This document shows positions 1-49,771 of a stretch of DNA of 49,771 nt, in pieces. The notes below the pieces were generated by a model. The model saw only the letters and a program-made list of their open reading frames with translations. It searched no databases and was not told the DNA's origin. The stretch's first letter is position 1; every line of letters begins with the position of its first letter. The DNA is from Alphaproteobacteria bacterium (GTDB lineage: Bacteria > Pseudomonadota > Alphaproteobacteria > RS24). The stretch spans positions 1 through 49,771 of the forward strand of contig JAQWZC010000109.1 in NCBI GenBank assembly GCA_029253645.1, given 5' to 3'. Made by a program: the position numbers and the translations under genes.

Positions 1-119
1 CCCGCTTTCAAATTGCCTTTGGGCAGAATCCATCGGCCCCGCTGTTGCGAGGTAACAAACATTAGGGCAATGCGCTCGCCCCGAATGGCCATGGGAATAA
101 CCCCTACTTTGTGATCCAT
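1..119 (-). CDS. NUDIX hydrolase, N-terminal part, truncated by the window edge
   Basis: Reverse-strand translation from ATG at 119: MDHKVGVIPMAIRGERIALMFVTSQQRGRWILPKGNLKAG; the RGRWILPKGN segment is typical of the region before a Nudix box. Confidence 0.75.
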   Translation of the reverse strand, partial: MDHKVGVIPMAIRGERIALMFVTSQQRGRWILPKGNLKA

Positions 120-423
120 GTTTGAAACCCCTTATCGGTGCGGCTTATTGCAGATGGGTGCCGCCTAGTTAGCAACAATTGATCATCGGCGGATTTAGTG
201 ATTTTGGCAATAGCCTGTTACCGTGAGAGGCCGGATGGTCAGCAGCTTCGGTCGCCAACGAAACATTTGGCGATATAAATCTTGGCGACCCTAAAAAGGT
301 TGAAAGCGGTAAATCAGAGATACAATATACAAGCCTGCGTTGACGCCAAATAAGCTGAGTACGCCATATCGTTGGCGTTAGCCTGTAATTTATTCGAAGA
401 CATGAGACCGTAAGGATCCGGTT

Positions 424-1659
424 ATGAAATTCACCATACAAGTTTTATTCGCTGCTATTTTGGGCGCGCTTAGTGTAATTGGCGTGACGGCGCGTTATCT
501 GCCACCTTATGACATTATTGCCCGCGTCGAAGCGCTAAGTGATCCAGAGAAAGTTCTGTGGACAGCCACTCGTGTGGGTGAATTATTCCCCACCCGCATC
601 GTCGCGCGCGGGGATCGGACTTTCAGGTTTAACAAAGATCCTGATTTTTTAAGTGGGTTCGAATACACCTTTGAAGGCCAGACCCAAACCATTGAAAACA
701 TGATGCGCGACATGGAAACGCTTGGTCTAATAGTCATTCATAAGGGTGCCGTCGTTTATGAAAGTTATGCTGCAGGCATAAGCCCCCATAACCATTTCAC
801 CAGCTATTCACTTGTCAAATCTTTTGTTTCAACCCTCATCGCCTTCGCAATAGAAGACGGCGCAATCTCAAGCGTAGACGACCGGCTGGATGCCTATCTG
901 CCGAAGTTGGTGAATTCCGACTACGCGGGTGTCACAATCCAACAAGCGCTTCAAATGTCGTCTGGCATTCGATTTGACAATCCAGCCACGGGTGAAGCCG
1001 AGGACACGATCAGCTGGGTCTTGAATACGGTCATATTGAACAACAAATCAGCTTTCGAAGCAGCTCACGCGTTTTCTCGAGCGTCGTCTCCGGGCACGGT
1101 CTTCAATTATAACACGGCCGAAACGCAAATCCTTCTTGAATTACTTTCCCGCACAACCAAAATGCACGCCGCCGATTATATGTCTGCAAAAATCTGGCAG
1201 CCACTTGGGATGAAGCATGATGCCTTTTGGGTGATCGACCGGCCCGGAAGCCGAGGCCGCGAAATCGGCGGCGCGTTTTTCAATGCAACGCTGGGCGACT
1301 GGGCTAGGTTTGGTCTCTTCATCAGCCAAGGCGGAAATTGGGAGGGCAAACAGCTTTTGCCGCAAAACTGGGTCGCTAGCGCGACGACGACAACTGACGA
1401 GCATTTGGCTCATGGTAAGGTAGATAAAAACTGGCGCAAGGGATATGGCTGGCATTGGTGGACCTTTGCCGACGGCTCTTTTCAGGCCGATGGCAGTCGA
1501 GGTCAGAGCATTTTCATTGACCCGTCGCGAGAGCTTGTCGTTGTGAGGTCTAGCGCATGGCCAACAGACTGGGTGGAAGTCTATGACAATCAGACGCACG
1601 AATTTTATGACGGTTTGATGGAATTTATAGACGCGAAAGTATCTGAGGCGCCAGAATGA
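424..1659 (+). CDS. Serine hydrolase, beta-lactamase/class C-like family
   Basis: N-terminal hydrophobic segment; SYSLVKSFVSTLI (SxxK-like) and YNTAETQ motifs; C-terminal GYGWHWWTFADGSFQADGSRGQSIFIDP. Confidence 0.85.
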   Translation: MKFTIQVLFAAILGALSVIGVTARYLPPYDIIARVEALSDPEKVLWTATRVGELFPTRIVARGDRTFRFNKDPDFLSGFEYTFEGQTQTIENMMRDMETLGLIVIHKGAVVYESYAAGISPHNHFTSYSLVKSFVSTLIAFAIEDGAISSVDDRLDAYLPKLVNSDYAGVTIQQALQMSSGIRFDNPATGEAEDTISWVLNTVILNNKSAFEAAHAFSRASSPGTVFNYNTAETQILLELLSRTTKMHAADYMSAKIWQPLGMKHDAFWVIDRPGSRGREIGGAFFNATLGDWARFGLFISQGGNWEGKQLLPQNWVASATTTTDEHLAHGKVDKNWRKGYGWHWWTFADGSFQADGSRGQSIFIDPSRELVVVRSSAWPTDWVEVYDNQTHEFYDGLMEFIDAKVSEAPE

Positions 1660-1704
1660 CGCTGTGATACACCACAACAAACATGCGTCATTTTTTTGAA
1701 TAAG

Positions 1705-1780
<76 letters not shown>

Positions 1781-1860
1781 ATCGCGCCGCGTGACAACAC
1801 GGCGTTAAGTAGGGCGTTTATAAGTCATGCATCTGGCGCTGTCTAGCCGCGTTAAAGCCC

Positions 1861-2061
1861 TTAATGCAGCTTGTCGTGGGATTCTTGTTCGGCCAATGCG
1901 GTTTCAATTTCTGCGTCAAAATCATCGGGCGGCTCAACCGCGGGCACGGCATAATGCCCGCCCATCCAGCGATGCAAATCAACATCGGAACAGCGTTTCG
2001 AGCAAAAGGGTCGAAATTTTTCGGCACTGTCCGCCGATTTACAAATCGGGCATTTGGCCAT
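1861..2061 (-). CDS. yacG: DNA gyrase inhibitor YacG, zinc-binding
   Basis: MAKCPICKS...FRPFCSKRCSDVDLHRWMGGHYAVP, typical YacG four-Cys pattern; overlaps the RNase E/G stop. Confidence 0.93.
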   Translation of the reverse strand: MAKCPICKSADSAEKFRPFCSKRCSDVDLHRWMGGHYAVPAVEPPDDFDAEIETALAEQESHDKLH

Positions 2062-3296
2062 TAATCGCCTCCGTTTTGCCGCAGCGCCTCAGCCAATGTC
2101 ATCACTTCGCGGCGGCGCGTCATCTCAACAACGCTAAACTCCGACATCGGCCCGATACGCACCGGATTTTTATCGCCGTCAAAACCCGCATCCAGCGCTT
2201 TCAACACGGCTTCATGCGCGGCTTGATCGGTCATATCAATAAAATCAATGGCAATCAGCCCGCCCAAAGCGCGCAGGCGAATTTGTTTGGCCAGCGCGGC
2301 AGCGGCTTCCAAATTCACCGCCAAAGCGTCGCCCTCAGCCGCACCGGAATTGACATCAACCGTGGTCATGGCTTCGGTCGTCTCAATCATCAGCCAAGCG
2401 CCGGAGGGCAAATCAACACGCGGCAACATCGCCTTATCCAATTGACCGGCCACATCATGGCGGTCAAATAAAATCTCGCCATCCTCAGCCGCAGATAAAA
2501 TATCTGCCAGCACCGCCATGTTTTGGCGCATAAATCCTTTGGCGGTGGCAAAACCCGCCGCGCCTTCCACCACCACGGCAGCCGTATCGGCGCGCACCAA
2601 ATCGCGCAGGGCTTTTTCAATCGGCCCCAAATCCTCGTGAATGAGGCTGGGCGCGTCCATATCCTCAGCGCGCTCCAACAGCGCTTCCCATTGCCCGGCA
2701 ACTTGCGCCATATCAGCGGCCAGCGCGTCCATCTCCTGCCCCGCCGCAGCCGTGCGCAGCACCCAGCCCGATGGACCATCCATGCCGTCAACATCAACCG
2801 CGTCAATGCCGTCGCCTTGGCGAATTTTTTCAGCCAATTCGGTCAGCCTTGTGCGCTCGGCTTCATCCTCAATCTGCCGCGATACGGCAATGCGCGTGCG
2901 ACACGGGGCCAGCACAACGCCGCGTCCGGCCAATGTCACATCGGCGGTCACTTGCGCGCCCTTATCGCCCTGCGGGGGCCGTGTGACCTGCACCAAAACC
3001 GTATCGCCATCCTCGACACAATCCTCAATCGGTGTGTCGCGGGTCGCATCTGGCACCAATGCGCGGGCTTCGCGGGCACCCAAAAAGGCACTTTTGTCAA
3101 AACCAATATCGACAAATGCCGCTTGCAGGCGACCGACAACGCGCTCCACACGCGCCAGATAAATCTGCCCGACCGTGCTGGCTTGGGCGTCGGCTTTGCC
3201 CAGCGGGGCGGCTTGAAGGGCCGTTAGATGACCGTCTTCCACTTGCGCCACGCGCAACAACCCGTTTTCGACACTCATTAAAATTTCATGCGTCAT
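2061..3296 (-). CDS. Ribonuclease E/G family protein, short form
   Basis: GQIYLARVERVVGRLQAAFVDIGFDKSAFL (S1-like) and MTTVDVNSGAAEGD...GGLIAIDFIDM catalytic region. Confidence 0.9.
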   Translation of the reverse strand: MTHEILMSVENGLLRVAQVEDGHLTALQAAPLGKADAQASTVGQIYLARVERVVGRLQAAFVDIGFDKSAFLGAREARALVPDATRDTPIEDCVEDGDTVLVQVTRPPQGDKGAQVTADVTLAGRGVVLAPCRTRIAVSRQIEDEAERTRLTELAEKIRQGDGIDAVDVDGMDGPSGWVLRTAAAGQEMDALAADMAQVAGQWEALLERAEDMDAPSLIHEDLGPIEKALRDLVRADTAAVVVEGAAGFATAKGFMRQNMAVLADILSAAEDGEILFDRHDVAGQLDKAMLPRVDLPSGAWLMIETTEAMTTVDVNSGAAEGDALAVNLEAAAALAKQIRLRALGGLIAIDFIDMTDQAAHEAVLKALDAGFDGDKNPVRIGPMSEFSVVEMTRRREVMTLAEALRQNGGD

Positions 3297-3333
3297 GGTG
3301 TTCTACTTCCCCTAAGAACTTCACGTTTTGTCT

Positions 3334-3894
3334 TTACGACAGCCGATAACCGGCAGCTTGCAATAAATTCGCAGTTTCAAACAAGGGCAAACCGATAATA
3401 TTACTGTGCGAGCCGACCGTGTTTGCGATGAAGGCGGCAGCGCGCCCCTGTATCGCATAGCCGCCTGCCTTGCCCTGCCATTCGCCACTATCGAGATAGG
3501 CGGCGATTTGTTCGGCGGAGAGGCGCTTCATCTGAACCCGACTGGTCACCACACGCGCCCATTGGCGCGCGCCATCCAGCAGGCAAATGCCGCTATGCAC
3601 GCGGTGACCGCGCCCTGACATTAAATCAAGGCACGCGCGCGCTTCCTCGGCGGTTTCGGTTTTCGGCAAAATACGTCGCCCGACACTGACCACCGTATCC
3701 GCCGCCAATATCAGCGCGCCCTCATGCTGGGCGCTTACGGCTTGCGCTTTGGTCATGGCCAAACGTTTGGCAAGCACCGTCGGCACTTCACGCGGGCGCG
3801 GCGTCTCGTCAATATTGGCAGGGTCAATCTGGTCGGGGGTAATCCCGATTTGCGCCAGTAAATCGACGCGACGCGGGCTGGCACTGGCCAGCAC
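3334..3894 (-). CDS. maf: Maf family nucleotide pyrophosphatase (GTG start)
   Basis: LASASPRRVDLLAQIGI, ILAADTVV, GYAIQGRAAAFI motifs; the first codon of the supplied ORF is GTG. Confidence 0.93.
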   Translation of the reverse strand: MLASASPRRVDLLAQIGITPDQIDPANIDETPRPREVPTVLAKRLAMTKAQAVSAQHEGALILAADTVVSVGRRILPKTETAEEARACLDLMSGRGHRVHSGICLLDGARQWARVVTSRVQMKRLSAEQIAAYLDSGEWQGKAGGYAIQGRAAAFIANTVGSHSNIIGLPLFETANLLQAAGYRLS

Positions 3895-3901
3895 AAGCTG
3901 T

Positions 3902-4120
3902 TTATTTGAAGCGATAGGTAATGCGTCCCTTGGTCAGGTCATAGGGTGTCATTTCGACCGTCACCTTATCACCGGCCAGCACACGAATACGGTTCTTGCG
4001 CATTTTGCCGGCCGTATGGGCAATCACTTCATGGTCGTTCTCCAATTTCACACGAAACGTCGCATTGGGCAGTAATTCTACCACCGTTGCGTTAAACTCC
4101 AGAAGTTCTTCTTTAGCCAT
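3902..4120 (-). CDS. infA: Translation initiation factor IF-1
   Basis: [72 protein letters not shown]. Confidence 0.98.
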
Positions 4121-4198
4121 AAATCCTACCCGTTAAATTTGCCGGAGAATGACCAAGAGCGCGGCAGAAATCAACCTTTTTCTGGCCAGCCTCATCAT

Positions 4199-4699
4199 CT
4201 ATCCGCGCATTTGCAAAACTGAGATGAGCGTGAACAGCCGTCGCGCCGTATCGTCATCCAGCACCACCTTATCCGCAAGGCGGGTTTTTAATAATTCAGC
4301 ACTCTCATTATGCAAGGCGCGCCGTGCTTCATCAATGGTCTCCACACGCTCGGGCGTCGCCGTGCGCATGGCCTCAAAATAGCTTTCGCAAATCATAAAA
4401 TAGTCGCGAATATTGCGCCGAAACGGCGTCATGGACAGCTCGATGCGGCTCAAAGCCGCGCCCGCACTGTCGGATATGGCAAACACAATGCCCCTATCGG
4501 CCAGCGATAATTGCAAGCGATAAGGCCCGTCTGGCCCGCCAACCAAGGCAAAATGATTGCTTTCCAAAATATCAAAAATCGCCACGCGGCGTTCATGCTC
4601 AAGGTCAGGATTGCGCGCCACCAGTGCCGGGTCATCCAGCGATAAATGCACAATGCGCCCGGGTTTTTGTTCCGCTTTATCTTCGCCCGCAGCGCCCAT
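4199..4699 (-). CDS. UPF0262 family protein
   Basis: Sequence pattern ...HERRVAIFDILESNHFAL..GPYRLQLSLADRGIVFAI...SYFEAMRTATPERVETIDEARRALHNE; conserved position next to hisD in alphaproteobacteria. Confidence 0.85.
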   Translation of the reverse strand: MGAAGEDKAEQKPGRIVHLSLDDPALVARNPDLEHERRVAIFDILESNHFALVGGPDGPYRLQLSLADRGIVFAISDSAGAALSRIELSMTPFRRNIRDYFMICESYFEAMRTATPERVETIDEARRALHNESAELLKTRLADKVVLDDDTARRLFTLISVLQMRG

Positions 4700-6013
4700 T
4701 CAGCTATCGCTTCCCATATTCAAACGGATGGAAATCGAGCGGCCATGCGCTTGCAAGCCCTCTTCCTCGGCCAAACGCACCGCCGCCGGACCGATTTCAG
4801 CCAGCGCATCGGCATCGCATTTCACCAATGATGACCGCTTCATAAAGTCCAGCACTGACAGACCCGACGCATAACGCGACGCGCGCGCCGTCGGCAAGAC
4901 GTGATTGGGACCGGCAATATAATCACCAATCGCTTCGGGTGTGTGGCGGCCCAAAAATATGGCACCGGCATGCCGAATATTTTCAGCCATCGTATCCGGC
5001 GCGGCGACCGCCAATTCCAAATGCTCGGGCGCAAGCTCATTGACCAATGCGGGCGCGTCTTCGGTCAAATCATTGACCACTAAAATCGCGCCAAAATTTT
5101 CCCAACTGGCACGCGCAATGGCCTCGCGCGGCAATCCGGCCAGCGTCGTCTCGACTGCCGCCGCCACCGCATCGGCATAATCATTATCATCGCAAATAAA
5201 AATCGACTGTGCGACTTCATCATGTTCGGCCTGGCTCAACAGATCAGCGGCCATCCATGCCGGATCATTTTGCGTATCAGACACCACTAAAATTTCTGAC
5301 GGCCCGGCAATCATATCAATGCCGACCTGCCCAAAGACTTGCTTTTTGGCCGCTGCCACATATGCATTGCCCGGCCCGACAATAACATTCACCGGCGCGA
5401 TGCTCTGTGTGCCATAGGCCAAGGCGGCCACGGCCTGCGCCCCGCCAATGCGATAAATCTCATCAACACCGGCCAGCTTGGCGGCCACCAGAACAAGCGG
5501 GTTCAGCTTGCCATCGGGGGTCGGCACAACCATCACCACCCGCGCCACACCGGCGACACGCGCCGGAATGGCGTTCATCAAAACACTTGAGGGATAATTG
5601 GCCAAGCCGCCGGGCACATAAAGCCCCGCCGCATCAACCGTGCCCCAGCGATGGCCCAATTCGACACCCGCCGCATCGGTGAAGCGGGCATTTTCGGGTT
5701 TTTGGCGGGCGTGAAAATCAGCAATGCGCGTCGCCGCCAATTCCAGCGCGGCTTTGGTTTCGGGCGCACAGGCTGTCATGGCCGCATCAATCTCAGCGTC
5801 AGATATGCGCAAGGTTTCGGGGGTTAAGGTCTGGCGGTCATATTTTTTGGTCAGCGCGATAAGTGCTGCATCGCCGCGCGCGCGCACATCATCAATAATC
5901 GCCGCCACCGCATCATTCACATCGGCCGATTGCTCACGCTTCATGGATTGCAGAGCCGCAAAACGCTCGGCAAAATCATTATCGTCAATATGGGCGCGCA
6001 AAAAACAGGCCAT
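4700..6013 (-). CDS. hisD: Histidinol dehydrogenase
   Basis: WGTVDAAGLYVPGGLANYPSSVLMNAIPA, VGPGNAYVAAAKKQVFGQVGIDMIAGPSEI; the ORF opens at 6118 but MACFLRAHIDDNDF (6013) is the likely start. Confidence 0.95.
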   Translation of the reverse strand: MACFLRAHIDDNDFAERFAALQSMKREQSADVNDAVAAIIDDVRARGDAALIALTKKYDRQTLTPETLRISDAEIDAAMTACAPETKAALELAATRIADFHARQKPENARFTDAAGVELGHRWGTVDAAGLYVPGGLANYPSSVLMNAIPARVAGVARVVMVVPTPDGKLNPLVLVAAKLAGVDEIYRIGGAQAVAALAYGTQSIAPVNVIVGPGNAYVAAAKKQVFGQVGIDMIAGPSEILVVSDTQNDPAWMAADLLSQAEHDEVAQSIFICDDNDYADAVAAAVETTLAGLPREAIARASWENFGAILVVNDLTEDAPALVNELAPEHLELAVAAPDTMAENIRHAGAIFLGRHTPEAIGDYIAGPNHVLPTARASRYASGLSVLDFMKRSSLVKCDADALAEIGPAAVRLAEEEGLQAHGRSISIRLNMGSDS

Positions 6014-6035
6014 GGGGTTTCCGATGCGGTCTCGC

Positions 6036-6464
6036 TTACTTATCCAAATCATGATGCGGGCGGGCTTTGGCGGCCCACGGCGCGGTAATGTCTTCCAATA
6101 TGGCCTCACAGGCTTCAACTGCCAAGCCTATCTCGCCGCCACCGGCAAATTGCAAACGCATCTCTCCGGCAGGCGATTTGTCCGGCAGAAAATGTACCGC
6201 CAATAAGGCGACCACACCCTCGCGGCGCGTTAAATTCAGTTTCTTTTGCCTGATAGAGGTGACATTTGCAAGCTGCAGCGCGCTACGCACGCGCATTGGC
6301 GCGGCCTTTTCTTCCCAACAAAACCGATTGACCAGCAGCACAAAACGCTGCTCATCCGCCAGATAAGCCATGTCGCCAAGCTGCGCGACAGCATCTTGCA
6401 GATGCGCTGATATGACCGCCATGTCATCAGCGCTGCGCCCATAAAGTTTCAGCGGCCTGCTCAT
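6036..6464 (-). CDS. DUF2948 family protein
   Basis: [48 protein letters not shown]; conserved position between murA and hisD. Confidence 0.8.
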
Positions 6465-7732
6465 AATGTTTCCCGCCAGATTTTTGCCCCCACAGCGGAG
6501 AGCTTTTCTTCAATGCGCTCATAGCCGCGGTCAAGATGATAGACCCGCGAAATGCGCGTTTCGCCCTCCGCCATCAGACCGGCAATCACCAAAGTAACCG
6601 AGGCGCGCAAATCCGTTGCCATGACCGGCGCGCCATAGAGCTTTTCAACCCCCGTGACAATCGCCGTATCGCCTTCCAATGAAATATCCGCGCCCAGCCG
6701 CGCCAATTCCTGCACATGCATGAAACGGTTTTCAAATATTGTCTCGCGAATACGCGACACGCCGTCGGCGCAGCACATCAGCCCCATAAATGGGGCCTGC
6801 AAATCAGTAGCGAAACCCGGATAGGGTTCGGTAGTAATCGGTGTCGGCTGCGGACGCCCTGCCGGGCCGGTGACATGCAAGCCGCCATCGGTTTCGATCA
6901 GTCCCGCTCCGGCCAAACGCATGGCCGGTGCCAGCGCGCCCAATGCCGCCTCGTCAATGCCGGTCAGCGTCACCGCGCCGCCGGTCGCTGCGACAGCCAG
7001 TGCAAAAGCTCCCGCCTCAATGCGGTCGCGCGTGACGGTATGGTCGGCACCGTGCAATTTCTCGACCCCTTGAATGGTCAAAATGCGTGTGCCTAAGCCG
7101 TCAATTTGTGCGCCCATAGCTTGCAGGCAAGTGCCGACATCAACCACTTCCGGCTCAGTTGCGGCATTGGTTATAACGGTTTCGCCTTTGGCCAAACACG
7201 CCGCCATCAGCAGCACATGAGTTGCGCCAACCGAGACGAAAGGAAAATCCACCCGCGCGCCTTTAAGGCCGCCTTTCGCTGTTGCGTTCACATAGCCGCC
7301 CTCGACAGAAATATCAGCGCCCATGGCGGCCAAGCCGTTCAGATATAAGTCAACCGGCCGCGTGCCAATGGCGCAGCCGCCGGGCAGCGAGACTTGCGCC
7401 TCATGGGCGCGCGCCAAGAGCGGCCCCAGCACCCAAAAGCTGGCGCGCATTTTCGACACCCATTCATAAGAGGCCCGCGTGCTGGTAAGCGTCGGCGTAT
7501 CAATGTTCAGGCCCTCGCCCGGGCCATTGCCAAACTCCGCGACTGTCGCCCCCAGCTCGGCCAACACTTTTGCCAAAGTGCGTGTATCGGCAAGCCGCGG
7601 CGTGCCGCGCAAAATCAGCTCCTCATCGGTCAAAAGCCCGGCCACCATGAGCGGCAGCACAGCGTTTTTAGAACCCGAGACAGCAATCTCGCCGCGCAGC
7701 CTGTGACCGCCGGATATGACGATTTCATCCAT
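6461..7732 (-). CDS. murA: UDP-N-acetylglucosamine 1-carboxyvinyltransferase
   Basis: [28 protein letters not shown]..., [31 protein letters not shown]. Confidence 0.97.
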
Positions 7733-7868
7733 CAGATTGGCTCTGTTTCGTGGCCCGCTTGGCTTCTTTGCGGCGTTTCAGATTGGCGCGCAAAGCTGCC
7801 GCCAGTTTTTCTTGCCGGGCGGATTTATCGGCCGGTTTTTGATTGCTGCTATTTGGCTCTTTGCTCAT
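7725..7868 (-). CDS. Small basic protein immediately upstream of murA (47 aa)
   Basis: Manually read ORF missing from the supplied track: [47 protein letters not shown]; its stop overlaps the murA start. Confidence 0.7.
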
Positions 7869-7882
7869 GCCTTTTCATAATA

Positions 7883-8152
7883 TCATTCGGGCAATTTGTC
7901 ATGCTTCGACACCACGCCACGGGTCCAGCCTGCGCCGTGCCAATCGGGGCGCAAAAAAATCTCGCGCCCCCCACATTGAGCGCAACGGAATTTATGCTTC
8001 ACCTCGTAAAGCGTCGCATTGCCGAATTTTTCGTATAGCGGCGCGGATGGCACCACCTTATGATGGCTGCATCCCTCGCACCAAACCCAGAGATTTAACC
8101 GACGCTCGACCAACCAGCCCAGCCGCACCGGCTTTACAGACGCTTTTCGCAT
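7883..8152 (-). CDS. Hypothetical zinc-ribbon-like protein
   Basis: WCEGCSHHK...FRCAQCGGREIFLRPDW (paired CxxC); 89 aa. Confidence 0.6.
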   Translation of the reverse strand: MRKASVKPVRLGWLVERRLNLWVWCEGCSHHKVVPSAPLYEKFGNATLYEVKHKFRCAQCGGREIFLRPDWHGAGWTRGVVSKHDKLPE

Positions 8153-8276
8153 GACGCAACACAGGTTTCAACAAAATAGAACAGAAAAAGAACACTAGTA
8201 CAAGGCGCGCGCCCGTGCAATCCTTGCTTGCATCGCTGCGCGGCCTATGGCAAACAGCTTTCACGCTTTTCGCGCT

Positions 8277-8351
8277 GCTGCCGTAGCTCAGGGGTAGAGC
8301 ACTTCATTGGTAATGAAGAGGTCGGTGGTTCAATTCCACCCGGCAGCACCA
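8277..8351 (+). tRNA. tRNA-Thr (GGT)
   Basis: GCTGCCGTAGCTCAGGGGTAGAGCACTTCATTGGTAATGAAGAGGTCGGTGGTTCAATTCCACCCGGCAGCACCA; GGT anticodon, encoded CCA. Confidence 0.97.
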
Positions 8352-8424
8352 TTTCTCGAAAATTCAGAATAAGCGCTTGGCCGCGCCATCGGCCGGGCCT
8401 ACGCCCCTTGGCTGGAGGATGACA

Positions 8425-8862
8425 TTAACGGCGGCCGAATATTTTCTTAACTTTGGGCCTTGAGCCGAGGTAAAACACCGCAGCAAATATGATAATGGCT
8501 AGGAGAACGCCCGCCTCCTTACTCAAATGACCTTCGGGGATAATCTTTATGGCACCGATATAGCCGAAAAAAAGCAAATTCGTTGTGGTGATTTGCGCCG
8601 CTGAATATTTTTTTTCAGGCGCAAACACAGTTTGCAAAGAGAAATAGGCAAACATGGAAAAGAAGGTCAATCGAAGCGTCTCGTAACGATAAAGCGGCGG
8701 AAAAAACGCCGTATTGTTATCCGACGGATAAAACAGAAAAGGCTCACCCAAAAGCGATAGGACAACGACAATGGCCGCCCAAACACCAATGAAAAAAATC
8801 GCCAGCCGTAACATAAACCTAAAGCTCATGGGGAACGGTAGCAAATGCCCGTGAAAAATCAA
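8425..8862 (-). CDS. Hypothetical membrane protein
   Basis: 145-aa ORF with several hydrophobic stretches (FMLRLAIFFIGVWAAIVVVLSLL, GVLLAIIIFAAVFYLG); no family recognised. Confidence 0.65.
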   Translation of the reverse strand: MIFHGHLLPFPMSFRFMLRLAIFFIGVWAAIVVVLSLLGEPFLFYPSDNNTAFFPPLYRYETLRLTFFSMFAYFSLQTVFAPEKKYSAAQITTTNLLFFGYIGAIKIIPEGHLSKEAGVLLAIIIFAAVFYLGSRPKVKKIFGRR

Positions 8863-8930
8863 AACGCAATCTTTTTGGCACGCTTAATCCGAGCACCGGT
8901 TTGGACTTGCCAAAGGCGATTCTATCCTGT

Positions 8931-8956
8931 AATTAATAATCATTCGCATTATCAAA
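8931..8956. promoter_or_regulatory. Putative Fur-type iron box upstream of bfd
   Basis: aattaataatcattcgcattatcaaa, immediately upstream of the bfd ATG (8976); shares aatcattcgca with the element before the iron-binding protein gene. Confidence 0.6.
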
Positions 8957-8975
8957 GGGGATTTGGAAACGCGCC

Positions 8976-9173
8976 ATGTATGTTTGCAACTGCAACGGCA
9001 TTACCGAAAAAGACGTCGCTCAAGCGATTGAGAACGGCTGCGCGCGGGCCGAAGATATTTACGAGAAATGCGGCACGCAACCTCAATGCGGCCGATGCAT
9101 TGATCGCATGCGCGCAAATTTGGCATTATTGACCGTTGAGAAAGAGCCCGCCACCGCGCTGGCCGCTGAATAA
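8976..9173 (+). CDS. bfd: Bacterioferritin-associated ferredoxin, (2Fe-2S)-binding
   Basis: MYVCNCNGITEKDV...KCGTQPQCGRC, BFD-like Cys pattern; divergent from bacterioferritin. Confidence 0.9.
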   Translation: MYVCNCNGITEKDVAQAIENGCARAEDIYEKCGTQPQCGRCIDRMRANLALLTVEKEPATALAAE

Positions 9174-9196
9174 AGCGTCGGCTTGGCCCTTACCGC

Positions 9197-9691
9197 TTAG
9201 CTATTATCAGACGCGCCGATTTGCTCTTGGAGATAATTCTGCAAGCCGGTTTTTTTAATCAAGCCCTGCTGGGTTTCAATCCAGTCAATATGCTCTTCCG
9301 TATCATCGAGGATTTTTTCAAAAATCTCGCGCGTGACATAATCGCGTTTGTCTTCGCACAGGGCGATGGCCTCTTTCAGACATTTTTGATTGAGCATTTC
9401 GACCGATAAATCAGCGGTAAACATTTCCGGCACATCCTGACCAATGCTCAGCAGACCCAAATCCTGCAAATTCGGCAGGCCTTGCAGCATTAACACGCGA
9501 TTAATAATCCAATCCGCATGTTTCATCTCGCCCAAGCTCTCATGATAGACCTTGTCGCCCAAAGCCTCAAAACCCCAATCCTTCAACATGCGTGCATGCA
9601 GAAAATATTGGTTCACTGCCGTCAACTCATTCTTCAAAATGATGTTCAGCTGCTCGATTACTTTTGCGTCGCCCTTCATGGCCTGCTCCAT
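9197..9691 (-). CDS. bfr: Bacterioferritin
   Basis: [56 protein letters not shown]; start at 9691 or the internal Met MKGDAK. Confidence 0.96.
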
Positions 9692-9820
9692 ATTCTATTT
9701 TGGCGCGCCGCGCGCGCCTTCGGTTGATAAGAAAAATATAGGGCGGCCCGGGTGAAAAGGCAAATTATTAAATGTTTTCAATAGTTTGTTACTAATACGC
9801 ATTCGCATTTACAAGCGGCC

Positions 9821-10225
9821 CTATTTCGTGCGGCCTTGCAATTTCTCAAATGTCCGCATGCCGCCCAGCCCCAGCAGCGCGTAAAGAATGGTCGTCAACA
9901 CATCGAGATGCAGCGGTGGTGGCTGCGGCGTATCGGCCGTGGTCAAGGCCAATGCCCTGACCATTTAATCGCGGGCGATGAAGTTATAAAACAAGGCCAG
10001 CCCGCACACCCAACCAATAAAGGGCCGCCATCCGGCAACAAAAACGCTTTTATGCGCGGCTTCTATTTTATTGATCTCAAGCTGCACCAAACCGGGATGC
10101 TGGGCGATGCGCGCCAGCACGGCTTTTTTATCCAACCGCTCCTTATCGGAGGTGAATAAAGCGTCCAGCACATTACCGACCGCTTCAATCGGTTGGGTCG
10201 CTTGTTGGGTCAAAAAAGAAAACAT
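9821..10225 (-). pseudogene. 3TM-type holin family gene interrupted by an in-frame TAA (or two adjacent ORFs)
   Basis: ORF 9965..10225 (MFSFLTQQ...GWRPFIGWVCGLALFYNFIARD*) continues in the same frame as MVRALALTTADTPQPPPLHLDVLTTILYALLGLGGMRTFEKLQGRTK* (9821..9964). Confidence 0.7.
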
Positions 10226-10263
10226 GCGCCATGATAACCCGCCGCCGCGGCGCGGGGATAAAA

Positions 10264-10293
10264 CAAAAAAAGGGGCGCCGCAGCACCCCTTTA
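10264..10293 (-). terminator. Rho-independent terminator downstream of nrdB
   Basis: Reverse strand AAAGGGGTGCTGCGGCGCCCCTTTTTTT: GGGG/CCCC-based stem followed by a T run. Confidence 0.75.
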
Positions 10294-10336
10294 AAATTGC
10301 TTATTCCGAGCACGTCTTAACACGCCTTAGCGCATT

Positions 10337-11305
10337 TTAGACAAACGCCTCATCCCATGTGCCTTCGGTCGAGGCTTTGGCATATTCGGTCGCGCGGCCT
10401 TCAAAGAAGTTCATATGCTCAATGCCGTTCAGCATTTCGTCCATCCATGGCAGCGGATTTTTCTCAATTTCATAAATCGGCTCGAGATTGAGCTGCACCA
10501 AACGACGATTGCCGATATAGCGAATATAATCTTTCACTTCCTGCGGCTCGAGACCCTCAACGCCGCCCATTTCAAACGCCAAATCAATAAAGGCATCTTC
10601 ATGTTTCACCACGGTTTCGCAAGCCGTATAAAGGTCTTGCTTCAATTTATCATTCCAAATGTGCGGGTTTTCTTGAATGAATGTGTTGAACAGCTTCACC
10701 GTTGAATTCGTGTGCAGCGTCTCATCACGCGCCGACCAAGTCACGATTTGGCCCATGCCCTTCATTTTATTGAAGCGTGGGAAATTCATCAAAATCGCGA
10801 AACTGGCAAATAGTTGCAGGCCTTCGGTAAAGCCGCCAAACACCGCCAAGGTTTTGGCGATATCCTCATCCGTCTCGACGCCCCATTCCTGCATGTAGTC
10901 ATATTTATCCTTCATCTCGCCATATTTCATGAAGGCTTCATATTCAATTTCCGGCATGCCGATTGTGTCCAGCAAATGCGAATACGCCGCAATATGGATG
11001 GTTTCCATATTTGAAAAAGCGGCCAGCATCATTTGAATTTCAGTCGGCTTAAACACTTGGGAATAATGCTTCATATAGCAATTATTCACTTCCACATCGG
11101 CCTGCACGAAAAAGCGGAAAATCTGCGTCAGCAAATTGCGCTCGGCACCGGTCAATTTCTTGTGCCAGTCTTTCACATCTTCGGCCAGCGGCACTTCTTC
11201 AGGCAGCCAGTGAATCCGCTGTTGCGTCAGCCAAGCATCATAGGCCCAAGGATAGCGGAAGGGTTTATAAACAATACGTTCTTCAAGAAGAGACATTACA
11301 TTCAC
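10337..11305 (-). CDS. nrdB: Ribonucleoside-diphosphate reductase beta subunit (class Ia)
   Basis: LPEEVPLAEDVKDWHKKLTGAERNLLTQIFRFFVQADVEVNNCY...WSARDETLH. Confidence 0.96.
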   Translation of the reverse strand: MNVMSLLEERIVYKPFRYPWAYDAWLTQQRIHWLPEEVPLAEDVKDWHKKLTGAERNLLTQIFRFFVQADVEVNNCYMKHYSQVFKPTEIQMMLAAFSNMETIHIAAYSHLLDTIGMPEIEYEAFMKYGEMKDKYDYMQEWGVETDEDIAKTLAVFGGFTEGLQLFASFAILMNFPRFNKMKGMGQIVTWSARDETLHTNSTVKLFNTFIQENPHIWNDKLKQDLYTACETVVKHEDAFIDLAFEMGGVEGLEPQEVKDYIRYIGNRRLVQLNLEPIYEIEKNPLPWMDEMLNGIEHMNFFEGRATEYAKASTEGTWDEAFV

Positions 11306-11367
11306 CTTTTCGTTTGCATCAAATTTCAGTGGCGATATATGCCCGCCCTATCTACGCCCTCGCCCGC

Positions 11368-13344
11368 TTATTGGCAGGAGAGACATTCTTCAAAATCATT
11401 ACCCTCGGCTGCGGCCGCCATAGCATCTTGCATGGCTTTGGTGTCATCCTCGGCTTTTTCAGCGCGTTGAATGGACAGCGAGCGACAATAATACAAGCTC
11501 TTCACACCCTTTTTCCAAGCCTGATAATGCACTTGGTGCAGGTCACGCTTGTGAATGTTGGCGGGCAGGAAGACGTTTAAGGATTGCGCTTGGTCAATCA
11601 GCTCCGAGCGGTCACCGGCGAAGTCAATCAGCCAACGCTGGTCAAGTTCGAAAGCGGTTTTGAAAACGGCCTTCTCATCATCGCTCAAGAAATCAAGGTG
11701 CTGAACCGAGCCGCCCGAGGTCACAATGGACGACCAGATATCATCATTATTCTGGCCTTTTTCATCGAGCAATTTATTGAGGTGACGGTTACGCACATTA
11801 AACGAACCGGACAGCGTTTTATGGGTAAAGCTATTGCCTGCAATCGGCTCAATGCCCGGGCTGGTGCCACCGCAAATAATCGAGATGGAAGCGGTTGGCG
11901 CAATCGCCGTTTTATTTGAGAAGCGCTCATTCATGCCGCATTCCGCCGCATCAAGGCACGGGCCGCGTTCATTGGCCAGTGCTTGCGACGCCGCATCGGC
12001 TTGCTCCTTAATATGGGTGAAAATGCGCTTATTCCAAACCTTCGCCATCACGCTTTCCCACGGAATCATATTGGCTTGCAGGAAGCTGTGAAAGCCCATC
12101 ACACCGAGGCCGACCGAGCGCTCGCGCTGGGCCGAATATTTCGCTTTGGCCATATCATCGGGCGCGCGCTGGATGAAATCCTCCAACACATTATCGAGGA
12201 AGCGCATCACGTCAGGAATAAATTCTTCTTCCTTATTCCATTCATCAAATTTTTCAGCATTTAAAGATGACAGGCAGCACACGGCTGTACGGTCATTGCC
12301 GAGATGGTCCTCACCCGTTGGCAGGGTAATTTCCGAACATAAATTCGATGTTTTAATCTCAAGATTGAGCAGTTTTTGATGCTCGGGACGCAGATTATTC
12401 ACCGTATCTTTGAACACCATATAGGGTTCGCCGGTTTCAATCCGCGCCGTCAGCATACGAATCCACAAATCACGCGCCTGCACAGTGGCTTGCACCGAGC
12501 CGTCTTTGGGTGAGCGCAAGGCCCATTCTTCGTCATTTTCAACCGCCCGCATAAAGGCGTCTGAAATCAGAATACCGTGATGCAAATTCAGCGCTTTGCG
12601 ATTCGGGTCGCCACCGGTCGGGCGGCGAATTTCAACAAATTCTTCAATTTCCGGATGGTCAATCGGCAGATAAACCGCGGCAGAGCCACGCCGTAAAGAA
12701 CCTTGCGAAATGGCCAGCGTCAGACTGTCCATCACCCGAATAAACGGCACAATGCCAGAGGTCTTGCCATTCTCACCGACTTTTTCGCCGATGGAGCGCA
12801 AATTGCCCCAATAAGAGCCAATGCCACCGCCGCGCGAGGCCAGCCAGACATTTTCATTCCATAAATTAACAATATCGCCAAGGCTGTCATTGGCCTCATT
12901 CAAGAAGCAGGAAATCGGCAGGCCGCGATCCGTGCCACCATTGGAGAGAACAGGGGTGGCCGGCATGAACCAAAGCTTGGAGATATAATCATAAAGACGC
13001 TGCGCATGCGCTTCGTCATCACCATAATAAGAGGCAACGCGGGCGAATAAATCTTGGAAGCTCTCGCCCGGCATTAAATATCGGTCGGTCAGGGTCGCCT
13101 TACCGAATGCCGTCAATAGCGCGTCGCGTGACGGGTCGGTTTTAACCCGCGGCGCGGCTTTAAACTGCACCGCTTGGTCGTGGCGGTCAAAATCAAGTTG
13201 CGGCTCGCTATGCGCCGGGTCACCCTCGGCACGACGCGGCTGGCGCGCATCCAATTGCTCTTTGGTCAGCACTTCATCTTGCATTTTTTCTTTGTCCTGA
13301 CCTTTTTTGGTGGCCCCATCATCGGCCCCGTTCTCTCTAAACAT
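11368..13344 (-). CDS. nrdA: Ribonucleoside-diphosphate reductase alpha subunit (class Ia)
   Basis: PVLSNGGTDRGLPISCFL, NLCSEITLPTGEDH, KSLYYCRS...EECLSCQ C-terminal redox cysteines. Confidence 0.97.
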   Translation of the reverse strand: MFRENGADDGATKKGQDKEKMQDEVLTKEQLDARQPRRAEGDPAHSEPQLDFDRHDQAVQFKAAPRVKTDPSRDALLTAFGKATLTDRYLMPGESFQDLFARVASYYGDDEAHAQRLYDYISKLWFMPATPVLSNGGTDRGLPISCFLNEANDSLGDIVNLWNENVWLASRGGGIGSYWGNLRSIGEKVGENGKTSGIVPFIRVMDSLTLAISQGSLRRGSAAVYLPIDHPEIEEFVEIRRPTGGDPNRKALNLHHGILISDAFMRAVENDEEWALRSPKDGSVQATVQARDLWIRMLTARIETGEPYMVFKDTVNNLRPEHQKLLNLEIKTSNLCSEITLPTGEDHLGNDRTAVCCLSSLNAEKFDEWNKEEEFIPDVMRFLDNVLEDFIQRAPDDMAKAKYSAQRERSVGLGVMGFHSFLQANMIPWESVMAKVWNKRIFTHIKEQADAASQALANERGPCLDAAECGMNERFSNKTAIAPTASISIICGGTSPGIEPIAGNSFTHKTLSGSFNVRNRHLNKLLDEKGQNNDDIWSSIVTSGGSVQHLDFLSDDEKAVFKTAFELDQRWLIDFAGDRSELIDQAQSLNVFLPANIHKRDLHQVHYQAWKKGVKSLYYCRSLSIQRAEKAEDDTKAMQDAMAAAAEGNDFEECLSCQ

Positions 13345-13592
13345 GCGCGCTCCTCATTCTTGGCGTCCAATATCGCTTTTCACGGCGACATTCCTGTCAT
13401 TTCCGGTCCGCTTTAAGGCTAAAAACGCACCCAAAACCGACCAAAACAGGCCTAAATTGAGGGACAGCTTACCCGCGAGCGCCGTGCGGCACTGTTGGCT
13501 CCCAGTGAGAGCCTATCACGGTATGTTTTTAACTTTCGGCGGTTTGTAGCTGGTTTTGAACAAAAGCTCTGAACCAAATACCCTCCGACCGG

Positions 13593-13608
13593 ACACTAGA
13601 TATAGTGT
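13593..13608. promoter_or_regulatory. Putative NrdR box upstream of nrdA
   Basis: acactagatatagtgt, close to the NrdR box pattern ACACWATATATWGTGT, about 250 bp upstream of nrdA; only one clear box seen. Confidence 0.65.
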
Positions 13609-13751
13609 CTATTTCATTGAAAACGTCAACAGCTAGTTGCATGAAACTTTAATTTTTTTTGATGTTTCTATTTTTTGCTGATTATTCAGCTATTTAGACT
13701 GATATAAAAGATGCACTCTCAAAGGCGATTTTGGGTCATTCGTCCACTAAC

Positions 13752-13760
13752 TTATCCACA
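13752..13760 (+). promoter_or_regulatory. DnaA box upstream of nrdAB
   Basis: ttatccaca, exact match to the DnaA box consensus. Confidence 0.6.
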
Positions 13761-13795
13761 GGAGAACAAATCAGGCAAATCAGTTGCAAATCACC

Positions 13796-14110
13796 TTACT
13801 GATTTGGCCTTTGGGACGGCAAAAAACGTACCAAGAGCCAAACCACGCTCACCACATGGCCCAGCACAAAAATCGGCAAGGCCCATAAGGCGGCCACGCG
13901 TTTTTGTTTTTCATGGGACAAAATCACCGCCCCCATGCAGATGCCGCCCAACATCACATCGGCCAAGGTCACCAAACCCCAAGGCTCGGCCAGCACATTA
14001 TCAAAGCCGCTGCCGCCGACGCTTTGATAGGCGGTGATGCATAAAAGCAGAAATAACAGACCGGCCAGTCCGACTGCGACCGTCAAAATAATCGATGTTT
14101 GTTTGCTCAT
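13796..14110 (-). CDS. Hypothetical small membrane protein
   Basis: 104 aa with three predicted hydrophobic segments; no family recognised. Confidence 0.65.
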   Translation of the reverse strand: MSKQTSIILTVAVGLAGLLFLLLCITAYQSVGGSGFDNVLAEPWGLVTLADVMLGGICMGAVILSHEKQKRVAALWALPIFVLGHVVSVVWLLVRFLPSQRPNQ

Positions 14111-14190
14111 ATCGGCCTCCTATGGGTTTTACGCCGAATCAACCCGGTTGGTTTAAGTGAAGTCGGTTTAAATGAAACCGGGCATATAAA

Positions 14191-14221
14191 AAGGCCGCCG
14201 GACGAAACGCCCCGCGGCCTT
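14191..14221 (-). terminator. Rho-independent terminator downstream of the thiolase gene
   Basis: Reverse strand AAGGCCGC-ggggcgtttcgtccg-GCGGCCTT followed by TTT. Confidence 0.75.
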
Positions 14222-14250
14222 CATAATCAAATCGGTTTGAACGAACTGGC

Positions 14251-15435
14251 TTACAGCACTTCGAACAGACCGGCAGCACCCATGCCGCCGCCAATGCACA
14301 TGGTGACGACAACATTTTTCGCACCGCGGCGTTTGCCTTCCATCAGCGCGTGGCCGACAAGGCGCGCACCGGTCATGCCATAAGGGTGACCAATAGCGAT
14401 AGAACCGCCATTCACATTGTAATTTTCATTGTCGATGCCCAGCTGGTCACGGCAATAAAGCGCTTGGCTGGCGAAAGCTTCATTCAGCTCCCACAAATCA
14501 ATGTCATCAACTTTCAGGCCGTGACGTTCCAACAGACGCGGCACGGCAAATACCGGACCAATGCCCATTTCATCAGGTTCACAACCGGCAACGGCAAAAC
14601 CTTTAAACGCGCCCAGCGGCTCAACACCGCGACGCTCGGCTTCTTTGCCTTCCATCACCACAACAGCAGCGGCACCGTCTGACAATTGCGAGGCATTACC
14701 GGCGGTAATGAACTGGCCTTCGCCGCGCACCGGCTGAAGACCTTGCAGGCTTTCAATGGTGGTTTGCGGACGATTGCACTCATCGCGGTCAACCGTGTAA
14801 TCGACAATGGATTCTTCGCCGGTCTCTTTATTGACCTGCTTCATCTTGGTTTCCATCGGCACGATTTCATCGGCGAACAAACCGGCTTCCTGAGCGGCTG
14901 CCATACGCTGCTGGCTTAGCAGCGCATATTCGTCTTGTGCTTCGCGCGATACATTATAGCGATCGGCAACAATATCGGCGGTCTCAATCATCGGCATCCA
15001 CAAAGCGGGATAGCTGCCCATGAGTTTTTCTTCCGTGATGTTGTTGTAATTGGCGCCCTGCATTTGCACCATGGAGATGCTTTCGACACCGGCACCGACC
15101 GTCACCGGCACATTTTCATTCAGCACACGACCGGCGGCCATGGCGATGGTTTGCAAACCGGATGAGCAAAAACGGTTAACCGTGACGCCCGATGTGGTGA
15201 CCGGGCAACCGGCCCAAATAGCTGCAAGACGACCGACATTTTGTCCGGTCGCGCCTTCCGGCGTGCCGCAGCCCATAATGACGTCTTCAACATCACCGGC
15301 ATCAATACCGGCACGCTCAACGGCATGTTTAATGGCGTGGCCACCCATAGCGGCACCATGTGTCATGTTAAAGCCACCACGGCCCGACTTTGCCAGACCC
15401 GTGCGTGCGCTTGATACGATTAACGCTTCTCTCAT
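14251..15435 (-). CDS. Acetyl-CoA C-acyltransferase (thiolase)
   Basis: [21 protein letters not shown]..., [52 protein letters not shown]; start placed at 15435 by homology rather than 15594. Confidence 0.93.
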
Positions 15436-15712
15436 AATTAGCTCCCTTAAATCCGTAAATGGGTTCAAAACTGGCGCGATATTGCGCCAAGAAGGTGACA
15501 TTTTCAATGCCATAAAGCGATTTATCCCTAAACCATGGAAATTATATCGATATTCCCTATGCGATTTACCGAAAATTAGGTGGCGGGCCGTCAAAATGCC
15601 CTATCGCCGCAAAATAAGAAGAAGAGATAAGAAGAATAAGAACAGGCGGTTTTTCCACAACGCCCTGGCGGCGCATCACAAAACCGCCACAATCAGTTTT
15701 TAGGTTAGGCTT

Positions 15713-16282
15713 ATGAATCAACAAAAACCCTCTCTGTTTAAAACGCCTCGTTTGGGTGACGCGCTATTGCTGGTTCTCCTCGGCATGGTTCTCCTCGGCT
15801 TTCCTCTCCTCTCCGCTTCGGCACAAGATTTTGCCAAGCCGGATGACAGCCAATTGAAAAAAATGCTGACACCATTGCAATATGCCGTCACCCAAAACGA
15901 TAAAACCGAGCCGCCTTATCGCAATCCGTTTTGGGATGAAAAAGCGCCCGGTATTTATGTCGATATTGTATCGGGTGAGGCGTTGTTCTCTTCCTTGGAT
16001 AAATATGATAGCGGCACGGGCTGGCCCAGCTTCACCCGTCCGTTGGAAGCGCGCTCGATTGTTGAACGCGATGATTGGAAATTTTTCGTCAAACGCATTG
16101 AGGTGCGCTCGAAATTGGCCGACAGCCATTTAGGCCATGTGTTTGATGACGGTCCGGCACCTACCGGCTTGCGCTATTGTCTCAATTCAGCGGCCCTGCG
16201 ATTTGTGCCTTTGGCCAATATGGAGGCTGAAGGCTATGGCAAATATCTTCCGGCCTTTGAAAAAGCAGGCTTCAAACTCTAA
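15713..16282 (+). CDS. msrB: Peptide-methionine (R)-S-oxide reductase MsrB with N-terminal signal/anchor
   Basis: [43 protein letters not shown]; hydrophobic N-terminus. Confidence 0.93.
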
Positions 16283-17170
16283 TTAAGCCGCCTCAATCCG
16301 CGCCAATATTTCAGCCCGCACCATATCCGGCACTTCCATTGGCAGAAAATGCGATGTGCCCTTCACCATGGCGATTTTCTTATCGACAGCCAGCGCCTCA
16401 AACGCGCCCTGTCCGCGCGTAGTCGAGCCATGCTCTGCCGTCAATAAAGTAAAGGGCGCGCGCAAGCGGCGAATGAAACGCTGGCAATTTAATTGCGGCC
16501 CTTTGAAATTGGCGGCCTCCCAATGCGGCGCGCAAGCCAGTGTCACGCCATCGCCATTATCCAAAACCCCGCCCTCAATATAGGCGTCCAAAAACCCGTC
16601 GCGCCAACTGGTAAATGCACCGCGCCCGACATAGGCGGATTTTATCTTTTCCTTATTGGGCCATTCGGCGCGTCTTTTGGCAGCCATTTTGGCCAGAGCC
16701 AGCCCGCTATGCTTGCCGGTGATTTTGGCCACCAAATAAACCAGCGGCCCCATGCGCGGCACAATCACCGGATCGGCCAATATCAGACCGGCGACCAAAT
16801 CGGGCCGCTCGGCAGCGGCAAAAACACTGCTAAAGCCGCCCATAGAATGACCGCCCAGCCAGATTTTGCGGCCATGCGTTTCGGCCAATCTTTCAAGCAA
16901 GGCTATCAGGTCGCGGCCATAAATATCCCAACCGCTCATTTTTGACGGCTCGGCGGCCAGCGTGGTTAAGCCGTGACCGCGCGCATCCCACGCATAAACA
17001 TCGCATTGCGCCGCCAAGGGCGCGAGCAGCGGGTCATAAGTGCGCCCGTTAAATCCATTGGCATGCGCCCAGTGTAAAACCGGTCGGTCGGAGACCTGAT
17101 TTTGCCATTGATAAAGCGATAGCGCGCCTGACCCATCATGCGGTAGAGAGATTTGGCTGTGGTGCAACAT
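16283..17170 (-). CDS. Alpha/beta hydrolase
   Basis: WAHANGFNGRTYDPLLAPLA, WLGGHSMGGFSSVFAA (GHSMGG nucleophile elbow); likely start MLHHSQISLPHDGSG. Confidence 0.88.
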   Translation of the reverse strand: MLHHSQISLPHDGSGALSLYQWQNQVSDRPVLHWAHANGFNGRTYDPLLAPLAAQCDVYAWDARGHGLTTLAAEPSKMSGWDIYGRDLIALLERLAETHGRKIWLGGHSMGGFSSVFAAAERPDLVAGLILADPVIVPRMGPLVYLVAKITGKHSGLALAKMAAKRRAEWPNKEKIKSAYVGRGAFTSWRDGFLDAYIEGGVLDNGDGVTLACAPHWEAANFKGPQLNCQRFIRRLRAPFTLLTAEHGSTTRGQGAFEALAVDKKIAMVKGTSHFLPMEVPDMVRAEILARIEAA

Positions 17171-17358
17171 AGTTTCTTCCTCTTGCGGGGAATATGCATC
17201 AGCCGCGCGAAAAGGCAAGGCAAGGTCGAAAACCGCGATAATTAAGGCGGGCGGGTGTGGCGGCGGTTTGCTAGGCAAAATAGCGATAATATGCTACGCC
17301 GAGCCTTATTCCGGTTTAACGCATATCCGTCCGGCAAAGCGCGAAAGGCTCGGCTTAG

Positions 17359-18297
17359 ATGCAAATTTATCTGCCCATCGCAGAAATGAGTGCCAACATC
17401 ATGACCCTAATCGGCATGGGTGGTTTGGTCGGTTTCATGTCGGGCATGTTTGGCGTGGGCGGCGGTTTTTTAATGACGCCCTTATTGATTTTCATCGGTG
17501 TGCCACCGGCCGTTGCCGTGGCCAGCGAGGCCAATCAAATTGTCGCCTCGTCGGTTTCCGGCGGTCTGGCCTATTGGCAACGCCGCGCCATTGATGTGCC
17601 CATGGGGCTGATTTTAATGTGCGGCGGTTTGGCAGGTTCTTATAGCGGTGTGCAAATTTTCAAAGCGCTGCGCGCGCAAGGCCAAGTTGACCTGCTCATC
17701 TCGCTTTCTTATGTCTTATTCTTATCGGTGATTGGCTTGCTTATGCTGCGCGAGAGCATTCATGCGCTCAATGCGCGGCGCAAGGGCAATCCGGTGCGGG
17801 CGCGGCGGCCCGGGCAACATAGCTGGATTTTGGGCCTGCCCTTCCGCATACGCTTTCGCCGCTCGGGACTTTATATCAGCCTTATTCCACCGGTTATTAT
17901 CGGCTTTTTTGTCGGCATGATGTCGGCGATTATGGGCGTTGGCGGCGGCTTTATCATGGTGCCGGCGATGATTTATATTTTGCGCATGCCGACCAATGTG
18001 GTTATCGGCACATCGCTGTTTCAAATTATTTTTGTCACCGCCTCGGTCACGGTTTTTCATGCCGTTGAAAATCAGACGCTGGATATTGTGCTGGCCGTTT
18101 TGCTGATGATTGGCGGCGTCATTGGCGCGCAAATCGGCGCCTATGTCGGGCAGCGTTTGCAGAGTGAACAATTGCGCGCGCTTTTGGCACTCATTGTGCT
18201 GGCGGTCGGCGCAAGATTGTTTTTTGATTTAATCATTGAGCCGCAAGAGCTGTATTCCATCACGCCGCTCACGCCGGTTTTGGAGGCGGGCCAATGA
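17359..18297 (+). CDS. TauE/SafE family sulfite/anion exporter
   Basis: Two GMxGVGGGF(L/I) repeats (GMFGVGGGFLMTPLLI, IMGVGGGFIMVPAMIY) in a polytopic protein. Confidence 0.9.
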   Translation: MQIYLPIAEMSANIMTLIGMGGLVGFMSGMFGVGGGFLMTPLLIFIGVPPAVAVASEANQIVASSVSGGLAYWQRRAIDVPMGLILMCGGLAGSYSGVQIFKALRAQGQVDLLISLSYVLFLSVIGLLMLRESIHALNARRKGNPVRARRPGQHSWILGLPFRIRFRRSGLYISLIPPVIIGFFVGMMSAIMGVGGGFIMVPAMIYILRMPTNVVIGTSLFQIIFVTASVTVFHAVENQTLDIVLAVLLMIGGVIGAQIGAYVGQRLQSEQLRALLALIVLAVGARLFFDLIIEPQELYSITPLTPVLEAGQ

Positions 18298-19067
18298 TAA
18301 ACTGCCGCCGCCTTATCGCCCTATCGGTCACAATTTGTGGGCTGGCATTATTGGCCATGCCCGCCGTGCGCGCCAATGTGCTGGTCACTGATTTATCAAA
18401 AGACCAGATTTCCATTCGCGGCGATTTTACCGGCGAAACCCTGCTGCTGTTTGGCGCCATTGACCCGCATCCGCATGGGGCCATTGATGGGGTGGTGGTT
18501 GTCTTGCGCGGGCCAAGCGAAAATATCATGCTGCGCAAAAAGCAAAAAACCCTCGGCATATGGGTCAATCAAGCGGCCTATCCAATGGGGCCTTTGCCCG
18601 GCTTTTTGGCCACTGTCAGTTCTGCGCCTTTGGTTGATTTCATTCCCGATGAGGAAAGACGCTTGCTCAATATCGGGGCCGATAAATTGCAGGCCAATAT
18701 GTTGCGCGGCACGGCGACAGATGAAGAACAACGCGCCGCATTGGCGGCTTTTATTCGCCTGAAAGAAAAAGACCGGCTATTTGCCGAAAACGCGCAAGCG
18801 GTCGAGATTATTGATGGCCGCCTGTTTCGCGCTGAGATAAATCTGCCCGCCGGTATGCCGGTCGGACGCTATGTCACTGAATTTTTCGCCTTTAAGAATG
18901 GCCGCGTGGTCGGCTATCGCACCGGCGAATTACCGGTTGATATTGTCGGCGCGGGACACATATTGGGAGAAGCGGCGCATAAACAATCGCTGCTTTACGG
19001 CCTGTCAGGTGTCGCTTTGGCGATCTTTATGGGCTGGGGTGTGGCAGCAATTTTCAGGCGGCGTTAA
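18294..19067 (+). CDS. TIGR02186-like conserved protein: signal peptide, extracytoplasmic domain, C-terminal TM
   Basis: Overlaps the TauE stop by 4 bp; LVTDLSKDQISIRGDFTGETLLLFGAIDP...VVVLRGP resembles the TauE-associated TIGR02186 family. Confidence 0.75.
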   Translation: MINCRRLIALSVTICGLALLAMPAVRANVLVTDLSKDQISIRGDFTGETLLLFGAIDPHPHGAIDGVVVVLRGPSENIMLRKKQKTLGIWVNQAAYPMGPLPGFLATVSSAPLVDFIPDEERRLLNIGADKLQANMLRGTATDEEQRAALAAFIRLKEKDRLFAENAQAVEIIDGRLFRAEINLPAGMPVGRYVTEFFAFKNGRVVGYRTGELPVDIVGAGHILGEAAHKQSLLYGLSGVALAIFMGWGVAAIFRRR

Positions 19068-19819
19068 TGGATGGATTTTTGGCTTCGGCCCTTGCGGCTT
19101 TTTTTGGCGGTGCGCTGAGTTTTCTCTCGCCTTGCGTCCTGCCGCTTGTGCCCGGCTATTTATGCTTTGCCGCCGGTTTGCAATTTTCAGAATTGAGCGA
19201 ATTGGATAAAAAAGGCGAAGCCACGGCGCGCATCCTGCCCGGCGCGCTGGCTTTTGTCGGCGGCTTTTCCGCGGTGTTTATCGCTTTGGGCGCGGGCGCG
19301 GCGGCCATTAATCCGCTGCTTATCGCCTATCAAGCCGAGCTGGCCTATGTCGCCGGTGGGGCCATTATCATTCTCGGCCTGCATGTCGGCGAGCTTATTC
19401 ATATTCCGTTTTTGGCTCGCGAGGCGCGGCTGAAAGACAATCAATCGATCGCGAATTCACGCGCGCCGCTTATCGCCGCCTTTATTATGGGGCTGGCTTT
19501 TGCCTTTGGTTGGACGCCGTGCATCGGGCCGATTTTAGCCACTATTTTGGCGCTGGCCGCAGCCCGCGACAGCCTCGGCGAGGGGGTTGGCCTATTGGCG
19601 ATTTACGCCGCCGGACTTGGCCTGCCGTTTATTCTGGCGGCTTTGGGAGTCGGGCGTTTTCTGGCGGCCAGCCAAAACATCAAACGCAATATGGTCTGGG
19701 TGACACGCGGCGCGGGCGCGCTGCTGGTCGGCACGGGCGCGCTGATTATGGCCGGCAGCCTGCAAAGCATTGCCAGCTATTTGCTCGACTGGTTTCCTTT
19801 CATGGCGACCTTAGGTTAG
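19067..19819 (+). CDS. ccdA: CcdA/DsbD-type cytochrome c biogenesis / thiol redox membrane protein
   Basis: GALSFLSPCVLPLVPGYLCF and GWTPCIGPILATIL motifs, with the two conserved Cys. Confidence 0.92.
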   Translation: MDGFLASALAAFFGGALSFLSPCVLPLVPGYLCFAAGLQFSELSELDKKGEATARILPGALAFVGGFSAVFIALGAGAAAINPLLIAYQAELAYVAGGAIIILGLHVGELIHIPFLAREARLKDNQSIANSRAPLIAAFIMGLAFAFGWTPCIGPILATILALAAARDSLGEGVGLLAIYAAGLGLPFILAALGVGRFLAASQNIKRNMVWVTRGAGALLVGTGALIMAGSLQSIASYLLDWFPFMATLG

Positions 19820-19850
19820 GGCCGAGCAAGGACCGAACTGGGACTGAAGC

Positions 19851-20342
19851 ATGACGCATTTTTTCACTCGCTTAAAAACCGTGCCGCCCATGGCGCTGCT
19901 ATTGGGCCTTTTGGGGCTTCTGCCCTTTATCATGGGTGGTGTCGGCGTATGGCTTGCCGTTTTGGGTGATTTACGATTTGCCCTGCCGCTCATTGTCATT
20001 GCTTATGGCTGTCTGATTGCCAGCTTTTTGGGCGGCGTGCGCTGGGGCGCTGCCATGCAGAATAATGAGCAAAATAATGAACAGCATGGCGCGGACGGAC
20101 ATTTGCCGCGTCATTTGGTGATGGCGATTGTGCCGACCCTCATCGCGCTGGTGGCTTTTATGCTGCCCCTGCCGCAAGCCTTCACCTTGCTGATTATTTT
20201 ATTTGTCGCGCAAGCCGTGCTGGATATTAACAGCACGCAACAGGGCGAGATGGCGGCTTGGTATGCGCCGCTGCGGCTGCTGCTGACCATAATCGCCGGC
20301 CTCTCCATGACATCTTTATTGCTGCATGCGCTGACGCATTAG
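19851..20342 (+). CDS. DUF3429 domain membrane protein
   Basis: GLLGLLPFIMGGVGVW...IVIAYGCLIASFLGGVRWGAAM. Confidence 0.8.
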   Translation: MTHFFTRLKTVPPMALLLGLLGLLPFIMGGVGVWLAVLGDLRFALPLIVIAYGCLIASFLGGVRWGAAMQNNEQNNEQHGADGHLPRHLVMAIVPTLIALVAFMLPLPQAFTLLIILFVAQAVLDINSTQQGEMAAWYAPLRLLLTIIAGLSMTSLLLHALTH

Positions 20343-20345
20343 CGG

Positions 20346-21065
20346 TTAGCGCGGGCGGTCAGGCAAAAGGCGCTTGGGCGCCACCACGGCGAGGCGCGCC
20401 GTGCCGAGCATAATCGCCTCATAGGCCGCGCCGTTAAAAAGCCCGTCAAACGCTGCATCGCGAATATTCAAACTGCCGGTCAGCGCACCGAAAGCCGGTA
20501 AAATGGCGCGCGCGCCATCCTGCACAAAACACCGCCGCCTGAGGCTGCGCCCGCGTTGGCGCAATTTGGCGCATGGGTGTAAATGACCGGCCAATTCCCC
20601 GGCTTCAAAATCTGCATCACGCAACAAAGGCTCGTGGCGCATCACCAAAGCGCCGTCACCGCTTGCGCGAAACACCGGCATGGCGGTTCCGGCCAAACCC
20701 CGCGGCGGGGTCGGGTCATGATTGCCGGTCACCCATATGGTCTCCACCGAGGCCGCCAATTGCGCCAGCCCATCGCGGTCATGCGAGGCCATGCGGGCGG
20801 GCCAGTTATCATCGTGAAACGCATCGCCCAAGGACACAAAACGTTGCGGCTGATAGGTCTGAAAAGCCGCCGCCAAGCGCTGCAAGCTCGCCGCCGTATC
20901 ATAAGGCGGCAGCGCGACACCGCGCGCGGCAAATGCCGAGGCTTTTTCAAAATGCAAATCCGCGACAATCAACATGTCTTGGGCGGGCCAATAAAGCGCG
21001 CCCGATAAATCAGCGACGAGCCGCGCGCCATTTACCGTGAACTCATAATGCGTCTGCATGGCCAA
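20346..21065 (-). CDS. pdeM: Ligase-associated DNA damage response endonuclease PdeM
   Basis: DMLIVADLHFEKASAFAARG, SLGDAFHD, WVTGNHDP, GHLHP metallophosphoesterase motifs; overlaps the DEXH helicase gene. Confidence 0.92.
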   Translation of the reverse strand: MAMQTHYEFTVNGARLVADLSGALYWPAQDMLIVADLHFEKASAFAARGVALPPYDTAASLQRLAAAFQTYQPQRFVSLGDAFHDDNWPARMASHDRDGLAQLAASVETIWVTGNHDPTPPRGLAGTAMPVFRASGDGALVMRHEPLLRDADFEAGELAGHLHPCAKLRQRGRSLRRRCFVQDGARAILPAFGALTGSLNIRDAAFDGLFNGAAYEAIMLGTARLAVVAPKRLLPDRPR

Positions 21066-23598
21066 AACCGCTTATCCCTTCTGTCGCTTCGCGTATCAAA
21101 TCATCGGCGCGCTGGCTGTTCGGTTTGGCGGCTTCGCCCAAAAGCTCATCATCAGCCGCGCCGCGTATTGGTTCCTTGCCCATTTCCATTAAGAGTGGCA
21201 CGGCGAGCGGCGATACATGGTCGAGCCGCTTGAATAATAATTTGCCCTGAATACGCGCCAGCATGTTCCCCAAACGTCCAATATCCAATAGGCCGGTCGC
21301 CGCATCGGCGCGCGCGGCCTGCAATAAAATATGGTCGGGTTCATAACTCCGCAGCACGTCAAAAATCAGGTCAGCCGAAAACGTTACTTGCCGACCGGTC
21401 TTCTCATGGCCCGGCAGATTTTTTTCAATCAGGCCGGAAATCATCGCGCAATCGCGAAAACTACGCTTCATCAGAGATGATTCATCGAGCCATGCCTCAA
21501 GGTCATCGCCCAACATATCTTCGGCAAATAAGGCCTCAAGCGTCAGCGCCTGTTGCGCGACCATTAAGCCGATATCGCGCAAGCCCCAAATGGCGAGGCC
21601 GTAATCATTGGCCACAAATCCCATCGGCCGTGCGCCCATGCGCTCCAAACGCCGCGTCAATAACATGCCCAAAGTTTGATGCGCCAAACGCCCTTCAAAG
21701 GGAAACGCTGTCAGATAATAACGCGCCCCACGGGCAAAGCTCTCAACCAGCAAGACATCTTTTTCGGGCAGGGCCGAAAAGGCTTGCTGCATGGCCAACC
21801 ATTGCGCCACTTGCGGGGGCAAATCATCCCAGCTTGTCGGATCGCACAATATGGCGCGCACCCGTTCTGCCAAATGCGTGGAGATGGGGAATTTGCCGCC
21901 CTGATAGCTCGGCACTTTGGCATCGGCATTGGCGGCGCGCGAGACCAGAGCCTCAGTGTCGCGCACAGCCTCCAAGCGCAGCGTCTCACCGGCAAAAACA
22001 AAAGTGTCACCCGGGGCCAAAGCGGTCAGAAAATATTCCTCCATCTCGCCCAATATGCGCCCGCCCATAAGCGGGCGTCGGCTTTTTTTCGCCCGCGTCA
22101 GCCGCACTTTCAACATGGGCGCTTCGACAATCGTGCCGACATTCATGCGATAGCGGGTCGCCAAACGCGGATGCGCCAAACGATAATGGCCATTTTTTTC
22201 CACCCGCAATCGCGCATAACGGTCATAGCTTTTCAGCGCATAGCCGCCGGTCGCGACAAAATCCAGTACCCGATCAAACACGCTGCGCGGCAAATCAAAA
22301 TAAGGCGCGGCATGGCTGATTTCCTCATAAAGCGCATCAGGCGCAAAGGGCGCATGGCAGGCTGTGCCAAAAATATGCTGCGCCAAAACATCAAGCCCGC
22401 CTGTGCGCATCATCGCGCCATCCTGCTCACCGGCGGCGACGCTTTCAGACGCCGCTTGGCATTCCAACACCTCAAACCGATTGGACGGCACCAAAAGCGC
22501 CGCCGAGGCTTCATCAAAACGGTGATTGGCGCGGCCAATGCGTTGCGCCAAGCGGCTCGCCCCTTTCGGCGCGCCGACATGAATGACCAAATCAACCGCG
22601 CCCCAATCAATGCCCAAATCCAAAGTCGAGGTGCACACAACGGCGCGCAATTGCCCCGCCGCCATTGCCGCCTCAACCTTGCGCCGCCGCTCCGGTGCCA
22701 AAGAGCCGTGATGCAGCGCAATCTCCAGCCCCTCATCATTCAGCGCCCATAATTCGCGAAACACCATTTCGGCTTGCGAGCGTGTATTGACGAAGACCAA
22801 ACTTGTCTGCGCGGTTTTAATCGCCGCCAGCACATCGCCCATAGCATGGCGTGCCGTATGGCTGCCCCAAGGCAAGCGCTCATTCGTATCAAGAATCGAC
22901 AGGGCCGGCGGCGCACCGGCTTTGCCCTCAATCAGCGCGGCTTGTTCATCGCCGTTTTTTTGCGGCGTCAAAAACCGCCGCAAGGCCTCTTTATCCGCGA
23001 CCGTTGCCGACAGACCCAGCCGCTTGGCTGACGGGGCCAAAGCGGCCAATCGCGCCAAGCCGAGCGATAATAAATCGCCGCGCTTATTGGGTGCGAGCGC
23101 ATGTAATTCATCAATAATCACCGTGTCCAAATCGGCAAAATAATCCGCCGCCTCGGGCCAACTCAGCATCAGCGCCAATTGCTCGGGCGTGGTCAGCAAA
23201 ATATCGGGCGGATGGGTTTTTTGACGGGTTTTGCGATTTTGCGGCGTGTCCCCGCTGCGCGTTCCAATCCGCATATCCAGCCCCAGCTCCTCAACCGGCT
23301 GCATGAGATTGCGCTGAATATCCACCGCCAGCGCTTTAAGCGGCGACATATATAAAGTGTGCAGCTTGCCGCGCGACCCGTCGCGCACCAAAGCCTCGAG
23401 ACTGGGCATAAAACCGGCGAGGGTTTTACCGCCGCCTGTGGGGGCAATCAGCAGCGCATCACGGCCCGCTTTGGCAGCCTGCCAAAACGCCAATTGATGC
23501 GCGCGCGGCTGCCATTTACGGGCGCGAAACCAGCCGTCAAATTGCGGCGATAATACGACATTATCGGGCATGAATTGACTATAGGCATTCGCGCCCAA
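21043..23598 (-). CDS. Ligase-associated DNA damage response DEXH-box helicase (Lhr-like)
   Basis: LIAPTGGGKTLAGF, DTVIIDELHAL, GLSATV, VCTSTLDLGIDWGAVDLVIHVGAPKGASRLAQRIGRANHR. Confidence 0.95.
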   Translation of the reverse strand: MGANAYSQFMPDNVVLSPQFDGWFRARKWQPRAHQLAFWQAAKAGRDALLIAPTGGGKTLAGFMPSLEALVRDGSRGKLHTLYMSPLKALAVDIQRNLMQPVEELGLDMRIGTRSGDTPQNRKTRQKTHPPDILLTTPEQLALMLSWPEAADYFADLDTVIIDELHALAPNKRGDLLSLGLARLAALAPSAKRLGLSATVADKEALRRFLTPQKNGDEQAALIEGKAGAPPALSILDTNERLPWGSHTARHAMGDVLAAIKTAQTSLVFVNTRSQAEMVFRELWALNDEGLEIALHHGSLAPERRRKVEAAMAAGQLRAVVCTSTLDLGIDWGAVDLVIHVGAPKGASRLAQRIGRANHRFDEASAALLVPSNRFEVLECQAASESVAAGEQDGAMMRTGGLDVLAQHIFGTACHAPFAPDALYEEISHAAPYFDLPRSVFDRVLDFVATGGYALKSYDRYARLRVEKNGHYRLAHPRLATRYRMNVGTIVEAPMLKVRLTRAKKSRRPLMGGRILGEMEEYFLTALAPGDTFVFAGETLRLEAVRDTEALVSRAANADAKVPSYQGGKFPISTHLAERVRAILCDPTSWDDLPPQVAQWLAMQQAFSALPEKDVLLVESFARGARYYLTAFPFEGRLAHQTLGMLLTRRLERMGARPMGFVANDYGLAIWGLRDIGLMVAQQALTLEALFAEDMLGDDLEAWLDESSLMKRSFRDCAMISGLIEKNLPGHEKTGRQVTFSADLIFDVLRSYEPDHILLQAARADAATGLLDIGRLGNMLARIQGKLLFKRLDHVSPLAVPLLMEMGKEPIRGAADDELLGEAAKPNSQRADDLIREATEGISGFGHADAL

Positions 23599-23607
23599 AG
23601 CCGCCAG

Positions 23608-24678
23608 CTATCTGCCCAAATGCGCTGCCAAGTCGCGGGCCAGTTGGCGACATGAATTTTGCACCGCATTGGACACGCGGCCCAAACACAAAAAACTATG
23701 GGTCAATTCGCCAAAACAATAATGCGTCACCTGATTGCCAACAGCCGCCAAGGCCTCGGCATATTCATTGCCTTGGTCGCGCACCGGATCAAAACCGGCT
23801 GTGGCGATAATGGCGGGCGGCAATTTTTGCAAGTTCTCATTATGCAGCGGATTGGCCCAGCCATGGTCGATATTTTTATCATCGGGAAACACATTGGCGT
23901 TAAACATTTCCATCGTCTCTCGACTTAACGGAAACATCTCAGCGCAGTTTTGCATTGAGCCGGTCTCTTCAATTTTCGTGCTGACCCACGGATAGATAAG
24001 CAATTGCGCCGCCGGTTGCGCAACTTTTTGCGCCCTCGCATCACCGGCGCGCGCCTTGTCGCGCAAGATTTGGCACATGACGGAGGAAATCAGCCCACCG
24101 GCGCTATCGCCTGCCAGCGCAATGCGGCGTTTATCAATGCCCAAAACCGCGGCGTTTTCATGCACATAATCCCATAGCGCCAGCCCGTCTTCAATGGCGG
24201 CGGGAAACGCATGTTCGGGGCAGAGCCGATAATCCAGCGTGATGACTTTGGCGCGGCATATATCGGCCAGTAGCGAGCAAAACCAATCATCGGTCAAATG
24301 ATGCATAATCACCAAACCGCCCTGATGGAAAAATAAAATCGCCGGGTCGGTATCGCTGGTATGGCGCGGCTCATAAATGCGCGCTTTCAGCGTCGCGGTT
24401 TTGAGCGGCAATTCGACATCGGAAATTTTGACCCCGCGACAGCGCGGCAGCGCAATCGCATCAAAGGCGTTACCGGCTTTGCGAATATCGGCCATGGTTG
24501 GTGCTGCGCTCGCGGCGTCGGCCGTGCGCGCCATATTTTTGGCGCTCAAATTGGCCAATATTTGAATATTGGGGTCCATCTCATAGCCATCCACGCTTAT
24601 TGGCGGACCTGCCATTTTCTGAGCCAAGCCACGCGGCATCATGCGCAAAGCGCTGAGTATTAGGTTTTGAACACTCAC
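23608..24678 (-). CDS. Alpha/beta hydrolase, HSL/acetyl esterase type
   Basis: FFHQGGLVIMHH (HGG-like), RIALAGDSAGGLISSVM (GDSAGG). Confidence 0.9.
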   Translation of the reverse strand: MSVQNLILSALRMMPRGLAQKMAGPPISVDGYEMDPNIQILANLSAKNMARTADAASAAPTMADIRKAGNAFDAIALPRCRGVKISDVELPLKTATLKARIYEPRHTSDTDPAILFFHQGGLVIMHHLTDDWFCSLLADICRAKVITLDYRLCPEHAFPAAIEDGLALWDYVHENAAVLGIDKRRIALAGDSAGGLISSVMCQILRDKARAGDARAQKVAQPAAQLLIYPWVSTKIEETGSMQNCAEMFPLSRETMEMFNANVFPDDKNIDHGWANPLHNENLQKLPPAIIATAGFDPVRDQGNEYAEALAAVGNQVTHYCFGELTHSFLCLGRVSNAVQNSCRQLARDLAAHLGR

Positions 24679-24710
24679 CTTAAGTCTCCCGTGAAACGAG
24701 ATTAAACAAG

Positions 24711-25343
24711 CTATTGGCCTGCGCCGTCAATCCCACGCATGAACAGATTTGTGGCAAAGCGCGCGGCGCGTTGCGGGTCAATGGGATTGCGCTCCATCAT
24801 TTCATCCAGAATGGCAAAAGCCACGCCGCCAATTGTTGCGGTTAAAAACCCGGCATCATTTTCCGGCGTCATGCCCAGCTTCATGGCGCGCTCAATATCT
24901 TGGCGCATCTCGGCCAAACCGGCGGTCACTTGCGGGCCTTGCATATTGCTATTGTCCCCATCGCGGCCCCGATTGGACCGCATCAAACGATAGGTCTCAG
25001 GGTTTTCGGCATAATAGGTAAAATAGGTCAAATAGCTGGCTTCGATAAATTGCTCGAAATTTCCGGCTTTTTTCCGCGCCTCAGACAAAAGCGCGCGCAA
25101 TTCCTCGCCCGTATCATTCGACAGGGCCTCAAACACATCTTCTTTATTGGTGAAGTAATTATAAAATGTGCCGGTCGCCAAATCCGTGCGGCGGATAATA
25201 TCGCGCACCGTCGCGCCGCCATAACCAAGCTCGGCAAATACGGCGCGCGCGGCATCCAAAATCGCATCGCGATTGCTCGCCCGATTGCTGGCGCGCTTGC
25301 TGACATTTTGCCCATGCGCAAGTTTATTATGTTCAATATTCAT
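24711..25343 (-). CDS. TetR/AcrR family transcriptional regulator
   Basis: RDAILDAARAVFAELGYGGATVRDIIRRTDLATGTFYNYFTNKEDVFEAL, classical TetR HTH. Confidence 0.95.
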   Translation of the reverse strand: MNIEHNKLAHGQNVSKRASNRASNRDAILDAARAVFAELGYGGATVRDIIRRTDLATGTFYNYFTNKEDVFEALSNDTGEELRALLSEARKKAGNFEQFIEASYLTYFTYYAENPETYRLMRSNRGRDGDNSNMQGPQVTAGLAEMRQDIERAMKLGMTPENDAGFLTATIGGVAFAILDEMMERNPIDPQRAARFATNLFMRGIDGAGQ

Positions 25344-25391
25344 ACGCTTACACTTAATCGAAATTGCCTTGATTGCAACTCGGCAGACGCG

Positions 25392-25736
25392 CTAGTCCAA
25401 AAATTCGGCGGCCAATTCAGGCGGGCGACAAATCACGGCGCGGCGGCCATCGCTCACCAATGGGCGTTCCAGTAAAATCGGATGCGCGACAATCGCCGCC
25501 AAAAGGGCGGCGTCCTGCTCAATCTGCTTGAGGCCAAGTTCTTTATAAACCGCCTCGCCCGTGCGCATCATGGCGCGCACATCGCCGCCGGTTTTTTTAT
25601 ACAAATCGCTCAGCGTGGCCAGATCCAGACCGGTTTTTAAATAGTCGATGACTTCCAAATCGGCTTTATCGGCCAAAATGGCCAAAGCCTGCCGTGATTT
25701 GGAACAACGCGGATTATGATAAATTTTCAGGCTCAT
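25392..25736 (-). CDS. arsC: Arsenate reductase-family (ArsC/Spx-like) thioredoxin-fold protein
   Basis: IYHNPRCSKSRQALAIL...PILLERPLVSDGRRAVICRPPE. Confidence 0.9.
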   Translation of the reverse strand: MSLKIYHNPRCSKSRQALAILADKADLEVIDYLKTGLDLATLSDLYKKTGGDVRAMMRTGEAVYKELGLKQIEQDAALLAAIVAHPILLERPLVSDGRRAVICRPPELAAEFLD

Positions 25737-25747
25737 TTTATGTCCCC

Positions 25748-26818
25748 CTAATCAGCATTTTCCACATCAGCCCCAATCGCTTGGGTGATATTGTCAAAGC
25801 CGTCAGCGCGCAGCATCTCGGCCAGCTCGGCCTTCATGCGCCCGACCAATCCCGGCCCCTCATAAACCAGACCGGTATAAAGCTGCACCAAAGAGGCACC
25901 GGCGCGAATTTTTGCATAAGCCGCCGCTGCCGAGGAGACGCCGCCAACCCCGATAAGGGTCAGCTTGCCGCCACTGGCGCGATAAACGGCGCGCAACATA
26001 TCGGTCGCCATCTCAAATACCGGCGCGCCCGAGACGCCCCCCGCCTCATCCTTATGGCGCGATGTCGCCACCCCGTCGCGGGCCAATGTGGTGTTGGAAA
26101 TAATCAGCCCGTCAATATTTTCGGCCACAGCCAGGGCAGCCAAGCCGGCGGCGTCCTCATGGCTCATATCGGGAGCGATTTTAACCAGCACCGGAATATC
26201 GGGCGCCGCCGCGCGCACGCGGCGCATAATGTCACCCGCCGCCGCGCTGCTTTGCAAATCGCGCAAGCCCGGCGTATTGGGCGAGGAGATATTGACCGTC
26301 AGATAATCGGCCAGTTCGGCAAAGCGCGTCGCGCCGGTTTCATAATCGGCAATGCGGTCAGTGGCTTCTTTGTTGGCACCGATATTGACCCCGACCGGTC
26401 TCGTTTGATGTCTGTCTTGAGCAGATGTTTTGCGCCAGCTTTCAAGGCGCGCCAGCGCATCCATTTGGCCGCGATTGTTAAAGCCCAAGCGATTAATGAG
26501 GGCGCGCTCTCCCGTCAGGCGAAATACGCGCGGCGTCGGATTGCCGGGCTGGGGCAGCGGCGTCAATGTGCCGATTTCAGCAAAGCCGAAGCCGATGCGA
26601 TGCACGCCGGAAATCGCCTCGCCATTTTTGTCAAAGCCCGCCGCCATGCCAAATGGGTTGGCAAAATCCAGCCCCAGAAGCTCTTGCGCCAATATCGCAT
26701 CATCGGTTTTCGGGCGACCCCATGCGCCCAAAATACGCAGCCCGCGCAAGGTCAGATTATGCGCCGTCTCAGGCGGCAGGGTGAACAGCAAGGGCCGCAA
26801 ATTGCGATATAGGCTCAT
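25748..26818 (-). CDS. pyrD: Quinone-dependent dihydroorotate dehydrogenase
   Basis: GLDFANPFGMAAGFDKNGE, NRLGFNNRG, VNISSPNTPGLRDLQ, LIGVGGVSSAAAAYAKIRAGASLVQLYTGLVYEGP. Confidence 0.97.
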   Translation of the reverse strand: MSLYRNLRPLLFTLPPETAHNLTLRGLRILGAWGRPKTDDAILAQELLGLDFANPFGMAAGFDKNGEAISGVHRIGFGFAEIGTLTPLPQPGNPTPRVFRLTGERALINRLGFNNRGQMDALARLESWRKTSAQDRHQTRPVGVNIGANKEATDRIADYETGATRFAELADYLTVNISSPNTPGLRDLQSSAAAGDIMRRVRAAAPDIPVLVKIAPDMSHEDAAGLAALAVAENIDGLIISNTTLARDGVATSRHKDEAGGVSGAPVFEMATDMLRAVYRASGGKLTLIGVGGVSSAAAAYAKIRAGASLVQLYTGLVYEGPGLVGRMKAELAEMLRADGFDNITQAIGADVENAD

Positions 26819-27165
26819 GCCGCCACCCCGCTTAAAAACCCGTCCAGCCCGTCGCGCGTCGCATTAAGGGCGAAACGCGCCGACACATGGGCGGTTTCAA
26901 ATACTGCATAAAGATGCGGAAATAAATCGCCGCCGCGTGAGGCTTCCCAGCGCAAGGCGTCGCCCAAATCGGCACTGGCGGCGGCCAAAATAACCAGCGC
27001 GCCGTGACCGGCATAATGCTTGTCCAAAGTCTCGGATAATTGCGCCGCGGTTGAAAAATGAATAAACCCGTCAGCGGCATCAACGCCGCCGGGTGCAAGT
27101 CGGCCATCCGCGCGCATTTGGGCGTCGGCTTCCGGCGACAGGATTTTATAAATCAACCGCTCCAT
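26815..27165 (-). CDS. DUF952 family protein
   Basis: IYKILSPEADAQMRADGRLAPGGVDAADGFIHFSTAAQLSETLDKHYAG. Confidence 0.88.
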   Translation of the reverse strand: MERLIYKILSPEADAQMRADGRLAPGGVDAADGFIHFSTAAQLSETLDKHYAGHGALVILAAASADLGDALRWEASRGGDLFPHLYAVFETAHVSARFALNATRDGLDGFLSGVAA

Positions 27166-27186
27166 AAATCAGGGATAGCAGGATTC

Positions 27187-28767
27187 CTAATCCGACAGCA
27201 ATTTGCCGTCACGACCCGCCGCAATCAACGCACAGGTTTTTTCAAGCCCATAAAGCGCCGCGAAAGACCCAAAGCGCGGGCCTTGGCTTTGCCCCAACAA
27301 AACCTGATAAAGCGTTTGAAACCAACCGCGCAGATTATCTTCAAAATGCGCCATGCCGGTGGCATAAACTTCCGTTTGAATGGTCTCGCCATCGGCATTG
27401 TCCGGCAGGGCTTTCAGCCGCGTCAGCAAATCATCCAAAGCCGCTATCTCATCCGTTTCGGCGGCGCGATAGGTTTTATTGGGCGCGACAAAATCGCGAT
27501 AATAAGCCAGCGCATAATCGGTCAAGCGGTCGAGAAACGGATGCGTTTTAGCCGTCGTGCCCGGCGCATAAGTATCGATAAAGCCCCACAGCACGTCCTT
27601 ATTTTCAGCATTGGACGCGCTGACTAGATTGAGCAGCAGCGCGAAGCTGACCGGTGACGCGCTTTCAGGCACATTGCCCTGATGAATATGATAGGCCGGA
27701 TTGGCGACTTGCTGCGCCGAATCCATATCAGCAAATTTATCGACGAAAGTAATATATTCATCGACGGCTTTGGGAATGACATCGAAATAAAGTCGCTTGG
27801 CCTTGCGCGGGCTTTGGAACATGTACAGCGACAGGCTTTCTTGCGGCGCATAAGTCAGCCATTCCTCAATCGTCAGCCCATTGCCTTTTGATTTGGAAAT
27901 CTTTTCGCCATTTTCATCGAGAAACAGCTCATAAGAAAACCCTTCCGGCGGCGTGTGGCCCAGCGCTTTGGTGATGCGCGAGGATAATTTGACGGATTCG
28001 GATAAATCCTTACCGGCCATTTCATAATCCACTTCCAAAGCGGCCCAGCGCATCGCCCAATCGGCTTTCCATTGCAGCTTGCAAGTCCCGCCGGTCACGC
28101 TGGTTTCTTCCCGCGCGCCGCTATCGGGATGGGTGTAAGCAATCATGCCAGCGGCCACATCGACCGGTTCAATGGCGACCATCAGCACGCGGCCCGTTTC
28201 CGGACAAATCGGCAGAAAAGGCGAATAGGTTTTGCGGCGGTCTTCGCCCAAAGTCGGCAAAATAATATTCTGCACGGCCTCATAATTTTCCAGCACTTTT
28301 AAAAGCGTCGCGTCAAAGCCACCGCTTTGATAACGCTGTGTGGCGGACACAAACTCATAATCAAATTCAAAACTGTCGAGAAAAGCCTGCAAGCGCGCGT
28401 TATTATGCGCGGCAAAACTGTCATATTCGCCAAACGGGTCGGGCACGGCAGTCAGCGGCTTTTCGAGATGCGGCGTCAATTTATCGCCATTGGGGATATT
28501 GTCAGGCACTTTGCGCAACCCATCCATATCATCTGAAAAACAAATCAGGCGGCTTTTCTTTTCCGGTGCCAAAAGATGAAAGGCATGGCGCACCATGGTC
28601 GTGCGCGCCACTTCGCCAAATGTGCCAATATGCGGAAGGCCGGACGGGCCATAGCCCGTCTCGAAAATCACCTCATCACGGCCAAGCTTTTCAGCCCGCG
28701 CCACGACTTTGCGGGCCTCATCATAAACCCATGCTTTTGATTGTTCGGCTGCGTCGCGCTGTGACAT
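27187..28767 (-). CDS. lysS: Lysyl-tRNA synthetase, class I
   Basis: [18 protein letters not shown] (HIGH-like) and [17 protein letters not shown] (KMSKS-like) motifs. Confidence 0.95.
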
Positions 28768-28894
28768 GTTTCATCCTCTATTGCGGCGGAAACTATCAGC
28801 CCTTTCGGTAAAGTCAAATAGGCACATCAAACGCGCGCGCATAAATGCGCCGCCTCGGCTTGCCAAGCGCGCAAAGGGTGGTCATAAATCGGGA

Positions 28895-29350
28895 ATGAGT
28901 GCGCGCATATCAAAACCATATTTTTCCGAGCAGCAGGCGGCGCTGGCGGCTTTGCATGTCGCGCGTCAAATCGGGGCGGGCGATGCGGCGGCGCTGGACG
29001 GTTTTATTGCGCGTCAAACCGCCTTTGCCCCGTCAGATGATATGACCGGCGCGCAAAATATCACGCAAGACCTCACGCAAGACATTGCACAAGACATTAG
29101 CGATGCGCCGGATGGTGTTGAGACCTTGCTGAATTTATTGGCGGCGTCTTTAAGCGGGGATGCAGCGGCGACCGCCTATAGTCTTTGTGCCGATTTTATT
29201 GCCCTGCATGGCCGCGTCTCGCCCGAAGAAATGCGCTATTTGGAACGCCTCGGCGATGCGCTGGGGATTGACCGCTTGAGCCGCGCCGCTTTTGACCGCG
29301 CCGCCCAAACCCGCGCCACGCCCTTATCGGCCGATATTTTAAATGACTGA
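28895..29350 (+). CDS. TerB-like tellurite resistance/co-chaperone fold protein
   Basis: CADFIALHGRVSPEEMRYLERLGDALGIDRLSRAAFDRAAQTRA resembles TerB helical repeats; likely start MSARISKPYFSEQQ. Confidence 0.6.
   Translation: MSARISKPYFSEQQAALAALHVARQIGAGDAAALDGFIARQTAFAPSDDMTGAQNITQDLTQDIAQDISDAPDGVETLLNLLAASLSGDAAATAYSLCADFIALHGRVSPEEMRYLERLGDALGIDRLSRAAFDRAAQTRATPLSADILND
29060..29095 (+). repeat. 3 x 12-bp in-frame tandem repeat inside the TerB-like gene
   Basis: atcacgcaagac / ctcacgcaagac / attgcacaagac, encoding ITQD-LTQD-IAQD. Confidence 0.85.
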
Positions 29351-30131
29351 GTTTGAGCAGTTTATCGCCGCGAATGAGGCAAGTTTGCGCGCCGGTGTGA
29401 TGTTCGGCCTATTGGCCGTGTTTTTTGTGCTGGAACGCGCCCTGCCACGCCGCGCGCAAAAAATAACGGCGGCACATGCGGGCGGCAATCTGCTCATCGG
29501 CCTGTTGAATGGCGTGATGGTGCGCTTGATTGTGCCCGGCGGCTTGGCGGCGCTGGCCCTGTGGAATACGGGAGGCGGCCTGCTGGGTCTCATCGCCCTG
29601 CCCGATTGGGCGGCGTTTCTCGCCAGCCTTATTTTATTGGATTTTGTACTTTATTGGCATCATCGCGCCTTTCATGAAATCCCGCTGCTCTGGCGGCTGC
29701 ACGGGGCGCATCACAGCGATCGCAATTTAAATGTGACATCGGGCTTGCGCTTTCACCCGGGCGAGGCTCTGGTCAGCATGGCCACTAAAGCGGCGGCGGT
29801 TTGGCTCATCGGCGCGCCGGCCGTGGCGGTGATTTTCTTTGAAATCCTGCTCAATGGCGCGTCCCTTTTCAATCACGCCAATTGGCGGCTGGGCCGCATT
29901 GACGGGATTTTGCAAAAGCTCATTGTCACGCCCGATATGCATCGGCTGCATCATTCGCGGAGGCCGCAAGAAAGCTGCATGAATTACGGCTTTTTTCTAT
30001 CGGTCTGGGACCGCTTATTTGCCAGCTATCAAAGCCAACCGCGCCAAGCCCATCGCCATATTGAATTGGGGCTGACGGAGGCCGAGAATGACAACATGCT
30101 GGCCGCGCTATGGCACCCGTTTAAGCGATAA
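29343..30131 (+). CDS. Sterol desaturase / fatty acid hydroxylase family protein
   Basis: His-box motifs WHHRAFHE, WRLHGAHHSD, HRLHHSRRP. Confidence 0.92.
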   Translation: MTEFEQFIAANEASLRAGVMFGLLAVFFVLERALPRRAQKITAAHAGGNLLIGLLNGVMVRLIVPGGLAALALWNTGGGLLGLIALPDWAAFLASLILLDFVLYWHHRAFHEIPLLWRLHGAHHSDRNLNVTSGLRFHPGEALVSMATKAAAVWLIGAPAVAVIFFEILLNGASLFNHANWRLGRIDGILQKLIVTPDMHRLHHSRRPQESCMNYGFFLSVWDRLFASYQSQPRQAHRHIELGLTEAENDNMLAALWHPFKR

Positions 30132-30396
30132 GTGTGGACAGGCTGACAGTTTAAAACCAATAGGCGACTGAACCGCGGCAATCAACCAGTGCCTGCTGGC
30201 TATTCATCCTGCGCGGGTCAAGGTTCATAGCATAACCGTTTCAAAAGATAATACCGGCTTAATCGCCCGCCCCTTTTTGGGGAAGACACATCTGGAAAGC
30301 CCGCCCAGTCGCAAGGATGCGCTGATGATGCTTTCCACCGCGCCCAGCGTGGCCTTTATGACATTCGGCTTTGCGACCTAAAAACGCTGAAACGCG

Positions 30397-31557
30397 CTAA
30401 ACCTGACGGCGGCGTATCATATCCGGCGTTAGCTGGCTGAGCGCGGTGACGCCCATCAGCTTCATGCCGCGCTCAATTTCGCTTTCCAAATTGCCCAGCG
30501 CCTTTTCGACACCGGCCTGGCCCGCTGCCGCCAGCGCATAAAGATACATGCGCCCGCCCGAACACGCCGTCGCGCCCAGCGCCATGGCTTTCAGCACATG
30601 GGTGCCGCGCTTAATGCCGCCATCGCAAATCACCTCAATCTCACCGCCAACGGCGGCCAGAATTTCCTCAAGCTGGTCAAAAGGCGCGCGCCCGCCGTCC
30701 AATTGGCGGCCACCATGATTGGAAATCATAATCGCATCCGCGCCCAAATCGACTGCCCGCCGCGCATCGCCCGCGCTCATCACGCCTTTCAGGCAAAACT
30801 CGCCGCCCCATTTGGCGCGCAAATCACCGGCATCATCCCAGCTCATATTTTGGTCGAGCATGGTGGAAAAATAATCGCCGACCGAAATGGCAATATTCGA
30901 ACCCTGCCCGACATGGTTTTTCAGCTGCGATAATTCAAATTTCTCGCGCAGAAAATAATTCATCGCCCATGACGGCTTGCTGGCAAATTGAAGCATGCTT
31001 TTCGGCGTCAAGCGCGGCGGCGTGGTGAAACCCGTATGCAAATCGCGCTCGCGATTGCCGCCGGTAATCGTATCCACGGTCAGGGTCAAAATATCGAAAC
31101 GCGCCTCGCGCGCCATATCCAGCATGGCGGCATTAAGCGCGCGGTCTTTGTGAAAATAAAATTGAAACATTTTCGGCGTTGAGATGAGTTCGCCGATTTC
31201 CTGCAAGCTGACCGTGCCCAGCGAGGATACACCGAAAAGCGTGTTAAATTTTTCTGCCGCCCGCGCCACGGCGCGCTCACCTTGGTGATGAAACAGACGC
31301 TGCAAAGCGGTGGGTGAGCAAAATATCGGCAGGCCGAGCTTTTGCCCCATCACCTCAACCGACATATCAATATCGGCCACGCCGCCCAATATATTCGGCA
31401 CTAAATCATAATCCTCATAGGCCGCCGTATTGCGCCGATAGGTCAGCTCATCATCCGCCGCGCCGTCAATATAGTGAAATATCGGCCCGGGCAAACGCCG
31501 CCGCGCGAGGTCGCGCAAATCATCGACATTGCTGCATTTAGCCAGAGAACGCGGCAT
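30397..31557 (-). CDS. FMN-dependent alpha-hydroxy acid dehydrogenase, L-lactate dehydrogenase-like
   Basis: MISNHGGRQLDGGRAPFDQLEEI, ICDGGIKRGTHVLKAMALGA. Confidence 0.93.
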   Translation of the reverse strand: MPRSLAKCSNVDDLRDLARRRLPGPIFHYIDGAADDELTYRRNTAAYEDYDLVPNILGGVADIDMSVEVMGQKLGLPIFCSPTALQRLFHHQGERAVARAAEKFNTLFGVSSLGTVSLQEIGELISTPKMFQFYFHKDRALNAAMLDMAREARFDILTLTVDTITGGNRERDLHTGFTTPPRLTPKSMLQFASKPSWAMNYFLREKFELSQLKNHVGQGSNIAISVGDYFSTMLDQNMSWDDAGDLRAKWGGEFCLKGVMSAGDARRAVDLGADAIMISNHGGRQLDGGRAPFDQLEEILAAVGGEIEVICDGGIKRGTHVLKAMALGATACSGGRMYLYALAAAGQAGVEKALGNLESEIERGMKLMGVTALSQLTPDMIRRRQV

Positions 31558-31561
31558 GGCA

Positions 31562-32743
31562 CTAATCCTGTTTAAAATGTTTCGACAATTTCAGGCCTTG
31601 CGCCTGATAGTTGGATTTCAAATCCGCGCCGTAAAGCATATGCGGCACATCCGTCAGGCGCTCATAAACCAGCCGCCCGATAATTTGTCCATGTTCGAGA
31701 ATAAACGGCACTTCGCGCGAGCGCACTTCCAACACGGCGCGCGCGCCGCCCTTGCCGTCGCGGCCCTTGCCACCGGCTTCAGCAGCGCCAAAGCCCGGGT
31801 CAAAAAATCCAGCATAATGCACGCGAAACTCACCGACCAGCGGATTAAACGGCACCATTTCAGCGGCGTGAGTGGGTGGAATGGTGACCGCTTCACGCGA
31901 TGCCAGAATATAAAACTCATCCGGGTCGAGCACAATTTCATCAGCCGCATCGCGATAGACCGGCTCCCAATATTGCGCCACCGGCAATTGCCCGGGCTTA
32001 TCGACATCAATCAGTCCGGCATGACGTTTGCCGCGATAGCCGACGAGACCGGATTTGGTATCGCCCAGCAAATCAATCGACACGCCCAGCCCGCCATCAA
32101 TATTGGCCACGCCATCGACCAAGCCAATATCATCATGCAGACGTTTCAGCTCGGCATCATTATGCGCAGCCGCGCCACGGCGAAAACGCAATTGCGACAG
32201 GCGCGAGCCTTCGCGCACCAAAATCGGGAAGGTGCGCGGGCACACTTCCAAATAGAGATGACCCTTATAACCCGCCGGAACAATATCAAAGGCCGTGCCG
32301 AAATCGGTAATCAGCCGCGTAAACACATCAATGCGGCCGGTCGAACTTTTCGGATTGGCAAAGCCGGCCGTGCGCTCGGGCAGATTGACCGCCTCCATGA
32401 GCGGCACTAAATACACGCAGCCCGTCTCCAGCACCGCGCCTTGCGATAAGTCGATTTTATGATAAGCGCGCGCCGCCAGCTTATCGGAAATCGTGCCTTT
32501 TTCACCGGGCAGAAAACTGGCGCGAATACGATAGGCGACATCGCCCAATCTGAGGTCGAGGCTGGCCGGTTGTATCTGGTCGTCCAACACGCCGCCCGAT
32601 GCCCAAATTTGTTTTTCGCGCACCATGTTTTGAATGCCATGGGCGGGCAAAATGCCGACCGCATGGGTTTGGCCTTTGGTCATCACCGGTTCTTGCCCTG
32701 CTTCTTCGGGAAACAGCGCGCCTGTTTCGGCACCATCACTCAT
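31562..32743 (-). CDS. dcd: 2'-deoxycytidine 5'-triphosphate deaminase (Dcd/dUTPase superfamily)
   Basis: DDQIQPASLDLRLGDVAYRIRASFLPGE, FANPKSSTGRIDVFTRLITD, HAGFFDPGFG. Confidence 0.87.
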   Translation of the reverse strand: MSDGAETGALFPEEAGQEPVMTKGQTHAVGILPAHGIQNMVREKQIWASGGVLDDQIQPASLDLRLGDVAYRIRASFLPGEKGTISDKLAARAYHKIDLSQGAVLETGCVYLVPLMEAVNLPERTAGFANPKSSTGRIDVFTRLITDFGTAFDIVPAGYKGHLYLEVCPRTFPILVREGSRLSQLRFRRGAAAHNDAELKRLHDDIGLVDGVANIDGGLGVSIDLLGDTKSGLVGYRGKRHAGLIDVDKPGQLPVAQYWEPVYRDAADEIVLDPDEFYILASREAVTIPPTHAAEMVPFNPLVGEFRVHYAGFFDPGFGAAEAGGKGRDGKGGARAVLEVRSREVPFILEHGQIIGRLVYERLTDVPHMLYGADLKSNYQAQGLKLSKHFKQD

Positions 32744-32853
32744 TTTCGCGCCTCATATGGCGCTTTTCGAATCTCAATCATGGGCCGGAGTTTACGCTTA
32801 AAATGCCCTCATGTCTTGACGCGGAGACAGTTTTTCGACATGTTCTCCTCAAT

Positions 32854-32907
32854 CGAGGTGATTTGGGCCGGCTGGCTTGCGGCCTCGTTAAATAAACAGC
32901 TAAAATC
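32854..32907 (+). ncRNA. SAM-II riboswitch aptamer upstream of metZ
   Basis: CGAGGTGATTTGGGCCGGCTGGCTTGCGGCCTCGTTAAATAAACAGCTAAAATCG: P1 CGAGG/CCTCG, GGTGATTTG, GCTTGC, CGTTAAA and GCTAAA conserved segments. Confidence 0.9.
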
Positions 32908-32919
32908 GCCGGAGGGAAC

Positions 32920-32943
32920 CCGGCCTCTTGGTCGGTTTTTTTA
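32920..32943 (+). terminator. Intrinsic terminator between SAM-II aptamer and metZ
   Basis: CCGGCC-TCTT-GGTCGG followed by TTTTTTTA. Confidence 0.88.
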
Positions 32944-32980
32944 TGCCGGTTACACATAAAGGGTCACGCAGGAGACGATT

Positions 32981-34168
32981 ATGACCGAGAAAAAGAAATG
33001 GCAAACGCAAACGCGCATGGTGCATGAGGGCGGTATGCGCTCGCCTTTTGGTGAGACCGCAGAGGCGCTTTATCTCACTTCGGGCTATGTTTATGACAGT
33101 GCCGAGCAAGCCGAGGCGCGTTTTAACGAAGAAGAAGACGGCTTTATTTATTCGCGTTTCGGCAATCCGACCGTGCGCGCTTTTGAAGAACGCATGATGG
33201 CGCTGGAGGGCGCAGAGGATGCGCGCGCCACCGCCACCGGCATGGCCGCCGTGACCGCATGCATGATGAGCCAGCTTGAGGCCGGAGACCATATTGTCGC
33301 CGCGCGCGCGCTATTCGGCTCGTGCCGATATGTGGTGGAAACACTCATGCCGCGCTTTGGCGTCGCCTGCACTTTGGTAGATGGGCGCGACCTTGAGGCA
33401 TGGCAAGCCGCGCTGCGACCGGAAACCAAAATCCTGTTTTTGGAAACCCCGTCCAATCCGCTGCTGGAAATCATCGACATTCAGGCGGTGGCCGATATTG
33501 CCCATAATCATGGCGCGCAATTGGTTGTCGATAATGTGTTTGCGACGCCGGTTTTGCAAAAGCCGCTAACCTTGGGCGCGGACATCACGATTTATTCCGC
33601 GACCAAACATATTGACGGGCAAGGCCGATGCCTTGGCGGCATTATTTTGGGCCGTCAGGATTATATCCAAGACCGGTTGGCGGTTTTTATGCGCCAAACC
33701 GGCCCCAGCCTCGCGCCGTTTAATGCTTGGGTGATGTTGAAAGCGCTGGAGACTTTGCAATTGCGGGTCGATGCCCATTGCGATAATGCCGAAAAATTGA
33801 CGCAAACGCTGGTGGCGCATGAGCAAGTCGCGGAGGTTTATTATCCGCATGATAAAAACCATCCGCAATATGCGCTGGCGCAAAAGCAAATGACCCGTGG
33901 CTCAAACCTTATCGCCTTTAATCTAAAGGGCGGCAAAGCCGATGCGTTTAAGCTGGCCAATGGGCTTGAGATTGCGCTTATCTCCAATAATCTGGGCGAT
34001 GCGAAAACCCTCATTACCCATCCGGCCACCACCACCCACTCAAAATTGAGCGACGCGGCCAAGGCCGAGCTGGCCATTACCGGCGGTACATTGCGCGTTT
34101 CGGTCGGGCTTGAGGATGGCGATGATTTACAAAATGATTTTGAGCAAGCCTTGGCCAAATTGGGTTAG
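32981..34168 (+). CDS. metZ: O-succinylhomoserine sulfhydrylase
   Basis: PLP Cys/Met metabolism family: SGYVYDSAEQAEARF, FIYSRFGNPTVRAFEERM, SATKHIDGQGRCLGG. Confidence 0.93.
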   Translation: MTEKKKWQTQTRMVHEGGMRSPFGETAEALYLTSGYVYDSAEQAEARFNEEEDGFIYSRFGNPTVRAFEERMMALEGAEDARATATGMAAVTACMMSQLEAGDHIVAARALFGSCRYVVETLMPRFGVACTLVDGRDLEAWQAALRPETKILFLETPSNPLLEIIDIQAVADIAHNHGAQLVVDNVFATPVLQKPLTLGADITIYSATKHIDGQGRCLGGIILGRQDYIQDRLAVFMRQTGPSLAPFNAWVMLKALETLQLRVDAHCDNAEKLTQTLVAHEQVAEVYYPHDKNHPQYALAQKQMTRGSNLIAFNLKGGKADAFKLANGLEIALISNNLGDAKTLITHPATTTHSKLSDAAKAELAITGGTLRVSVGLEDGDDLQNDFEQALAKLG

Positions 34169-34217
34169 ACTAAAGCTGGCGAGAGCAGTCCGTGAGCAGG
34201 CAAGGGATAAAAGCGGC

Positions 34218-34610
34218 ATGCAAAAAGCGGTGACGCGCGATATTTCGGTTTCAGTAGAAACCCGTTTTCTGGACAGCGACAGCGATCCGGATGAGGCTTA
34301 TTTTGTCTGGGCCTATCGCATCACCATTGAAAATATGGGCCATGAGACGGTGCAATTATTGACCCGCCATTGGCAAATCACCGACGCCCAAGGCCGCTTG
34401 CAGGAAGTGCGCGGCGAGGGCGTGGTGGGCGAGCAACCGACCCTCAAACCCGGCGGCACATTCACCTATTCCTCGGGCACGCCGCTCTCCACCGCATCAG
34501 GTTTTATGTTGGGCAGTTACGGCATGGTGACACAAGAGGGTGAGTGTTTTGACATTGAAGTGCCCGCCTTTTCGCTGGACAGTCCGCATGAATGCGGGAA
34601 CATAAATTAA
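34218..34610 (+). CDS. apaG: Co2+/Mg2+ efflux protein ApaG
   Basis: YFVWAYRITIENMGHETVQLLTRHWQITDAQGRLQEVRGEGVVGEQPTLKPGGTFTYSSGTPL. Confidence 0.95.
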   Translation: MQKAVTRDISVSVETRFLDSDSDPDEAYFVWAYRITIENMGHETVQLLTRHWQITDAQGRLQEVRGEGVVGEQPTLKPGGTFTYSSGTPLSTASGFMLGSYGMVTQEGECFDIEVPAFSLDSPHECGNIN

Positions 34611-34613
34611 TCC

Positions 34614-36059
34614 ATGAGCGATAATCGAACCATATTTTTTATTATCGGCCTGCTGCTGGCGGCGGTTTCGGGCGGCATGTTATTGCCCGCAACCATTAAT
34701 GCGACCAGCGGCCATAGCGATTGGCAGGTTTTCATCGGCTGTTCGCTGGTCACCGGCTTTATCGCCGGTGCGCTTATCCTGACCAATCGCGGAAAATTGC
34801 CGCCGCTTTCAGTCAAACAAGCCTTCACCCTGACCAGCCTGTCATGGCTGGCCCTGACCGGTTTTGCCGCTTTGCCCTTTGCCTTTGGCGAATTGGATAT
34901 GAGCTATACGGATGCGTTTTTTGAGGCCATGTCGGGCCTTACCACCACCGGTGCCACTGTGATAACCAATTTGGACGGCGCCCCGCCCGGTATTTTATTA
35001 TGGCGCGCGCTTTTGCAATGGTTTGGCGGCATTGGCATTATTGTTATGGCAATATCGGTTCTGCCCATGCTGAATATTGGCGGCATGCAATTATTTCGCC
35101 TTGAAAGCTCCGACACATCGGAAAAAATCCTGCCGCGCACGGCGCAGATTGCCGGTTCCATCACGCGGCTTTATTTCGGCATTACATTGGCCTGCATGTT
35201 GTCTTATCTGGCGGCCGGTATGGAGGTGTTTGACGCCATTGCCCATGCCATGACGACAATTGCGACCGGCGGCTTTTCAACCCGCAATGACAGCCTTGGC
35301 GCATTTGGCGCGCCGGTGGCTATGGTGGCGATATTTTTTATGCTGGTCTCCGCCGTGCCCTTTGTCGCCTATCTGCAATTGGTCAATCGCAAATTTGATA
35401 AATTTGTGCGCGACGAACAAATCCGCACTTTCTTTTTATTGGCTTTGGCGGCGGCGGGCATGATGTGGATTTATCAATTGGCCATGACCGGCGACAGCGC
35501 CGGTGCGGCTCTGTTATCCGCCGCCTTTAACACCACATCGATTTTGACCGGCACGGGCTATGCCACAGCCGATTACAGCGCATGGGGGCCATTCGCCATT
35601 TCAATGTTTTTCATTTTGACCTTTATCGGCGGTTGCGCCGGGTCAACCGCATGCGGGTTAAAAATCTTTCGCCTGCAAGTGGTGGTGAAAGCGGGCTGGC
35701 GCTATATCCGCCAATTGACCCGCCCCAATGGGGTTTTTGTCATTCGCTATAATGGCCGCTTGCTGGACAATGAAGTCGCCAATTCAGTGGTGGCTTTTGT
35801 GCTAATATTTATTCTGACATTTTCCGCCGTGGCCACATCGCTGAGCCTGATGGGGCTTGACCCGCTCACCGCATTATCGGCCGCCGCCGCCGCCATTGCC
35901 AATGTCGGCCCGGGCCTCGGCCCCGAAATTGGCCCGTCAGGCACTTATGCCGGTCTGCCCAATCAAGCCAAATGGGTGCTGGCTTTCGGCATGCTTTTGG
36001 GGCGGCTTGAATTTTTGACCGTGTTGGTTTTATTCGCGCCCAGCTTCTGGCGTCGCTGA
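34614..36059 (+). CDS. trkH: TrkH family potassium uptake protein
   Basis: EAMSGLTTTGATVITNLDGAP...WRALLQWFGGIGIIVMAISVLPML, GGCAGSTACGLKIFR. Confidence 0.94.
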   Translation: MSDNRTIFFIIGLLLAAVSGGMLLPATINATSGHSDWQVFIGCSLVTGFIAGALILTNRGKLPPLSVKQAFTLTSLSWLALTGFAALPFAFGELDMSYTDAFFEAMSGLTTTGATVITNLDGAPPGILLWRALLQWFGGIGIIVMAISVLPMLNIGGMQLFRLESSDTSEKILPRTAQIAGSITRLYFGITLACMLSYLAAGMEVFDAIAHAMTTIATGGFSTRNDSLGAFGAPVAMVAIFFMLVSAVPFVAYLQLVNRKFDKFVRDEQIRTFFLLALAAAGMMWIYQLAMTGDSAGAALLSAAFNTTSILTGTGYATADYSAWGPFAISMFFILTFIGGCAGSTACGLKIFRLQVVVKAGWRYIRQLTRPNGVFVIRYNGRLLDNEVANSVVAFVLIFILTFSAVATSLSLMGLDPLTALSAAAAAIANVGPGLGPEIGPSGTYAGLPNQAKWVLAFGMLLGRLEFLTVLVLFAPSFWRR

Positions 36060-39000
36060 GGGCTGATAGCTAATCGGCTCTTGCGGTATGCCGCGCCACC
36101 GCCCCACCAGATTGCGAATATCCTCTTGAATACCCAAAACGCTGGGCACTAAGAACAGCACAATCAGGCTGGCAAAGCCCAGCCCCCAAGCAATGGTAAT
36201 GACCATGGGCAGCAAGAATTGCGCCTGCACGCTGGTTTCGAATAAGAGCGGTGCCAGTCCCAAAACCGTTGTCAGTGAGGTAAGCGTAACGGCGCGCAAA
36301 CGGTCGCAAATGCCGTTAATCACGGCTGTGCGTAAATCCTCGCCCTCGCCTTGGCGCTCATCAATGCGGCTGATGAGAATAATCGAATTATTGACCAATA
36401 TGCCCGACAGGCCCAACAGGCCGACAAGGCTCAAAAAGGTCAGGTCAAAACCTTGCACATAATGCCCCGTCACCATGCCGATAAGGCCAAAGGGGATGAC
36501 CGACATAATGATAATTGGGCGCGAATAGCTGGCGAAAACAAACGCCAAAACAATATAAATCAGGGACAGGCCGACCACTGCGCCGACCCGCAAGCCGCCC
36601 ATTGTTTCGGCTTGCTCTTGATTGCGACCGCCAAAACTGAAGCTGATATTATATTTCGCCGCCACTTGCGGCAGCGTCGTCGCGGCCATGTCTTGCAGCA
36701 CATCATTCGGGTCGCCCGCATCATCATCATAATCGGCAATCACCGATACCGCGACTTGGCCATCGGTGCGGCGCACGGAATCAAAGCCGGGTTTTTCGAT
36801 AATATCCACCACCGCCGTGAGCGGCACATAGCGCGGGGTGCCATTGGCCGTCATGCTGCCCGGCACGGGCAGGTCAATATCAGCCAATTGTTTGGGGCTT
36901 GAGCCATCGCGCGGTTGCAAGACGCGCAAAGTGACTTCCTCATCACCGCGGGCAAAACGTTTGGCAATCGCGCCTTCCAAATTGGCGCGGGTCAGATTGC
37001 CGACCATGGCATTGGTGAAGCCCAAAGCCGCGCCTTGGCGGTTCACTTCCAGCAATAATTCTTGCTTATTATAAAATAAATTATCGCGCGCGCGCGAAAT
37101 ACCGTCATATTCTTGCAGCTTCTGGCGCACTTCCAAGGCAGCTTTTTTCAATGTTTCCGGATCGGCATTGGCCAGACGAATATCAATATCGCGCCCGGGC
37201 GGGCCACCGCGTTGTTCGCGGATAAACACATAACGTAGCCCCGCAATATCGGGCACTAAATCTTCCCATTGTTTGACAATGTCTTTGGTGCGAATGCTGC
37301 GCGCCTCGCTGGCTGTCAGTTCGGCTGTGATAAGGGCGCGTTCTTCTCCGGTTGATGTGCCGGTGCGCCCGATTTGCGTGAAGATGACGGAAATCAATTT
37401 TTCCTCAGCCTCAGGCCCGGCTTGGGCCAGCAGCTTGGCCTCGGCGTCATAAAGCGCCTTTTCAATCAGCTTTGTGTTTTTATGCGTTTCGGCGCGTTTG
37501 GTGCCGGGCTGGAAAAACACATAAGCATTCACCACCTCGCCCTCGGGCGATGGGAAAAAGCGGAACGGCACACGCCCGCCCGCCAACAGGCCGACGCAAA
37601 TAATCAATATTGCGAGGCCCGCCGCCGCCGTTGTGTAGCGATTATCATAAACCGCGGTCACAAAACGCTTAAAGCGATTGGCGCGAAAATGCTCAAACCG
37701 GTCGAGAAACGCCTTGCGGATGCCGCGCCGCTCTTTGCGCGGTTTTTTCAGCGCATGGCTCAAATGACCGGGCAATACGAAAAAACATTCAATCAGGCTT
37801 GCCACCAAAACGCTGAATAATACCAGCGGAATGGCGCGCACAAATTGCCCCATCACACCGGTGATAAGCAGCATGGGAATAAACGCCGCCAAAGTGGTCA
37901 GCGCAGCCGCCGTTATCGGCAGCATCATACGCAAGGCCCCGCCCTCGGCGGCGGTTTGGGCATCAGCCCCACGCTCGGTCAGCGTAGCCGAATGTTCACC
38001 CACCACAATCGCATCATCGACAATAATCCCAATCGTCATAATCAGCGCGAAAAGCGACAGCATGTTGATCGTCATGCCGAGATATAACATGACGCCGAAA
38101 GTCGCCATTAAGGAAGCGGGAATGCCCGCCGCCACCCAAAAGGCAATGCGGCCATTGAGGAAAAGAAACAAAATGCACAACACCAAAAACATGCCGCCCA
38201 GCCCGTTAATCAGCAGCACATTAATGCGCTGGCGAATCTTATCGGCATTCACATCAAAAATTTCGACTTTCAATGTCGGCGGCAAAGAGGGCAGCGTCTC
38301 GGCAATATAGGCGCGCACCGCATCGGTCATTTCCAGCGCATCGCCGTTTTTCGTGCGCTGCATGGTCAGGCGAATGGCGCGGTCTTCGCCCCGCCAGCCC
38401 TCAACCGCATTGGCGTCAAATGTCTCATAAACCCGCGCCACATCACCGACCTTAATTTGGCGGCCGTCGGCTGAACTGCGCAGGCTAATCTCGCGCACAT
38501 CGCTGGCGGTTTGCGCCAAGCCGACGGCGCGCACTTGGCGTTCAACCTCGCCGCGCAAAATACCGCCCGGCACATCCAGCGATGAGCCGGCCAGCTTATC
38601 GGCAATATCTTGCGCCGTCATATTATAGCGGCGCAATTGTGCGGCCTGCGCTTCGACCCAAATTTCTTCGTCGCGAAAGCCGTTCATCACGACTTTATCA
38701 ATGCCGACATTCAGCAAGCCGTCGCGCAATTGCTTGGCATAGGCACGCAAAGCGCGTTCCTCAAACGGGCCGGAAAGCAGCACTGAGACAACCGGCTCAA
38801 AAAAAGTGGTCTGCGAAATAATCGGTTTTTCCGCATCCTTGGGCAAGGTGGTGACCGCATTCACGGCCGCCTCGACATCGCCGACGGCTTTTTGAATATC
38901 GGCCTCGGGATAAAACTCGACCGTAATGGCGGCAAAGCCGGTGCGCGAGGTGGATTTAAATTCCTTCACGCCATCGATAAAGCGCACTTCCGGCTGGATT

Positions 39001-39209
39001 GTGGCGACGATATTTTTATCGACATCCTGCGCCGTCGCGCCCGGCCAAGGCACATTAATATTGACGATTTTAATTTCCGTGGTCGGGAAAAACTGCGTGT
39101 TCAATCCCGACAGGCCGAAAAAGCCGAACATAATCATCGAGATGAAAAGCAGATTGGCGGCATTGCGATGCCGCGAAAACAGCTCAACAATGGCGCGCAT
39201 CGGATTCAT
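36030..39209 (-). CDS. RND efflux transporter permease subunit
   Basis: 1059 aa; FPTTEIKIVNINVPWPGATAQDVD..., IVDDAIVVGEHSATLTERG, LSGILVNNSIILISRI. Confidence 0.95.
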   Translation of the reverse strand: MNPMRAIVELFSRHRNAANLLFISMIMFGFFGLSGLNTQFFPTTEIKIVNINVPWPGATAQDVDKNIVATIQPEVRFIDGVKEFKSTSRTGFAAITVEFYPEADIQKAVGDVEAAVNAVTTLPKDAEKPIISQTTFFEPVVSVLLSGPFEERALRAYAKQLRDGLLNVGIDKVVMNGFRDEEIWVEAQAAQLRRYNMTAQDIADKLAGSSLDVPGGILRGEVERQVRAVGLAQTASDVREISLRSSADGRQIKVGDVARVYETFDANAVEGWRGEDRAIRLTMQRTKNGDALEMTDAVRAYIAETLPSLPPTLKVEIFDVNADKIRQRINVLLINGLGGMFLVLCILFLFLNGRIAFWVAAGIPASLMATFGVMLYLGMTINMLSLFALIMTIGIIVDDAIVVGEHSATLTERGADAQTAAEGGALRMMLPITAAALTTLAAFIPMLLITGVMGQFVRAIPLVLFSVLVASLIECFFVLPGHLSHALKKPRKERRGIRKAFLDRFEHFRANRFKRFVTAVYDNRYTTAAAGLAILIICVGLLAGGRVPFRFFPSPEGEVVNAYVFFQPGTKRAETHKNTKLIEKALYDAEAKLLAQAGPEAEEKLISVIFTQIGRTGTSTGEERALITAELTASEARSIRTKDIVKQWEDLVPDIAGLRYVFIREQRGGPPGRDIDIRLANADPETLKKAALEVRQKLQEYDGISRARDNLFYNKQELLLEVNRQGAALGFTNAMVGNLTRANLEGAIAKRFARGDEEVTLRVLQPRDGSSPKQLADIDLPVPGSMTANGTPRYVPLTAVVDIIEKPGFDSVRRTDGQVAVSVIADYDDDAGDPNDVLQDMAATTLPQVAAKYNISFSFGGRNQEQAETMGGLRVGAVVGLSLIYIVLAFVFASYSRPIIIMSVIPFGLIGMVTGHYVQGFDLTFLSLVGLLGLSGILVNNSIILISRIDERQGEGEDLRTAVINGICDRLRAVTLTSLTTVLGLAPLLFETSVQAQFLLPMVITIAWGLGFASLIVLFLVPSVLGIQEDIRNLVGRWRGIPQEPISYQPSATPEAGRE

Positions 39210-40478
39210 TTAAGGCTGCTCCACCACTTTCACCGCAACACCCGGCGCGGCCTCATTAAAGCGCGTCATCAGCACCATATCACCGATAGAGAGGCCGCTT
39301 CTGAGCAGAACCTGCGCCCCATCATCAATGAAATCATCAAGCGTTTTGCGCGCCAAGCGCCCATTTTCAACCAGATAAACCATATTGCCGCCATAGAGCG
39401 CATTTTTGGAAATCGCCATCACATCGGGCACGGGCTGGGCCAGCAATTCAACCGTCACAAATGCCCCGCCGCGTAAATTAGAGGGCAGCTTGCCGCTCAC
39501 CCGCGCATAAACATCAACGCCGCGTGTCGCTTGGCTGATTTGCGCCCCGACCCGCTCAATCTCGGCGCGCAATTCAATCCGCTCACCGCCCAGCTGCCAG
39601 ACAATATTTACCGGACGGCCAATCACTTCGCTATTGCGCTCAAGAAAGCGACCATATTCAGCGTCGGATAAATTAAACACGACATCAAAATTATCGCTAT
39701 CAAGCAGCATGCCGACTTGGTCATTCGGGTTCAGCACCCGGCCCTCGCGCGCCGTGATATTGGCCAGAAAACCGCTAAACGGGGCAACAACTTTGGTATT
39801 GGCCAAATCGCGTTTGGCTTTTTTCACCTGCACATTTATGCGGTCCACCGCCGATTGTTGCTGCTCGGCGCGCGCCGCTTTAATCGTCGCATCGGTGGTT
39901 TTATCGTCCACTGTCTTTTGCGACACCGTGCCTTTTTTAAATAATTTCTGAGCGCGGGTTTTTTCTTGACGCGCCAATTTGGCCGCCGCTTGGCGTTCTT
40001 TCAGCACCGCTTTCGCGCCTTTGAGTTGCGCACGCGCATCGGCCAATTGGTTTTCATAGGTAAACGGGTCAATCTCCAGCAGCACATCGCCCTTGGCGAC
40101 GCGCGCGCCATCCTCAAAACCGGCACTGGTGGCAATCACCTCGCCCGATACCAAAGCGCGCAAATTCACTTCGCGGCGCGGCCTTAATTCCCCAAAGGCA
40201 GAAATGCGCGGCTGATATACGCCATAGGCGACTTTTTGCGCCGCCACCGACCAGACAATTTCGCTATTTTCGGCAGGTTTGGTTTGCGGCTTGGTGGCCA
40301 CCAGCATGGAAAAGCCAAAAAACCCGCCCATTAAAACGAGCAGGGGCATGGCTATTTTCCTTAGCCTGCCGCCCAAAGCCGGACGCAATTTATGGGATTG
40401 CGCGCGCATCCATGCTCCCAAATTGTTCAAAAACTGTTTCATGCTGCCTCTACCGGCACCCTTTACGCAAAATGACAC
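39210..40478 (-). CDS. RND efflux periplasmic adaptor subunit (HlyD/MFP family)
   Basis: GEVIATSAGFEDGARVAKGDVLLEIDPFTYENQLADARAQL...VVAPFSGFLANITAREGRVLNPNDQVG. Confidence 0.93.
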   Translation of the reverse strand: MSFCVKGAGRGSMKQFLNNLGAWMRAQSHKLRPALGGRLRKIAMPLLVLMGGFFGFSMLVATKPQTKPAENSEIVWSVAAQKVAYGVYQPRISAFGELRPRREVNLRALVSGEVIATSAGFEDGARVAKGDVLLEIDPFTYENQLADARAQLKGAKAVLKERQAAAKLARQEKTRAQKLFKKGTVSQKTVDDKTTDATIKAARAEQQQSAVDRINVQVKKAKRDLANTKVVAPFSGFLANITAREGRVLNPNDQVGMLLDSDNFDVVFNLSDAEYGRFLERNSEVIGRPVNIVWQLGGERIELRAEIERVGAQISQATRGVDVYARVSGKLPSNLRGGAFVTVELLAQPVPDVMAISKNALYGGNMVYLVENGRLARKTLDDFIDDGAQVLLRSGLSIGDMVLMTRFNEAAPGVAVKVVEQP

Positions 40479-40531
40479 TCAAACTCTGTCTTAAATATAA
40501 CGCGTCCGGCGACCTAAACCAGTCGCTTCAA

Positions 40532-40580
40532 TTATACGGCCGAAAACGCCTCATCTCATTTATACGGCGGAAAACGCCTC
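40532..40580. repeat. Direct repeat of the hslO 3' end (21 bp, 1 mismatch, 28-bp offset)
   Basis: ttatacggccgaaaacgcctc (40532-40552) and ttatacggcggaaaacgcctc (40560-40580). Confidence 0.95.
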
Positions 40581-41501
40581 GGTGGGCTCGAATACATAAT
40601 TTTCATTACAAAACTCGCAGCGCACTTCAACATTATCTTGCGCCTGCATTTCCGTGCGGTCGTTTTCAGACAATCCGGCCAGCATGTTCAACACGCGTTG
40701 GCGGGTGCACGGGCAGGCAAATGTCAGGGCGCGCGGCTCAAACACCCGCACCCCATCTTCATGAAACAAGCGAAACGCCAAGGCCTCGCCGCTTACATCG
40801 CTATCCAATAATTCGCTATCCTCAGTGGTCTGCAACAGGATTTCCAAGCGATTCCAATCATCATCAACGCGCTCAGGGTCGCCCTCGGGCGGGGTCTCAA
40901 TATCCACCACGCCGCCGGTCGCCGCCATTTGCTGCACAACAATGCCACCGGCGCGCCATTCGGTTTTGCCGCCGGGCAATAAAAGCGGCGCCGCCGCCAG
41001 TTTTAACGCCGTGCCGATTTGCTCGGAGCGTTCAAAATATCCCAATGCCGCATCGGCCAGCGTGTCGCCCTCAAGCGGCACAATGCCCTGATAGCGTTCC
41101 ATATCCGCGCCTTGGTCAACGGTGAAGGCCATATGCGCCTTATCGCCCAATAAAGCCATGGGCGGCTTGCCCGCTTTTAAGGCGGTCGCCAGCGCCGCCT
41201 CGTCAAATTGCGCGAAGCCGCGCAACCCGCCAAGGCCGTTTTCTTCCGGCGTATAATCGGCCATCAACATGGAAATCGGGCCATTGCCTTGCAATTGCAA
41301 AATAAACCGTCCGTCAAATTTCAACATTGTGCCCAGCATGGATGCCAGCACCAAAGCCTCGCCCAGCAAGCGGCTGACGGCTTCGGGATAATCATGGCGC
41401 AGCAGCACATCAGAGGCGAGACTGTTCAGCTTGACGGCGCGCCCATTGACGTTTTGCCCTTCAATACGAAACGGCAAGGCATAATTTTTTAACGCGCTCA
41501 T
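40560..41501 (-). CDS. hslO: Hsp33 redox-regulated chaperone
   Basis: CPCTRQRVLNMLAGLSENDRTEM...VEVRCEFCNENYVFEP, CxC and CxxC Hsp33 redox switch; likely start MSALKNYALPFRIEGQNV overlaps the argF stop. Confidence 0.95.
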   Translation of the reverse strand: MSALKNYALPFRIEGQNVNGRAVKLNSLASDVLLRHDYPEAVSRLLGEALVLASMLGTMLKFDGRFILQLQGNGPISMLMADYTPEENGLGGLRGFAQFDEAALATALKAGKPPMALLGDKAHMAFTVDQGADMERYQGIVPLEGDTLADAALGYFERSEQIGTALKLAAAPLLLPGGKTEWRAGGIVVQQMAATGGVVDIETPPEGDPERVDDDWNRLEILLQTTEDSELLDSDVSGEALAFRLFHEDGVRVFEPRALTFACPCTRQRVLNMLAGLSENDRTEMQAQDNVEVRCEFCNENYVFEPTEAFSAV

Positions 41502-42457
41502 AATGACATTTCCGGCGCGGCCCCCATGCAATGCAGCATGATGGCTTTTTGGGCATGGGCGCGATTTTCGGCTTCGTCGAAAATAACCGATGCCGCACCA
41601 TCAATCACCTCAGCCGTTACCTCACTGCCGCGATAGGCGGGCAGGCAATGCATGAATATCGGCGCATCGCCCCTCTTCATTAAATCTTGCGTTACTTGAT
41701 ACGGGCCAAAAGCGGCGGCCCGCTTTTGCGCCTCAGCCGGGTCATCGCTCATCGACACCCAGCAATCCGTCACCAGCGCGGCGGCATGATCGGCGGCTTG
41801 CGCGGCGGTTTCGCATAGCGTGATTTTTGCGCCCTTGGCCTGCGCTGCTTTAATCTCCGCATCCGCAATCGAAAAATCAGCCGGTGTCGCCAGCGCCAAT
41901 TCAAAATCCAATTCCGCGGCGGCATGCACAAAAGACAGGGCAACATTATTGCCATCGCCCAGCCAGGCCAATTTCTGCCCCGCCAATGCGCCCTTATGTT
42001 CTTCAAAAGTCATCAGGTCAGCGACGATTTGGCAAGGATGGCTATAGGCTGTCAGCCCGTTAATCACCGGCACATGGGCATGGGTGGCCAGCTCGCTCAG
42101 CGTTTCATGCGGGCCGGTGCGCAGCATGGCTAAATCGGCAAAACGCGATATGACCTCTGCCGTATCGGCAATGCTCTCGCCGCGTCCCAATTGCATATCG
42201 CTTTGGTTTAATATCACCGTCTGGCCGCCAAGCTGGCGCATGCCCATATCAAAAGACAGCCTTGTGCGGGTCGAGGGTTTTTCAAAAATCATCGCCAATA
42301 AATAACCGGCCAGCGGCGCATCATCATCCAGTGTGCCTTTTGGTTTACCGGCGCGCGCGGCTTTGCGCTTATGGGCAGCATCCAGCAAGGCGCGCAATTT
42401 GCCATCGGGCAAATCGGCAAGGTCGAGAAAATGGCTCTGATGGTCTGCCAAACTCAT
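41498..42457 (-). CDS. argF: Ornithine carbamoyltransferase
   Basis: EKPSTRTRLSFDMGMRQLGG, GLTAYSHPCQIVADLMT, FMHCLPAYRGSEVT. Confidence 0.96.
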   Translation of the reverse strand: MSLADHQSHFLDLADLPDGKLRALLDAAHKRKAARAGKPKGTLDDDAPLAGYLLAMIFEKPSTRTRLSFDMGMRQLGGQTVILNQSDMQLGRGESIADTAEVISRFADLAMLRTGPHETLSELATHAHVPVINGLTAYSHPCQIVADLMTFEEHKGALAGQKLAWLGDGNNVALSFVHAAAELDFELALATPADFSIADAEIKAAQAKGAKITLCETAAQAADHAAALVTDCWVSMSDDPAEAQKRAAAFGPYQVTQDLMKRGDAPIFMHCLPAYRGSEVTAEVIDGAASVIFDEAENRAHAQKAIMLHCMGAAPEMSL

Positions 42458-42460
42458 GGC

Positions 42461-43648
42461 TTACTCTCCTGCCCGCAATTTGGCGCAGGCTGTTTCTATG
42501 GCCGTCACGGCGATGTTAATCTCGTCTTGCGTCACATTGAGCGGCGGCAAAATACGCAGCACATTATCGCCCGCCCCAATGCTCAGCATTTTTTCATCCC
42601 TTAAAGCGGCGACCAAATCCATATTGGGCCGCTTGCATTTCAGCCCGACCATCAGGCCGCGCCCGCGCACATCTTCAAACATGTCGCTATTTTCTTCCAG
42701 CAGCCGCGCCAAATGCTGGCGGAAATAAATCGCCATATCCTGCACATGGGTGAGGAAAGCGTCATCATTCACCGCCGCCATCACCGCCGCGCCAACCGCG
42801 CAGGCCAGCGGATTGCCGCCATAAGTGGAGCCATGCGTGCCGGGCTGCATGACCTGGCCGACTTCTTGTGTCGTCATCACCGCGCCAAGCGGAAACCCGC
42901 CGCCAATGCCCTTGGCAATGGCCATCACATCCGGCGTCACCTCGGCCCATTCATGGGCAAATAATTTGCCGGTCCGGCCAATGCCGCATTGCACTTCGTC
43001 AAAGCCCAATAAAATATCATGCCGGTCGCATAATGCGCGCAAGCCGCGCAGAAAATCCGTGCCGACATCGCGCACCCCGCCCTCGCCCTGCACCGGCTCA
43101 ATGAGAATGCCCGCAATGGTGTCATCCATCAGGCTTTCCACCGCCGCCAAAGTCAGCTCGGGGCATTGCACAAAACCGCCGGGCGCCGGCCCAAATCCTT
43201 CGAGATAGGCTTGATTGCCGGCCGCTGCCAAAGCCGCCAAAGTGCGGCCATGAAAGGCCCCGTCAAAACCGATAAGCGTCACTTTTTCGAGCGCGCCCTT
43301 GGCCGCATGATATTTCCGCATGGCCTTAATCATGCCCTCAGCCGCTTCGGCACCGGAATTTGTGAAAAACACCAAATCGGCAAAGCTGGCATCGCATAGC
43401 GCATCGGCCAATTTTTCCTGTTCGGGAATGTGATAGAGATTGGAGACATGCCACAGCTTTTCCGACTGCGCGTGCAGCGCGGCATTAAGCTGGGGATGCG
43501 CGTGACCCAGCGTGTTGACCGCCACGCCCGAGCCGAAATCGAGATATTTCTCGCCGCTCTCGGTTTCCAGCCACGCGCCTTGGCCGCGCACAAACCGCAA
43601 GGCGGCGCGATTATAGGTCGGCATGATATGGCTGTTACCGGTGCTCAT
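42461..43648 (-). CDS. argD: Acetylornithine aminotransferase
   Basis: YLDFGSGVAVNTLGHAHPQL, FTNSGAEAAEGMIKAMRKYH, GFDEVQCGIGRTGKLFAHE; likely start MSTGNSHIMPTYNRAALRF. Confidence 0.95.
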   Translation of the reverse strand: MSTGNSHIMPTYNRAALRFVRGQGAWLETESGEKYLDFGSGVAVNTLGHAHPQLNAALHAQSEKLWHVSNLYHIPEQEKLADALCDASFADLVFFTNSGAEAAEGMIKAMRKYHAAKGALEKVTLIGFDGAFHGRTLAALAAAGNQAYLEGFGPAPGGFVQCPELTLAAVESLMDDTIAGILIEPVQGEGGVRDVGTDFLRGLRALCDRHDILLGFDEVQCGIGRTGKLFAHEWAEVTPDVMAIAKGIGGGFPLGAVMTTQEVGQVMQPGTHGSTYGGNPLACAVGAAVMAAVNDDAFLTHVQDMAIYFRQHLARLLEENSDMFEDVRGRGLMVGLKCKRPNMDLVAALRDEKMLSIGAGDNVLRILPPLNVTQDEINIAVTAIETACAKLRAGE

Positions 43649-43693
43649 GTCACTCTCCTGCTCGCCGCCTATCATCAGGCGGGCCAATAGAAA

Positions 43694-43719
43694 AAGCCGC
43701 CATTCAGCGAAGGCGGCTT
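43694..43719 (-). terminator. Rho-independent terminator of the upstream ABC permease gene
   Basis: Reverse strand AAGCCGCC-ttcgctgaat-GGCGGCTT followed by TTTC. Confidence 0.75.
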
Positions 43720-43787
43720 GCTGAGGACGATTTTTACCCTAAAAGCGGGTTTTTTGGCAAGGGGGTGGCTGTTTTTAGCTTTGCAGT

Positions 43788-44669
43788 TTAGCTTTTCAGA
43801 CGCCAGCCGCGCGCCAAAACAAATTGGCACATGGCCGAACCGATAAGCGTCAGGCCAATAAGCATGCCCGCGCCGAATAAAAGCGAGCCTTCCGCATGGC
43901 CGGTCAGCGCATAGCGAAACCCGTCAATCATGTAAAAGAACGGATTATATTGCGTCACATTATAGGCAAATTCCGGCAATTGGGTGACCGAGTAAAATGT
44001 GCCGGATAAAAAGGCCAGCGGCGTGATGATGAAATTGGAAATCGTCGCCAAATGGTCAAATTTATCGGCCCAAATGCCGCCCAGCAGGCCAATTTGGCCG
44101 AGCAAAAGCGAGGCGATACAGGCATAAAACAAGGCGGCGAAAAAACTATGCACGGTGAAATCAACAAAAAACGACATGGCCGTAAATGTACCAATGCCGA
44201 CAAACAGCCCGCGCGTCAGCCCGCCAAAAGTAATGCCGATATTCAATTCCAGCGGCGATAGCGGCGGCATCAGAAAATCCACGACATTGCCCTGCACTTT
44301 GGCGACCAGCAGCGAGGATGAGCTATTGGCAAAGGCATTTTGCACAATCGACATCATAATCAGCCCGGGCGCGAGGAAATTAATAAACGGCACACCATTA
44401 ATATCGGGGCGCAAACCGGCCAAAGCCAGCGAGAAAATCGCCAAAAACAGCAAAGTGGTAACAATTGGCGCCATCAGCGTTTGCATCCACACTTTCGTAA
44501 AGCGGCGCACTTCTTTTTTATAAAGCGTCCATAGACCCAGCCAGTTAAAGCGGCCAAATTGGCGCACACCCAAGGCCGGATAGGCGCTGGCGGCGGGCGC
44601 ACCGGACTCTGATTTGGCATCTGAGGCGGCGGCGAGGACGGTGTTTTGCGGTGAGTCTGCTTGTTCCAT
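43788..44669 (-). CDS. ABC-2 type transporter permease
   Basis: FLAPGLIMMSIVQNAFANSSSSLLVAKVQGNVVDFLMPPLSPLELNIG..., FSGTFYS-like LSGTFYSVTQLPEF; start placed at MEQADSPQ (44669). Confidence 0.88.
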   Translation of the reverse strand: MEQADSPQNTVLAAASDAKSESGAPAASAYPALGVRQFGRFNWLGLWTLYKKEVRRFTKVWMQTLMAPIVTTLLFLAIFSLALAGLRPDINGVPFINFLAPGLIMMSIVQNAFANSSSSLLVAKVQGNVVDFLMPPLSPLELNIGITFGGLTRGLFVGIGTFTAMSFFVDFTVHSFFAALFYACIASLLLGQIGLLGGIWADKFDHLATISNFIITPLAFLSGTFYSVTQLPEFAYNVTQYNPFFYMIDGFRYALTGHAEGSLLFGAGMLIGLTLIGSAMCQFVLARGWRLKS

Positions 44670-44725
44670 GACGCAGACAATAGGCCAATCATGGACAGGT
44701 TCAAGGCAAATATCGTCGCGGCGAC

Positions 44726-44754
44726 GATTCGAATCATGTGGATAAGGAAGAATC
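44726..44754. promoter_or_regulatory. Cluster of three GANTC sites flanking a perfect DnaA box upstream of gcrA
   Basis: GATTC 44726-44730, GAATC 44731-44735, TGTGGATAA 44737-44745 (reverse complement of TTATCCACA), GAATC 44750-44754. Confidence 0.7.
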
Positions 44755-44765
44755 AGCCTTTCCCT

Positions 44766-44789
44766 TTTTCTACTATATTTAGTAGAAAA
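44766..44789. promoter_or_regulatory. Perfect 10+4+10 inverted repeat, candidate operator, upstream of gcrA
   Basis: TTTTCTACTA-TATT-TAGTAGAAAA. Confidence 0.65.
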
Positions 44790-44855
44790 TAAAAGTAACG
44801 CCACTAGATGTGGTGGAAAAAATTGAAGATGAACTGATTTCGGAGGGTGCAAATC

Positions 44856-45338
44856 ATGGCATGGACTGACGAACGTGTTGAAATGCTTAAACAATTATGG
44901 ACTGACGGCTTATCTGCCAGTCAGATTGCCCGCAAAATGGGTGGTGTGACCCGTAATGCGGTTATCGGCAAAGTGCATCGGCTGGGGCTTTCCGGTCGGG
45001 CGACCCCGGCGCGGGTCTCAACGGCACGGATTTCTGCCGGTTCAGGACGGGCGCGCCCGTCAACGCCCTCATTATCGGGCAGCCAGCGTTTTCGAGCCAC
45101 TGAGTTGGATGATATTAAAGACCAAGTCGTGCCGGAACCGATTTTAAGCCCTGAGGAACGTGCCAGCGTCTTGCATCTGACCGAGCATACATGCAAATGG
45201 CCGATTGGGGACCCGGGCACGACCGAGTTTCATTTCTGCGGGGCGCGCGCCAAAAGCGGCAGCCCTTATTGCACAACCCATGCGGCACAAGCCTATCAGC
45301 CGCTGGAACGCCGACGTAAGAAAAAAGTCGCGCGCTAA
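44856..45338 (+). CDS. gcrA: GcrA cell cycle regulator
   Basis: MAWTDERVEMLKQLWTDGLSASQIARKMGGVTRNAVIGKVHRLGLSGR...CKWPIGDPGTTEFHFCGA...YCTTHAAQAYQP. Confidence 0.97.
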   Translation: MAWTDERVEMLKQLWTDGLSASQIARKMGGVTRNAVIGKVHRLGLSGRATPARVSTARISAGSGRARPSTPSLSGSQRFRATELDDIKDQVVPEPILSPEERASVLHLTEHTCKWPIGDPGTTEFHFCGARAKSGSPYCTTHAAQAYQPLERRRKKKVAR

Positions 45339-45440
45339 AGCCTTTCGCATTCCGCCCCGTTCATCCGGCGCGATGGGCGGGGCTTTTGCTGGCTTTTTTT
45401 CAGCAACTCGACAATGATAAGTGCCGTCAGGGAGAATTTT

Positions 45441-46274
45441 ATGCGTCAATTTAAAGATAAAGTCTGCGTCATCACCGGTGCAGGTAGCGGCATTGGGGCG
45501 GCCTGCGCCCACGCCATGGCCGCGCAAGGCGCCACAATTATCGGCACTGATTTGCGCCAAGACATGTTGGCCGACACCAAAGCCGCCATTAATGCCGCCG
45601 ATTCGGATGGCCGTATGGAAAGCTTCATGGTCGATGTGTCCGATCGCGATGCCATGTTTGACCTGGCCGCGCGCGTTGAAAAAGACTTTGGCGGTGCCGA
45701 CCTGATTTTGAATAATGCCGGTGTCGCATTCGGCGCGCCGGTCTCGGAGATGAGTGTCGATGATTGCAAATGGCTGATGGATATTAATTTCTGGGGTGTG
45801 GTGAATGGCACGCAAGCCTTTCTGCCGCATTTCATCACTAAGGGCAGCGGTCATGTGGCCAATATATCCTCGATTTTCGGCCTGATTGGGGTGCCGACCC
45901 AAGCCGCCTATAATGCCTCAAAATTCGCCGTATTGGGTTTTACCGAAGCCCTGCGCCATGAAATGCGCGGCTCGGATATTGGCGTCTCGACCATTCACCC
46001 GGGCGGCATTAATACAAATATTGTGCGCCATGCGCGCGTGCAGCAAGGCCCCGAAGCCGAGGCCGAGCGCGAGGAAGCGATTCAGCGTTTCGCCCAATTC
46101 ACCATGACGCAGCCCGATGGCGCGGCCAAAGTGATTATGAAGGGCATTCGAAAAAACAAGGCGCGGATTCTTATCGGCCCTGATGCCCATGTGGTGGATT
46201 GGATTCGCCGCCTGTTTCCGGCCAGCTATTTGCGGCTGCTGCCAATGATGGATTTAACCCGCAACCAAGATTAA
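45441..46274 (+). CDS. SDR family NAD(P)-dependent oxidoreductase
   Basis: VITGAGSGIGAACAHAMA, LILNNAGVAF, AAYNASKFAV (YxxxK). Confidence 0.93.
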   Translation: MRQFKDKVCVITGAGSGIGAACAHAMAAQGATIIGTDLRQDMLADTKAAINAADSDGRMESFMVDVSDRDAMFDLAARVEKDFGGADLILNNAGVAFGAPVSEMSVDDCKWLMDINFWGVVNGTQAFLPHFITKGSGHVANISSIFGLIGVPTQAAYNASKFAVLGFTEALRHEMRGSDIGVSTIHPGGINTNIVRHARVQQGPEAEAEREEAIQRFAQFTMTQPDGAAKVIMKGIRKNKARILIGPDAHVVDWIRRLFPASYLRLLPMMDLTRNQD

Positions 46275-46378
46275 ACCGGCGCACCGCTCCGACGATTTTC
46301 ATGGATGACACGCCCTAGTTGACTGACCGTGGTTGACTGGCCCTAGTTGACATAAGAGCGGGCGCGGCTTAGAACGCA

Positions 46379-46391
46379 AATGATAATCATT
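46379..46391. promoter_or_regulatory. Putative Fur box upstream of the iron-binding protein gene
   Basis: AATGATAATCATT inside gcAAATGATAATCATTcgc, near-palindromic GATAATCATT core. Confidence 0.75.
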
Positions 46392-46410
46392 CGCACTTGC
46401 AGGATATCCC

Positions 46411-47496
46411 ATGCGCTTTCGTCCCATTGCCTTATCAGCGTTTTTCAGCCTCCCTGTGGCGGCTCTTTTTGTCGGCTTACTGGTGAGCTTTGGATATGGC
46501 CCCAGCACGGCCCAAGAAACTGGGCAAAAAACCGCGCAAGAAAACCAAGTTGTTAATGTCTATTCCTATCGCCAACCGTTTTTGGTCGAACCGCTTTTCG
46601 CGCAATTCACCGCCGAGACGGGCATTCAAGTCAAAGTCATATTCGCCAAAAAAGGCCTGATTGAGCGCGTGAAAACCGAGGGCAAGCGCTCGCCTGCCGA
46701 TGTCATTTTAACGGTTGATATTGGACGCCTCCATGCCGCCCGAGAAGTGGCGCAACCGGTGCGCTCGGCGATTTTGACACGGCATATTCCAGCGCGCGCG
46801 CGCGGCACGGATGATACATGGTTCGGCCTGACCTGGCGGGCGCGTGTGGCTTATGTCTCGCGCAGCCGGGTGCCGGAGACCGATTTATCTTTTGCCGATT
46901 TGGCCGACCCGCAATTTCGCGGTCGCATATGCCTGCGCTCGGGCCAGCATCCTTACAATATCGCGCTGTTTGCCGCCTTGCTCGAGCATATGGGCGAGGC
47001 GCGGTTTACCGACTGGTTGACCGGCTTAAAGGCCAATCTGGCGGGCAAGCCATCGGGCAATGACCGCGCTCAAGTGCGTAAAGTCTATGGCGGCGCGTGT
47101 GATATCGCCATTGGCAATACCTATTATATGGGCAAAATGCAGACCAATGAGAAAAAGCCCGTTCAGCAAGACTGGGCAAAATCCGTACGCGTGGTGTTTC
47201 CCGATATGCCACGCGGCGGCGCACATATGAATTTATCCGGCATGGCGATGGCCAAATACGCGCCCAATCGCGCCAATGCCCAAAAGCTGATGGAGTTTTT
47301 GGTCTCTGCGGCGGCGCAGAAAACCTATGCTGAGGTGAATTTTGAATATCCGATACGCGCCGATATCGCGGCCTCGGTGCGGGTGCAAAGCTGGGGCAGC
47401 TTTACCCCTGACACTTTATCCCTCAATAAGATTGCCGCCTTGCGCGGACGCGCCAGCGAAATTGTGGACGAAGTTTCCTTTAATCTTGGCCCCTAA
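46411..47496 (+). CDS. Fe(3+) ABC transporter substrate-binding protein (FbpA/FutA-like)
   Basis: VVNVYSYRQPFLVEPLFAQFTAETGIQVKVIFAKKGLIERVKTEG, GACDIAIGNTYYMGKM. Confidence 0.93.
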   Translation: MRFRPIALSAFFSLPVAALFVGLLVSFGYGPSTAQETGQKTAQENQVVNVYSYRQPFLVEPLFAQFTAETGIQVKVIFAKKGLIERVKTEGKRSPADVILTVDIGRLHAAREVAQPVRSAILTRHIPARARGTDDTWFGLTWRARVAYVSRSRVPETDLSFADLADPQFRGRICLRSGQHPYNIALFAALLEHMGEARFTDWLTGLKANLAGKPSGNDRAQVRKVYGGACDIAIGNTYYMGKMQTNEKKPVQQDWAKSVRVVFPDMPRGGAHMNLSGMAMAKYAPNRANAQKLMEFLVSAAAQKTYAEVNFEYPIRADIAASVRVQSWGSFTPDTLSLNKIAALRGRASEIVDEVSFNLGP

Positions 47497-47535
47497 TATG
47501 GGAAGCTTTCCTCGTTAAGAAAAAGGAGGAACACC

Positions 47536-47943
47536 ATGTCATTTACCGGAAGCTGCTATTGCGGCAAAATAAAATACCAAGCCGAGGGCGATGCGGTGAT
47601 GAAACTGCAATGCCATTGTCGCGAATGCACTTATATCACAGGCGGCGCGGCCAATCTGACGATGGGCGTGGCTGAGGCGGGTTTCAAATACACCCAAGGC
47701 ACGCCATCGACTTATCAGCGTGACGATATTGACGGCGCCGTAACGCGTGAGTTTTGTGGCGATTGCGGCACACCGCTTTTGACCCGCGCCCCGGGCGCAC
47801 CAGGCGCGGTTTTGTTGAAAATCGGATCGCTCGACAATCCGGCTGATTTCAGTGGCCCTGATGCGGCCATTTATACTGATGAGAAACATGATTTCCATGT
47901 GATCGCCGATGGCGTTGCCCAATTTGGCAAATTGCCCGGTTAA
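47536..47943 (+). CDS. GFA family (glutathione-dependent formaldehyde-activating-like) protein
   Basis: GSCYCGKIKYQAEGD, QCHCRECTYITGG, FCGDCGTPLLTR. Confidence 0.93.
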   Translation: MSFTGSCYCGKIKYQAEGDAVMKLQCHCRECTYITGGAANLTMGVAEAGFKYTQGTPSTYQRDDIDGAVTREFCGDCGTPLLTRAPGAPGAVLLKIGSLDNPADFSGPDAAIYTDEKHDFHVIADGVAQFGKLPG

Positions 47944-47952
47944 GTAATACCT

Positions 47953-48050
47953 CGGCAGAGAAATCTGCCGCCCGGTTAAACAAAAAAACCCCCGGCAGAT
48001 TGCTCTGCCGCCCGGTTAAACAAAAAAACCCCCGGCAGAAGAATCTGCCG
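47953..48050. repeat. Tandem 40-bp repeat (2.45 copies) of terminator-like hairpins with variable tetraloops
   Basis: CGGCAGA-nnnn-TCTGCCG at 47953-47970 (loop GAAA), 47993-48010 (TTGC), 48033-48050 (AGAA); identical spacers CCCGGTTAAACAAAAAAACCCC. Confidence 0.97.
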
Positions 48051-48054
48051 GGGG
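48022..48054 (-). terminator. Rho-independent terminator of amtB
   Basis: Reverse strand CCCCCGGCAGA-TTCT-TCTGCCGGGGG-TTTTTTTG. Confidence 0.92.
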
Positions 48055-48073
48055 TCACGCTCACTAGGGGATA

Positions 48074-49384
48074 TCAAGTGCGCGAGAACTCGGGATAGGC
48101 TTCAATGCCCAGTTCTTCTTTATCGAGGCCCATCATTTCGCCGTCTTCATCGACGCGGATGCCCATCACCGCTTTCAGTATCGACCACAAAATGCCACTG
48201 GCAATCATGGTGAAGATACCGACAGCAACGACGCCAATGGCCTGCACAGTGTAGGTCGCATCGCTATTGGTCAGCGGCACAATCAATGTGCCCCAAATAC
48301 CGCAAACCAGGTGAGCCGGAATGGCACCGACAACATCATCGACTTTAAACTTGTCGAGCAGCGGCACAGCCAGAACCACCAGCACACCACCCACAGCACC
48401 GATAAAGGCGGCTGCCGGAATGGACGGGGTCAACGGCTCAGCCGTGATGGAGACAAGGCCACCAATCGCACCGTTCAGCGCCATGGTCAGGTCAATTTTG
48501 CCATACAGCGCATTTGACGCAATCATTGCCGCCACAACACCGGCCGCAGCGGCCATATTGGTGTTGATGAAGATGTTGGAGATGGCTGCCGCATCGGCAC
48601 CTGAACCCAGAGCCAGTTGCGAACCGCCATTAAAGCCGAACCAACCGAGCCACAAAATGAATGTGCCCAAAGTGGCCAAAGGCATATTGGAACCCGGGAT
48701 TGGGTTAACTTCGCCATTCGGGCCATATTTACCGGCGCGCGCGCCGAGAATAATGGCACCGGCCAGAGCCGCCCAACCACCGGTTGAGTGCACCAGTGTC
48801 GAACCGGCAAAGTCAGAAAAGCCCATAGCGTCGAGCCAGCCTGTGCCCCACTCCCAGCTGCCGACGATTGGATAAATAAATCCGGTCAGGAACAGCGTGA
48901 AGATAAGGAACGGCCACAGCTTCATCCGCTCGGCAATGGTGCCGGACACGATGGAAGCTGTTGTGGCGCAGAACACCATTTGGAAATACCAGTCAGAACC
49001 GGAGGCATAGCCGCCCGAGAAATCAGGTGTTTCACCGGCAATGGCGCTGTCATCGGCTGACCATACGGAGAACAACTCACCGATATAACCACCTTCGGCA
49101 ATGCCATACATCAGATTATAGCCGACCAGCCAATACATCAGACCGGCAATGGCGAATAATGAAATGTTTTTGACACAAATCGTAGCCACATTTTTGGACC
49201 GGACCATGCCGCTTTCGAGCATGGTAAAACCGGCGGCCATGAACATGACCAAGAAACCGCAGACCAGGAACAGGAATGTGTTGAACACATAGGCTGTCTC
49301 AGGGCTGACTTCAGCGAGGGCCGGACCGGCTGCCAAAGACAAAGCCGAACCCAGTCCCAAAATTTTGAGAGTATTTTTCAACAT
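48074..49384 (-). CDS. amtB: Ammonium transporter
   Basis: MAAGFTMLESGMVRSKN, DFAGSTLVHSTGGWAALAGAIILGAR, LGTFILWLGWFGFNGGS. Confidence 0.97.
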   Translation of the reverse strand: MLKNTLKILGLGSALSLAAGPALAEVSPETAYVFNTFLFLVCGFLVMFMAAGFTMLESGMVRSKNVATICVKNISLFAIAGLMYWLVGYNLMYGIAEGGYIGELFSVWSADDSAIAGETPDFSGGYASGSDWYFQMVFCATTASIVSGTIAERMKLWPFLIFTLFLTGFIYPIVGSWEWGTGWLDAMGFSDFAGSTLVHSTGGWAALAGAIILGARAGKYGPNGEVNPIPGSNMPLATLGTFILWLGWFGFNGGSQLALGSGADAAAISNIFINTNMAAAAGVVAAMIASNALYGKIDLTMALNGAIGGLVSITAEPLTPSIPAAAFIGAVGGVLVVLAVPLLDKFKVDDVVGAIPAHLVCGIWGTLIVPLTNSDATYTVQAIGVVAVGIFTMIASGILWSILKAVMGIRVDEDGEMMGLDKEELGIEAYPEFSRT

Positions 49385-49396
49385 TGGTGGAGTCCT

Positions 49397-49750
<354 letters not shown>

Positions 49751-49771
49751 TCAATCAAGCTTAGAAGCTTG

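Follow-up and report, generated by a model that had tools for sequence, protein, structure and literature searches.

Three tandem hairpins downstream of an alphaproteobacterial amtB gene: a very probable local triplication of an intrinsic terminator, with loops that probably changed as blocks

Gene context of the locus

The window, by which we mean the whole analysed stretch of 49,771 nucleotides, is one entire contig of a marine alphaproteobacterial assembly comprising 1.68 Mb in 165 contigs. The array described here sits where two genes converge, namely amtB, encoding an ammonium transporter (48074–49384, minus strand; Pfam PF00909, E-value 5e-104), and a gene of the GFA family (47536–47943, plus strand; PF04828, E-value 3e-27). 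The terminator in question would serve amtB, and the 3′ end of the GFA gene (47934–47943) appears to have given part of the repeat unit. Upstream of amtB lies a P-II gene of the glnB/glnK type (49397–49735, minus strand; PF00543, E-value 3e-31). Elsewhere in the window we found a gene for the cell-cycle regulator GcrA (44847–45338; PF07750), as is usual for Alphaproteobacteria, and a 14-bp tandem repeat (CCCTAGTTGACTGA, 2.8 copies, 46313–46351) between genes for a short-chain dehydrogenase and a solute-binding protein.

Structure of the array

Positions 47953–48050 of this single contig hold three hairpins with the stem GGCAGA/TCTGCC at a 40-bp spacing, and the same interval is the top repeat of the window in Tandem Repeats Finder (period 40, 2.5 copies, score 154). 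Read on the plus strand, it consists of CGGCAGA, the loop GAAA, a 36-bp linker, the loop TTGC, an identical 36-bp linker, the loop AGAA and TCTGCCG. The units 47953–47992 and 47993–48032 match at all 36 of 36 non-loop positions, the only mismatches being the four loop positions. The linker sequence, TCTGCCGCCCGGTTAAACAAAAAAACCCCCGGCAGA, occurs exactly twice, with starts at 47964 and 48004. Numbering the copies from the amtB side, linker A (48004–48039) runs from the loop of copy 1 to that of copy 2, and linker B (47964–47999), which matches it exactly, from the loop of copy 2 to that of copy 3. An exact tandem repeat of 36 bp is far beyond chance. The loops of copies 1, 2 and 3 read TTCT, GCAA and TTTC on the amtB (minus) strand (the third hairpin in plus-strand order, i.e. 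copy 1, is the one with AGAA on that strand), and neither outer loop has a base in common with the middle one at any of the four positions.

A first-pass annotation of this DNA had described three tandem hairpins with a 40-bp period and identical stems; the period, the 36/36 identity and the three loops stand as described, but the outer part of the stem is not the same in all copies (12 versus 7 bp). Copy 1 (48028–48055, minus strand; ACCCCCGGCAGA-TTCT-TCTGCCGGGGGT) has a perfect stem of 12 bp, including an outer part of CCCCC/GGGGG and a flanking A/T pair. Copy 2 (47993–48010, minus strand; CGGCAGA-GCAA-TCTGCCG) and copy 3 (47953–47970, minus strand; CGGCAGA-TTTC-TCTGCCG) have stems of 7 bp, as CCGGG from the end of the adjacent gene stands in their 5′ arm in place of the outer CCCCC. 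As a result of this replacement, GGGG separates the stem of copy 2 from its T7 (47982–47988); copy 3 lacks a T run, its U tract having decayed (AGGTATTAC). The 12-bp stem of copy 1 runs straight into its T run (T7 at 48022–48028), the first T of which pairs within the stem.

Predicted termination activity

Copy 1 is predicted to be a strong intrinsic terminator for amtB. Its perfect GC-rich stem lies about 20 nt past the amtB stop codon and is followed directly by the U tract, its predicted fold has an energy of −28 kcal/mol (z = −7.1), it is the best match in the terminator scan, and genus mates have the same stem in the same position. The predicted fold energies of copies 2 and 3 are −16.5 and −14.2 kcal/mol, respectively. 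Copy 2, with its 7-bp stem and four G before the T7, should terminate more weakly; it is terminator-like on the minus strand in the terminator scan, as is copy 1, so that the two form a tandem cluster. A bidirectional terminator was also looked for, and the GFA strand has no T run after any of the three hairpins, which makes the array one-directional, serving amtB.

RNA polymerase leaving amtB would, on this model, stop at copy 1 with its 12-bp stem and U tract; part of the read-through would be caught by copy 2 (7-bp stem, G4, U7), and copy 3, having no U tract, would be a relic. Transcripts that read through are predicted to allow almost complete pairing between copies 2 and 3, since the loops of these two are nearly reverse complements. 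The array as a whole may insulate the convergent GFA gene somewhat better than a single terminator would.

Hairpins followed by a T run are scarce in this group under the fairly strict rule used, with 63 found in 733 kb of the own genome and 106 in 1.18 Mb of the genus mate G007, which suggests that the lineage relies mostly on other termination signals.

A single hairpin in relatives

The locus was compared among 12 genomes of the genus and 28 of the family, the close relatives being labelled in GTDB as PS1 clade, Rhodobiaceae or Alphaproteobacteria MAGs. In the genus mates of the PS1 clade, a single hairpin, CCCCCGGCAGA-loop-TCTGCCGGGGG-T6-8, lies between amtB and the convergent GFA gene. 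In G002, G006, G007, G008 and G010, the amtB stop codon is followed by the conserved TCCCCTAGTGAGCGTGA and then by a single hairpin of the form C4-5GGCAG...CTGCCGG4-5 with T6-8; the GFA gene is convergent with and adjacent to amtB in G002, G007, G008, G010, G011 and G001. That relatives possess a single canonical amtB terminator with the same stem at this very place supports the original suggestion that the array is a reinforced terminator between the convergent genes. In G009 (locus L007), the contig C9 (1–22) ends right behind the amtB hairpin, which may point to variable or repetitive DNA beyond the terminator of that species as well.

Read on the amtB strand, the loop of the genus mates is GCAA (G002, G006, G007 and G009) or GAAA (G010), and G008 has GACCAT where the others have AGCAAT. 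Loops likewise vary among the amtB terminators of SAR116. A tandem pair of such hairpins had no match in the other genomes among the 28 of the family (the array thus occurring in 1 of 28), and at 78 other alphaproteobacterial amtB-like loci the first 250 nt downstream contained no direct repeat of at least 16 nt. Taken most simply, the comparison indicates that the ancestral state is a single terminator with the loop GCAA and that the triplication in the window is derived. On the same comparison, copy 2 in the middle is the one that keeps the presumed ancestral loop, and both outer loops are derived.

Origin of the array

How the copies may have arisen can be read from their junctions. Read on the amtB strand, the end of the GFA gene is TTAACCGGGCAATTTGCC (stop codon TTA). 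The array holds the sequence TTAACCGGGC three times: in two cases the next hairpin follows with its GGCAGA, and in the third the true gene end, AATTTGCC. The repeat unit therefore extended from GGCAGA of the hairpin as far as the GFA gene end. At the junction, this gene end (amtB strand: CCGGGC) is joined to the GGCAGA of a stem, and GCCCGGTTAA, located at the duplication junction in both linkers, is a copy of the last codons and the stop codon of the GFA gene. We propose that a first duplication, by slippage or end-joining, made the fused junction CGGGC/GGCAGA, and that a second duplication copied it, as would follow from both linkers sharing the junction exactly. The junction appears to allow few other readings of the duplication history. 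All in all, we consider it very probable, judging from the sequences compared, that the array is the intrinsic terminator of amtB triplicated locally in this lineage, with loops that probably changed as blocks.

Change of the loops

Four differences would be confined to the loop by chance with a probability of 1.1e-5 over the 40-bp unit and of 5.5e-4 when set against the 12 spacer bases without an obvious pairing constraint. The change of the outer loops at four of four positions beside unchanged linkers points to block changes. Template switching within the palindromes, giving inverted loops with a small number of point changes, would be the most likely route to them, since the loops would be free to vary and the stems held by pairing; this is the least certain step of the proposed scenario, and our confidence in it stays just short of the halfway mark.

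The exact inversion of GCAA is TTGC, and neither derived loop equals it. Copy 3 (TTTC) lies at a distance of one from TTGC and copy 1 (TTCT) at a distance of two, as compared with a distance of four from GCAA in the same orientation for both. If only loops unlike GCAA at every one of the four sites are counted, the probability of a pair as close to TTGC is about 0.08. The GAAA loop of G010, when reverse-complemented, gives the loop of copy 3 exactly. The loop inversion raised in the first-pass annotation is therefore plausible for copy 3 and weaker for copy 1, and it is statistically marginal. We also scanned about 733 kb of the own genome against 1.18 Mb of G007 for inverted loops, a pair that is about 78% identical and thus too diverged to give the scan much power. 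It yielded just 22 hairpins with conserved inner stems, with the same loop in 14, a different one in eight and an exactly inverted one in none; the two rows from the array were alone in having a smaller distance to the reverse complement than to the loop in the same orientation. In sum, these loops suggest inversion by template switching as a plausible process but do not prove it.

A serious contender, to which we give somewhat less than half of our credence, is that the loops, being free of constraint, quickly accumulate point mutations, with the stems and the U tract under selection, so that the triplication would stand without any inversion. The variable loops over conserved stems in the genus mates, those of the SAR116 terminators and the marginal fit to inversion are all in keeping with this. 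Drift should, however, hit the unpaired spacer GTTTAACCGGGC too, and this is unchanged while each outer loop changed at four of four positions; the persistence of the ancestral loop in the middle copy likewise argues against it. As for inversion, it is conceivable, if again rather less than probable, that the outer loops were inverted after the triplication relative to the ancestral middle loop, in which case the array would record template-switch events in paralogous copies within one genome. Copies 2 and 3 would then make up an 18-bp inverted repeat, perfect but for one mismatch, and each hairpin could template its neighbour.

Assembly artefact or mobile element

That the array might be an artefact, with single-hairpin strain variants carrying different loops strung together or the copy number wrong, seems unlikely to us. 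The assembly is fragmented, the exact repeats of 36 bp are longer than short k-mers, and the contig of G009 ends right behind the hairpin; yet the fused junction CGGGC/GGCAGA is present twice, which single-hairpin strains cannot yield, the array of only about 100 bp fits into one read pair, and the three distinct loops make the copies separable.

The first-pass annotation also considered a mobile terminator-like repeat or a processed small RNA. No further instance of the stem was found in the own 1.68-Mb genome outside the array, a search of this genome with a 151-bp query returned only the query itself, and in 2.45 Mb of sequence the remaining pairs of hairpins with a repeated stem had only short, unrelated stems. 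A dispersed repeat is accordingly rejected and a mobile terminator-like (REP) repeat not supported, there being no copies elsewhere in the genome or the family; a known RNA family is rejected too, as Rfam gave only sub-threshold matches to unrelated families. Tandem hairpins look REP-like in outline, but with the genome devoid of dispersed copies, the rest of the family devoid of the array, Rfam below threshold and the flanks indicating a local duplication that included the adjacent gene's end, a mobile or small-RNA element is highly improbable. Relatives without loop variation and without dispersed copies had been named beforehand as evidence against the initial view, and here the outcome is mixed: dispersed copies are absent, and loops do vary between relatives.

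Viral contigs scanned for the stem and for the linker gave three unrelated single hairpins only. On one IMG/VR contig (L266, 430 kb), the hairpin TCTGCCGCCCGGTTAAACCGGGCGGCAGA at 13215–13243 shares its first 18 bases with the linker of the window; a match of 18 bases is close to chance expectation for a collection of that size and is probably a coincidence.

Comparison with known systems

The array implies no new element or regulatory system. We rather see in it a small and clean natural case in which terminators would multiply in place and loops would change blockwise over stems that remain perfectly paired, the middle copy apparently preserving the ancestral loop state. It thereby bears on the origin and upkeep of perfect stems, i.e. 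on template switching versus compensatory mutation.

Terminators commonly occur in clusters in bacteria, for the most part as pairs (PMC8355165), and the array resembles these tandem intrinsic terminators in having several hairpins behind a stop codon in one transcript. It differs from them in that its copies stem from recent duplication and share their inner stems and linkers exactly, the loops alone being different, and in that the third copy lacks a U tract. Template-switch loop inversions, typically of tetraloops, have been documented in bacterial rRNA hairpins (PMC8794818), where, as probably here, a tetraloop changed as a block and a perfect stem was left untouched; the rRNA inversions are exact and placed on a sequence tree, whereas the loops in the window are one and two mismatches off and occur in tandem terminator copies. 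The ‘small inversions’ at chloroplast hairpins, e.g. in trnH-psbA and petA-psbJ (PMC6824564), are similar as a flip-flop of a noncoding loop between inverted-repeat arms that creates several differences per event, but these are single plastid hairpins and not a tandem array. Both terminator clustering and loop inversion are thus already known, and the array is an ordinary one of modest mutational interest; what is unusual about it is the perfect identity of the linkers beside the complete change of the loops.
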